Positions 1 through 40,171 of a DNA stretch of 40,171 nucleotides are shown in pieces. Positions within the stretch are counted from its first letter, which is position 1. Each line of letters starts with the position of its first letter. The notes below the pieces were generated by a model. The model saw only the letters and a program-made list of their open reading frames with translations. It made no database searches and was not told the DNA's origin. Made by a program: the position numbers and the translations under genes. Location: the NCBI GenBank assembly GCA_025360645.1, contig JANYBT010000024.1:1-40171 (forward strand), given 5' to 3'. The DNA comes from Acidobacteriaceae bacterium (lineage in GTDB: Bacteria > Acidobacteriota > Terriglobia > Terriglobales > Acidobacteriaceae).

Positions 1-1202
1 TCGATGAGGAACGTGCCGTCGCGCGTCATGCCGGTAAGGAGTTTTTCGTAAGACTCGATTTCGCGGATGTACCACAACCGCGAGACCAGGACGCCGCGCT
101 CGGTGGAGGCAATCATCTGCTCCACGGTTTGCGGAGCGCGAGACGGCGCAAACACAATGTTCATGGGCGCCTCGCCGATTTCGTTGGGCAACGAGAAGCC
201 GTGGCCGGTGGCGGCAATGGGACCGACTTCGGCGGCATGTTCGGAGCGCCGCATCTTCTCTGCCGTAGCGCGGGCATACACCACGCGGTGCACGACGCCG
301 TTTTCCACCAGCGGAACGCGTTGCCGCAGAACGCCTTCGCCATCGAAGGGACAGCCCGTCTGCATGGGGTGGCGCACGTCATCGACAATCGTGATGTTCG
401 GTCCGAACAGTGGCGCGCCAATCCGACGGTTCAGGAACGAACGTTCGTCCAGGATAGCTTGGCCGCTGAAATCGAAGAACATGAAGCCGACGATGTCGAG
501 CACGGCGGCCGGTTCCAGGATCACCGTGTATTTTCCAGGCGGGAGCTCGCCAGGGTGGGCGGAATCGAGTGTCTTTTGCGCCGCGATTTCCGCCATGGCG
601 AGCGGGTCGAGTTGGGCCACATCCGGCGAGTTGGCTTTTTGCCAGCCAGACGAGTCGTCGGCCAGCATGGTGATGGAAATTTCGGCGGAGGTCTGCGCAT
701 ACCACCGATCCAGTCCTCGAGAGTTGAAGAGGCCTTCGACCGAGTCGGCGGTGGAGAACACTCCCGCGGTGGTGAGGCGATGCTGGTTGGCAATGCGGAC
801 AATCTTCCCGACGCCGTCCGCGCGTTGCTCGGGGCTGACTGCCGCGGTGCCGGCGAAGTGGCGCGAAGGAGTGGAGTTCGCATCCCCGGCATCGGCGACA
901 GTGGGCATGGGGAGCAAGTCGGAATCGGGTTGCTGCACCAGGGCCAGCTTTTCGGATGCCTGCACGACGCGCCGCAGGCTGTCTTCATCGAACTTGTTGG
1001 TGGCGGCGCGCGCGGTACGGCCGGCGAAGTTGGTTCGAACTGAGATCGAGCAGTTTTCTTCGGCGACATTCTGGTGAATGGCGTTGTTGGCGAAGCGAGT
1101 GAGCGCAGAGCGGCCGGCGGAAAATGTAGCTTCCACTTCGTCGGCGATGGAGAATTTCCTGATCCGGTCGAAGAGATCCGCGGCTTGGTCTCTGGTCAGC
1201 AT
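1..1202 (-). CDS. pmbA: TldE/PmbA-type peptidase subunit, C-terminus off the window
   Basis: The frame stays open for 400 codons from its ATG to the window edge, so the C-terminus is missing. Residues 26-41 (TFSAGRSALTRFANNA) are the N-terminal TldD/PmbA-family signature. No HExxxH zinc motif is visible; this separates the TldE (PmbA) partner from TldD. In E. coli, TldD and TldE form a heterodimeric cytoplasmic metalloprotease that degrades unfolded peptides and matures some modified peptides; TldE lacks the zinc site. The start codon shares one base with the stop of the permease upstream (TGATG), implying translational coupling. The tldD gene lies upstream on the same strand, so this is very likely the matching subunit of one operon. 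Family assignment is firm; the substrate is not known. Confidence 0.9.
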   Translation of the reverse strand, partial: MLTRDQAADLFDRIRKFSIADEVEATFSAGRSALTRFANNAIHQNVAEENCSISVRTNFAGRTARAATNKFDEDSLRRVVQASEKLALVQQPDSDLLPMPTVADAGDANSTPSRHFAGTAAVSPEQRADGVGKIVRIANQHRLTTAGVFSTADSVEGLFNSRGLDRWYAQTSAEISITMLADDSSGWQKANSPDVAQLDPLAMAEIAAQKTLDSAHPGELPPGKYTVILEPAAVLDIVGFMFFDFSGQAILDERSFLNRRIGAPLFGPNITIVDDVRHPMQTGCPFDGEGVLRQRVPLVENGVVHRVVYARATAEKMRRSEHAAEVGPIAATGHGFSLPNEIGEAPMNIVFAPSRAPQTVEQMIASTERGVLVSRLWYIREIESYEKLLTGMTRDGTFLI

Positions 1203-2593
1203 CAGTTCCCGGCCATCGGCGGCGGCGATACGTTCGGGCCTATGGTCATCGCGGTCGGCACCCGCTTAAAGACCCGGCGCAGAACGACATAGGCCACGGG
1301 GCCGGCCGCCAGCAACCAGGGCGCATAACGGAAGACGAAAGGTTCGCTGTAATAGATCTTGACCGCGCATAAAATGCCCGGAAGAATGATGGCCGCCGCC
1401 AGTCCCAACGAACCGCCGGGAATGCGGAAGGAGCGGGGCGCATCGGGCATGGTTTGGCGCAACTTCCAGGCCGCCAACAAGGTCAGCATGGAGGTTGCGA
1501 TGCGGGTCCAGATGTAGATGCTGACCAGATCCACCACCTTGGTTCCAGCCAGCAAGCAGTAGACCACCGTCGAAACTACGATGGCGCGAGCGGGCGTGCC
1601 GTAACGCGGATCGATTTTGCCCAGCCAAGCGGGGAGGTAGCCGTCTTCCGCCATGGTGGCCGGGATGCGCGTGGTGTACAGGATGGTGCTGTTGGAAAGG
1701 GCAGCGGTGCCGATGATGGAGGCGACGAGCATGGCCACGCCGAGAGCGGTGCCGCCGATCAGCCGCGACGCGGTGACGATGTATCCGGTCTGCCAATCCT
1801 GCCAGTTGCCCAGAGCCGCGAGAGCCAGCGTAGCTGGCACAGTGAAGGTGAGAATATTCAGCGGCGTGTTCCAGGCCAGCACGCGGACAAAAGTTTTCTG
1901 CGCGTCTTTGATTTCGCCGACGATGCTGGAAAGCTGCTCGTATCCGGCGTAATTCCACATGGCGAGCGCCAGTCCCTTGCCCAGCACGCTGCCCAAAGGC
2001 CGGCCGGGTGGAACCAGAGGCAGCACCGGGTTGTAGTGCCAATGGAATAGCGCGGCAATGCAAAGCCATGCGACCGGAATGAGCACAGCCACCTGCAGTG
2101 CCACGGCGAGTCCGCCCGCCACCTGCACTCCCCGCACGTTCATGTAACCCAGAAGGCATAGCACCAGCGCGGCTCCGGCCCATTCCCATTTGCCGGTGAG
2201 GCCCGGAATGTAGTCGTGCAGATAGTCCATCAGCAAGACGCCGTAAACCGAGTTGAGCAGAAAGGTGCCGGTCCAGTTCCACCAGCCGCATTGAAAGCCC
2301 CAAAAATCGCCGAACGCTACTCGCACCCAACGATAGAATCCGCCCTGGACGGGGAGGATGCTGTTCATTTCCGCAGCGGCCAGCGAGATGGGGATGCTCC
2401 AGAGAAACGGAACGAAGGTGAGAAAAATGAGCGACATCCCGGGGCCGGAGCCCTGGAAAATTTCCTCGTAACCGAACGGTCCGCCCGCGGTGTAGCCATA
2501 GAAGAGGGCCAGCAGCGGCAGGAACCCGATTTGCCGCATCTGGGCTGAGGAAGGACCGGCAGAGGCGGATTTGACCTGGGGTGAGGTGGACAT
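1202..2593 (-). CDS. APC-superfamily amino acid/polyamine permease
   Basis: A 463-residue integral membrane protein with about 12 hydrophobic segments, the usual size for the amino acid-polyamine-organocation superfamily. The first membrane segment contains GGPFGYEE (residues 37-44), which resembles the GGPxGxE motif of the polyamine:proton symporter branch (plant PUT/RMV1-like carriers) more than classical amino acid permeases. It probably imports an amino acid or polyamine by proton coupling across the inner membrane. It sits between tldD (78 bases upstream) and tldE, overlapping the latter by one base, so all three are probably co-transcribed. The substrate cannot be read from the sequence. 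No good Shine-Dalgarno precedes the ATG. Confidence 0.85.
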   Translation of the reverse strand: MSTSPQVKSASAGPSSAQMRQIGFLPLLALFYGYTAGGPFGYEEIFQGSGPGMSLIFLTFVPFLWSIPISLAAAEMNSILPVQGGFYRWVRVAFGDFWGFQCGWWNWTGTFLLNSVYGVLLMDYLHDYIPGLTGKWEWAGAALVLCLLGYMNVRGVQVAGGLAVALQVAVLIPVAWLCIAALFHWHYNPVLPLVPPGRPLGSVLGKGLALAMWNYAGYEQLSSIVGEIKDAQKTFVRVLAWNTPLNILTFTVPATLALAALGNWQDWQTGYIVTASRLIGGTALGVAMLVASIIGTAALSNSTILYTTRIPATMAEDGYLPAWLGKIDPRYGTPARAIVVSTVVYCLLAGTKVVDLVSIYIWTRIATSMLTLLAAWKLRQTMPDAPRSFRIPGGSLGLAAAIILPGILCAVKIYYSEPFVFRYAPWLLAAGPVAYVVLRRVFKRVPTAMTIGPNVSPPPMAGN

Positions 2594-2671
2594 GGGGAGC
2601 GCTGGAGTTCGCGCAATAGTATCTGACGCACCCGGGATTTTGCAAAGGCGGAGGCCGGGACAATTCCGCCG

Positions 2672-4138
2672 CTAACTGCCGCTATAGGCGCTACCGATGC
2701 GGATCTTGCGGAAGCGTGCGGGTGCTGCGCCGTGGCCGGTGCCGATGACTTGGGCGGGTTGTCCCTTGCCGCAGTTGGGGGTGCCCCAGAGCGTCCACTG
2801 GTCGCGCGAACAGATGGCATCCATGGCGTTCCAGAACTCGGTGGTAATGCCCGAGTAGGACGGGTTTTTCAGCAGGCGGACAAGTTTGCCATGGCGGATT
2901 TCCCAGCCCATTTCGCAGCCGAACTGGAAGTTGTAGCGCTTGTCGTCAATGGACCACGACTTGTTGGTCTCCATGTAGATGCCGTGGCTGGTATCAGCAA
3001 TCAATTGGTCCCGGGTCAGCGGCTGGTCTCCAGGAAGAATACTGATGTTGGTCATGCGTATCATGGGCAGGCGGTTCCAACTCTCCGCGCGCATGGTGCC
3101 GCCGGAACGGGAAGCGCCAATGGTATGGGCGGTTTCGCGCGACGACAGATATCCGGTGAACAGACCGTTGGTGATGACGGGCGTGCACTGGGCGGGAACG
3201 CCTTCGTCGTCGAAGCCGAAGGTGCCGAGGCCGGGGCCATGGTCGAGGCGTGCGTCCGCCACTACGTTGACCAGGTCGCTGCCGTAGCGGAGGTGGCGCA
3301 GCTTGTCGATGGTGAGGAATGACGTTCCTGCATAGTTGGCTTCCATGCCCAGAACGCGGTCGAGTTCGATGGGGTGACCCACGGATTCGTGGATCTGCAG
3401 ACCCAGTTGCGAACTGTCGAGCACGAGGTCAAATGCGCCTTCGGGGCATTGGTCTGCCTTCAGCAGGGCGACGGCTTCTTCGCCGATGCGTCGCGCATTT
3501 TGCAGCAGGTTGAGTTCGCCGATGAGTTCATAGCCCTTGCCCTGCCACTGGCCGCCAAAAGAGTTGGGGAACGAGCGCTTCTGCACGTCATTGCCGGCAA
3601 AGGCGTAAGCGGCGTAACCGGCGCCCGTCAGATAGCAGGTCTGGTGGATGGCGGCGCCTTCTGAGGAGTAGAACCACTGCTCTTCGCGCTGGAAGTTCAT
3701 GTTGGATTCAGCCAGCGTCACGCCGCTGACGGCCAGCAGTTCGGCGTCAATCTGGAGCAGCAGATCCAGGCATTGCTCCACGGGCACGGTGAAGGGATGG
3801 ATCTGGCAGGGCATGGCCCAATCGGCGGTGACGGGCTTTTCGGGGGCGAGGCGGACGTCGTCAATCTTGACTTGAGCCGAGGCTTGAGCAATCGCGATGG
3901 CGCGCGCGGCTGTGGCCTCGACGGAGGCGTGGGAGAGGTGGTCGGTGGCGGCGAATCCCCAGGCGCCGTTCACGATGACGCGGACCGCCATCCCCAGCGA
4001 TTCGGAATCGGATGCGCCCGCCATCTTGCCATTCTTGGTGGAGAGGGAGCGGCTGCGCACGTCCACAATGCGGGCATCGGCGTAAGACGCGCGGCGAAGG
4101 TCGGCGAGGTTCAGGGCCCAGTCGGCAAGATTCTTCAT
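2672..4138 (-). CDS. tldD: TldD-type zinc metallopeptidase
   Basis: 488 residues, the normal TldD length. The zinc-binding helix is visible as HESVGH at residues 250-255 with a following glutamate at 259, the HExxxH arrangement of the catalytic TldD subunit. The N-terminal half has the family fold (SLSTKNGKMAGASDSESLGM, residues 31-50). TldD pairs with TldE to make a cytosolic protease chamber acting on unfolded or modified peptides. It is the first gene of an operon that continues with a permease and tldE. The upstream spacer, shared with asnA on the other strand, carries a 15-base tandem repeat. Some actinobacterial and archaeal TldD proteins act as homo-oligomers, but the nearby tldE favours the heterodimer. 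Confidence 0.92.
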   Translation of the reverse strand: MKNLADWALNLADLRRASYADARIVDVRSRSLSTKNGKMAGASDSESLGMAVRVIVNGAWGFAATDHLSHASVEATAARAIAIAQASAQVKIDDVRLAPEKPVTADWAMPCQIHPFTVPVEQCLDLLLQIDAELLAVSGVTLAESNMNFQREEQWFYSSEGAAIHQTCYLTGAGYAAYAFAGNDVQKRSFPNSFGGQWQGKGYELIGELNLLQNARRIGEEAVALLKADQCPEGAFDLVLDSSQLGLQIHESVGHPIELDRVLGMEANYAGTSFLTIDKLRHLRYGSDLVNVVADARLDHGPGLGTFGFDDEGVPAQCTPVITNGLFTGYLSSRETAHTIGASRSGGTMRAESWNRLPMIRMTNISILPGDQPLTRDQLIADTSHGIYMETNKSWSIDDKRYNFQFGCEMGWEIRHGKLVRLLKNPSYSGITTEFWNAMDAICSRDQWTLWGTPNCGKGQPAQVIGTGHGAAPARFRKIRIGSAYSGS

Positions 4139-4189
4139 TCAGGCTCGCAGTACGGGTGGCCAGGGTCGGCCATGGTGCATCTCGCCGTG

Positions 4190-4219
4190 GTACTGGTCAT
4201 AGTGGTGCTGGTCATAGTG
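4190..4219. repeat. Two tandem 15-base repeats in the tldD/asnA divergent spacer
   Basis: GTACTGGTCATAGTG is followed directly by GTGCTGGTCATAGTG (14 of 15 bases identical) in the 219-base spacer between the divergent tldD and asnA starts. Just to the left lies a short dyad, TGGCC-N6-GGCCA (4157-4172). Tandem copies between divergent promoters could be a regulator site; nothing else supports this. Confidence 0.5.
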
Positions 4220-4346
4220 TGCATTCTATCGCGGGATTCCTCGACGGTGTGCCATCGCACACCCTGCTGTGCCCGGCGTCACAGTATCTCCGCCCGCCGG
4301 GGGAGTATCAAGAAAGGTTGTTCATTTTATAAGACAGAAGCCCTTT

Positions 4347-4354
4347 AGGAGGAG
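4347..4354 (+). promoter_or_regulatory. Strong Shine-Dalgarno of asnA
   Basis: AGGAGGAG lies a few bases before the ATG, one of the few near-perfect ribosome binding sites in this window, and fixes the asnA start. A -10-like TATAAG (4328-4333) lies about 15 bases further upstream, without a convincing -35. Confidence 0.7.
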
Positions 4355-4357
4355 TTC

Positions 4358-5500
4358 ATGGCGACGCTTACGTACGACAAACGGGCGGATCTGGCCGGCC
4401 CGGGTATTGGAAACTATACCGATCTGGAAAAGATTCTCCCCGCAAATTACAAGTCTCTGCTTGATCGGCGCGAAACTCAGCAAGCCGTGTTTCACGTCAA
4501 GCGATACATTGCCGACAACCTATGCAAGGAATTAAACCTGATGATGGTGGAAGTTCCGCTGATCGTGGATGCGGAGAGCGGAGTGAACGACATGCTGGAC
4601 CGCGACGGTTCGCGGACTCCCATCGGGTTCCACATCTCGAATGATCGGGACCAGCACCCCATGGACGCCCAGGTAGTGCAGGCCGCTACCAAGTGGAAGA
4701 GAATGGCGCTGAAGCAGTTTGCCTGCAAGACGGGCGAGGGCATCTGCACCGATATGCGCGCGGTCCGCAAAGACTATTTCCTCGACCACGACCACTCCGC
4801 CTATGTGGACCAGTGGGATTGGGAGCGCGTGATTACGGCCGAGCAGCGCAACGTCGCCTTCCTGAAGGAAATTGTACGGCGCATCTGGAAAGTGCTGGTG
4901 GGCGCGGAGAAATACGCGCAGGAATTGTTCCCAGCGCTCAAGGACCCGCGTTTTCCCAATCTGCCTGAGGAGTTGATGTTTCTGCATGCCGAGGAAATTC
5001 TCGAGATGTATCCCGACCTGCCGCGCAAACAACGGGAGACGGAGATCCTGCAGAAATATCCTGCGATCTTCATCATCGGCATTGGCTGGGCGTTGAAAGA
5101 CGGCTATCCGCACGAGAACCGCGCCGCCGACTACGACGACTGGATCACCGACACGCACAAAGAAACCGGGAAAGACACCCATGGGCTGAACGGCGACATT
5201 CTGGTGTGGAACCCTGTAACCAAGCGGCGGCATGAACTGACGTCGATGGGGGTTCGGGTGAATGCCGACACGCTGCATATGCAACTGGAGATGTCGAACC
5301 TGCTCGACAACCTGAAGTTCCCCTACCACCAGGCGATTGTAAGGAACCAGATCCCGCTGTCGGTGGGCGGGGGCATCGGGCAGTCGCGGACGCTGATGCT
5401 TCTGCTGCGCAAGGCTCACCTGGGCGAAGTGAGCGTAACGGTGTGGCCGAAAGTGCTGAAGGACATCTGCGCCAAGAAAAGCATTTTTGTGCTGGAGTAG
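4358..5500 (+). CDS. asnA: Aspartate--ammonia ligase (asparagine synthetase A)
   Basis: 380 residues. Recognised from conserved blocks of the AsnA family, a class II aminoacyl-tRNA-synthetase-like fold: AYVDQWDWERV (around residues 148-158), HGLNGDILVWNPV, SSMG/TSMGVRVNADTL, and the C-terminal motif 3 GGGIGQSRTLMLLL. It makes asparagine from aspartate, ammonia and ATP in the cytoplasm, using free ammonium rather than glutamine. It is about 50 residues longer than the E. coli enzyme, mainly at the N-terminus and in mid-protein loops. It has its own strong ribosome binding site and is followed by an intrinsic terminator, so it is probably a single-gene transcript. Family assignment is secure. 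Confidence 0.96.
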   Translation: MATLTYDKRADLAGPGIGNYTDLEKILPANYKSLLDRRETQQAVFHVKRYIADNLCKELNLMMVEVPLIVDAESGVNDMLDRDGSRTPIGFHISNDRDQHPMDAQVVQAATKWKRMALKQFACKTGEGICTDMRAVRKDYFLDHDHSAYVDQWDWERVITAEQRNVAFLKEIVRRIWKVLVGAEKYAQELFPALKDPRFPNLPEELMFLHAEEILEMYPDLPRKQRETEILQKYPAIFIIGIGWALKDGYPHENRAADYDDWITDTHKETGKDTHGLNGDILVWNPVTKRRHELTSMGVRVNADTLHMQLEMSNLLDNLKFPYHQAIVRNQIPLSVGGGIGQSRTLMLLLRKAHLGEVSVTVWPKVLKDICAKKSIFVLE

Positions 5501-5516
5501 CGAGAGGCGTGGTTCA

Positions 5517-5555
5517 GGGACGGGCGGCTCACCCGTCCCTTACTTTTATTCTTAT
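5517..5555 (+). terminator. Rho-independent terminator of asnA
   Basis: Perfect 8-bp stem GGGACGGG / CCCGTCCC (5517-5524 with 5532-5539) around a 7-base loop, followed by the T-rich stretch TTACTTTTATTCTT. It lies 17 bases after the asnA stop, between asnA and the convergent kdsD. Confidence 0.85.
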
Positions 5556-5591
5556 CTGCCTCGCAGGGGATGACAGCGGTGCTCCCCGCAC

Positions 5592-6602
5592 TTACACCAT
5601 CTCCGTTCCCCACAGGTCGTGCAGGTGCACGATGCCTTGCAGGCGGCGCTCTCCGTCCACCACCACCAGCGAAGTGATTTTGAGCTGCTCCATTTGAGCC
5701 AGGGCGGTGGCGGCGAACTCGTGGGCGGCAATCGTTTTTGGAGTGCGCGTCATGCACTCGGCGGCGGTCAGGTCGAGCACGTCCTTGCCGCGTTGTTCGA
5801 GCAGCCGCCGCAGGTCGCCGTCACTGATCACGCCCAGCAGGCGGTCGCCTTCCACTACCGTAGTCATGCCCAGCTTCTTGCGCGACATTTCGTAGATGAC
5901 GTCGGGCATTCGGGTTGCGGCGGTGACGCGCGGGACCGCGTCGCCGGAGTGCATGATGCTTTCCACTCGGGCCAGGCGCTTGCCCAGCTTGCCGCCGGGA
6001 TGCAGGTTGGCAAAGTCTTCTTCCTTGAAGCCGCGGCGCTCCGAGAGCGAGACGGCGAGGGCGTCGCCGAGGGCCAGCATGGAGGTGGTGGAGGCGGTGG
6101 GAGCCAGGCCGAGCGAGCAGGCCTCCTGGTCGATGGAGCAGTCGAGCACAACGTCAGCCGCGGCGGCGAGGGTGGAGAGCTGCGGGGCGACGGGGGTGGC
6201 GGCGCTGGCGATGGTACTGGCGCTGTCGTCGCAGGTCATCGCGATGAGCGGCACTTGCAGGCGCTTGATGGTTGCCAACAGGCGCAGAATTTCTTCGGTC
6301 TCGCCGCTGGCTGAGAGCGTCAGCACCACATCGCCGCGCACCACCATGCCCAGGTCGCCGTGGACAGCATCCACCGGGTGGAGGTAGAGCGCGGGAGTGC
6401 CGATGGAGCTGAGAGTGGCCGCGATTTTGCGGGCAATGATGCCGCTCTTGCCCATTCCGGTAACGACGACGCGTCCCTGGCAATGGAACATCAGGTCGAG
6501 CGCGCGCTCAAACGCCGGACCCATGGCGCCGGCGAGGCGGTCGGCAAGGCGCTTGAGGGCTTCGGCCTCAATGCGAACGACTCTTTCTCCAGTGTGTTTC
6601 AT
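5592..6602 (-). CDS. kdsD: D-arabinose 5-phosphate isomerase (KdsD/KpsF family)
   Basis: 336 residues with the standard layout: an N-terminal SIS sugar-isomerase domain (VVVTGMGKSG near residues 45-54, then the HPVDAVHGDLGM active-site segment) and two C-terminal CBS domains. It converts ribulose 5-phosphate to arabinose 5-phosphate, the first step of Kdo synthesis for the LPS inner core. It is the last gene of the minus-strand cluster pyrG-kdsA-channel-kdsD, and its role fits kdsA, which uses its product. The kdsC phosphatase that often follows is absent here. A GutQ-type paralogue role cannot be excluded, but the context strongly favours Kdo synthesis. Confidence 0.92.
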   Translation of the reverse strand: MKHTGERVVRIEAEALKRLADRLAGAMGPAFERALDLMFHCQGRVVVTGMGKSGIIARKIAATLSSIGTPALYLHPVDAVHGDLGMVVRGDVVLTLSASGETEEILRLLATIKRLQVPLIAMTCDDSASTIASAATPVAPQLSTLAAAADVVLDCSIDQEACSLGLAPTASTTSMLALGDALAVSLSERRGFKEEDFANLHPGGKLGKRLARVESIMHSGDAVPRVTAATRMPDVIYEMSRKKLGMTTVVEGDRLLGVISDGDLRRLLEQRGKDVLDLTAAECMTRTPKTIAAHEFAATALAQMEQLKITSLVVVDGERRLQGIVHLHDLWGTEMV

Positions 6603-6642
6603 GAACGAGGGAATGGTAGCAGAAGCGGAGAAATCCGCTGCC

Positions 6643-7785
6643 TTAGAAATGGTCCTCCACGGCCGGTCCCGGACGTTCCAATGAGCTCGCCTGGATGGTG
6701 CGGTCCCAGGGGCCGCCTTGCCAATTGTCTTTGCGCTTTGCGGTATCCATCCAAAGCGGCACGGTGAACAGCAGCCGTTCCGCGAGGGCCTGCACGTAGG
6801 GTTCGTAGAGCGAACGCAACTTTGCGAGTTTCACGTTCGCGGGTTGGTCATTGCGCAGGCGCAGCCCGTTCGCCGTCAACAGGAGGCGCAACTGGTCGCG
6901 CTGGTCGTCCGGTAGGCGGAGGGCGCGCCCCGCGTCGTAGCGTGCGTTCACCACCTGGGCCAGATCGACCGCGGCGTGACGCGCCATGGCGAAGGTGAGC
7001 CGGGCTTGCTCGGTGCGCACGCCGTCCACGCCAGCCAGCAGCAGCGAGGTGGTATCCAGCATCACGGTCAACGCGCTCAGCCACGATTGGTTGCTGTGCT
7101 GCGAACGGAAGAAGCTGAGCACGGGATAGGAAATCTGGCCGGCCAACAACCCGGCGCACCAGCGCTCCCAGTTGCGCAGCGTGTTGTCCAGCACCTCCTG
7201 GTCGGGGCAGCAACCCAGCCGCAGCAGCAGTTCGGTGGTAGTGGGCGGTGAGCCAGCGCGCGAATCCAGGAGCGAAATTTCAATTTCGCGCGTGTTGAAC
7301 GCCGAGTACACAACCGGCAAATATCCGATGACCACGCCCAGGAAAGCGAAGCCCATGCCAGCTTCCAGCACCGACAGTGCGCGAGCCGCGACGGAAACGG
7401 GCGTGATATCGCCGTAACCCAGCGTGAAGAAGGTCTCGCCGCTGTGGTAGAGCAGGCCCCAGAAAGTTATGGGCTGGGTGCCGAACAGCACGTGCTCGCC
7501 GGCGCCAAATTGCAGCAATGCAAAGCCCAGGATCAGTCCGGCGGCCCACAAAACCAGCAGGAGGATAAGCGAGAAGGGGCCGAAATATCCCAGGTAGGCT
7601 TCGCGGCGGCTGGCCGAGCGGATGCGCGCTGCGAATTTCGACCAGGGAATCCAGGTGTTGCGATAGAACCACGCGGTCAGCCGGAACGACCGCTGCACGC
7701 GGCGGGGCAGGACGATGGTCTCAAACGCGTCAAGCAAGATGACCGCGATCATAAACAGCCCGGCAATGACGGCGAGCAGATGCAT
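6643..7785 (-). CDS. Two-transmembrane potassium channel family protein
   Basis: 380 residues. Hydrophobic segments lie near residues 1-20, 70-92 and 135-160, with the potassium selectivity filter TLGYGD at 121-126 preceded by a pore helix (FWGLLYHSGETFF). This is a pore-loop channel architecture. The remaining ~210 residues are soluble, mostly helical, and match no regulatory domain I recognise (no RCK/TrkA glycine-rich motif seen). It lies between kdsA (32 bases) and kdsD (40 bases) on the same strand, so it is probably co-transcribed with Kdo synthesis genes. The protein is most likely a K+-conducting channel; its gating and its reason for being in this operon are unknown. Confidence 0.8.
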   Translation of the reverse strand: MHLLAVIAGLFMIAVILLDAFETIVLPRRVQRSFRLTAWFYRNTWIPWSKFAARIRSASRREAYLGYFGPFSLILLLVLWAAGLILGFALLQFGAGEHVLFGTQPITFWGLLYHSGETFFTLGYGDITPVSVAARALSVLEAGMGFAFLGVVIGYLPVVYSAFNTREIEISLLDSRAGSPPTTTELLLRLGCCPDQEVLDNTLRNWERWCAGLLAGQISYPVLSFFRSQHSNQSWLSALTVMLDTTSLLLAGVDGVRTEQARLTFAMARHAAVDLAQVVNARYDAGRALRLPDDQRDQLRLLLTANGLRLRNDQPANVKLAKLRSLYEPYVQALAERLLFTVPLWMDTAKRKDNWQGGPWDRTIQASSLERPGPAVEDHF

Positions 7786-7817
7786 AGGGAGAGGATGAAA
7801 AGGGAAGGGTAACAGAT

Positions 7818-8654
7818 TCAGGAGGAAGTCAGGGCGCGGTGAATCGCCTGGAGTTCCTTCAACACATCGGCCAAGTTGGTGGCGTCGAGGGCATTCGCGC
7901 CGTCGCTCTTGGCTTGCGCGGGGTTGTCGTGGACTTCCATGAACACACCGTCCACTCCCGCGGCGACGGCGGCGCGCGAGAGCACGGGAATAAATTCTGG
8001 TTGGCCTCCGCTGACTGCGGGCTGGTCCTGGTCGCCTTGCGAAGCAGAGGGAAGCTGCACCGAATGGGTGGCGTCAAACACGACGGGCGCGAACTTGCGC
8101 ATGATGGCGGGAGAGCGCATGTCCACTACCAGATTGTTGTAGCCGAAGCTGGAGCCGCGTTCGGTCAGAAAGACTCGGTCGTTGCCGGCTTGGCGACATT
8201 TTTCCACGGCGTGCCGCATGTCCCAGGGGGAAACGAATTGGCCCTTCTTGATGTTGACCGCCCTTCCGCTGGAGGCGGCGGCGACGATCAAGTCGGTCTG
8301 GCGGCATAGGAAAGCGGGAATCTGCAGCACGTCCACCACTTCGGCGACTTGCGCCACGTCGGCGGTTGCATGGACGTCAGTTAGGACGGGGACTTTGAAT
8401 TCCGCTTTCACCCTGGCCAGAATGCGCAAGCCCTCTTTCAGGCCCGGGCCGCGAAAACTCTTGACCGAGGTGCGATTGGCCTTGTCGTAAGAGGCTTTGA
8501 AGATAAAAGGAAACTGAAGCGAGCGGGTAATGCCTTGGATGATCTCGGCCATCTTCAGCGCGTGCGCTTCGCTTTCGATGACGCAGGGGCCGGCGATGAG
8601 GAAAAGTTCGCCGCCGCCGATGGTGATGCCGCCGATTTGGAAGGGAAGTGTCAA
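7818..8654 (-). CDS. kdsA: 3-deoxy-D-manno-octulosonate 8-phosphate synthase, metal-dependent type
   Basis: 278 residues. It condenses arabinose 5-phosphate with phosphoenolpyruvate to Kdo 8-phosphate in the cytoplasm. Family motifs: [10 protein letters not shown] (19-28), [10 protein letters not shown] (52-61), [12 protein letters not shown] (111-122), NIKKGQF (134-140), DATHSVQLP (194-202). Cys24, His197, Glu240 and Asp251 match the four metal ligands of the Aquifex-type enzyme; the E. coli type has Asn in place of the first Cys. The start is a TTG: an upstream TGA in frame closes the reading frame a few codons earlier and the next ATG would cut off the active site. No clear Shine-Dalgarno is visible. 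It is the second gene of the pyrG cluster. Confidence 0.95.
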
Positions 8655-8667
8655 GGGACGAGTTTCA

Positions 8668-8749
8668 AGTTTCGAGTTTCACGTTTCAAGTCTGAGTCAT
8701 CGGCCAAGCTTTGGTTTCACTCGCAACTCGAAACCTGAAACTCGAAACT
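8668..8749. repeat. Long hairpin made of GTTTC-rich units between pyrG and kdsA
   Basis: The left arm 8668-8687 and right arm 8730-8749 are complementary at 19 of 20 positions, with a 42-base loop. The arms consist of 6-8 base units of the form AGTTTCGAGTTTC. The hairpin fills nearly the whole 98-base spacer between pyrG and kdsA. No T-tract follows, so it is not a standard terminator. It could be a dispersed intergenic palindrome of the REP type or an mRNA processing/stability element. Confidence 0.75.
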
Positions 8750-8752
8750 GGT

Positions 8753-10528
<1,776 letters not shown>

Positions 10529-10535
10529 CTAGTCC

Positions 10536-10561
10536 CGAGCAAGTTCCGAGCAAGTTCCGAG
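10536..10561. repeat. 11-base tandem repeat in the pyrG/M13 divergent spacer
   Basis: CGAGCAAGTTC occurs twice in direct succession (10536-10546, 10547-10557) and begins a third partial copy. The period equals one helical turn. It lies in the 247-base spacer between divergent pyrG and the peptidase gene; apart from this and a possible promoter I see nothing else in the spacer. Confidence 0.5.
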
Positions 10562-10622
10562 CCTGAGACGGCAGCCGACAATGTGCTTCGTCGCTCTTGA
10601 CCACGTGGAGCAGCGCGAACAT

Positions 10623-10649
10623 TTGCCTCGCTTCCGGGCGCGCTATAAA
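10623..10649 (+). promoter_or_regulatory. Possible sigma70 promoter of the M13 peptidase gene
   Basis: TATAAA (10644-10649) is a good -10 and TTGCCT (10623-10628) a partial -35, but the 15-base spacing is short. The ATG follows about 25 bases downstream. Confidence 0.35.
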
Positions 10650-10673
10650 CTTCTCCTGTCCGTCTAAATTCCT

Positions 10674-12749
10674 ATGAAGACTTTCTGGTTTTCCGCCCTC
10701 TTGCTGGTTTTGTGTGCGGCCGTTGGTTTTGGCCAGACCGCGCCCGCAGTTCCTGCCACTGCTCCCGTCGTCAAGCCGCTGCAGGCTCTGCCCTATTCGC
10801 CCAGCCTCGACGTCACCTCGATGGACAAATCCATTGACCCCTGCGTGGATTTCTATGCCTACTCGTGCAACGGGTGGATTAAGAAAAATCCCATTCCTGC
10901 CGACCAGTCGAGCTGGAGCGTGTACGGCAAGCTCTACAACGACAATCAGCAGTTTTTGTGGGGCATCCTCGACGACCTGGCGAACAAGACTGCCGGACGC
11001 ACGCCAACCCAGCAGAAGATCGGCGACTATTTTGCCGCCTGCATGGATGAGGCGGCGGTAGAAAAGAAAGGTCTGGCCCCGCTGCAACCGCAGCTCGACG
11101 CCATCCGCGGCCTGCAATCGAAGAAGGATCTGGCCAAAATATTGGCCCCGCTGCATCTGCAGACGCAGACCGACGGCCTGCTGTTCAACTTCGGCTCCAA
11201 TCAGGACTTCGAAAATTCCAACGAAGTGATCGCTTTCTCCGACTCGGGCGGCCTCGGCCTTCCCGACCGCGACTACTACGTCAAGACGGACGACAAGTCG
11301 GTCGAGCTGCGCAATAAATATCTGGCGCACGTGCAGAACATGTTGCAACTGGCCGGAGACTCGCCGGAAGCGGCCAAGCGCGAAGCCGCCGCCATCATGG
11401 CCATCGAAACCGGGCTGGCCAACGCTACCCTCACGCGGGTGGAGAAGCGGGATCCGCATAACCTGTTTCACAAAATGGATCGCGCCAAGATGGTTGCGCT
11501 GACCCCCAGTTTCGACTGGAACACCTACTTGGACAAAGCCGGAGTGGGCAAAGTTCAAGTTTTCAACGTCACCGAGCCCAAGTTTTATGCCGAGGTGGAG
11601 CACCAGTTGCAAACGGCCAGTCTCGACGATCTGAAAACCTACTTGCGCTGGCATGTGCTGCACGCCAATGCGCCCTATCTTTCGTCGAAGTTCGTCAACG
11701 AAAATTTTGCGTTCTACAGCAAGACCTTGCGAGGAGCGGAGCAGTTGCGGCCGCGCTGGAAGCGTTGTGTGTCATTGGTAGACCAGCAACTCGGCGAAGC
11801 CCTGGGCGAGGAGTTTGTGAACCGCGCTTTTGGTCCCGCGATGAAGAAGAAAACTTTGGAAATGACCGGATACATTGAATCGGCGATGCAGCAGGATCTC
11901 GAGCAGCTTTCGTGGATGGACGCCCCGACCAAGGCGAAGGCGTTGGAAAAGCTGCACACCATCGTCAACAAGGTGGGATATCCCGACAAATGGCGCGATT
12001 ACAGTTCGATCGAAATCAAACGCGATGATTTTCAGGGGAATGAGCAGCGCGCCGTCGTCTTTGAAGCCAAGCGCCAACTGGACAAGATTGGCAAGCCGCT
12101 GGATCGCGGAGAATGGGGCATGACACCGCCCACAGTGAACGCCTATTACAACGCGCAGATGAACGACATCAATTTCCCCGCGGGAGTTCTGCAACCGCCG
12201 CTTTATGACGTGAAGATTGACGACGCGCCCAACTACGGCAATACCGGATCGACCATCGGCCATGAACTGACCCATGCCTTCGACGATGAAGGCCGCCAGT
12301 TCGACGCGCAGGGCAACCTGAAAGACTGGTGGACCGAGAAAGACGCGAAGGAATTTGAAAAGCGCACCCAATGCGTGGTGGACCAGTACGCGCAATATAC
12401 GGTGGTGGACGACATCAAGATCAACAGCAAGCTGACTCTGGGCGAAGATGTCGCTGACTTGGGGGGCACCATTCTGGCCTACCTCGCATGGCAAGCGGCT
12501 GACAAAAACCTGCACCTCCACGACGTGGAGGACTTCAATCCCGACCAGCGCTTTTTTGTGGGACTGGCGCAGTGGGCGTGCGAATACGAGCGGCCGGAAT
12601 CGCTGCGCGTGCACGCTGCCACCGATCCCCACTCCCCGGGCAAGTATCGCATCAATGGCGTGGTGGCGAACATTCCGGAATTCCAGAAGGCGTTTTCTTG
12701 CAAGACCGGACAACCCATGGCGCCGGCGAACCGGTGCCGGGTCTGGTAG
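10674..12749 (+). CDS. Secreted M13 family (neprilysin/PepO-like) zinc metallopeptidase
   Basis: 691 residues with an N-terminal signal peptide (MKTFWFSALLLVLCAAVGFG). The catalytic zinc site is HELTH at residues 530-534, the third ligand Glu591 lies in GEDVADLGG (589-597), and the protein ends in CRVW, the conserved M13 C-terminus. M13 enzymes are oligopeptidases that hydrolyse peptides on the amino side of hydrophobic residues. This one acts outside the cytoplasm, in the periplasm or beyond. It starts a plus-strand group; the next gene, also secreted, follows 56 bases later. Such peptidases are abundant in Acidobacteriota. Assignment to the family is certain; the substrate is unknown. Confidence 0.95.
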   Translation: MKTFWFSALLLVLCAAVGFGQTAPAVPATAPVVKPLQALPYSPSLDVTSMDKSIDPCVDFYAYSCNGWIKKNPIPADQSSWSVYGKLYNDNQQFLWGILDDLANKTAGRTPTQQKIGDYFAACMDEAAVEKKGLAPLQPQLDAIRGLQSKKDLAKILAPLHLQTQTDGLLFNFGSNQDFENSNEVIAFSDSGGLGLPDRDYYVKTDDKSVELRNKYLAHVQNMLQLAGDSPEAAKREAAAIMAIETGLANATLTRVEKRDPHNLFHKMDRAKMVALTPSFDWNTYLDKAGVGKVQVFNVTEPKFYAEVEHQLQTASLDDLKTYLRWHVLHANAPYLSSKFVNENFAFYSKTLRGAEQLRPRWKRCVSLVDQQLGEALGEEFVNRAFGPAMKKKTLEMTGYIESAMQQDLEQLSWMDAPTKAKALEKLHTIVNKVGYPDKWRDYSSIEIKRDDFQGNEQRAVVFEAKRQLDKIGKPLDRGEWGMTPPTVNAYYNAQMNDINFPAGVLQPPLYDVKIDDAPNYGNTGSTIGHELTHAFDDEGRQFDAQGNLKDWWTEKDAKEFEKRTQCVVDQYAQYTVVDDIKINSKLTLGEDVADLGGTILAYLAWQAADKNLHLHDVEDFNPDQRFFVGLAQWACEYERPESLRVHAATDPHSPGKYRINGVVANIPEFQKAFSCKTGQPMAPANRCRVW

Positions 12750-12805
12750 GCGGGCATCCCACGTGTGTGGTTGCGAGTCTAACTGAGGGGAGGACTAAGA
12801 ATCGA

Positions 12806-13798
12806 ATGCTGCATTGGCGCCGATATTGCCGGTTGCTCGTCCTCTGCGCTTTCGCCGCGATGGTCCTGGGAGGCAGTCTCAGTCACGCCCAAATTCAGGG
12901 TCTGTCCAAGCGCATTATCCTGAAAGACGGCTCCTTTCAACTTGCCACCAAGTACGAAGTGAAGGGCGACCGGGTTCGCTACCTGAGCGCCGAGCGCGGC
13001 GAGTGGGAAGAGTTGCCCACCTCGATTGTCGATTGGGACGCCACCGAAAGATTCGAGAAAGACCGCGGCAGCGGCGCTCCTCCGCCGGAAGCCAAAGTGC
13101 TCGATAAGGAACTGGAAGAAGAGCAGAAGGCCGAGGAGGCGAAACAGCCCTACGTCGCACCTGGTCTGCAACTTCCCGAGGAAGGCGGGGTGCTCCTGCT
13201 CGACAGCTTTCAGGGTCAGTCCCAATTGGTGGAACTGGAGCAGAGCGACGGCGAAATCAGCAAGAATACCAAGAGCAATATCTTGCGGGCCGCCATCAAT
13301 CCGCTGGCCAGCGCCAAGCAGACCATCGAGTTGCCAGGCACTCACGCCAAGACGCAGGCCCATACCAAGTTGCCGACCATTTATGTGAATGTGCTGCCGC
13401 CAGAGAAGTCCGACGCCGAGGCCCGCCAGCAGCCCGCAGGCCCGCAACAGGCCTTCGACCGCTTCAAGATCGTCCGCATGCAGACCAAGAACGGTAAGCG
13501 CATTGTTGGCGACATCAAGATTGCGATTTACGGCAAAGTCAGCCAGGAACAAAAACTGGTGACGACCGACGCCCGCGAACTGACCGGAGGCTGGGTGAAG
13601 GTGACCCCCACCGCGGAGCTTGCGCCGGGCGAGTATGCCGTGGTGGAAACTCTGGGCCAGGAGGGTCTGAACTTGTTTGTTTGGGATTTCGGAGTGGATC
13701 CCAACGCCCCCGCGAATCCCCATGCCTGGAAGCCGGCAGCTCCGTCCGCGCCCAAGGTGCAAAAAGAACCCAACCTGGAGAAGCGCGAAAAGCCGTAG
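12806..13798 (+). CDS. Secreted protein of unknown function
   Basis: I do not recognise a named family. From the ATG chosen here the protein has 330 residues and begins with a signal peptide (MLHWRRYCRLLVLCAFAAMV, cleavage after about LSHA). A purine-rich GAGGGGAGGA lies about 12 bases upstream. The frame is open further upstream, but only by running out of frame through the end of the peptidase gene, so that extension is not credible. After the signal comes a compact segment (LKDGSFQLATKYEVKGDRVR, with a WEELP block following), then a charged Glu/Lys/Ala-rich stretch (~residues 90-115), and a C-terminal beta-rich part ending in a Pro/Ala/Lys tail. It may be periplasmic or surface-exposed. 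Confidence 0.75.
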   Translation: MLHWRRYCRLLVLCAFAAMVLGGSLSHAQIQGLSKRIILKDGSFQLATKYEVKGDRVRYLSAERGEWEELPTSIVDWDATERFEKDRGSGAPPPEAKVLDKELEEEQKAEEAKQPYVAPGLQLPEEGGVLLLDSFQGQSQLVELEQSDGEISKNTKSNILRAAINPLASAKQTIELPGTHAKTQAHTKLPTIYVNVLPPEKSDAEARQQPAGPQQAFDRFKIVRMQTKNGKRIVGDIKIAIYGKVSQEQKLVTTDARELTGGWVKVTPTAELAPGEYAVVETLGQEGLNLFVWDFGVDPNAPANPHAWKPAAPSAPKVQKEPNLEKREKP

Positions 13799-13879
13799 GG
13801 TTTCCGGACGGTGAGCCCAACACTCACAGTCTAAATCCGCCCTCTCTGCTATATTCCCAATAGTTGCCGCGTGGCGCGC

Positions 13880-14668
13880 ATGGAACTGGAACTTTTTTCT
13901 CCCGCCGAATTCGCGAAAGACAAGATCCTGGCCATTCAGGACTACGCCATGCTGGCCGGGCGAGCCATGGGCAACCTGTTCCAGCGTCCGTTGTACCTGG
14001 GCGACATGATGCAACAGGCCGACCTGATCGGTTTTGGTTCCCTGCCCATCGTAGTGCTCACCGGCTTCTTCACCGGTGCCGTGTTGGCAGTGAATAGTGC
14101 GGCCACGCTGGGCCGTTTCGGCTCACTTTCCTTGATTGGACAACTGGTTTCCATCAGCATGGTGCGCGAACTCGGGCCGGTGCTCACTGGCCTGATGGTG
14201 ACTGGCCGCAACGCTTCCGGCATGGCCAGCGAACTCGGCTCCATGGTGGTGACCGAGCAGATTGACGCGATGCGCGCCCTCGGCACCGACCCTATCAAGA
14301 AGCTGGTCACGCCCCGGCTCTTCGCCACGGTGATCATGTTGTTCTTCCTGACCATTATTTCCGACCTGATGGGCCTGATCGGCGGCAACTTCGTTTCCAC
14401 CCTGATGTTGGGCCTGAACTCGCGGGAGTACTGGACCTCCGCCTGGCAAACTCTGGTGTTCAGCGATGTATTCACTGGATTGATCAAGCCGGTGATTTTC
14501 GGTTTCATTATCGCCAGCATCGGTTGCTACTACGGAATCTCCGCCAAGGGCGGCACCCAAGGCGTGGGCCGGGCCACCACCCAGGCCGTGGTCGCGGCTT
14601 CGGTTTTGATTCTGGTTGTGGACTTCTTCGTGACCCGCTTGCTCTACGTCCTGCTGGGCTTCCATTAG
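13880..14668 (+). CDS. mlaE: MlaE-family permease of a lipid ABC transporter
   Basis: 262 residues with five to six membrane segments and the MlaE/TRIC-type core (MVRELGPVLTGLMVTGRNAS, EQIDAMRALGTDP around residues 95-140). MlaE forms the inner-membrane channel of the Mla/Mce system that moves phospholipids between the outer and inner membranes. An in-frame GTG nine bases upstream (13871) is an equally possible start; neither has a good ribosome binding site. The ATPase gene follows after three bases. The usual third component, an MCE-domain MlaD substrate protein, is not next to it, so it must be encoded elsewhere if the complex is standard. Confidence 0.92.
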   Translation: MELELFSPAEFAKDKILAIQDYAMLAGRAMGNLFQRPLYLGDMMQQADLIGFGSLPIVVLTGFFTGAVLAVNSAATLGRFGSLSLIGQLVSISMVRELGPVLTGLMVTGRNASGMASELGSMVVTEQIDAMRALGTDPIKKLVTPRLFATVIMLFFLTIISDLMGLIGGNFVSTLMLGLNSREYWTSAWQTLVFSDVFTGLIKPVIFGFIIASIGCYYGISAKGGTQGVGRATTQAVVAASVLILVVDFFVTRLLYVLLGFH

Positions 14669-14671
14669 TTT

Positions 14672-15520
14672 ATGTCCGCTCCCACCCTGCCCATTCCGAG
14701 CGCAGATTCCGCAGTGGCGGAGAGTCGCGGCGACGCCATCGTCTTCGAAGATGTTGCCATTGCCTTTGATGAGAACCGCGTGCTCGACGGCATTTCTTTT
14801 CGCCTGGCGCGCGGCGAATGCAAGGCGCTGTTCGGAGTCGCGGGATCGGGCAAGAGCACCATCTTGAAGCTGGCCCTTGGCTTGATGAAGCCCGATTCAG
14901 GTCGAATTTCAGTTTTGGGACAGGACATTACCGACATGACCGAGGCCCAGCTTTTTGAGGTACGGCGCCATGTGGGCATGGTGTTTCAGGAGAGCGCGCT
15001 TTTCGATTCGCTCAACGTGAAAGAAAACGTGGCTTTCCGGCTGATGGAGGAACACGACGTGGCTCCGGAAGAGATTGATGGCCGCGTGAAAGAGGCGCTG
15101 CAATTTGTCGAACTGGAGCACACTCTGAATATGTTTCCTTCGGAACTTTCGGGCGGCATGCGGCGCCGAGTGGCGATCGCCCGGGGCATCATCACCCAGC
15201 CCGACGTCCTGCTCTACGATTCCCCCACCGGCGGTCTGGATCCGGTTACATCCACCCGAATCATCGAGCTCATCATAAAGCAGCGCGATGAGTACAAGAC
15301 CAGTTCCCTGATGGTCACGCATCGCCTGCAGGACGCCTTCATCATGGCCACCCATCACTTCGACAAGCAGACCAATCAGATGCAGTCGCTGCCTCGGGGC
15401 CAACAGGGCGAAGTGCCCATGAGTTTTTTGCTGCTGCACGACGGCAAGGTCCTGTTCGATGGCGATGCCGTGGAACTCAAGAAATCCCAGGACCCCTACA
15501 TCCGCGAATACATTTCCTAG
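14672..15520 (+). CDS. mlaF: MlaF-family ABC transporter ATPase with serine in place of the catalytic glutamate
   Basis: 282 residues. ABC ATPase motifs in order: Walker A GVAGSGKST (~54-62), Q-loop VFQESALFDSLN, signature LSGGMRRRVAIARG, Walker B and D-loop LLYDSPTGGLDP, and the switch histidine in VTHRLQDAF. It powers lipid movement through MlaE. The residue after the Walker B aspartate is Ser184 (codon TCC at 15221-15223), where nearly all ABC ATPases have the catalytic glutamate. The region after the H-loop carries an extra ~20 residues (THHFDKQTNQMQSLPRGQQG). It lies three bases behind mlaE, so the two are certainly co-expressed. Family assignment is strong; the ATPase mechanism may be altered. 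Confidence 0.93.
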   Translation: MSAPTLPIPSADSAVAESRGDAIVFEDVAIAFDENRVLDGISFRLARGECKALFGVAGSGKSTILKLALGLMKPDSGRISVLGQDITDMTEAQLFEVRRHVGMVFQESALFDSLNVKENVAFRLMEEHDVAPEEIDGRVKEALQFVELEHTLNMFPSELSGGMRRRVAIARGIITQPDVLLYDSPTGGLDPVTSTRIIELIIKQRDEYKTSSLMVTHRLQDAFIMATHHFDKQTNQMQSLPRGQQGEVPMSFLLLHDGKVLFDGDAVELKKSQDPYIREYIS

Positions 15521-15530
15521 AGGCCGCTTG

Positions 15531-15564
15531 CAGACAGACAAAACCGGCCAATGTTCCGGCCGGT
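15531..15564 (-). terminator. Terminator behind the thioredoxin-like selenoprotein gene
   Basis: On the minus strand a 7-bp stem (ACCGGCC / GGCCGGT) with an 8-base loop is followed by TTTTGTCTGTCTG. It lies 30 bases after the stop at 15594. The plus strand has no T-run after the stem, so it serves the minus-strand gene rather than mlaF. Confidence 0.6.
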
Positions 15565-15593
15565 CTCATCGTCGACGGGGAGTTTACTGCGCC

Positions 15594-16043
15594 TTACAAA
15601 ACTTTATCGAGGATCCTGGAAATCTCCGATTCCTCAACTTCTCCCGCAGAGTTGTGCAACGCGTTACCCTTGGCGTCGAGCACCACCACGTGCGGGATGT
15701 ATCCCGTGTAGTACTTTTTCACCAGGTCCTGTTGGGCAGGCGATCGTTTCACGTCCAGATCGACCACCACAAAGTGCACCCGTCCCTTATACTTTTCGTA
15801 CAAACTCACGGAGCGGCGAGCCTGCCGCTTCGAATTGAATCAACCCTCGCCGTAGAAAATCACGTAGTTTGGCTGTCCCGCGACAAACCCATCGTCCATG
15901 TTGGTGCCGGTGATCAAGGCGCCATCCTGGCTGTCGCTGGAATAGTTGAGCCGGGGATTGAGCTTTAGATCGTCAGCTGCATTGGCAGAAGCTGCCACGA
16001 AAAGAGCCGCGAAGAAGACGGTAAGAAGAGTCCGACGTTTCAT
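15594..16043 (-). CDS. Secreted thioredoxin-fold protein, probable selenoprotein (UxxS) with in-frame TGA
   Basis: Reading from the ATG at 16043, the frame gives a signal peptide (MKRRTLLTVFFAALFVAASA), a short linker, and a thioredoxin-fold domain, interrupted once by TGA at codon 68 (15842-15840). Both sides are in the same frame with no indel. The TGA follows the strand YVIFYGEG and precedes FNS; it aligns with the first cysteine of the thioredoxin CxxC, giving Sec-x-x-Ser. Downstream are the expected helix, the strand VHFVVVDLD, and the cis-proline GYIPHVVVLD. A SECIS-like hairpin starts 11 bases after the TGA. Expected product: 149 residues with Sec68 and Ser71, a periplasmic thiol/selenol oxidoreductase. 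The alternative is a Cys-to-stop nonsense mutation, but nothing else in the frame is decayed. No selABCD genes are in the window. Confidence 0.75.
15809..15832 (-). promoter_or_regulatory. Bacterial SECIS-like hairpin after the in-frame TGA
   Basis: On the minus strand, nucleotides 11-28 after the TGA form a perfect 6-bp stem AGCGGC / GCCGCU (15829-15824 with 15817-15812) closing a six-base loop AGGCUC. Two more pairs (C-G, G-C) follow outside an A/C mismatch. The loop guanines are 18-19 nucleotides after the TGA. In E. coli fdhF the loop is AGGUCU with its guanines at 19-20. A bulged U as in fdhF is not evident. Confidence 0.65.
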
Positions 16044-16054
16044 GGATGCCCTAT

Positions 16055-16116
16055 AAAAAAGGGCGCCGGTAACTGCAAACGGCCTGTTTTGCCGTCCCCC
16101 GCAGCTTACCGACGCC
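16055..16116 (-). terminator. Terminator-like hairpin directly before the selenoprotein start (possible attenuator)
   Basis: On the minus strand GGCGUCGGUAAGCUGC (16116-16101) pairs with GCAGUUACCGGCGCC (16076-16062): 15 pairs including one G-U, with one bulged G. An inner ACGGC/GCCGU stem sits inside. C and six U follow, ending 11 bases before the ATG at 16043. It is a full intrinsic-terminator structure. Either it ends upstream transcription, or it attenuates the gene behind it. An alternative is a leaderless promoter overlapping it (TTGCAG, 17 bases, TATAGG). Confidence 0.6.
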
Positions 16117-16313
16117 ACCCGCAGTCAGGAGGTCGCCGCAGCGACCAAAATGGCCTTTCGGCTCACTCTTACTGACCTAGAGCAGGGAGGGAGCCAAAGG
16201 TTACGTTTTGACGAAAAAATCTTCATCAAAATCGGCAGGATGCGGCAGGGGCACCCTTGCTCTTCGCATGTTTCGCCAAGTATTAAATATTCAATAACTT
16301 ACGTCCTACTACC
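16117..16313 (-). other. Structured spacer between the M24 peptidase and the selenoprotein gene
   Basis: No open frame of note. On the minus strand I see a stem CCTTTGGCTC / GAGCCGAAAGG (one bulge) enclosing CTCT/AGAG, a perfect hairpin GGTCGC-TGCG-GCGACC (16146-16131), and a possible 6-bp pairing of the loop GGTCAG with CTGACT downstream. A separate AT-rich inverted repeat TTTTGATGAA / TTCGTCAAAA lies at 16206-16231. With the terminator hairpin that follows, this looks like a structured RNA leader or a small RNA gene. It matches no riboswitch class that I recognise. Confidence 0.4.
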
Positions 16314-17597
16314 TCATGCCTTGCCGAAGGGATCCACCAGCGAGGGGCTTTGCGGCGTGAACAATTCCGCGCCATTTTCGGTGATGTGCATGTCGTCCTC
16401 CAGCCGCACTCCGAATTCCCCTCGAATGTAGATGCCCGGCTCGTCGCTGAAGGTCATGTTGGCAGCCAGTTTGGTGGGATTCCCGCGCACCAGGTACGGC
16501 CACTCGTGCCCGTCCATACCCATGCCGTGACCCACGCGGTGGGAGAAATGCGCATAGTCCGGGCCATAACCTGCGTCGGTGATCACCTTGCGGGCGGCGG
16601 CATCCACCGCGCCACACTCCACGCCGGGGCGGGCCGCCGCCAGCGCCGCGCTCTGGGCGCGATGCACGATCTCGAACACCTGCTTCATCTTGTCCGTCGG
16701 CTTGCCGAGAACGAAAGTGCGGCTGATGTCAGAGGCGTAGCCTTCCGCGTTGCACCCTCCGTCCATCAGAACAATCGTACCTTCGCGAATCACTTGGGGC
16801 GTGATCGAGCCATGCGGCAGGGCGCTGAATTCGCCCACCTGCACATCCGCACCGCCCTCGAATCCCAACTGCGAATGGGCGGCGGAAACCAGCGCCGCAA
16901 CATCGTTCTGCGTCATGCCGGGCTTAAGTGCTCGCCAGGTGGCGGCGTAGGCCGCAAGCGTGACCTGAGCCGCCAGCCGCATCAGCGCGATCTCGTGGTC
17001 GCTCTTGATGGTGCGGCAACCGGCGGTGACCGGAGTCGCGCTGGCAATCTTCGCCCCCGCCGCGGCTGTCCCAATACCATCGGCGAAAACGAACCGCACG
17101 GTTTCTTCCAGGCCGAGCTTGCCAGTGGAGATGCCGCGGTCCAGCAGTCCCTGGGCGACCCGCTGGTAAGGGTTCTCGTCTTCCTGCCAGGTGCGGACAT
17201 CGGCCTGGTCGGCGGCGATGTGCGCAATCTGTTCGCGGGCGCGGCCTTCCTCAAACGCTGGGCACACATAAAACGGCTCGCCCTTGACGGGCACGACCAT
17301 GGCGAATAAGCGCTCTCCGCCCCACCAGCGAATCCCGGTGAAGTAGCGCAAGGACGTGCCTTCCATCAGCAGGATCGCGTCCAGCGCGTTCTGCGCCATC
17401 AGTTGGCGGGCGCGTTCGATGCGTTGCAGGCGTTCGGCCGTAGTGATGGGCTTAGCTTGTTCGCGCAGCGATTTGAGCGCGGCAATGGACGCAGGCAGCG
17501 AAGCCTTGGCGTCTTTTGCGGCCAGGGCCAGCGGAAGAACGCCAGTGCCTGCGGCAACCACTGCGCTGGACTGAAGAAAACGGCGACGCGAGATCAT
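16314..17597 (-). CDS. Tat-exported M24 family aminopeptidase (Xaa-Pro peptidase type)
   Basis: 427 residues. The N-terminus has a twin-arginine signal (SRRRFLQ, residues 3-9, then a hydrophobic run ending in LALAA), so the enzyme is exported folded. The creatinase-like N-terminal domain is followed by the pita-bread catalytic domain with all five metal ligands: Asp279 (LMDGG), Asp290 (SDISRTF), His357 (GHGMG), Glu386 (DEPGIY) and Glu400 (RLEDD). M24B enzymes cleave Xaa-Pro bonds or act as prolidases. It is divergent from the CDGSH gene with a 69-base spacer. On the same strand it is followed after 270 bases by the selenoprotein gene. Family and export are secure; substrate is inferred. Confidence 0.93.
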   Translation of the reverse strand: MISRRRFLQSSAVVAAGTGVLPLALAAKDAKASLPASIAALKSLREQAKPITTAERLQRIERARQLMAQNALDAILLMEGTSLRYFTGIRWWGGERLFAMVVPVKGEPFYVCPAFEEGRAREQIAHIAADQADVRTWQEDENPYQRVAQGLLDRGISTGKLGLEETVRFVFADGIGTAAAGAKIASATPVTAGCRTIKSDHEIALMRLAAQVTLAAYAATWRALKPGMTQNDVAALVSAAHSQLGFEGGADVQVGEFSALPHGSITPQVIREGTIVLMDGGCNAEGYASDISRTFVLGKPTDKMKQVFEIVHRAQSAALAAARPGVECGAVDAAARKVITDAGYGPDYAHFSHRVGHGMGMDGHEWPYLVRGNPTKLAANMTFSDEPGIYIRGEFGVRLEDDMHITENGAELFTPQSPSLVDPFGKA

Positions 17598-17666
17598 AGA
17601 GGCTCCGTGAGAATGAAGCTGCCATTATAGAGGCGCGAAGCTGCGATAATCGAAGCGGAGGCAAGA

Positions 17667-17891
17667 ATGTCATCGGTCAAGATTTCCGTGAAGCCAAATG
17701 GTCCCCTGCGCGTGGAAGCGCCCGAGGGTGGGATCGAACTCGTCGATAGCCTGGGCGCGCCCTACAACATTGCCGGCAAACTGGGGTTCTCGCTCTGCCG
17801 TTGCGGCCTGTCTGCCAACAAGCCCTTCTGCGACGGCTCGCATAAAGACAAGTTCGTAGATCCAGCGATTGTGCCGCCTCCGCAACCGTAG
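17667..17891 (+). CDS. CDGSH-type iron-sulfur protein
   Basis: 74 residues with one CDGSH domain: CRCGLSANKPFCDGSH (residues 44-59). The three cysteines and the final histidine are the known ligands of a 2Fe-2S cluster. Such small soluble proteins (mitoNEET relatives) are thought to act in electron or cluster transfer and redox sensing. A GGAGG six bases before the ATG fixes the start. It is divergent from the M24 peptidase and lies upstream of the FAD oxidoreductase on the same strand (about 150 bases), but a functional link is not shown. Confidence 0.93.
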   Translation: MSSVKISVKPNGPLRVEAPEGGIELVDSLGAPYNIAGKLGFSLCRCGLSANKPFCDGSHKDKFVDPAIVPPPQP

Positions 17892-18039
17892 TCCGCAATC
17901 AGAGAGTTTCGTTTAGTTTGCCCCGTTGCGCTTCACGCGTTTCGGGGCTTTGCTTTGCGCAGCCGAACTCGATGGCAAAACTGCCGGAGACCAGGGGTCG
18001 TGGTTAGCGCATGGTAAACTCGCCACTTTGGGGGGATCT

Positions 18040-19989
18040 GTGTCTGAGAAACAAGACTGCGAGTTGGGGATGTTCGCCAACATCACCCGCCGCGACTTTC
18101 TAAACGGAATGGCACTGACCGCTGGAATGGCCATGCTCCCGCTCGGTTGCCGAACTCCGCCCGGTCCCGAGGAAGCGCAGAACGCGGCGTCCTACTATCC
18201 TCCAGCGCTGACCGGCATGCGGGGAAGTCATCCCGGCTCGTTTGACGCCGCACACAGCCTGCGCGACGGCGATTTCTGGAAAAAGGCAGGCAAGCCGCGG
18301 GACACCGGCGAAGTGTACGATCTGGTGGTTGTGGGTGGTGGCATCAGCGGACTGGCGGCAGCGCACTACTACCGCAAGGCGGCGGGTGAGAAAGCGCGCA
18401 TCCTGATTCTAGATAACCACGACGATTTCGGCGGCCACGCCAAGCGCAACGAGTTCCGCATCGGCGACCGCACTTTGCTGGGCTTCGGAGGCACCTTTTC
18501 GATTGAGAGCCCGGAGCCTTACAGCGCGGTCTCGAAAGCGCTGGTCGAAGAGCTGGGAATTGATGTGGCCTCCTACGCGCAGCATGTGAACAAGAACCTG
18601 TACCGCTCGCTAGGCATGCGACCTAAGGTTTTCTTTGACAAAGAGACTTTCGGAACCGACAAGCTCATCGCCAACCCCATGCCGTTCGAAGGAGAGAGTG
18701 AGGAAGATTTTCGCGACTGGGGAGGACTCCACAAATTCGCCGCCGAGTCTCCCTTTTCGGAAACAGCCAAGAGAGACTTCCTCCGCCTGTGGGCCACCAA
18801 GCAGGACTACTTTCCCGGACTCACTTCGGACCAGAAAAAGCTCAAGCTGGCGAAGCTGCCTTACGCGCAGTATCTGACGGAGAAGGTGGGAGTGGCCCCG
18901 GAAATTGTGAAGCTGTACCAGGCGTCGCTCCATAGTTTGTTTGGGGTAGGGATGGAAGCGGTCGCGGCGCAGGATGCCTGGGGTCTGGGATTCCCGGGAT
19001 TTGCCGGGCTCCATCTACACCCCGGCAACGGCAAAGGAATGAACCGCGACGCCACGTTCGCCGCCGCCGACAAATACTTTTTTCACTTCCCCGATGGCAA
19101 CGCCTCAATCGCGCGGCTGCTGGTAAGAAAGCTGATTCCAGCGGCAATTCCGGGTAAAGATGCGACCGATGTGGTGACCGCGAGAGCCGACTACGCACGG
19201 CTGGATGAAGGCTCGTCCGCAGTTCGCATTCGCTTGAACAGCACTGCGGTCCGGGTGAAGCATCTCGGCGAGGCCGCCACGGCGCAGGAAGTGGAAGTGA
19301 CCTACGCCAGCAAGGCGGACATTGCAACGGTGCGGGCCAAACACTGCATTCTGGCCTGCTGGCACGTGGTCATCCCCTACATTTGCGAAGAGCTGCCGCC
19401 GAAGCAGCAAGCAGCACTGGCCACCGCACAGAAAGTTCCGCTGCTCTATTCCAATGTAGTGATCAACAATTGGACCGCGTTTCAGAAGCTGGGCGTGAGT
19501 TCCGTCTATGCTCCCGGCTCTTATCATTCGAGCTTGAATCTGGATTTGCCAGTGAGCATCGGCGACTATCACTGTCCCAGCAAGCCGGACGATCCGATTG
19601 TGGTGCACATGATGAAGGCGGCGTGCAAGCCAGGCCTGCCCGCGCGCGAACAACACCAGATGGGACGGACCGAGTTGTACCTTACGACCTTCGAAGAGTA
19701 TGAGCGCAACATCCGGCAACAGCTGGGGAGGGTCCTGGGCGCCGGAGGATTCGATCCCGCCCGCGACATTGCCGCCATCACCGTGAACCGCTGGCCGCAC
19801 GGATATTCCTACGAATACAACTCGTTGTTCGACGACTTCTGGCTGGAGGGCGGTGAGACCCCATGCGAAGTGGCCCGCAGGCGACACGGCCGGATCGCCA
19901 TCGCCAACGCCGATGCGGGGGCATATGCCTACACCGACGGTGCCATTGATCAGGCGTGGCGCGCGGTCGGGGAAATCACCAAGGGGTAA
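18040..19989 (+). CDS. Tat-exported FAD-dependent oxidoreductase (amine oxidase-like)
   Basis: 649 residues from a GTG start preceded by GGGGGA six bases upstream; the same frame is open to an ATG at 17926, but the extra residues look non-coding and precede the Tat signal. The signal is TRRDFL (residues 16-21) followed by a hydrophobic stretch ending LPLGC, so it could also be lipid-anchored at Cys37. A Rossmann dinucleotide-binding motif follows (DLVVVGGGISGLAAAHYY, GGGISG at 99-104), then an NHDDFGGHAKRNEF segment typical of FAD/NAD(P)-binding amine-oxidase-like proteins (protoporphyrinogen/phytoene type). The substrate is not recognisable. It runs convergently toward the VWA gene with only eight bases between. 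Confidence 0.85.
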   Translation: MSEKQDCELGMFANITRRDFLNGMALTAGMAMLPLGCRTPPGPEEAQNAASYYPPALTGMRGSHPGSFDAAHSLRDGDFWKKAGKPRDTGEVYDLVVVGGGISGLAAAHYYRKAAGEKARILILDNHDDFGGHAKRNEFRIGDRTLLGFGGTFSIESPEPYSAVSKALVEELGIDVASYAQHVNKNLYRSLGMRPKVFFDKETFGTDKLIANPMPFEGESEEDFRDWGGLHKFAAESPFSETAKRDFLRLWATKQDYFPGLTSDQKKLKLAKLPYAQYLTEKVGVAPEIVKLYQASLHSLFGVGMEAVAAQDAWGLGFPGFAGLHLHPGNGKGMNRDATFAAADKYFFHFPDGNASIARLLVRKLIPAAIPGKDATDVVTARADYARLDEGSSAVRIRLNSTAVRVKHLGEAATAQEVEVTYASKADIATVRAKHCILACWHVVIPYICEELPPKQQAALATAQKVPLLYSNVVINNWTAFQKLGVSSVYAPGSYHSSLNLDLPVSIGDYHCPSKPDDPIVVHMMKAACKPGLPAREQHQMGRTELYLTTFEEYERNIRQQLGRVLGAGGFDPARDIAAITVNRWPHGYSYEYNSLFDDFWLEGGETPCEVARRRHGRIAIANADAGAYAYTDGAIDQAWRAVGEITKG

Positions 19990-19997
19990 CCGAACCG

Positions 19998-21224
19998 CTA
20001 GTGCACCGTCTTGGTCTTGCGCGACATGTAATCCATCAGCAGGTACTGGCCCAGCGTGTACGGCGTGGTGAAGTAGGCTTTGCCGCGGCACATCTCCGTC
20101 ACCTTCTGCACGAATTGAATCAAGCCATAGTCGGAGGCCAGCATGAAGGTGTTAATCAGCACTCCGGCGCGTTTGCACTTGGAGACCTCTTCCAGCGTCT
20201 GGCTCACCACCAGCGGGTCCAGGCCGAACGCGTTCTTGTAGATGCGGCCATCCTCCAGCGTCAGCGCCGACGGTTTTCCGTCCGTGATCATCACGATCTG
20301 CTTCATGTCTTTGCGCTGGCGTTGCAGGATGCGCTGCGCCAATCGCAGCCCTTCCCGCGTGTTGGTGTAGTAAGGCCCCACCTTCACCCGGGCCAGTTGC
20401 GAAATCGGCACTTCCTCGGCGGAATCGTGGAACAGCACCAGAGACAGCGAGTCGCCCGGATATTGCGTGCGGATCAGGTGCGACAGCGCCATCGCCACTT
20501 TCTTGGCGGGTGTGAAGCGGTCTTCGCCGTACAGGATCATCGAATGCGAGCAATCCAGCATCACCACCGTCGCGCAGGACGACTGGTATTCGCACTGGTG
20601 GACCTGCAAGTCGCGATACTCGATGTTGAGGGGCAGGGCCAGGCCTTCGCGCTGGATGGCATTGGACAGCGTGGCAGTGCTGTCGAGATTGAGCGTGTCG
20701 CCAAATTCGTAGGGCTTCGACGCGCCGCTGGTTTCAATGCCGGTGGCCATGTCGCGGGTATCGTGCCGCCCAAAGCTGGACTTGCCCAGCGAGCCGAGCA
20801 GATCGCGCAGCGCTTTGAAGCCCAGAAAGTCGAGACTCTTGTCAGTGACCTCAAAGCGGGCGGGGGGAGCGGCGTCGCCGGTCTGGCCCGCCGCCGTGGA
20901 AGGCCGCGTGGGCGGCTGGTCAATGGTGATGTAGTCGTCCTGCTGCATGCGCTCGATGAGTTGCTCGATGAGCTGGTCGAGTTCGCCGTCGGCCTGCATT
21001 TGCTGCAGCCGCTCACGCATTTCTTCGTCGAAGAGTTCGCCATTCAGCAGTGCCTGCTCGATGGCCTGGCGCAAATCGTCCATCGTCTGCTCGCCGTCGG
21101 GATCGCCGTACATCTCTTCAAAGCCGCTCTGCAGCAGGTAGTCCGAGAGCGCGCCCAGCAAATTTTCCAGGTTGATGTCGCTGGCGGGGTCGGGAACGTA
21201 TTTGGAGTACTTGATGCGCTTCAT
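19998..21224 (-). CDS. VWA-domain protein, partner of the adjacent AAA+ ATPase
   Basis: 408 residues. The N-terminal half is acidic and glutamine-rich, mostly helical. The C-terminal half is a von Willebrand A domain with the metal-ion-dependent adhesion site DCSHS (224-228), Thr238 and the ITDGKPS segment. No signal peptide or membrane segment is seen, so it is cytoplasmic. It follows the AAA+ gene by 57 bases on the same strand, the arrangement of MoxR/chelatase-type systems (RavA-ViaA, NorQ-NorD, ChlI-ChlD) in which the ATPase and VWA protein jointly remodel or metallate a client. The client is unknown. A palindrome covers its start codon (21223-21238). Confidence 0.88.
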
Positions 21225-21238
21225 GGAAGTGCTTCCAT
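21223..21238 (-). promoter_or_regulatory. Palindrome covering the VWA start codon
   Basis: On the minus strand AUGGAAGCACUUCCAU can fold into a 6-bp stem with a four-base loop, and its last AUG is the start codon of the VWA gene (21224). Such a hairpin would lower initiation and might set the ATPase:VWA ratio. This is structural inference only. Confidence 0.35.
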
Positions 21239-21281
21239 CTCCCTGCGATCGGCACCAGCCAACCGCTCAGCCCTGCGCCCT

Positions 21282-22769
21282 CTAGTTAAACGATTTCCTC
21301 TTGTTAAATGGCGGCTCTTCGCGTTCGTAAGTGCGCTCCGGGCGCTTGGGAGGTTTCTCGCCGGCGCTGAAGACCCGCTCTTCGCTGCGGCCAATGCGTT
21401 TGTGCGCATGCAGACCTTCCAGGATAAACTCAGCCGCCGATACCTGCGCTTCCGGGCCTTGCGCTGCATCCTTGCCCAGCTTGCCGGTTTTTTCCAGCAA
21501 GCCCTGGATTTTCTCCAGTGACACCAGCGCTTCGGCGGCGGCGGCGGAATCCGGAAGTTGGATTTCTCCACCCAGGTCAAACCACTGCACCACCTGGTTC
21601 ATGTTGACGCCATGGAGATGCTCGTCGAAAGTGCGAGCCACGGCGGCGCGAATGAGCTCCCGGCCCACGTGGTCGGCCCCCTTCATCTCGCCTTCATACT
21701 CCAGCTCGAGTTTGCCGGTGATGGCGGGCAGCGCGGCGTACACGTCGCTGATGCGGGGTACGATCACGCTCTCGCTATGTTGAATGGCCCGGCGCTCGGC
21801 GTTGGAAACCACATTCTCGGTGCAAGTGATGGGCAAACGCTGGCTGACGCCGGAGCGCTTGTCGATCTTTTTGTCTTCGCGAGCCACGAACGCGATACGC
21901 TCGATGACCTCCTGCACGTAGTCGGGCATGTGCAGCGGCGTTCCGTTGCGCTGCACCCAGGCCTCCTGCGCAGTGATGGCCCGGCCCTCCTCCACCGTCG
22001 CCGGATAGTGGGTGCGAATTTCCGAACCGATGCGGTCTTTCAAAGGCGTAATGATCTTGCCGCGTGCGGTGTAGTCTTCCGGGTTCGCGCTGAAGACAAT
22101 CGCGAGATCGAGCGGCAGGCGAATCGGGTAGCCCTTAATCTGCACGTCGCCTTCCTGCATGATGTTGAATAATCCCACCTGGATTTTGCCGGCCAGGTCG
22201 GGCAGCTCATTGATGGCGAAAATGCCGCGGTTGGCGCGGGGAAGAAGCCCGTAGTGAACGGTGAATTCGCTGCTAAAGTCGTGGCCGCCGCGCGCCGCCT
22301 TGATGGGATCGATGTCGCCAATCAGGTCGGCGATGGTCACATCCGGGGTGGCCAGTTTCTCCACGTAACGCTGGTCGGGGGTAAGGTAGGCAATCGGAGT
22401 CTGGTCGCCGTCGCGCGCCAGAAGTTCGTGGCAGCGGCGGCAAATCGGAGCGTAAGGGTTGTCCCGCACCTCGCAGCCAGCGACATAAGGCATCTGCGGA
22501 TCCAGCAGGTGAGTCAGCGCCCGCAGGATGCGGCTCTTCGCTTGTCCGCGCAGCCCCAGCAAAATAAAATTGTGGCGAGAGAGAAGCGCGTTCGCGATCT
22601 GCGGAACCACAGTGTCCTCGTAACCCACGATGCCGGGGAACACCAGGCCGCCGTCGCGCAGCCGGAGGATCAGATTGTCGCGCAGCTCGTCTTTCACGCG
22701 CCGAGTTCGGAGCCGTGATTCCGAAAAAGAACTGTGGCGCAATTCGCCAAGAGTAGCTGGAAGGTTCAT
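21282..22769 (-). CDS. MoxR/ChlI-like AAA+ ATPase with atypical Walker motifs and a Cys-rich insert
   Basis: 495 residues from the ATG chosen (an in-frame TTG eight codons upstream is less likely). The Walker A region reads GLRGQAKS (72-79). The Walker B region reads GIFAINELPDL, with Asn187 where the magnesium-coordinating aspartate normally sits, followed by Glu188. An insert between them holds Cys99, Cys110, Cys113 and His114, a plausible zinc site. Later blocks (ANPEDYTARGKIITPLKDRI) are typical of magnesium-chelatase I-like ATPases. It is probably the motor of a two-component ATPase/VWA chaperone system with the next gene. It is often annotated as a magnesium chelatase or sigma54-interacting protein, but nothing here points to chlorophyll or sigma54. 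Confidence 0.85.
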   Translation of the reverse strand: MNLPATLGELRHSSFSESRLRTRRVKDELRDNLILRLRDGGLVFPGIVGYEDTVVPQIANALLSRHNFILLGLRGQAKSRILRALTHLLDPQMPYVAGCEVRDNPYAPICRRCHELLARDGDQTPIAYLTPDQRYVEKLATPDVTIADLIGDIDPIKAARGGHDFSSEFTVHYGLLPRANRGIFAINELPDLAGKIQVGLFNIMQEGDVQIKGYPIRLPLDLAIVFSANPEDYTARGKIITPLKDRIGSEIRTHYPATVEEGRAITAQEAWVQRNGTPLHMPDYVQEVIERIAFVAREDKKIDKRSGVSQRLPITCTENVVSNAERRAIQHSESVIVPRISDVYAALPAITGKLELEYEGEMKGADHVGRELIRAAVARTFDEHLHGVNMNQVVQWFDLGGEIQLPDSAAAAEALVSLEKIQGLLEKTGKLGKDAAQGPEAQVSAAEFILEGLHAHKRIGRSEERVFSAGEKPPKRPERTYEREEPPFNKRKSFN

Positions 22770-22804
22770 TCGTAAGACCCCAAAGAACGACAACTCTAAT
22801 CGTC

Positions 22805-22810
22805 ATTATA
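22805..22810 (-). promoter_or_regulatory. -10 element of the AAA+/VWA operon
   Basis: A perfect TATAAT on the minus strand lies 35 bases before the ATPase start, in the 165-base spacer behind the LON-domain gene. No convincing -35 is seen 16-18 bases upstream. Confidence 0.4.
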
Positions 22811-22934
22811 CGCCGCGAAATCGTCTTCCAGCTGTTGCCGCCAAGCCTCTTGCACGCAGAGAAGTCAGCGCGCCAGGAATGACGCTGGATTTTCTTCTGA
22901 CGCAAACGCGGCGGGTCGCGAGACCAATCCCACT

Positions 22935-23543
22935 TCAGTGCGCGTGCCCGTTACCGCCCGCTTTCTGGCGCGCGCGGATGGTATGACGCAATCCCGGCAG
23001 AATGTTTTCCAGATACGCGGTGAGTGCGCCGAGCCGATCCATTTCCGACCGCATCGCCAGAAGCGCCTGCTTGAGTTCGGGATCGAGCGGAAGCGAGCTG
23101 GCCAGTTGGAAAGAGAGTTGGGGGCTGTCGGGAGCCGGGGTCCCGACTTCGCCCGTGGCCAGAGTAAGAATTTGCGAGTGCAGATCGCAGGCGCGAACGC
23201 ATTGTTCCCGCGTGGCCCGGCTGGCATCATCGTGCAAGTACAAAACCTCCGCGCGCAAGAAGGCGCGCTCCTCGTTCATTTCCAGGAGTTCAAAAATTTG
23301 CTGGCCTCGAGTGAGAATGTCGAGTTGCCCGTCGTCGTAGGTCTTGACTAACGACAGGATGTCTGCGGTGCAGCCGATGGAGGCGATCTCCTCGGGACGG
23401 GCGCGTACGATGCCGAAAGGCCGCTTGTTTTCCATGCACTCGGCGACCATTTCTTTATAGCGCGGCTCGAAAATGTGCAGCGGCAGTAACATGCCGGGCA
23501 ACATCACGAGGTCGAGCGGAAAAATGGGCAGAAGTAAGCTCAA
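22935..23543 (-). CDS. LON substrate-binding domain protein
   Basis: 202 residues that match the N-terminal (PUA-like) domain of Lon protease: LLPIFPLDLVMLPGMLLPLHIFEPRYKEM at the start (motif FPLDLVMLPG, HIFEPRYKEM), then RPFGIV and the TRGQQIFEL segment. The ATPase and protease domains of Lon are absent, so this is the stand-alone family, of unknown function but proposed to bind peptides or proteins. The start is a TTG; GGGAG six bases upstream supports it and no in-frame ATG is available. It is divergent from the SDR gene. Confidence 0.9.
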   Translation of the reverse strand: MSLLLPIFPLDLVMLPGMLLPLHIFEPRYKEMVAECMENKRPFGIVRARPEEIASIGCTADILSLVKTYDDGQLDILTRGQQIFELLEMNEERAFLRAEVLYLHDDASRATREQCVRACDLHSQILTLATGEVGTPAPDSPQLSFQLASSLPLDPELKQALLAMRSEMDRLGALTAYLENILPGLRHTIRARQKAGGNGHAH

Positions 23544-23619
23544 GCATGTCTCCCGAAATGGTCACCCGATTGTACGACACCGCTTGACGCATTAGGGGAC
23601 AGCGGATTACAAGCGGAGC

Positions 23620-24405
23620 ATGGAACTTGCGGGCAAAGTCGTGGTCGTGACGGGTGGTTCGATGGGAATTGGCGAAGCCATCGCCAAAGTGTTCGTGGCT
23701 GCGGGAGCGAGCGTGGTTCTGATCTCGCGAGATGCCGGCAGGTCCGAGGCAGCGCGCGGGCGCATTGGCCACACCGAACGCACGTTGGCCCTGGCGTGCG
23801 ACGTGTGCCGCCGCAAGGATATCGACCGCGCCGTCAGCTTGACGCTGCATCACTTTGATCGCATTGATGTGTGGATCAATAACGCGGGCTATGCCCTGTT
23901 GGACTCCGTGGCGGGTATGGATCTGGACGCGTGCCGCGAGATGTTTGAAACCAATCTGTTTGGCGCGGTTGCCGGGCTTCAGGCCGTGGTGCCGGTGATG
24001 AAACAGCAGGGCGGCGGAACCATCATCAACATTTCGAGTGTAGCGGGTCATGTGCCAGTGCCCTTCAACGTGCCCTATTCGGCCACCAAATTTGCCCTCA
24101 ATGCCATGGGCAAAGGAGCGCGTCTGGAATTGAAGCGGCACGGCATTCATGTGATGACCGTGTGTCCGGGATATGTTCGCACCGGCTTTAGCGACAACGC
24201 AGTGCGGGGGAGCGTTGCCCGGCGGGCCCGCCCGCATGTAATGCGCGGGATCACCGCCGAGCGGGTAGCCCGGGCCGTCTTGCGCGGGTATCGTCGTCAG
24301 AGCCGGGAAGTGATTGTGCCCTGGACCATGCACCCGGTGGTCAAGCTGTACCAGTTGTTGCCGGGACTGGTGGAGTGGGGGATGGCCAAGGTGTTGAAGA
24401 ACTAG
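23620..24405 (+). CDS. Short-chain dehydrogenase/reductase
   Basis: 261 residues, classical SDR size. Cofactor motif TGGSMGIG (residues 11-18), structural NNAG (~88-91), catalytic Ser in NISSVAG and the YSATK active site (Tyr ~148, Lys ~152). It uses NAD(P)H to reduce or oxidise a carbonyl/hydroxyl group; the substrate is not predictable. The C-terminus (WTMHPVVKLYQLLPGLVEWG) is hydrophobic, as in SDRs that act on lipids at the membrane. Convergent with the small TPR gene. Confidence 0.93.
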   Translation: MELAGKVVVVTGGSMGIGEAIAKVFVAAGASVVLISRDAGRSEAARGRIGHTERTLALACDVCRRKDIDRAVSLTLHHFDRIDVWINNAGYALLDSVAGMDLDACREMFETNLFGAVAGLQAVVPVMKQQGGGTIINISSVAGHVPVPFNVPYSATKFALNAMGKGARLELKRHGIHVMTVCPGYVRTGFSDNAVRGSVARRARPHVMRGITAERVARAVLRGYRRQSREVIVPWTMHPVVKLYQLLPGLVEWGMAKVLKN

Positions 24406-24419
24406 CGGTCAGCCTTCAA

Positions 24420-24728
24420 TCACTTCAGTTCTTCCAGCATGGCGGTCATTTCTGATTGCGCGTGCGCGTTGCCGGTGCGCTGCGCCGACGAGATGCCGTC
24501 CACCAGCATGCGCTTGGCCTCGTCGGTTCGTCCCGCGGCCGCCAGCGTCTGGGCGGTCATGAAGTATCCCGGCGTGTAGTCAGGATGCCGGGTGAGCAAG
24601 TCGTGAAACTCGGCGAGTGATTTTTCCAGGTCGCCGGCTTTAGCGTGTTCCAGCGCCAGCCCGTAGCGAGCGAACGTGTCGTCCGGGTTCTGCGCCAGGA
24701 CGTCGGATAACAGAGCGATGCGGTCCAT
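24420..24728 (-). CDS. Small TPR protein
   Basis: 102 residues from the ATG chosen (a TTG at 24770 would add 14 poorly credible residues). It consists almost entirely of tetratricopeptide helices: ARYGLALEHAKAGDLEKSLA is one repeat core (about residues 20-39), and GYFMTAQTLAAAGRTDEAKR the next. No signal peptide. TPRs mediate protein-protein contacts; partner unknown. It is convergent with the SDR gene (14 bases) and divergent from the thioesterase gene. Confidence 0.8.
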   Translation of the reverse strand: MDRIALLSDVLAQNPDDTFARYGLALEHAKAGDLEKSLAEFHDLLTRHPDYTPGYFMTAQTLAAAGRTDEAKRMLVDGISSAQRTGNAHAQSEMTAMLEELK

Positions 24729-24852
24729 GGAAAGTACGTTACTACACTTCGGTTGTATGGAACGTCCCAAGGGGATGTGTGGTCGCGACCCGGCTCGCCG
24801 CTACCGGCCAGAAATCGAACCCCGGATACAATGTCCACAGAGGATGCCAAGC

Positions 24853-25350
24853 ATGACCGAACCGGAACTGGACCTGACACCGCGCGCGGTGAGTGAATCG
24901 CAGTCCGAGATGGCGGAAATCGTCCTCCCCAATGATGCCAACCCGCTCAACACGCTGCTCGGCGGCCGGTTAATGCACTGGATTGATTTGGCGGGAGCCA
25001 TGGCCGCTCACCGGCACTCGCGCCAGTATGTGGTGACCGCCTCAATTGATCATCTGGATTTCCTGGTGGCAGTGCGGGTGGGAGATCTGGTCATCCTGCG
25101 CTCCTCGGTGAATCGCGCCTTTGGAACTTCCATGGAGGTGGGGGTGAAGGTGTGGGTGGAGAATTACCACACCGTGAAGCGCGAGCACGTCAGTTCTGCC
25201 TATCTAACCTTTGTCGCGGTATCCCCTGAGGGGCAGAAGCTGAGGGTGCCGGCCGTAGTCGCGGACACTGCGGAGCAGCAACGCCGCTACCAGGATGCGG
25301 GGCGGCGGCGCGAGTTGCGCCGGGCTGAGATGGCGCGCCGCAAGCCTTAA
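24853..25350 (+). CDS. Acyl-CoA thioesterase (hotdog fold, YciA/BACH type)
   Basis: 165 residues from the second of two close ATGs, chosen because GAGG (24840-24843) then has normal spacing. The hotdog core is recognisable: LPNDANPLNTLLGGRLMHWI (catalytic Asn/Asp region and hotdog helix), then TASIDHLDFLVAVRVGD and SSVNRAFGTSMEVGVKVW. Enzymes of this group hydrolyse acyl-CoA to free acid and CoA in the cytoplasm. The C-terminus is a basic helix rich in Arg. It lies upstream of cydAB but is separated from it by the two CRP/FNR-type sites, so it is probably a separate transcript. Confidence 0.9.
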   Translation: MTEPELDLTPRAVSESQSEMAEIVLPNDANPLNTLLGGRLMHWIDLAGAMAAHRHSRQYVVTASIDHLDFLVAVRVGDLVILRSSVNRAFGTSMEVGVKVWVENYHTVKREHVSSAYLTFVAVSPEGQKLRVPAVVADTAEQQRRYQDAGRRRELRRAEMARRKP

Positions 25351-25356
25351 ACCTTC

Positions 25357-25372
25357 GGTGACCCGCATCACA
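25357..25372. promoter_or_regulatory. CRP/FNR-type site, distal, upstream of cydA
   Basis: GGTGA-N6-TCACA, one mismatch from the CRP-type palindrome. Its centre is 52 bases (five helical turns) from the perfect site at 25409-25424, so two dimers would bind the same face of the DNA. Confidence 0.5.
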
Positions 25373-25408
25373 GGCTGAAGTTTGCCAGCCCGGCAGAGTT
25401 TTTCGCCG

Positions 25409-25424
25409 TGTGATGGCCGTCACA
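25409..25424. promoter_or_regulatory. CRP/FNR-type site, proximal, upstream of cydA
   Basis: TGTGATGGCCGTCACA is a perfect TGTGA-N6-TCACA palindrome. A weak -10 (GATACT, 25447-25452) lies where a class II activated promoter would put it (site centre about 42 bases before the inferred start). 14 of 16 bases match the site upstream of the efflux operon. Confidence 0.65.
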
Positions 25425-25478
25425 TCGCGATGGTTACCCTGTCCGCGATACTTTTCCCAGGGCATGGCCCGCAAAATC

Positions 25479-26834
25479 ATGGATAGTGCACTTCTGGTAC
25501 ATCGTCTTCACTTCGCCTTTACAGTCACCTTTCACTACTTGTTCCCGCAGTTAACCATGGGCCTGGCGCCGCTGATCGTGGTGCTGAAGACTCTGGCGTT
25601 GCGGCACAATAATCCGCGCTACGATGAGGCCGCTCGTTTCTGGGCCAAGATCTTCGGCATCAACTTTGTGCTCGGGGTGGTCACTGGCATCCCCATGGAA
25701 TTTCAGTTTGGCACCAACTGGTCGCATTTCTCCCGTTATGCCGGCGGAGTGATTGGCCAGACCCTGGCCATGGAAGGAGTTTTCTCCTTCTTCCTGGAAT
25801 CCGCGTTCCTCGGATTGTTTCTGTACGGCGCCAAGCGGCTGAGTCCGCGTGCCCACTGGTGGTCGGCGGTGGCGGTGTGTGCCGGAGCCTGGCTCTCGGG
25901 CTTCTTCATTGTCGCTACCGACGCTTGGATGCAGCACCCCGTCGGCTATGCCCCGTCACCCGGGGGCGGTTTGCAACTCGCCAGCTTCTGGGAATTGATG
26001 CTGAATCCCTGGGCGTGGTGGCAGTATGCCCACACCATGAGTGGTGCAGTCGTCACCGGGGCGTTCGTGATGGTTTCGACCGGCGCGTTCTACCTGCTGT
26101 GGGGCAAATGGACCGAGCACGCCAAGCTGTTCGTAAAGATCGGAGTGATCGCGGGCGTCATTGCCAGCGTGGTGCAGTTGTTTCCCACCGGCGATGGACA
26201 AGGCAGGATGATCGCATTGCACCAGCCCGTGACGCTGGCCGCCATGGAAGCGCTATTTACCGGCCAGCCCGGAGCCCCGCTGGTGATCCTGGGCCAGCCC
26301 AATGTGGAAGAAAAAAAGATCGACAATCCGCTCGTCGTTCCTGAGATGCTCAGCTTCCTGACTTACAAGCGGTGGCACGCCCACATCGACGGGCTGGACG
26401 CATTCCCCAAAGACCAGTGGCCTGACAACATCCCGCTGCTGTATTACAGCTATCACATCATGGTCGGACTGGGCACCATCTTCATTGCTGAGATGCTAGT
26501 GGCGTGTTTACTCCTGTGGAACGGAAGCCTGTATCGGGCGCGATGGATGCTGTGGATCCTCATGCTGAGCCTGCCATTTCCCTACATCGCGAACACCGCG
26601 GGCTGGATGACCGCGGAACTGGGTCGGCAGCCCTGGCTGGTCTATGGCTTGATGCGGACTGCCGACGGCTATTCCAAGCTGGTCTCGGCTGCGAACGGCT
26701 GGTTCACCCTGCTGGGCTTCTTCGGTATCTACACCCTGCTCGGAATCCTGTTCCTGTTCATGTTGCGCCGGACCATTGAACAAGGGCCGGAGGGCGAAGT
26801 CAGCCATCCACCACTCACTGCGGGAGGGAACTAA
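25479..26834 (+). CDS. cydA: Cytochrome bd ubiquinol oxidase subunit I
   Basis: 451 residues with about nine membrane segments. With this start the haem ligand His in FTVTFHYLFP is residue 19, the same as in E. coli CydA; an ATG at 25464 is also possible. Conserved features: EGVFSFFLESAFLGLFLYG (proton-channel glutamates) and the quinol-binding GRQPW motif. The Q-loop is short, as in Bacillus-type oxidases, not the long E. coli type. CydAB oxidises quinol and reduces O2 with high affinity, useful at low oxygen. It is two bases upstream of cydB. The promoter region holds two CRP/FNR-type sites, fitting oxygen- or redox-dependent control. Confidence 0.95.
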   Translation: MDSALLVHRLHFAFTVTFHYLFPQLTMGLAPLIVVLKTLALRHNNPRYDEAARFWAKIFGINFVLGVVTGIPMEFQFGTNWSHFSRYAGGVIGQTLAMEGVFSFFLESAFLGLFLYGAKRLSPRAHWWSAVAVCAGAWLSGFFIVATDAWMQHPVGYAPSPGGGLQLASFWELMLNPWAWWQYAHTMSGAVVTGAFVMVSTGAFYLLWGKWTEHAKLFVKIGVIAGVIASVVQLFPTGDGQGRMIALHQPVTLAAMEALFTGQPGAPLVILGQPNVEEKKIDNPLVVPEMLSFLTYKRWHAHIDGLDAFPKDQWPDNIPLLYYSYHIMVGLGTIFIAEMLVACLLLWNGSLYRARWMLWILMLSLPFPYIANTAGWMTAELGRQPWLVYGLMRTADGYSKLVSAANGWFTLLGFFGIYTLLGILFLFMLRRTIEQGPEGEVSHPPLTAGGN

Positions 26835-26836
26835 CC

Positions 26837-27877
26837 ATGGGGACAATCTGGTTTTGCATTGTCGCAGTCATGCTCGCAGCCTACGTGGTGATGGATGGCT
26901 TCGATCTGGGTGCAGGCATCATCTACCTAGTGGTGGCGAAGACTTCCGCCGACCGTCAGCGCATCCACAAAGCCATCGGCCCGGTGTGGGATGGCAATGA
27001 AGTGTGGTTGCTGGCCGCGGGCGGGACTTTGTACTTTGCTTTCCCGCAACTGTACGCCTCGGGCTTCAGCGGGTTCTACCTTCCCTTGATGATTGTGCTT
27101 TGGCTCTTGATGTTGCGCGCCATCGGGCTGGAGTTCCGCCACCATATCGAAAATCCGGTGTGGCAAGGATTCCTGGACGTGGTCTTCAGCGTCTCCAGCA
27201 TGTTGCTGGCAATCTTTTTCGGAGCGGCGCTGGGCAATGTGATCCGCGGCGTGCCCCTGAACCAGGACGGCTACTTTTTTCTGGCGTTGTGGACAAACTT
27301 CAAAGTCAGCGCTCTTCCCGGAGTTCTCGACTGGTACACCATCATGGCGGGCGTGGTGGCTTTAGTGACTCTGACCGTGCACGGAGCTTTGTACATCGCC
27401 ATCAAGACGGAAGAGGAACTCAGTCTGCGGGCGCGGGCGGTGGCGGTAGTGTTGTGGCCGCTCCAGTTTTTTCTCACTTGCAGCAGCCTGGCCGCCACCT
27501 ACTTCATTCGTCCCCAGCTGATGAACAATTACGAGAACCATCCCATCGGGTTGCTGGTGCCGCTGCTGGTGTTTGCCAGCCTGGGCGTCATGATCTGGGC
27601 CAGTCCCAAAGGCAAAGAGAAGCTAGCCTTTGTGGCGTCGGGCACGTACATCACCGCGATGCTGGTGGGTGCGGTGTTTGCGCTCTATCCCGTGGTGCTG
27701 CCGTCTAGTGGAGATCCGGCGAACAGTTTGACCATCGCCAACTCGTTGGCCGGCGAACACGGGTTGCGGGTAGGGTTGGTGTGGTGGTCCCTGGGCATGG
27801 TGCTGGCCGTGGGTTACTTCGTTTTTCTCTACCGGATGTTCCGCGGCAAGGTTCGTTTGGAGGAGCCGGGCTACTGA
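26837..27877 (+). CDS. cydB: Cytochrome bd ubiquinol oxidase subunit II
   Basis: 346 residues, eight or so membrane segments, starting with the family hallmark VMDGFDLGAG (residues 18-27) and the NEVWLLAAGG block. It forms the structural heterodimer with CydA in the inner membrane. Only two bases separate it from cydA. No small cydX-like frame was seen after it; uvrB begins 33 bases later, perhaps read from the same transcript. Confidence 0.96.
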   Translation: MGTIWFCIVAVMLAAYVVMDGFDLGAGIIYLVVAKTSADRQRIHKAIGPVWDGNEVWLLAAGGTLYFAFPQLYASGFSGFYLPLMIVLWLLMLRAIGLEFRHHIENPVWQGFLDVVFSVSSMLLAIFFGAALGNVIRGVPLNQDGYFFLALWTNFKVSALPGVLDWYTIMAGVVALVTLTVHGALYIAIKTEEELSLRARAVAVVLWPLQFFLTCSSLAATYFIRPQLMNNYENHPIGLLVPLLVFASLGVMIWASPKGKEKLAFVASGTYITAMLVGAVFALYPVVLPSSGDPANSLTIANSLAGEHGLRVGLVWWSLGMVLAVGYFVFLYRMFRGKVRLEEPGY

Positions 27878-27910
27878 TTGTCACCCGTCGCCACCCGATA
27901 CAATGCATAG

Positions 27911-29902
27911 GTGGACTTCAAACTAGTAAGCGACTATCGTCCGCAAGGCGACCAGGGCCAGGCCATCGAGTCTCTGCTGCGCGGCGTTGCCGACCGCGAA
28001 CAGCATCAGGTCTTGCTGGGCGTGACCGGCTCGGGCAAGACCTTCACCATGGCCAAGGTGATCGAGGCGTCTAACCGGCCGGCCCTGGTCATGGCCCACA
28101 ACAAGACCCTGGCGGCGCAACTCTATCATGAGTTCAAGAATTTCTTTCCCCATAACGCCGTCGAATATTTCGTTTCGTATTACGACTACTACCAGCCGGA
28201 GGCCTACGTTCCCGCCGCCGACCTCTACATCGAAAAAGAATCCACGGTCAACGAAGAACTGGATAAGCTGCGCCTCTCGGCCACCCGTTCGCTATTCGAG
28301 CGCCGCGACGTTTTGATTGTGTCGTCCGTCAGTTGCATCTACGGGTTGGGCTCTCCCGAAGCTTATTACGGCATGATGCTATTCCTGGAGAAGGGTCAGA
28401 AAGTGAAGCGCGAAGACATCACGCGCAAACTGGTTGAAATCCTTTACGAACGCAACGAAGGCGACTTCAAGCGCGGCACCTTCCGGGTGCGCGGCGATGT
28501 CATCGAGGTCTATCCCACCTACGACGACATGGCCTATCGCATCGAGTTGTGGGGCGACGAAGTGACCTCGCTTTCGCAGATCGACCCTCTGTTCGGCACT
28601 GTCAAACAAAAATATGTTCGCCTCCCCATCTATCCCAAGACGCATTACGTGATGAAGCAGGAGACCCGCAACCAGGCCGTTCGCTCCATTCGCGCCGAAC
28701 TCATCGAGTGGGTTGCGGAACTAGAAAAGCAAGGCCGGACCGTGGAAGCACAGCGGGTTCAGCAGCGGACCATGTTCGATCTCGAAATGATCAAGTCCAT
28801 GGGCTTCTGCCACGGCATCGAAAATTATTCCCGGCACTTTACCGGGCGCATGCCGGGCGAGCCTCCTCCCACCTTGCTGGATTATTTCCCCAACGATTTT
28901 CTATTGTTCCTGGACGAGTCGCACCAGACCGTCCCGCAGTTGCACGGCATGTATGGGGGTGACCGCTCTCGCAAGACCACGCTGGTCGAGTACGGATTCC
29001 GGTTGCCTTCCGCGCTCGACAACCGGCCTCTGACGTTCGAGGAATTTCAGCACCGCACCAATCAGTTGATTTATGTTTCCGCCACGCCCGGTCCCTATGA
29101 GCTGACCAAATCGGCCGGCGTAGTGGTGGAGCAAGTAATCCGTCCCACCGGGTTGATTGATCCGCCTGTCGAAGTGCGCCCGGTGAAAGGGCAAATTGAC
29201 GACCTGCTGCACGAGATCCGGCTGCGGGCGGCCAAAAACGAACGGGTCCTGGTCACCACGCTCACCAAACGCATGTCCGAAGACCTGGCCGAATATTACA
29301 GCGAAGTGGGCGTGAAGTGCCGCTACATGCACTCTGAGATTGTGACCCTGGAACGGGTGAAGATCCTGCGCGGGTTGCGCAAGGGTGAGTTTGACGTATT
29401 GATCGGCATCAATCTATTGCGCGAGGGTTTGGATCTTCCGGAAGTTTCCCTGGTCGCGATTCTGGATGCCGACAAAGAAGGCTTCCTGCGCTCGGCCGGC
29501 TCGCTGATCCAGACCATTGGCCGCTGTGCCCGCAACTTGAGTGGTCGTGCCATTTTGTATGCCGACCGCATGACCGACTCTATGAAGAAGGCGATCGATG
29601 AGACGGATCGGCGCCGTGCCATTCAGAAGGCCTACAACGAAGAGCATGGCATCACGCCGGAATCGATTGTGCGCCCACTCGACATGACGCTGGCTGGCAT
29701 TGTGGCCGCGGACTACGCGGATGTGTCGCTAGACGCCGACGACGAAATGCCAGACATCACCTCGCAGATGGAACTCGACGCCTACATCGCCAAGCGCGAA
29801 GCAGAGATGCGGGAAGCCGCCAAGCGCTTTGAGTTTGAGAAGGCGGCAAAACTGCGCGACACTATCAAGGAACTCCGCACCAAGGAATTTCTGTTCACCT
29901 GA
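27911..29902 (+). CDS. uvrB: Excinuclease ABC subunit B
   Basis: 663 residues, full length. Helicase motif [15 protein letters not shown] (~36-49), the DNA-clamping beta-hairpin [12 protein letters not shown], motif [14 protein letters not shown], motifs V/VI in the second RecA-like domain ([20 protein letters not shown]) and the C-terminal UVR motif that contacts UvrC (around residues 630-655, [15 protein letters not shown]). UvrB verifies damage in nucleotide excision repair after loading by UvrA. The start is GTG: the first residues ([14 protein letters not shown]) are conserved and no ATG is available in frame. It may be transcribed with cydAB. Confidence 0.97.
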
Positions 29903-29948
29903 TGCGCGTTAACGTGTACCGGGTGGTTGAGCTCTTGCCCTGCCCCCG

Positions 29949-31298
29949 CTAACTCCCCGCGATCACCAACACCGGGCTCTGCGGCGGGGGAACGGTGCAG
30001 CCCAGCACCGTGCAAACTCCAGACGGTGCGGCCAGATTCAACACAAACGTATCGTCCGAGGTGCGGGCGATGCTGGCCGCCCCCGCATCGCAATTGCCCA
30101 CATAGACGCGCGAACTGTCCGCGCTGGCCACCGCCGAGTAACGGAACCGCACCGTCTCGCAGGCGGGCATTTCGGTCACGGTGGGTAACGCAATCGTCTT
30201 GCGGTAGCTGTAGTCGTTGGCGTTGAACACGGTCAACTGTGTCGCCACGCATGGGGCAGCCACTCCGGAGGGGCAGGTGTTGCCGAGTTGTTCGCTAAGC
30301 ACGTAGAAGCGAGTCCCATCGAGCAGCGGAGCGATCGAGATCGGGTTTGCGGCCCCCGCAATCGACGACAAGGGAACCGTCGCCAGCACGACCGGTGGAT
30401 CCATCGCCGCATTCAGCACCGTGACCGCATTCAGCACCGGGTTTGCGATGTAGAGGCGGTTCAGGTTCGAGTCATACGTCAAGAACTCCGCGCCCGCGCC
30501 CGCCGAAATCGAATTGGAGATCAACGAGTCGTCGAACGTATTGATGACGGTGAGATCGCCATTCCCTTTATTCAAGACGTAGGCACGTTGACTATCGGAA
30601 CGAACCGCAATCCCCACCGGATTGTCCACACCCCCGCCGCTGATCACATTGGTCACGGTGTTGTCCACGGTGGTGATGCTGGTGATCCCGCCCAGGCTTC
30701 CTGTCGCGCCTGAACTGATCACGTAAACTTTCTTGCGGTCAGGCGTTTGCGCCAAAGCGAACGGGTTGGCACCAAACACCGGGTCGAGCGGAATAATCGT
30801 GCTCACCGTATTGGTGATCGAACTGACCGCCGCCACCGTGGAAGTCCCGGCGTTGGCAACATAGAATCCGTTGGAGGAAGCCGCCGCCATAAACACGGGA
30901 TGCGATCCGCTCGGCAAACTGATGGTGAACGGCAGCCCAATCGAGGTGAAAGTGGACGGGTTGAAAATGGTCACGGAATCGGTTCCGCTAACCGCGCTGT
31001 TACCGCCGTTGCTGACGATGACCCGGTTGCCCGGAGGTTGCACCAACGCGAAGTTGGGCTCAATCCCGACAGCGGCCACTCCCACATTGGTGTCGCCTGA
31101 GACGTCAATTTGCATCGCCGCGCCCGGATTGAAGGGGCCATTGTTCGCGATCAAGAATGCTGCATGAGTGCCCTTAGGGTCAGGCGGTGGGGTCGGAACG
31201 ATGATCACTACCGGCCGGAACGTATTTCCGCAACTGGCCTCAAGCAGAATCAGGCAGGCCAGCACGGCTACGCGGCGGAGTATCGCAAAACGCTTCAT
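29949..31298 (-). CDS. Secreted YVTN-type beta-propeller protein, probable lipoprotein
   Basis: 449 residues. The N-terminus is a signal peptide ending LEASCGN; Cys23 could be lipidated although the lipobox is not ideal. The rest is made of repeated blades with motifs such as GFYVANAGTSTVAAVS, RAYVLNKGNGDLTVI, RLYIANPVLNAVTVL and RVYVGNCDAG, the pattern of seven-bladed YVTN/SMP-30-like propellers. Pairs of cysteines near the C-terminus (CPSGVAAPC, CTVLGC) may form disulfides. Such proteins are common in Acidobacteriota; the function is unknown, possibly binding or surface structure. It is convergent with uvrB and divergent from the efflux operon. Confidence 0.85.
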   Translation of the reverse strand: MKRFAILRRVAVLACLILLEASCGNTFRPVVIIVPTPPPDPKGTHAAFLIANNGPFNPGAAMQIDVSGDTNVGVAAVGIEPNFALVQPPGNRVIVSNGGNSAVSGTDSVTIFNPSTFTSIGLPFTISLPSGSHPVFMAAASSNGFYVANAGTSTVAAVSSITNTVSTIIPLDPVFGANPFALAQTPDRKKVYVISSGATGSLGGITSITTVDNTVTNVISGGGVDNPVGIAVRSDSQRAYVLNKGNGDLTVINTFDDSLISNSISAGAGAEFLTYDSNLNRLYIANPVLNAVTVLNAAMDPPVVLATVPLSSIAGAANPISIAPLLDGTRFYVLSEQLGNTCPSGVAAPCVATQLTVFNANDYSYRKTIALPTVTEMPACETVRFRYSAVASADSSRVYVGNCDAGAASIARTSDDTFVLNLAAPSGVCTVLGCTVPPPQSPVLVIAGS

Positions 31299-31534
31299 TC
31301 AGGATTGCCCAAACAGAAAATTTAAGTCCACTCTCGTCAGATGCTGCAATTCTAATTGGCGCCATCCAGAAACGCCAGAACAGGGCGAGATTTCCGCGGA
31401 ACACCGGCAGCACTCCGTCCCAGGGGATAAGCCGCCTTCGGATAGAAAGTTGGCAGTTTCGGCGACGGTTGTCCCGCTCCCCTCAGACTTTTCAAGATTC
31501 TCCATTCCGGAGTGTGGGCCCCATTACAGGCGGC

Positions 31535-31550
31535 TGTGATGTGCGTCACA
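31535..31550. promoter_or_regulatory. CRP/FNR-type site upstream of the metal-efflux operon
   Basis: TGTGATGTGCGTCACA, a perfect TGTGA-N6-TCACA palindrome in the 294-base spacer between the beta-propeller gene and the efflux operon. A -10-like TAGTAT (31572-31577) would place transcription start near 31584, putting the site centre at about -41.5, the class II activator position. I see nothing else definite in this spacer. Confidence 0.6.
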
Positions 31551-31592
31551 GCCAATGTAAGCGAGCCTCGGTAGTATCCTTGCTATAGGAAC

Positions 31593-31976
31593 ATGACGTG
31601 GCGGCTCAAAATCGTTGCAGTGGCGCTGACGATGACTCTGTTAGCGATGCCGATGTCGGCGCTGACCTCGTGCTGGTGGCACATGTCGGCGGCCGAAAAA
31701 TGCAAGCCCCATTGCCCCATGATGAGCGGGCATGAGCCCTCGGTCACCATTCAAGAAGCACCCGGAAATAGCTCCTGCTGCCAAGTTTCTGCAAGCCAGC
31801 CGACACCCACTTCACTGCCACAAGTCCCCACCAACACGACGATCGGGATAGCCCCTAAGCCCAGCGTTTCGAGCCGTGATGCGGCCGCGCTCTCGGTAGA
31901 GTTTAATCCACCCGATCTCATCGTTCGAACCTCTGCGACCTCCCCCCAGGCCCTTCTCTGTACTTTTGTGATCTGA
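31593..31976 (+). CDS. Small secreted Cys/His/Met-rich protein heading the efflux operon
   Basis: 127 residues; no named family recognised. A signal peptide (MTWRLKIVAVALTMTLLAMP) is followed by a metal-binding-looking segment: CWWHMS, CKPHCPMMSGH (residues 27-47) and a CC pair in SSCCQVS. The rest is Pro/Thr/Ser-rich with a hydrophobic C-terminus. It is the first gene behind the CRP/FNR-type site and precedes tolC by 144 bases. The Cys-His-Met density and the neighbours suggest a periplasmic copper or silver binding protein, analogous in position to CusF but unrelated in sequence as far as I can tell. Confidence 0.7.
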   Translation: MTWRLKIVAVALTMTLLAMPMSALTSCWWHMSAAEKCKPHCPMMSGHEPSVTIQEAPGNSSCCQVSASQPTPTSLPQVPTNTTIGIAPKPSVSSRDAAALSVEFNPPDLIVRTSATSPQALLCTFVI

Positions 31977-32120
31977 TCCGTCCTCCCAATCAAGGTTCTT
32001 CTCAGCGGGAAAAGTGCGTGAAGGCTCGTCCGTAAGCAACCAAACGCCGATTGCCCTCCGATCTTCTTCCCGCTCCCAATCAACCGAACTGACCGGAGCT
32101 GAGTCTCCGTTAGGGGCAAT

Positions 32121-33482
32121 GTGAAAACTTCACGGACCAATCTACTAGCTGCATTCGTAATCGCAATACTGGCCTCGTCTAGCAGCTGGGGCCAACTGCC
32201 GCCCGTCGAAGTGGGTTTTCAGTCTCCGGCGACCACTACGGTGGCTGCTGCCGACAGCGATTCGACTATCGGGATCGATGAATTAGTTCGCGAAGCTCTG
32301 CAGAAGAATCCAGCGGTTCAGAGCGCTTTGCATGCTGTGGAAGCTCAACGCCGACGCGTGCCCCAAGCCAAGTCGCTCCCTGACCCGATGGTTGGAATCG
32401 GTTGGGCTGGAAACATCACGCCCTTCAGCGTGCAGCTCGGCGACCCTTCCAGCTATCGTGGCGTTTCTGCGAGCCAGCAGCTTCTCTACCCCGGAAAGCT
32501 GAAACTACGCGGCGAGATTGCTTCTAAAGAGGCCGATGCCGCCTCATCTGACTACCAAGCAATTCGCCGCCGCGTCACCACAGATGTAAAGACGGCTTTT
32601 TACGAATACTGGTTCTCGCATAAGGCGATTCAGACCACTCTGAGGGACAAGGATCTGTTGACCAAGCTCTCGCAGATCGCCGAAGCCCGTTATCGGGTTG
32701 GCAAAGGCCTTCAGCAGGATGTGCTTCGGTCGCAAGTCGAAATTTCACTGCTGCTGCAGCGGCTCACCGTCCTGCAACAGCAAACCAATACTTCGCAGGC
32801 GCGCCTGAATAGCCTACTGGCGCGCAGCCCTGAAGCGCCGCTCCCACCAGCCGACAATATCGAGCGCTCTCCGCTGAACTACTCGCTTGACGATCTCTAC
32901 AGACTAGCGCGGCAGAACGATCCCGGTCTTCACCGCGCAACGCAAATGGTTGAGCGCAACCAACTTGCAGTGAATCTGGCACAGAAGGATTACTATCCAG
33001 ATCTCAGCGTTGGATACATGTACCAGCAGCGTCCCAGGTTGCCTGACATGCACGGGATGACCTTCACCGTAAACATCCCGATCTTCTATAAGAGCAAACA
33101 GCGAGAGCAAGTCCGGCAGGCCACGGAGGAGCGGCTTGCCGCAGAGGGCAGTCGCGATAACCGGCAAAATGAGCTGAATTTCGAACTCAAGCAGCAATAC
33201 CTGGCGGCGAAGGCCTCGGATGAACTGCTGCAACTGTTCTCTCAAGGCGTTATACCGCAATCGTCGTTGGCGCTGGAATCTTCGATGTCCGCCTATCAGG
33301 TTGGCACAGTGGATTTCCTCAGCGTCGTAGGCAATTTCTCGACCGTCTTGAACTACGAAATCGCCTACTACCGCGAGCTGGCGAATTACCAATCTTCGTT
33401 GGCGCGCATGGAGAGCATGGTGGGCGTGGATCTGACTTCGACGGCCACGCAGCCGGGAACCCAGCATCCGGCGGGAGAGTAG
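32121..33482 (+). CDS. TolC-family outer membrane efflux channel (CusC-like)
   Basis: 453 residues, with a signal peptide (cleavage after about SSSWG) and the two-fold repeated helical/strand layout of outer membrane efflux proteins. The first repeat starts near IGIDELVREALQKNPAVQSA and the second near YSLDDLYRLARQNDPGLHRA. It forms the trimeric outer membrane duct of the tripartite pump with the CusB- and CusA-like proteins encoded next. The start is GTG with AGGGG a few bases upstream. Four bases separate it from the cusB-like gene. Confidence 0.92.
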   Translation: MKTSRTNLLAAFVIAILASSSSWGQLPPVEVGFQSPATTTVAAADSDSTIGIDELVREALQKNPAVQSALHAVEAQRRRVPQAKSLPDPMVGIGWAGNITPFSVQLGDPSSYRGVSASQQLLYPGKLKLRGEIASKEADAASSDYQAIRRRVTTDVKTAFYEYWFSHKAIQTTLRDKDLLTKLSQIAEARYRVGKGLQQDVLRSQVEISLLLQRLTVLQQQTNTSQARLNSLLARSPEAPLPPADNIERSPLNYSLDDLYRLARQNDPGLHRATQMVERNQLAVNLAQKDYYPDLSVGYMYQQRPRLPDMHGMTFTVNIPIFYKSKQREQVRQATEERLAAEGSRDNRQNELNFELKQQYLAAKASDELLQLFSQGVIPQSSLALESSMSAYQVGTVDFLSVVGNFSTVLNYEIAYYRELANYQSSLARMESMVGVDLTSTATQPGTQHPAGE

Positions 33483-33486
33483 AGCA

Positions 33487-34749
33487 ATGATTCCTAAAAT
33501 CCTAAGAATTTCGGCAGTTGTCGCAGCCATCGCGTTGGCGGTGGCCTTCGGTGGCAGGGTCTCAGCCATCTTCCAACATCAGCCGTCCGCTGCCCAGACG
33601 ACGACTGCGGGAACCGCGCGCAAGGTTCTCTATTGGTACGACGCCATGAACCCGCTGCACCATTACGACCAACCCGGAAAAGCACCGGACGGAATGGACC
33701 GGGTGCCTCAATACGCGGAGGATGACTCTGCCAAAATGCCCGCTGGCACTGTCAAAATCGCACCCGACAAGCAGCAACTGATCGGTGTAAGGACCGAGAT
33801 CGTTGCACGTCAGTCTCTGGTGAGGACCGTGCGCACCACGGGTCAGCTTACCAGCGATGAGACGAAGCTGGCGCATATCCATGTTAAGGTCAACGGCTAT
33901 ATCGACAAAGCTTACGTCGATTACATCGGGCAACTGGTCAAAAAAGGCCAACCGCTTTTCACCCTTTACAGCCCGGATCTTGTGGCCACCGAAGAAGAAT
34001 ATTTGATCGCCAAACGCGGCGCCAAGGAGATGGGAGCCTCGCAATTTCCGGACATTTCGCAGGGCGCGCAGTCACTTCTGCGTTCCGCCCGTGAACGGCT
34101 CAAACTGTGGGACATCAGCGACGAACAAATCAAGAAGCTCGACGAGACCGGGGAGGTCACCAAGACTTTAACTTTCTATTCTCCCGTCAGTGGCTTCGTC
34201 ACCGACCGCAAGGCGTTCCCGCAAACCGCCGTTACCCCGGATATGGAGTTGTATTCGATCAGCGACCTTTCCACCATCTGGGTGAATGCTGACGTATACG
34301 AATACGAGGTGCCCTTTGTGAAAGTTGGCCAGACGGCGGACATGCAACTCAGCTACTACGCCGGGAAGACCTATGCCGGGAAAATTACCTACATTTATCC
34401 GACTGTCGATCCCGTTTCCCGCACCCTAAAAGTGCGTATCGAGTTTTCCAACCCCAAGTTCGACTTGAAGCCGCAGATGTTCGCCAATGTGCAGTTGAAG
34501 ATCAACTACGGCAAGCAGATTGTGGCGCCTCAGGAAGCAGTGATGGATTCCGGAGACAAGCAGTATGTGTTTGTCGTCCACGACGGCGGGATGTTCGAAC
34601 CGCGCGTGATCCAGATGGGCGCGAAGCTCGAAGGCAAGGTGGTCGTCCTGTCTGGCCTGAACCCTGGAGAAACCATCGTGACCTCGGGGAACTTCCTGGT
34701 TGACTCCGAGAGCCGTCTGAAGAGCGCCATGAGTGGGATGCAGCACTAA
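33487..34749 (+). CDS. cusB: CusB-like periplasmic adaptor of a heavy-metal efflux pump
   Basis: 420 residues. An N-terminal membrane anchor/signal (residues 8-28) is followed by a heavy-metal-binding domain (YWYDAMNP ... PGKAPDGMDRVPQY, about 49-77), where methionines replace the cysteines of other versions, fitting Cu(I)/Ag(I). Then come the barrel-sandwich hybrid, a helical hairpin and beta-barrel typical of RND adaptors (HVKVNGYIDKAYVD, FYSPVSGFVTDR). It bridges the TolC-like channel and the CusA-like pump and hands over metal. Its stop overlaps the ribosome binding site of the NosL-like gene. Confidence 0.93.
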   Translation: MIPKILRISAVVAAIALAVAFGGRVSAIFQHQPSAAQTTTAGTARKVLYWYDAMNPLHHYDQPGKAPDGMDRVPQYAEDDSAKMPAGTVKIAPDKQQLIGVRTEIVARQSLVRTVRTTGQLTSDETKLAHIHVKVNGYIDKAYVDYIGQLVKKGQPLFTLYSPDLVATEEEYLIAKRGAKEMGASQFPDISQGAQSLLRSARERLKLWDISDEQIKKLDETGEVTKTLTFYSPVSGFVTDRKAFPQTAVTPDMELYSISDLSTIWVNADVYEYEVPFVKVGQTADMQLSYYAGKTYAGKITYIYPTVDPVSRTLKVRIEFSNPKFDLKPQMFANVQLKINYGKQIVAPQEAVMDSGDKQYVFVVHDGGMFEPRVIQMGAKLEGKVVVLSGLNPGETIVTSGNFLVDSESRLKSAMSGMQH

Positions 34750-34759
34750 GGAGATTCCT

Positions 34760-35254
34760 ATGGCAAAGAGAGCTTCTATCTATTCGGCAGTCGTCCTGAT
34801 CCTGGTCGCGGGCATGTTCGCCGCCGGCTACGTGCTGATGAACCGCCGCGCCCAGACGGAATGCGGATTCTGCCAACGTCACATCAACCCGAAAGCCCAT
34901 GTAGTGGCGGAAGTTGGCGGGAGGCGGCGCGACGTCTGTTGTACCCACTGTGCGGTGACCGAAGCGCGACAGGAGAAGATGCCTCTGCGGCTGATCGAAG
35001 TGACGGACTATCCCTCCGGCAAGATGGTGAGCCCGGATGGGGCGTGGTTTGTCGAAGATAGCCGCATGATCGCCTGCGAACACGACATGTCCAAAATGGA
35101 TGAATCCAAGCACGCCGAACAGTTGGCATTCGATCGCTGCTCGCCCGGCACATTCGCATTCAGCGACCGAAGAGCCGCCGCAGCGTTCGTGGCCCAGAGC
35201 GGTGGTGTTTTGCGCAGCCTGCCAGAGGTGTTGGCGGAGGCCCAACAGCAATGA
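34760..35254 (+). CDS. Membrane-anchored NosL-like/TRASH-like metal-binding protein
   Basis: 164 residues from an ATG with AAGGAG six bases upstream. A single membrane anchor (residues 8-27) is followed by CGFC (35-38) and CCTHC (60-64), a cysteine arrangement like a metal-binding finger, then a domain resembling NosL in layout (WFVEDSRMIAC, SPGTFAFSDRRAAAAFVAQSGG). NosL proteins are Cu(I)-binding lipoproteins serving nitrous oxide reductase; here the partners are efflux genes. It overlaps cusA by four bases (ATGA), so it is part of the pump operon. Most likely it delivers copper to, or senses it for, the pump; this is inferred from context. Confidence 0.7.
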   Translation: MAKRASIYSAVVLILVAGMFAAGYVLMNRRAQTECGFCQRHINPKAHVVAEVGGRRRDVCCTHCAVTEARQEKMPLRLIEVTDYPSGKMVSPDGAWFVEDSRMIACEHDMSKMDESKHAEQLAFDRCSPGTFAFSDRRAAAAFVAQSGGVLRSLPEVLAEAQQQ

Positions 35255-38200
35255 TTAACCGAACTATTGATATCTGCGCCAAGAACAAATTCCTCGTCCT
35301 ACTATTCGTCGCAGTGGCCCTGCTGCTGGGCTGGCGTGCGATGAAGAATACCAAGCTCGATGCCATCCCCGACCTCTCCGACACCCAGGTCATCGTCTAC
35401 TCGAAGTGGGACCGCAGCCCCGACATCATGGAAGATCAGGTGACCTATCCCATCACCTCGGCGCTACTGGGCTTGCCCAAAGTGAAAGACATTCGCGGCT
35501 TTTCGGATTTCGGCTACTCCTACGTTTACATCATCTTTGAAGAAGGCACTGACATTTACTGGGCACGCTCACGAACCCTGGAGTATCTGAATTCCGTCGT
35601 CCCACGTTTGCCAAAAGGCGTCAGCGTTGAGTTGGCGAAGGATGCCACCGCGGTCGGCTGGGTATATCAGTACGCTCTAGTCGATACCACTGGGCAATAC
35701 AGCATTGAGAAAATCCGGAGCTACCAGGATTGGTACTTGCGCTATGCTCTGCAATCCGTTCCCGGTGTCGCCGAAGTGGCGCCGTTAGGTGGTTTTGTTC
35801 GACAGTACCAGGTCAACATCGACCCCAACAAGTTGCTGGGCTACAAGATCCCGATCAAGATGGTGGTGGACGCCATTGGGAAGAGCAACAACGATGTCGG
35901 CGCCCGGCTCGTCGAAATGTCCGGTCGCGAGTATATGGTGCGAGGGCGCGGCTATATCAAATCGCTCGAGGACATCGGCAACATCGTCGTCCTCTCGAAC
36001 CTGCAGACCGGCACGCCCGTGCTGGTGAAGAACCTGGCCACGATAACCTACGGACCCGACATCCGGCGCGGGGTCGGGGAACTGGATGGCCAGGGCGAAG
36101 CGGTCGGCGCGGTCGTCATCATGCGATTCGGCGAGGATGCGCAAAAGGTGATCGAGCGCGTCAAACAACGAATCCACGACATTGAGCCCACCCTGCCCAA
36201 GGGTCTGAAAATCGTCACCACTTACGACCGTTCCGACCTCATCGACCGCTCCGTCGATAACTTGAAGCACACTCTGATGGAAGAACTCATCATTGTCAGC
36301 CTGGTGATCATGATCTTTTTGTGGCACTTCCCTAGTGCCGTCATTCCCATCATCACCATTCCCATCACCGTGATCCTGGCGTTTATTCCCATCCAGATGA
36401 GCGGCATGTCGGCCAATATCATGTCACTCGGCGGAATCGCCATCGCCATCGGTGCCATGATTGATGCCGCCGTTGTCGTGGTCGAGCAGACCCACAAGAA
36501 GCTTGAGCACTGGAATGCGGAAGGGCGTCCTGGCGACTATCACCAAGTCGTGATCTCGGCCGTGAAAGAAGTCGGCGGGGCCAGCTTCTTCGCACTGCTC
36601 GTTATCGCCGTCGCCTTCCTGCCGGTCTTCACTCTCGAAGCCCAGGAAGGCCGCTTGTTCAAGCCGCTGGCGTTCACTAAGACTTTTGCCATGGCGATCG
36701 CGGGAGTGCTGGCAATCACTCTCGATCCGGCATTGCGCTTGTTGTTCACCCGCATGGATAACTTCAAATTCCGTCCGCGATGGCTGGCAGCCATCGTTAA
36801 CAGTGTGCTGGTTGGCACCATCCACAACGAGGACAACCACCCCATCAGCCGTCCCTTGATGAATCTTTACCATCCCGTAGTCGAGTTCGTGCTCGAACAC
36901 AAGTGGAAGACCATTGCCGCTGCGGTCATTGCCATGGTGCTTACCGTGCCCGTGTTCTTCAGGCTCGGCTCTGAGTTTATGCCGCCGCTTGATGAGGGCA
37001 CGCTCCTGTACATGCCTTCGACCTTGCCCGGCATGTCTGTAACCGAAGCCTCCCGCCTGCTTCAGGTGCAAGACAAAATCATTAAGAGCTTCCCGGAGGT
37101 TTACCGCGTATTCGGCAAGGCCGGGCGTGTGGAGAGTGCCACCGATCCCGCGCCTTACTCGATGATGGAGACCGTCATCATCCTTAAGCCCCCAACCGAC
37201 TGGCCGAAGCGCCCACGCTGGTACTCCAAGTGGGCTCCCAACTGGCTGCAGGCCACACTCGGCCGCTTCTGGCCGGACCACAAGACCACTCAGGAAGTGA
37301 TCTACGGTCCCGGAGGTCTGAACGACGCCCTCACCATGCCCGGTCTGGCGAATGCCTGGACGATGCCCATCAAGGCCCGGATCGACATGCTGACCACCGG
37401 CGTCCGCACCCCACTCGGGATCAAGGTGCTCGGTTCCGACCTCAACGAAATTGAGAAAGTCGGCGGACAGATCGAGATGGTGCTGAAGGACATCCCGGGT
37501 ACAACTAGCGTATTTGCTGAGCGAACCACGGGCGGATATTTCCTGGATTTTGACCTCAAACGCGATCAGCTCGCACGCTATGGTCTAACCGTGGATGATG
37601 CCAATGATGTTCTGATGTCGGCCGTCGGCGGTGAGCCCGTCACCACGACCATCGAGGGGCGCGAACGCTACTCGGTCAATGTCCGATACCTGCGCGATTA
37701 CCGTAGCGACATCGACGCCTTGCAGAGAGTGCTGGTCAACACCCCTTCCGGTGCCCAGATCCCGTTAGGGCAGATCGCCGATATCTCGTTAAAGACCGGC
37801 CCCGGCATGATCCGCGATGAAAATGGCCGGCTCAGTGGTTATGTTTACGTCGATGTCTCGGGACGCGACATCGGCAGCTACGTCACCGACGCGAAGAAGG
37901 TTGTTGCGGAAAAGGTCAGCGTGCCCGCTGGGTATCAGCTGGTCTGGAGCGGCCAGTATGAATCCATGGAGCGGGTCAAAGAGCGATTGAAGATCGTAGT
38001 GCCGATCACGCTTTTCATTGTGTTCCTGTTGCTGTACTTCAATACCAAATCCACGGTGAAGACTTTCATCATCCTGCTCGCCGTACCGTTCTCGGCCATC
38101 GGCGCCATCTGGTTCCTCTACCTCCTGAACTACAACATGAGTATCGCGGTATGGGTCGGACTTATCGCGTTACTCGGAGTCGATGCCGAGACCGCCGTCT

Positions 38201-38571
38201 TCATGTTGCTGTACCTCGATCTCGCCTATCACGATGCCATTGCCAAAGGTCGAATGAACACCTGGGATGATCTGCGCGAAGCCATCGTGGTGGGCGCTGT
38301 CAAACGTCTTCGCCCCAAGGTGATGACGGTGGCTTGCATGCTCTTTGGACTGCTGCCCATCATGTGGTCGGTAGGATCCGGCGGCGACGTCATGAAGCGC
38401 ATTGCTGCTCCCATGATCGGCGGGATCATCACCTCTTTCCTGATGGAACTCATTATTTATCCGCCCGTCTTCGCCATCTGGAAGTGGAACTTCGAGTTGA
38501 AGCCGAAACTGAAACAGTCAGGCCCCAAGGCCCTTGAACCCGCAAATGTACAGGAGCCGGCACATGCCTAA
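35251..38571 (+). CDS. cusA: CusA-like heavy-metal RND efflux pump
   Basis: 1106 residues, twelve membrane segments, two large periplasmic loops. It belongs to the heavy-metal RND group: start MINRTIDICAKNKFLVLL, and DAMIDAA-type TM4 motif GAMIDAAVVVVEQTHK. The three methionines that bind Cu(I)/Ag(I) in E. coli CusA are present: Met595 (LPGM), Met638 (APYSM) and Met713 (RIDML), favouring a monovalent-metal pump over the divalent CzcA type. An insert of about 26 residues between the last two (rich in Trp/Pro/Lys) makes it longer than CusA. It exports metal by proton antiport through the CusB- and TolC-like partners. Confidence 0.95.
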   Translation: MINRTIDICAKNKFLVLLFVAVALLLGWRAMKNTKLDAIPDLSDTQVIVYSKWDRSPDIMEDQVTYPITSALLGLPKVKDIRGFSDFGYSYVYIIFEEGTDIYWARSRTLEYLNSVVPRLPKGVSVELAKDATAVGWVYQYALVDTTGQYSIEKIRSYQDWYLRYALQSVPGVAEVAPLGGFVRQYQVNIDPNKLLGYKIPIKMVVDAIGKSNNDVGARLVEMSGREYMVRGRGYIKSLEDIGNIVVLSNLQTGTPVLVKNLATITYGPDIRRGVGELDGQGEAVGAVVIMRFGEDAQKVIERVKQRIHDIEPTLPKGLKIVTTYDRSDLIDRSVDNLKHTLMEELIIVSLVIMIFLWHFPSAVIPIITIPITVILAFIPIQMSGMSANIMSLGGIAIAIGAMIDAAVVVVEQTHKKLEHWNAEGRPGDYHQVVISAVKEVGGASFFALLVIAVAFLPVFTLEAQEGRLFKPLAFTKTFAMAIAGVLAITLDPALRLLFTRMDNFKFRPRWLAAIVNSVLVGTIHNEDNHPISRPLMNLYHPVVEFVLEHKWKTIAAAVIAMVLTVPVFFRLGSEFMPPLDEGTLLYMPSTLPGMSVTEASRLLQVQDKIIKSFPEVYRVFGKAGRVESATDPAPYSMMETVIILKPPTDWPKRPRWYSKWAPNWLQATLGRFWPDHKTTQEVIYGPGGLNDALTMPGLANAWTMPIKARIDMLTTGVRTPLGIKVLGSDLNEIEKVGGQIEMVLKDIPGTTSVFAERTTGGYFLDFDLKRDQLARYGLTVDDANDVLMSAVGGEPVTTTIEGRERYSVNVRYLRDYRSDIDALQRVLVNTPSGAQIPLGQIADISLKTGPGMIRDENGRLSGYVYVDVSGRDIGSYVTDAKKVVAEKVSVPAGYQLVWSGQYESMERVKERLKIVVPITLFIVFLLLYFNTKSTVKTFIILLAVPFSAIGAIWFLYLLNYNMSIAVWVGLIALLGVDAETAVFMLLYLDLAYHDAIAKGRMNTWDDLREAIVVGAVKRLRPKVMTVACMLFGLLPIMWSVGSGGDVMKRIAAPMIGGIITSFLMELIIYPPVFAIWKWNFELKPKLKQSGPKALEPANVQEPAHA

Positions 38572-39388
38572 GTGGACTCAGCAACTCGGACTGTTGGTCG
38601 TACTGATTGGACTCGCCGCGTCCGCGTGGTCGCAACAGCAGCATTACGCCGTCCCCGCCGCTTCCGTCGAAGATGACCTCGACGTTTACCACCAGGCCCT
38701 GGACAGTGCGGCTGATTTCGCTCTGGCAAATGTGATGCGGGAGGCCGCAAGCAGCCGTCCGATTGCCGAAGGCCCACGGAATACTACAGCCGCGCTGGAT
38801 GCGAAGGTACTGCATCAGTTCGCCGGACAGTATTGGAACGGCAACCAGGAAGCCGTCCGTTGGGCCGTCGCCAGAGTGACGCAACTCAGGCCGATCTTGA
38901 CTCCCATCTTGCGCGACCAGGGAATCCCGGAAGCGGTGGTCGCCCTCGTGTTAGTCGAGAGCGCTGGGCATATCGCAGCGCTCTCCCCCAAAGGCGCGCG
39001 CGGGATTTGGCAGTTTATGCCAGACACCGCACGGCGCTACGGTCTGGCAGTAACCGCCGACCTTGATGAACGCCTGGATGTCGTGAAATCTACGGGTGCG
39101 GCTGCTCACTACTTGCGCGACCTGTATCAGAGATTCGGTGACTGGCGGTTGGCCTTCGCCGCCTACAACGCTGGCGAGCAGGCGGTCGAGCGGGCGGTGG
39201 CAAGAACCGGCCCCGGCGATTTCTCGCGGATCGACGCTGTGCTGCCAGCCGAGACCCGGATTTACGTTCCCGCCGTGATGCACGCGATGGAATTGCTCGG
39301 CGACCATGAGCCAGAGCTCTTGCCGGTCGTCAAATCCAGAAAGTCACCGGCGCCGTTGGTGTTGTACGCAACCGAGAGCGCCGATTAG
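38564..39388 (+). CDS. Lytic transglycosylase (SLT domain), coupled to cusA
   Basis: 274 residues with a signal peptide (MPKWTQQLGLLVVLIGLAAS, cleavage near AWSQ). The C-terminal half is a family 1 SLT domain: VLVESAG with the catalytic Glu (~residue 128), SPKGARGIWQFMPDTA, and AFAAYNAGEQAV. It cleaves peptidoglycan glycan strands in the periplasm, forming anhydromuropeptides. Its start overlaps the end of cusA by eight bases and has AGGAG seven bases upstream, so it belongs to the efflux operon. It may open the cell wall locally for assembly of the trans-envelope pump. No LysM repeats are seen, unlike MltD. Confidence 0.9.
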   Translation: MPKWTQQLGLLVVLIGLAASAWSQQQHYAVPAASVEDDLDVYHQALDSAADFALANVMREAASSRPIAEGPRNTTAALDAKVLHQFAGQYWNGNQEAVRWAVARVTQLRPILTPILRDQGIPEAVVALVLVESAGHIAALSPKGARGIWQFMPDTARRYGLAVTADLDERLDVVKSTGAAAHYLRDLYQRFGDWRLAFAAYNAGEQAVERAVARTGPGDFSRIDAVLPAETRIYVPAVMHAMELLGDHEPELLPVVKSRKSPAPLVLYATESAD

Positions 39389-39774
39389 GTAATGCCGGTT
39401 GCTGCTGTGCTGTCAATTGGCACTGTAATGAATTGGGTAGCGAATTGAGTTGTGAATTGTGTTGTGAATTGTACCGCGCCCCGGGTGCAAGGGCGATCCC
39501 TTCGGTCCGCGGCGTGTTGGGAAATGCCGCTGGTGCCGCTGCGCCGGTCAGAGACGAATCGCGGGAGAGAGTGTTCAGGGCTTTCGCGTTTTCTGAGAAG
39601 CTGTTACCATAACTTTGGTTGTGAAATTTCCTAAGGTTTCTTGCCTGCGGTTGAGGGGCGGTTCGGACAGGACTACCAGTAATTCCGGTCGTTCTGCGCT
39701 CACAGTGCACGCTATGAAAAACGTGCCAAGCCTTATAAACACTGGCGATTTCGCATCCTGTTGATTTGGCGAGT
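39389..39774. other. 386-base spacer with a 12-base tandem repeat, before the tRNA half
   Basis: No credible gene is present. The one marked feature is a tandem array of about four 12-base units of the form GAATTGNGTTGT (39430-39471). A TATAAA about 40 bases before the tRNA half (39735-39740) could be its -10 element. No intrinsic terminator with a T-tract was found after the transglycosylase gene. Confidence 0.5.
39430..39471. repeat. 12-base tandem repeat, about four copies
   Basis: GAATTGGGTAGC, GAATTGAGTTGT, GAATTGTGTTGT and the start of a fourth copy (GAATTG) follow one another with an exact 12-base period. Function unknown. Confidence 0.7.
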
Positions 39775-39813
39775 GGGGACGTAGTTCAGTTGGTTAGAAC
39801 GCTGCCTTCTAAC
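39775..39813 (+). tRNA. 5' half of a tRNA gene (tRNA-Asp-like), interrupted at the anticodon arm
   Basis: GGGGACG (acceptor strand), TA, a D-stem GTTC/GAAC with loop AGTTGGTTA, then CTGCC (5' strand of the anticodon stem). These match the 5' half of a tRNA, closest in memory to bacterial tRNA-Asp. After that the sequence no longer pairs: no anticodon-stem complement, T-arm or 3' acceptor strand follows. The 3' half has been separated by the integrated element that begins here, so the anticodon cannot be read. Confidence 0.6.
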
Positions 39814-39814
39814 C
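39792..39814. other. Putative attachment site core (attL) of an integrated element
   Basis: GGTTAGAA and TTCTAACC form a perfect 8-bp inverted repeat around the 7-base spacer CGCTGCC. This is the layout of a tyrosine-recombinase core site (two inverted arms flanking a 6-8 base overlap). It lies in the D/anticodon arm of the tRNA half and 118 bases before the integrase gene. Two direct TGGTGTCC copies (39847-39854, 39859-39866) nearby may be accessory arm sites. Confidence 0.55.
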
Positions 39815-39932
39815 GCCATCCCTAGTTTTCAATCACTTACCTCGTTTGGTGTCCGCTCTGGTGTCCATTCTTTCCTCCGTTTGACCGAATCTCGAACCCA
39901 CAGTAGTGTCCTCCCCAATTGAAGGAGGCACC

Positions 39933-40171
39933 ATGGCTCGGTCCAAACAGTACGCCGAACGCGTCAATATTCTCAAAAAGGTTCGAGTCGGAGGGGTTTG
40001 GAAACTCTCTGCCGTTCTCGAGCGAAACGGAAAAATCGTCCGCGACCACGTCCTGATTTCTGGTTCTGATGAACACCATCCTGAAGGGGGGTACTACCTG
40101 GAGTGGTACGAGGAGGGAAAGCGAAAGCGCCAAGCGGTCCGTAATTTTGCGGATGTGATCGAAGCCGCGCG
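39933..40171 (+). CDS. Tyrosine recombinase/integrase, N-terminal part, cut by the window edge
   Basis: 79 codons are visible after an ATG preceded by AAGGAGG four bases upstream. The protein starts MARSKQYAERVNILKKVRV and contains GGYYLEWYEEGKRKRQAVRN, the beta-stranded N-terminal arm typical of tyrosine-type integrases. The catalytic domain is beyond the window. Its position right behind a tRNA half with a core-site-like palindrome supports the call: the integrase of a mobile element inserted into the tRNA gene, pointing into the element. Confidence 0.65.
   Translation, partial: MARSKQYAERVNILKKVRVGGVWKLSAVLERNGKIVRDHVLISGSDEHHPEGGYYLEWYEEGKRKRQAVRNFADVIEAA

Follow-up and report, generated by a model that had tools for sequence, protein, structure and literature searches.

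In this work, we analysed a window of 40,171 nucleotides, i.e. the whole stretch of DNA presented above, and focused on a candidate selenoprotein gene carried by its minus strand. The gene runs from 16043 to 15594 as a frame of 149 codons, with an ATG at 16043 and a TAA at 15596-15594, and is open throughout save for a single in-frame TGA at codon 68 (15842-15840), which is followed by 81 codons, just as a preliminary description made from the letters had read it. The interval given there (15594-16043) was accurate in its coordinates and left the strand unsaid; it is the minus strand that carries the gene, and reading the interval on the plus strand gives an unrelated sequence. The description had also foreseen that gene callers would split the gene, and the ORF listing indeed ends the frame at the TGA and leaves a 92-residue, GTG-started ORF at 15840-16118. 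The features of the gene are the following:

15594..16043, minus strand: predicted coding sequence, with TGA68 read as selenocysteine (Sec); homologues align over almost its whole length
15978..16043, minus strand: apparent signal peptide spanning residues 1-22, with A-N-A at its end (cleavage placed by eye)
15840..15842, minus strand: predicted Sec codon TGA, residue 68, directly ahead of the first long helix of the thioredoxin fold (homologue comparison)
15819..15842, minus strand: motif U-F-N-S-K-R-Q-A, residues 68-75 (alignment of 59 homologues)
15812..15829, minus strand: predicted bacterial SECIS hairpin within the reading frame, with a 6-bp stem and the apical loop AGGCUC
15693..15695, minus strand: Pro117, presumed cis-proline (invariant in 59 aligned homologues; predicted model)

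The N-terminus reads by eye as hydrophobic in the window protein and in its homologues, and the predicted model has a lower-confidence helix there. From the signal peptide, likewise read by eye, the protein is apparently exported, i.e. periplasmic or secreted. Throughout this study, ‘mature protein’ designates residue 25 onward, a fixed cut. Elsewhere in the window, a 408-codon frame (12572-13798, plus strand) lies beside MlaE and ABC-transporter genes and gave no Pfam match at an E-value of 0.001; the long frame that precedes it (10674-12749) ends inside it, and the 408-codon frame may have been given a wrong start or be no gene.

The genome (G000; 3.82 Mb, 158 contigs, listed as 99.89 % complete) was searched for the Sec genes that the preliminary description had named as a check, and all of them were retrieved. 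The tRNA-Sec, with anticodon TCA, is found on contig C34 (71.2 bits), selA on contig C151 (543 bits, cut-off 268), selB on contig C107 (366.8 bits, cut-off 242) and selD on contig C103 (361.5 bits, cut-off 125). The selD gene (L038, G000:C103:10512-11441) has one in-frame TGA of its own, in the context AAGUASKL, and SelD is itself a predicted selenoprotein; this context fits the UxxK motif given for Sec-SelD in the portion of PMC13188914 (Table 1) that was covered. The 50 nucleotides from the selD TGA fold at -20.2 kcal/mol, a value without shuffle control.

Homologues were retrieved by unfiltered searches of 200 related genomes, of 397 genomes at the order level and of 396 genomes at the phylum level, and by a pattern scan of a contig collection. 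The protein search of the 200 related genomes gave matches in 19, one of which (G107/L035; 23.8 bits over 50 residues) was left out as a generic thioredoxin match. The remaining 18 genomes, own genome included, hold 19 copies, two of these in G075. These copies, found without any motif filter and counting that of the window, have TGA (10) or Cys (9) at residue 68, and each of the 10 TGA copies contains exactly one TGA, always at the same codon. The pattern scan recovered 54 loci from Acidobacteria, Dadabacteria and delta-type groups, 49 with Cys and 5 with TGA, a ratio that is unfair as an estimate because the scan patterns contained Cys or a nearby segment. The family genes L077 and L084 have TGT and TGC at residue 68, respectively. 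After removal of 12 repeats, 61 distinct genes were kept, i.e. 11 with TGA and 50 with Cys (TGC or TGT); the expectation of Cys or a further TGA at residue 68 in homologues held for 61/61, the degenerate copy L138, outside this set, having Gly.

At the order level, 40 genomes matched, 35 of them above 100 bits; the other 5 scored below 31 bits and were left out of the counts. By inspection, the 35 genomes comprise 10 with TGA, 24 with Cys and 1 with a degenerate copy. At the phylum level, 12 genomes matched, the clear members being only the window gene and the distant L094, whose motif is C-F-N-T-N-R-E-A, while the other 10 genomes gave 11 matches of 28 bits or less each. Degenerate or interrupted copies were kept outside the 61 genes: L138 (G748) has lost its N-terminal half, L139 (G679) is frameshifted and has Cys, and L140 contains an N run, its contig being of equal length to that of L093. 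L138 and L139 point to gene decay in some relatives, or else reflect assembly error.

The selA gene was found over its cut-off in 45 of the 60 family genomes, i.e. in all 11 TGA genomes and in 34 of the 49 Cys-only genomes (one-sided Fisher p = 0.03, uncorrected for relatedness); as most relatives have selA, this association has little power as a test. The branch formed by Dadabacteria and delta-type groups (L063, L064, L066, L071-L073, L075-L079, L083 and L086) includes Cys forms only, in which HR[E/K] or similar mostly precedes CYNSKRQA, and no selA match was obtained in its 13 genomes (13/13).

A tree was built from the 59-row alignment (A3), from which L067 and L093, both cut by N runs, were omitted. 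The TGA label takes 6 changes on this tree, at least 3 of them forced by well-supported branches, and Sec and Cys have therefore probably been swapped several times. Additionally, dN/dS ratios were computed by a simple method for the two halves of the TGA genes. After the TGA, the median is 0.24 and the highest value 0.68 (48 of 55 pairs usable, 7 not computable); before the TGA, the median is 0.26 and the highest value 1.43 (36/36 pairs, with L030 and L031 omitted for an indel).

The 61 genes share the motif [U/C]-x-N-[S/A]-K-R-Q-A. The residues G41, L43, C/U68, N70, K72, R73, Q74, A75 and P117 are invariant in the 59-row alignment, and the N-terminal segment LKLNPxLDYxSDSxDGPLITGD is conserved. 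Position +3 is occupied by Ser in 52/61 genes (11 UxNS and 41 CxNS) and by Ala in 9/61, the distant L094 having Thr there; no Cys was found at +3, as a CxxC or UxxC motif would have, in any of the 61 (S or A in 61/61). The label ‘UxxS’ used in the preliminary description is thus true of the window protein, but Ser is not a conserved feature of the family. More generally, a second Cys or Sec is absent from 60 of the 61 mature proteins (among them L067 and L093, which are truncated by N runs), the exception being L091, with one further Cys 44 residues downstream. The proposal that Sec stands in place of the first Cys of a CxxC motif had accordingly to be abandoned: members of the family sampled here contain just one Cys/Sec, set in an invariant motif [U/C]-x-N-x-K-R-Q-A. 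With a single Cys/Sec, Ser at +3 is therefore no resolving position and the catalytic cycle would have to draw on an outside thiol.

The structure was predicted with AlphaFold2 on 59 homologues, with Cys substituted for Sec (mean pLDDT 91.2, pTM 0.82). The model has a strand at residues 59-64, a helix at 69-85 right after residue 68, and a strand at 118-122 after Pro117. The reactive Cys of thioredoxins likewise sits directly ahead of a helix. Thioredoxins dominate the Foldseek and VIA-align results, the best VIA Z being 12.4 with an rmsd of 1.9 over 96 residues; the absence of other folds from these lists carries no weight.

We further compared codon usage around the TGA. Comparable pairs of the 11 TGA genes agree in their synonymous codon at 93 % for codons 71-78 (averaged over these 8 codons) and at 52.5 % for 88 other codons. 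The former value is the highest among the 89 sliding windows, and none of 100,000 random codon draws attained it. The comparison with Cys genes was carried out on 27 of 49, i.e. those with Gly or Ala ahead of the Cys. Ala75 is encoded by GCT in 11/11 TGA genes, and by GCG (16), GCT (5), GCA (5) or GCC (1) in the 27 Cys genes; residue 78 is Ser (TCC) in 11/11 TGA genes and Thr in 26/27 Cys genes, the T of TCC closing the stem of the predicted hairpin.

This hairpin consists of a 6-bp stem and the loop AGGCUC, with 16 nt from UGA to loop. Its stem pairs are standard in 66/66 cells, all 6 pairs being present in 11/11 TGA genes and in 0/50 Cys genes. One compensatory change, from G-C to C-G, was found in L021, both substitutions being at synonymous wobble positions; this covariation, one pair in one sequence, is matched by 53 of 500 shuffles, so often because only one sequence varies. 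Taken alone, the window hairpin is unremarkable in energy (z of -1.14), 26 of 200 shuffles folding equally well. The bacterial SECIS (bSECIS) model, as given in the part of PMC13188914 covered, calls for a G within the first two loop nucleotides and for a UGA-to-loop distance of 16-37 nt, which is given also in the part of PMC10778597 covered. The loop G and the spacing of the hairpin both fit this model, 16 nt being the lower limit, and the case for a putative SECIS is mostly one of missing synonymous variation and fit to the model. The exact AGGCTC loop is kept by 4 of the 50 Cys genes (L024, L027, L053 and L068) and all six pairs by none; these four loops are possibly relics of a former SECIS left after a Sec-to-Cys change.

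Regarding gene neighbourhood, a gene for a short DsbH-like protein (PF03190, for L042) adjoins the family gene in 8 loci, two of them Sec loci (L018 and L021) and six Cys loci (L042, L046, L056, L059, L061 and L062). This neighbour is apparently secreted and has a WCAWC, WCPWC or WCPTC motif in 7/8 loci, that of L062 being cut by the contig end. Using the L021 copy as query, i.e. a copy from a genome holding the pair, we searched the 200 related genomes and found, among the matches listed, scores above 200 bits in 5 of the 18 genomes with the family and in 0 of the 182 without it (frames of 188-280 residues; one-sided Fisher p = 3.4e-6, among the matches listed and uncorrected for relatedness). 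The 200-bit line is post hoc, drawn once a gap between 212.5 and 172.2 bits had been seen among the matches listed, and the other genomes contain, among these matches, many longer, lower-scoring DUF255 proteins. The own genome is one of the 5, its copy lying on a separate contig (C125), and 13/18 family genomes have no DsbH-like match above 200 bits among those listed. The association is clear within the sample and not universal. In genome G075, a Sec copy and a Cys copy of the gene coexist on different contigs (L020, L036), and the DsbH-like neighbour adjoins only the Cys one.

Other neighbours were surveyed as well. Near part of the Acidobacteria loci, genes for a glycosyltransferase (13/61), Peripla_BP_4 (14), an M24 peptidase (11) and MlaE/ABC components (9-10) were found. 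Neighbours in the Dadabacteria group are different (a TetR regulator, a Zn-ribbon protein and others, named by eye) and partly shared within the branch. As neighbours differ between groups, they give no general clue to function.

Several readings of the TGA have to be weighed. It could be a real stop, whether by pseudogene formation, by sequencing error or because the gene encodes only a 67-residue secreted peptide: the ORF listing does end the frame there, and, of 20 long window frames chosen by hand, 6 terminate in TGA, which thus serves as an ordinary stop in this genome too. Against this stand 11 distinct genomes with a TGA at the same codon, a conserved half after the TGA (median dN/dS of about 0.24) and the extra nucleotide constraint on codons 71-78, on which sequencing error and pseudogene were rejected, and a real stop in any form is extremely improbable. 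Genome-wide reassignment of TGA to Trp, Gly or Cys, for which nothing speaks beyond the open frame, has a probability close to nil and was rejected likewise, since TGA acts as a normal stop in the six frames just mentioned, the homologues have Cys at residue 68 and neither Trp nor Gly (save L138), and the full set of Sec genes is present. Insertion of Sec at codon 68 is, on the sequence evidence, nearly certain.

As to function, the main rival is a secreted Sec protein whose chief role would be that of a peroxidase, of 1-Cys peroxiredoxin-like or GPx-like type, and not that of a disulfide oxidoreductase. A single conserved Cys/Sec with the invariant polar residues Asn70 and Gln74 nearby would suit it, and Sec is found in peroxiredoxins and GPx-like proteins according to the part of PMC13188914 covered. 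However, the Pfam and NCBIfam matches listed are mostly of thioredoxin type and include no peroxiredoxin or GPx model, which is no proof of absence as weak relatives could escape, and a DsbH-like neighbour occurs in 8 loci, with WCxxC in the 7 where that part is present; a mainly peroxidatic role is unlikely on balance. Less probable still is a thiol- or metal-binding retention factor that would trap client thiols by a mixed bond and catalyse nothing. CxxS proteins of the PDI group, e.g. ERp44, trap client thiols in this manner, and such a role would agree with one Cys/Sec followed by x-x-Ser, with the conserved basic KRQ patch and with the segment LKLNPxLDYxSDSxDGPLITGD, which could dock a client. 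Sec is costly and usually reserved for catalysis, which would argue against a mere trap, and the repeated Sec/Cys exchange on the tree suggests a tuning of rate, so that a retention factor appears improbable.

We thus favour a one-selenol oxidoreductase. That the protein is a one-selenol enzyme and no CxxC derivative is held with very high confidence, and the joint claim of Sec68 and a one-selenol oxidoreductase, in a wide sense that includes peroxide reduction, with high confidence. The ‘selenol oxidoreductase’ of the preliminary description is likely right in its general sense but not as an enzyme of CxxC type, the protein being more probably one that works with a single selenol and depends on an external partner. 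In the mechanism we propose, UGA68 would be decoded as Sec by SelA, SelB, SelC and SelD, guided by the in-frame SECIS just downstream. Sec68, which would be the only reactive chalcogen of the mature protein, would sit at the helix start beside the invariant Asn70, Lys72, Arg73 and Gln74, and act as the nucleophile that attacks a disulfide, a sulfenic acid or a peroxide of an exported client, giving a mixed selenenylsulfide or a selenenic acid. Because the protein is without a second Cys, an external thiol protein would be required to release and regenerate Sec68, the likeliest being the apparently secreted WCxxC DsbH-like protein; that this protein is indeed the partner is a plausible proposal, to which we give slightly less than an even chance. 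More tentative is the whole scheme, i.e. an extracytoplasmic two-protein relay of Terriglobia in which a one-Sec protein may act on the client, the co-encoded WCxxC DsbH-like protein may resolve the product, Sec and Cys have been swapped repeatedly and some Cys genes keep a relic SECIS; we consider it possible but rather doubtful as a complete picture.

Genes of this type are cut in two by standard reading, and little selenoproteome work was found for the phylum Acidobacteriota. In the part of PMC12013277, the deep-Sep paper, that was covered, one acidobacterial genome is given with three known and no new selenoproteins, and in the literature on selenoproteins with UxxS or in Acidobacteria/Acidobacteriota we found no description of this family. 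The close Sec and Cys relatives, G075 with both forms and the single reactive residue together offer a clean natural test of the benefit of Sec outside the cytoplasm, for which the DsbH-like association provides a concrete candidate partner.

Finally, we compared the family with known systems. The portion covered of PMC13188914 (2026), with 119 prokaryotic selenoprotein families, has no thioredoxin-fold UxNS family that could be equated with it, entries being set apart by their descriptions, and the older selenoprotein table of PMC9312934 has no such entry in the part covered. As no family in the former table matches by description, within that portion, the present one is taken as a new selenoprotein family; it appears to be uncatalogued and would add to the 119 listed. 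The UxxS entries in the part of Table 1 of PMC13188914 covered (arsenate reductase TIGR00014, rhodanese form 1 PF00581 and peroxiredoxin-like cd02970) share the Sec-x-x-Ser spacing but lie in different domain families; neither PF00581 nor TIGR00014 occurs among the Pfam and NCBIfam matches listed, and cd02970 is in neither library. The second-ranking NCBIfam model, NF045694 (rhodanese/DsbD fusion-like selenoprotein TsoB), also a selenoprotein family, is weakly matched by 14 of 19 members (best 3.6e-5); with the window protein it scores 16.9 bits (cut-off 805), over residues 77-130, i.e. after the Sec position, against 498-551 of the 572 model positions. TsoB is a large two-Sec protein in the part of that Table 1 covered.

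The best NCBIfam match of the window protein is NF038096, the slr1796 thylakoid membrane photosystem I accumulation factor (8.6e-12, residues 47-148), a model matched by 19/19 members scanned; the window protein reaches 44.9 bits, below the curated cut-off of 140. The slr1796 protein is listed as a thylakoid-specific thioredoxin in the part of PMC7880944 covered, whereas the host here is not a cyanobacterium and part of the family has Sec. In Pfam, Thioredoxin_2 (PF13098) is matched at 26.2 bits, just below its gathering score of 27 bits. The PF13098 ‘Thiol:disulfide interchange protein’ selenoprotein, as it appears in the part of PMC13188914 (Table 1) covered, is alike in its Thioredoxin_2-type domain and in having Sec at the first active-site position, but it is UxxC, whereas here the motif is U-x-N-S and the mature protein lacks a second Cys. 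With classical thioredoxins (PF00085, including the UxxC Sec-thioredoxin), it shares the fold, a reactive residue before the long helix and the invariant Pro117, and it differs from them in lacking CxxC, in being apparently secreted and in having its own motif, x-N-x-K-R-Q-A.
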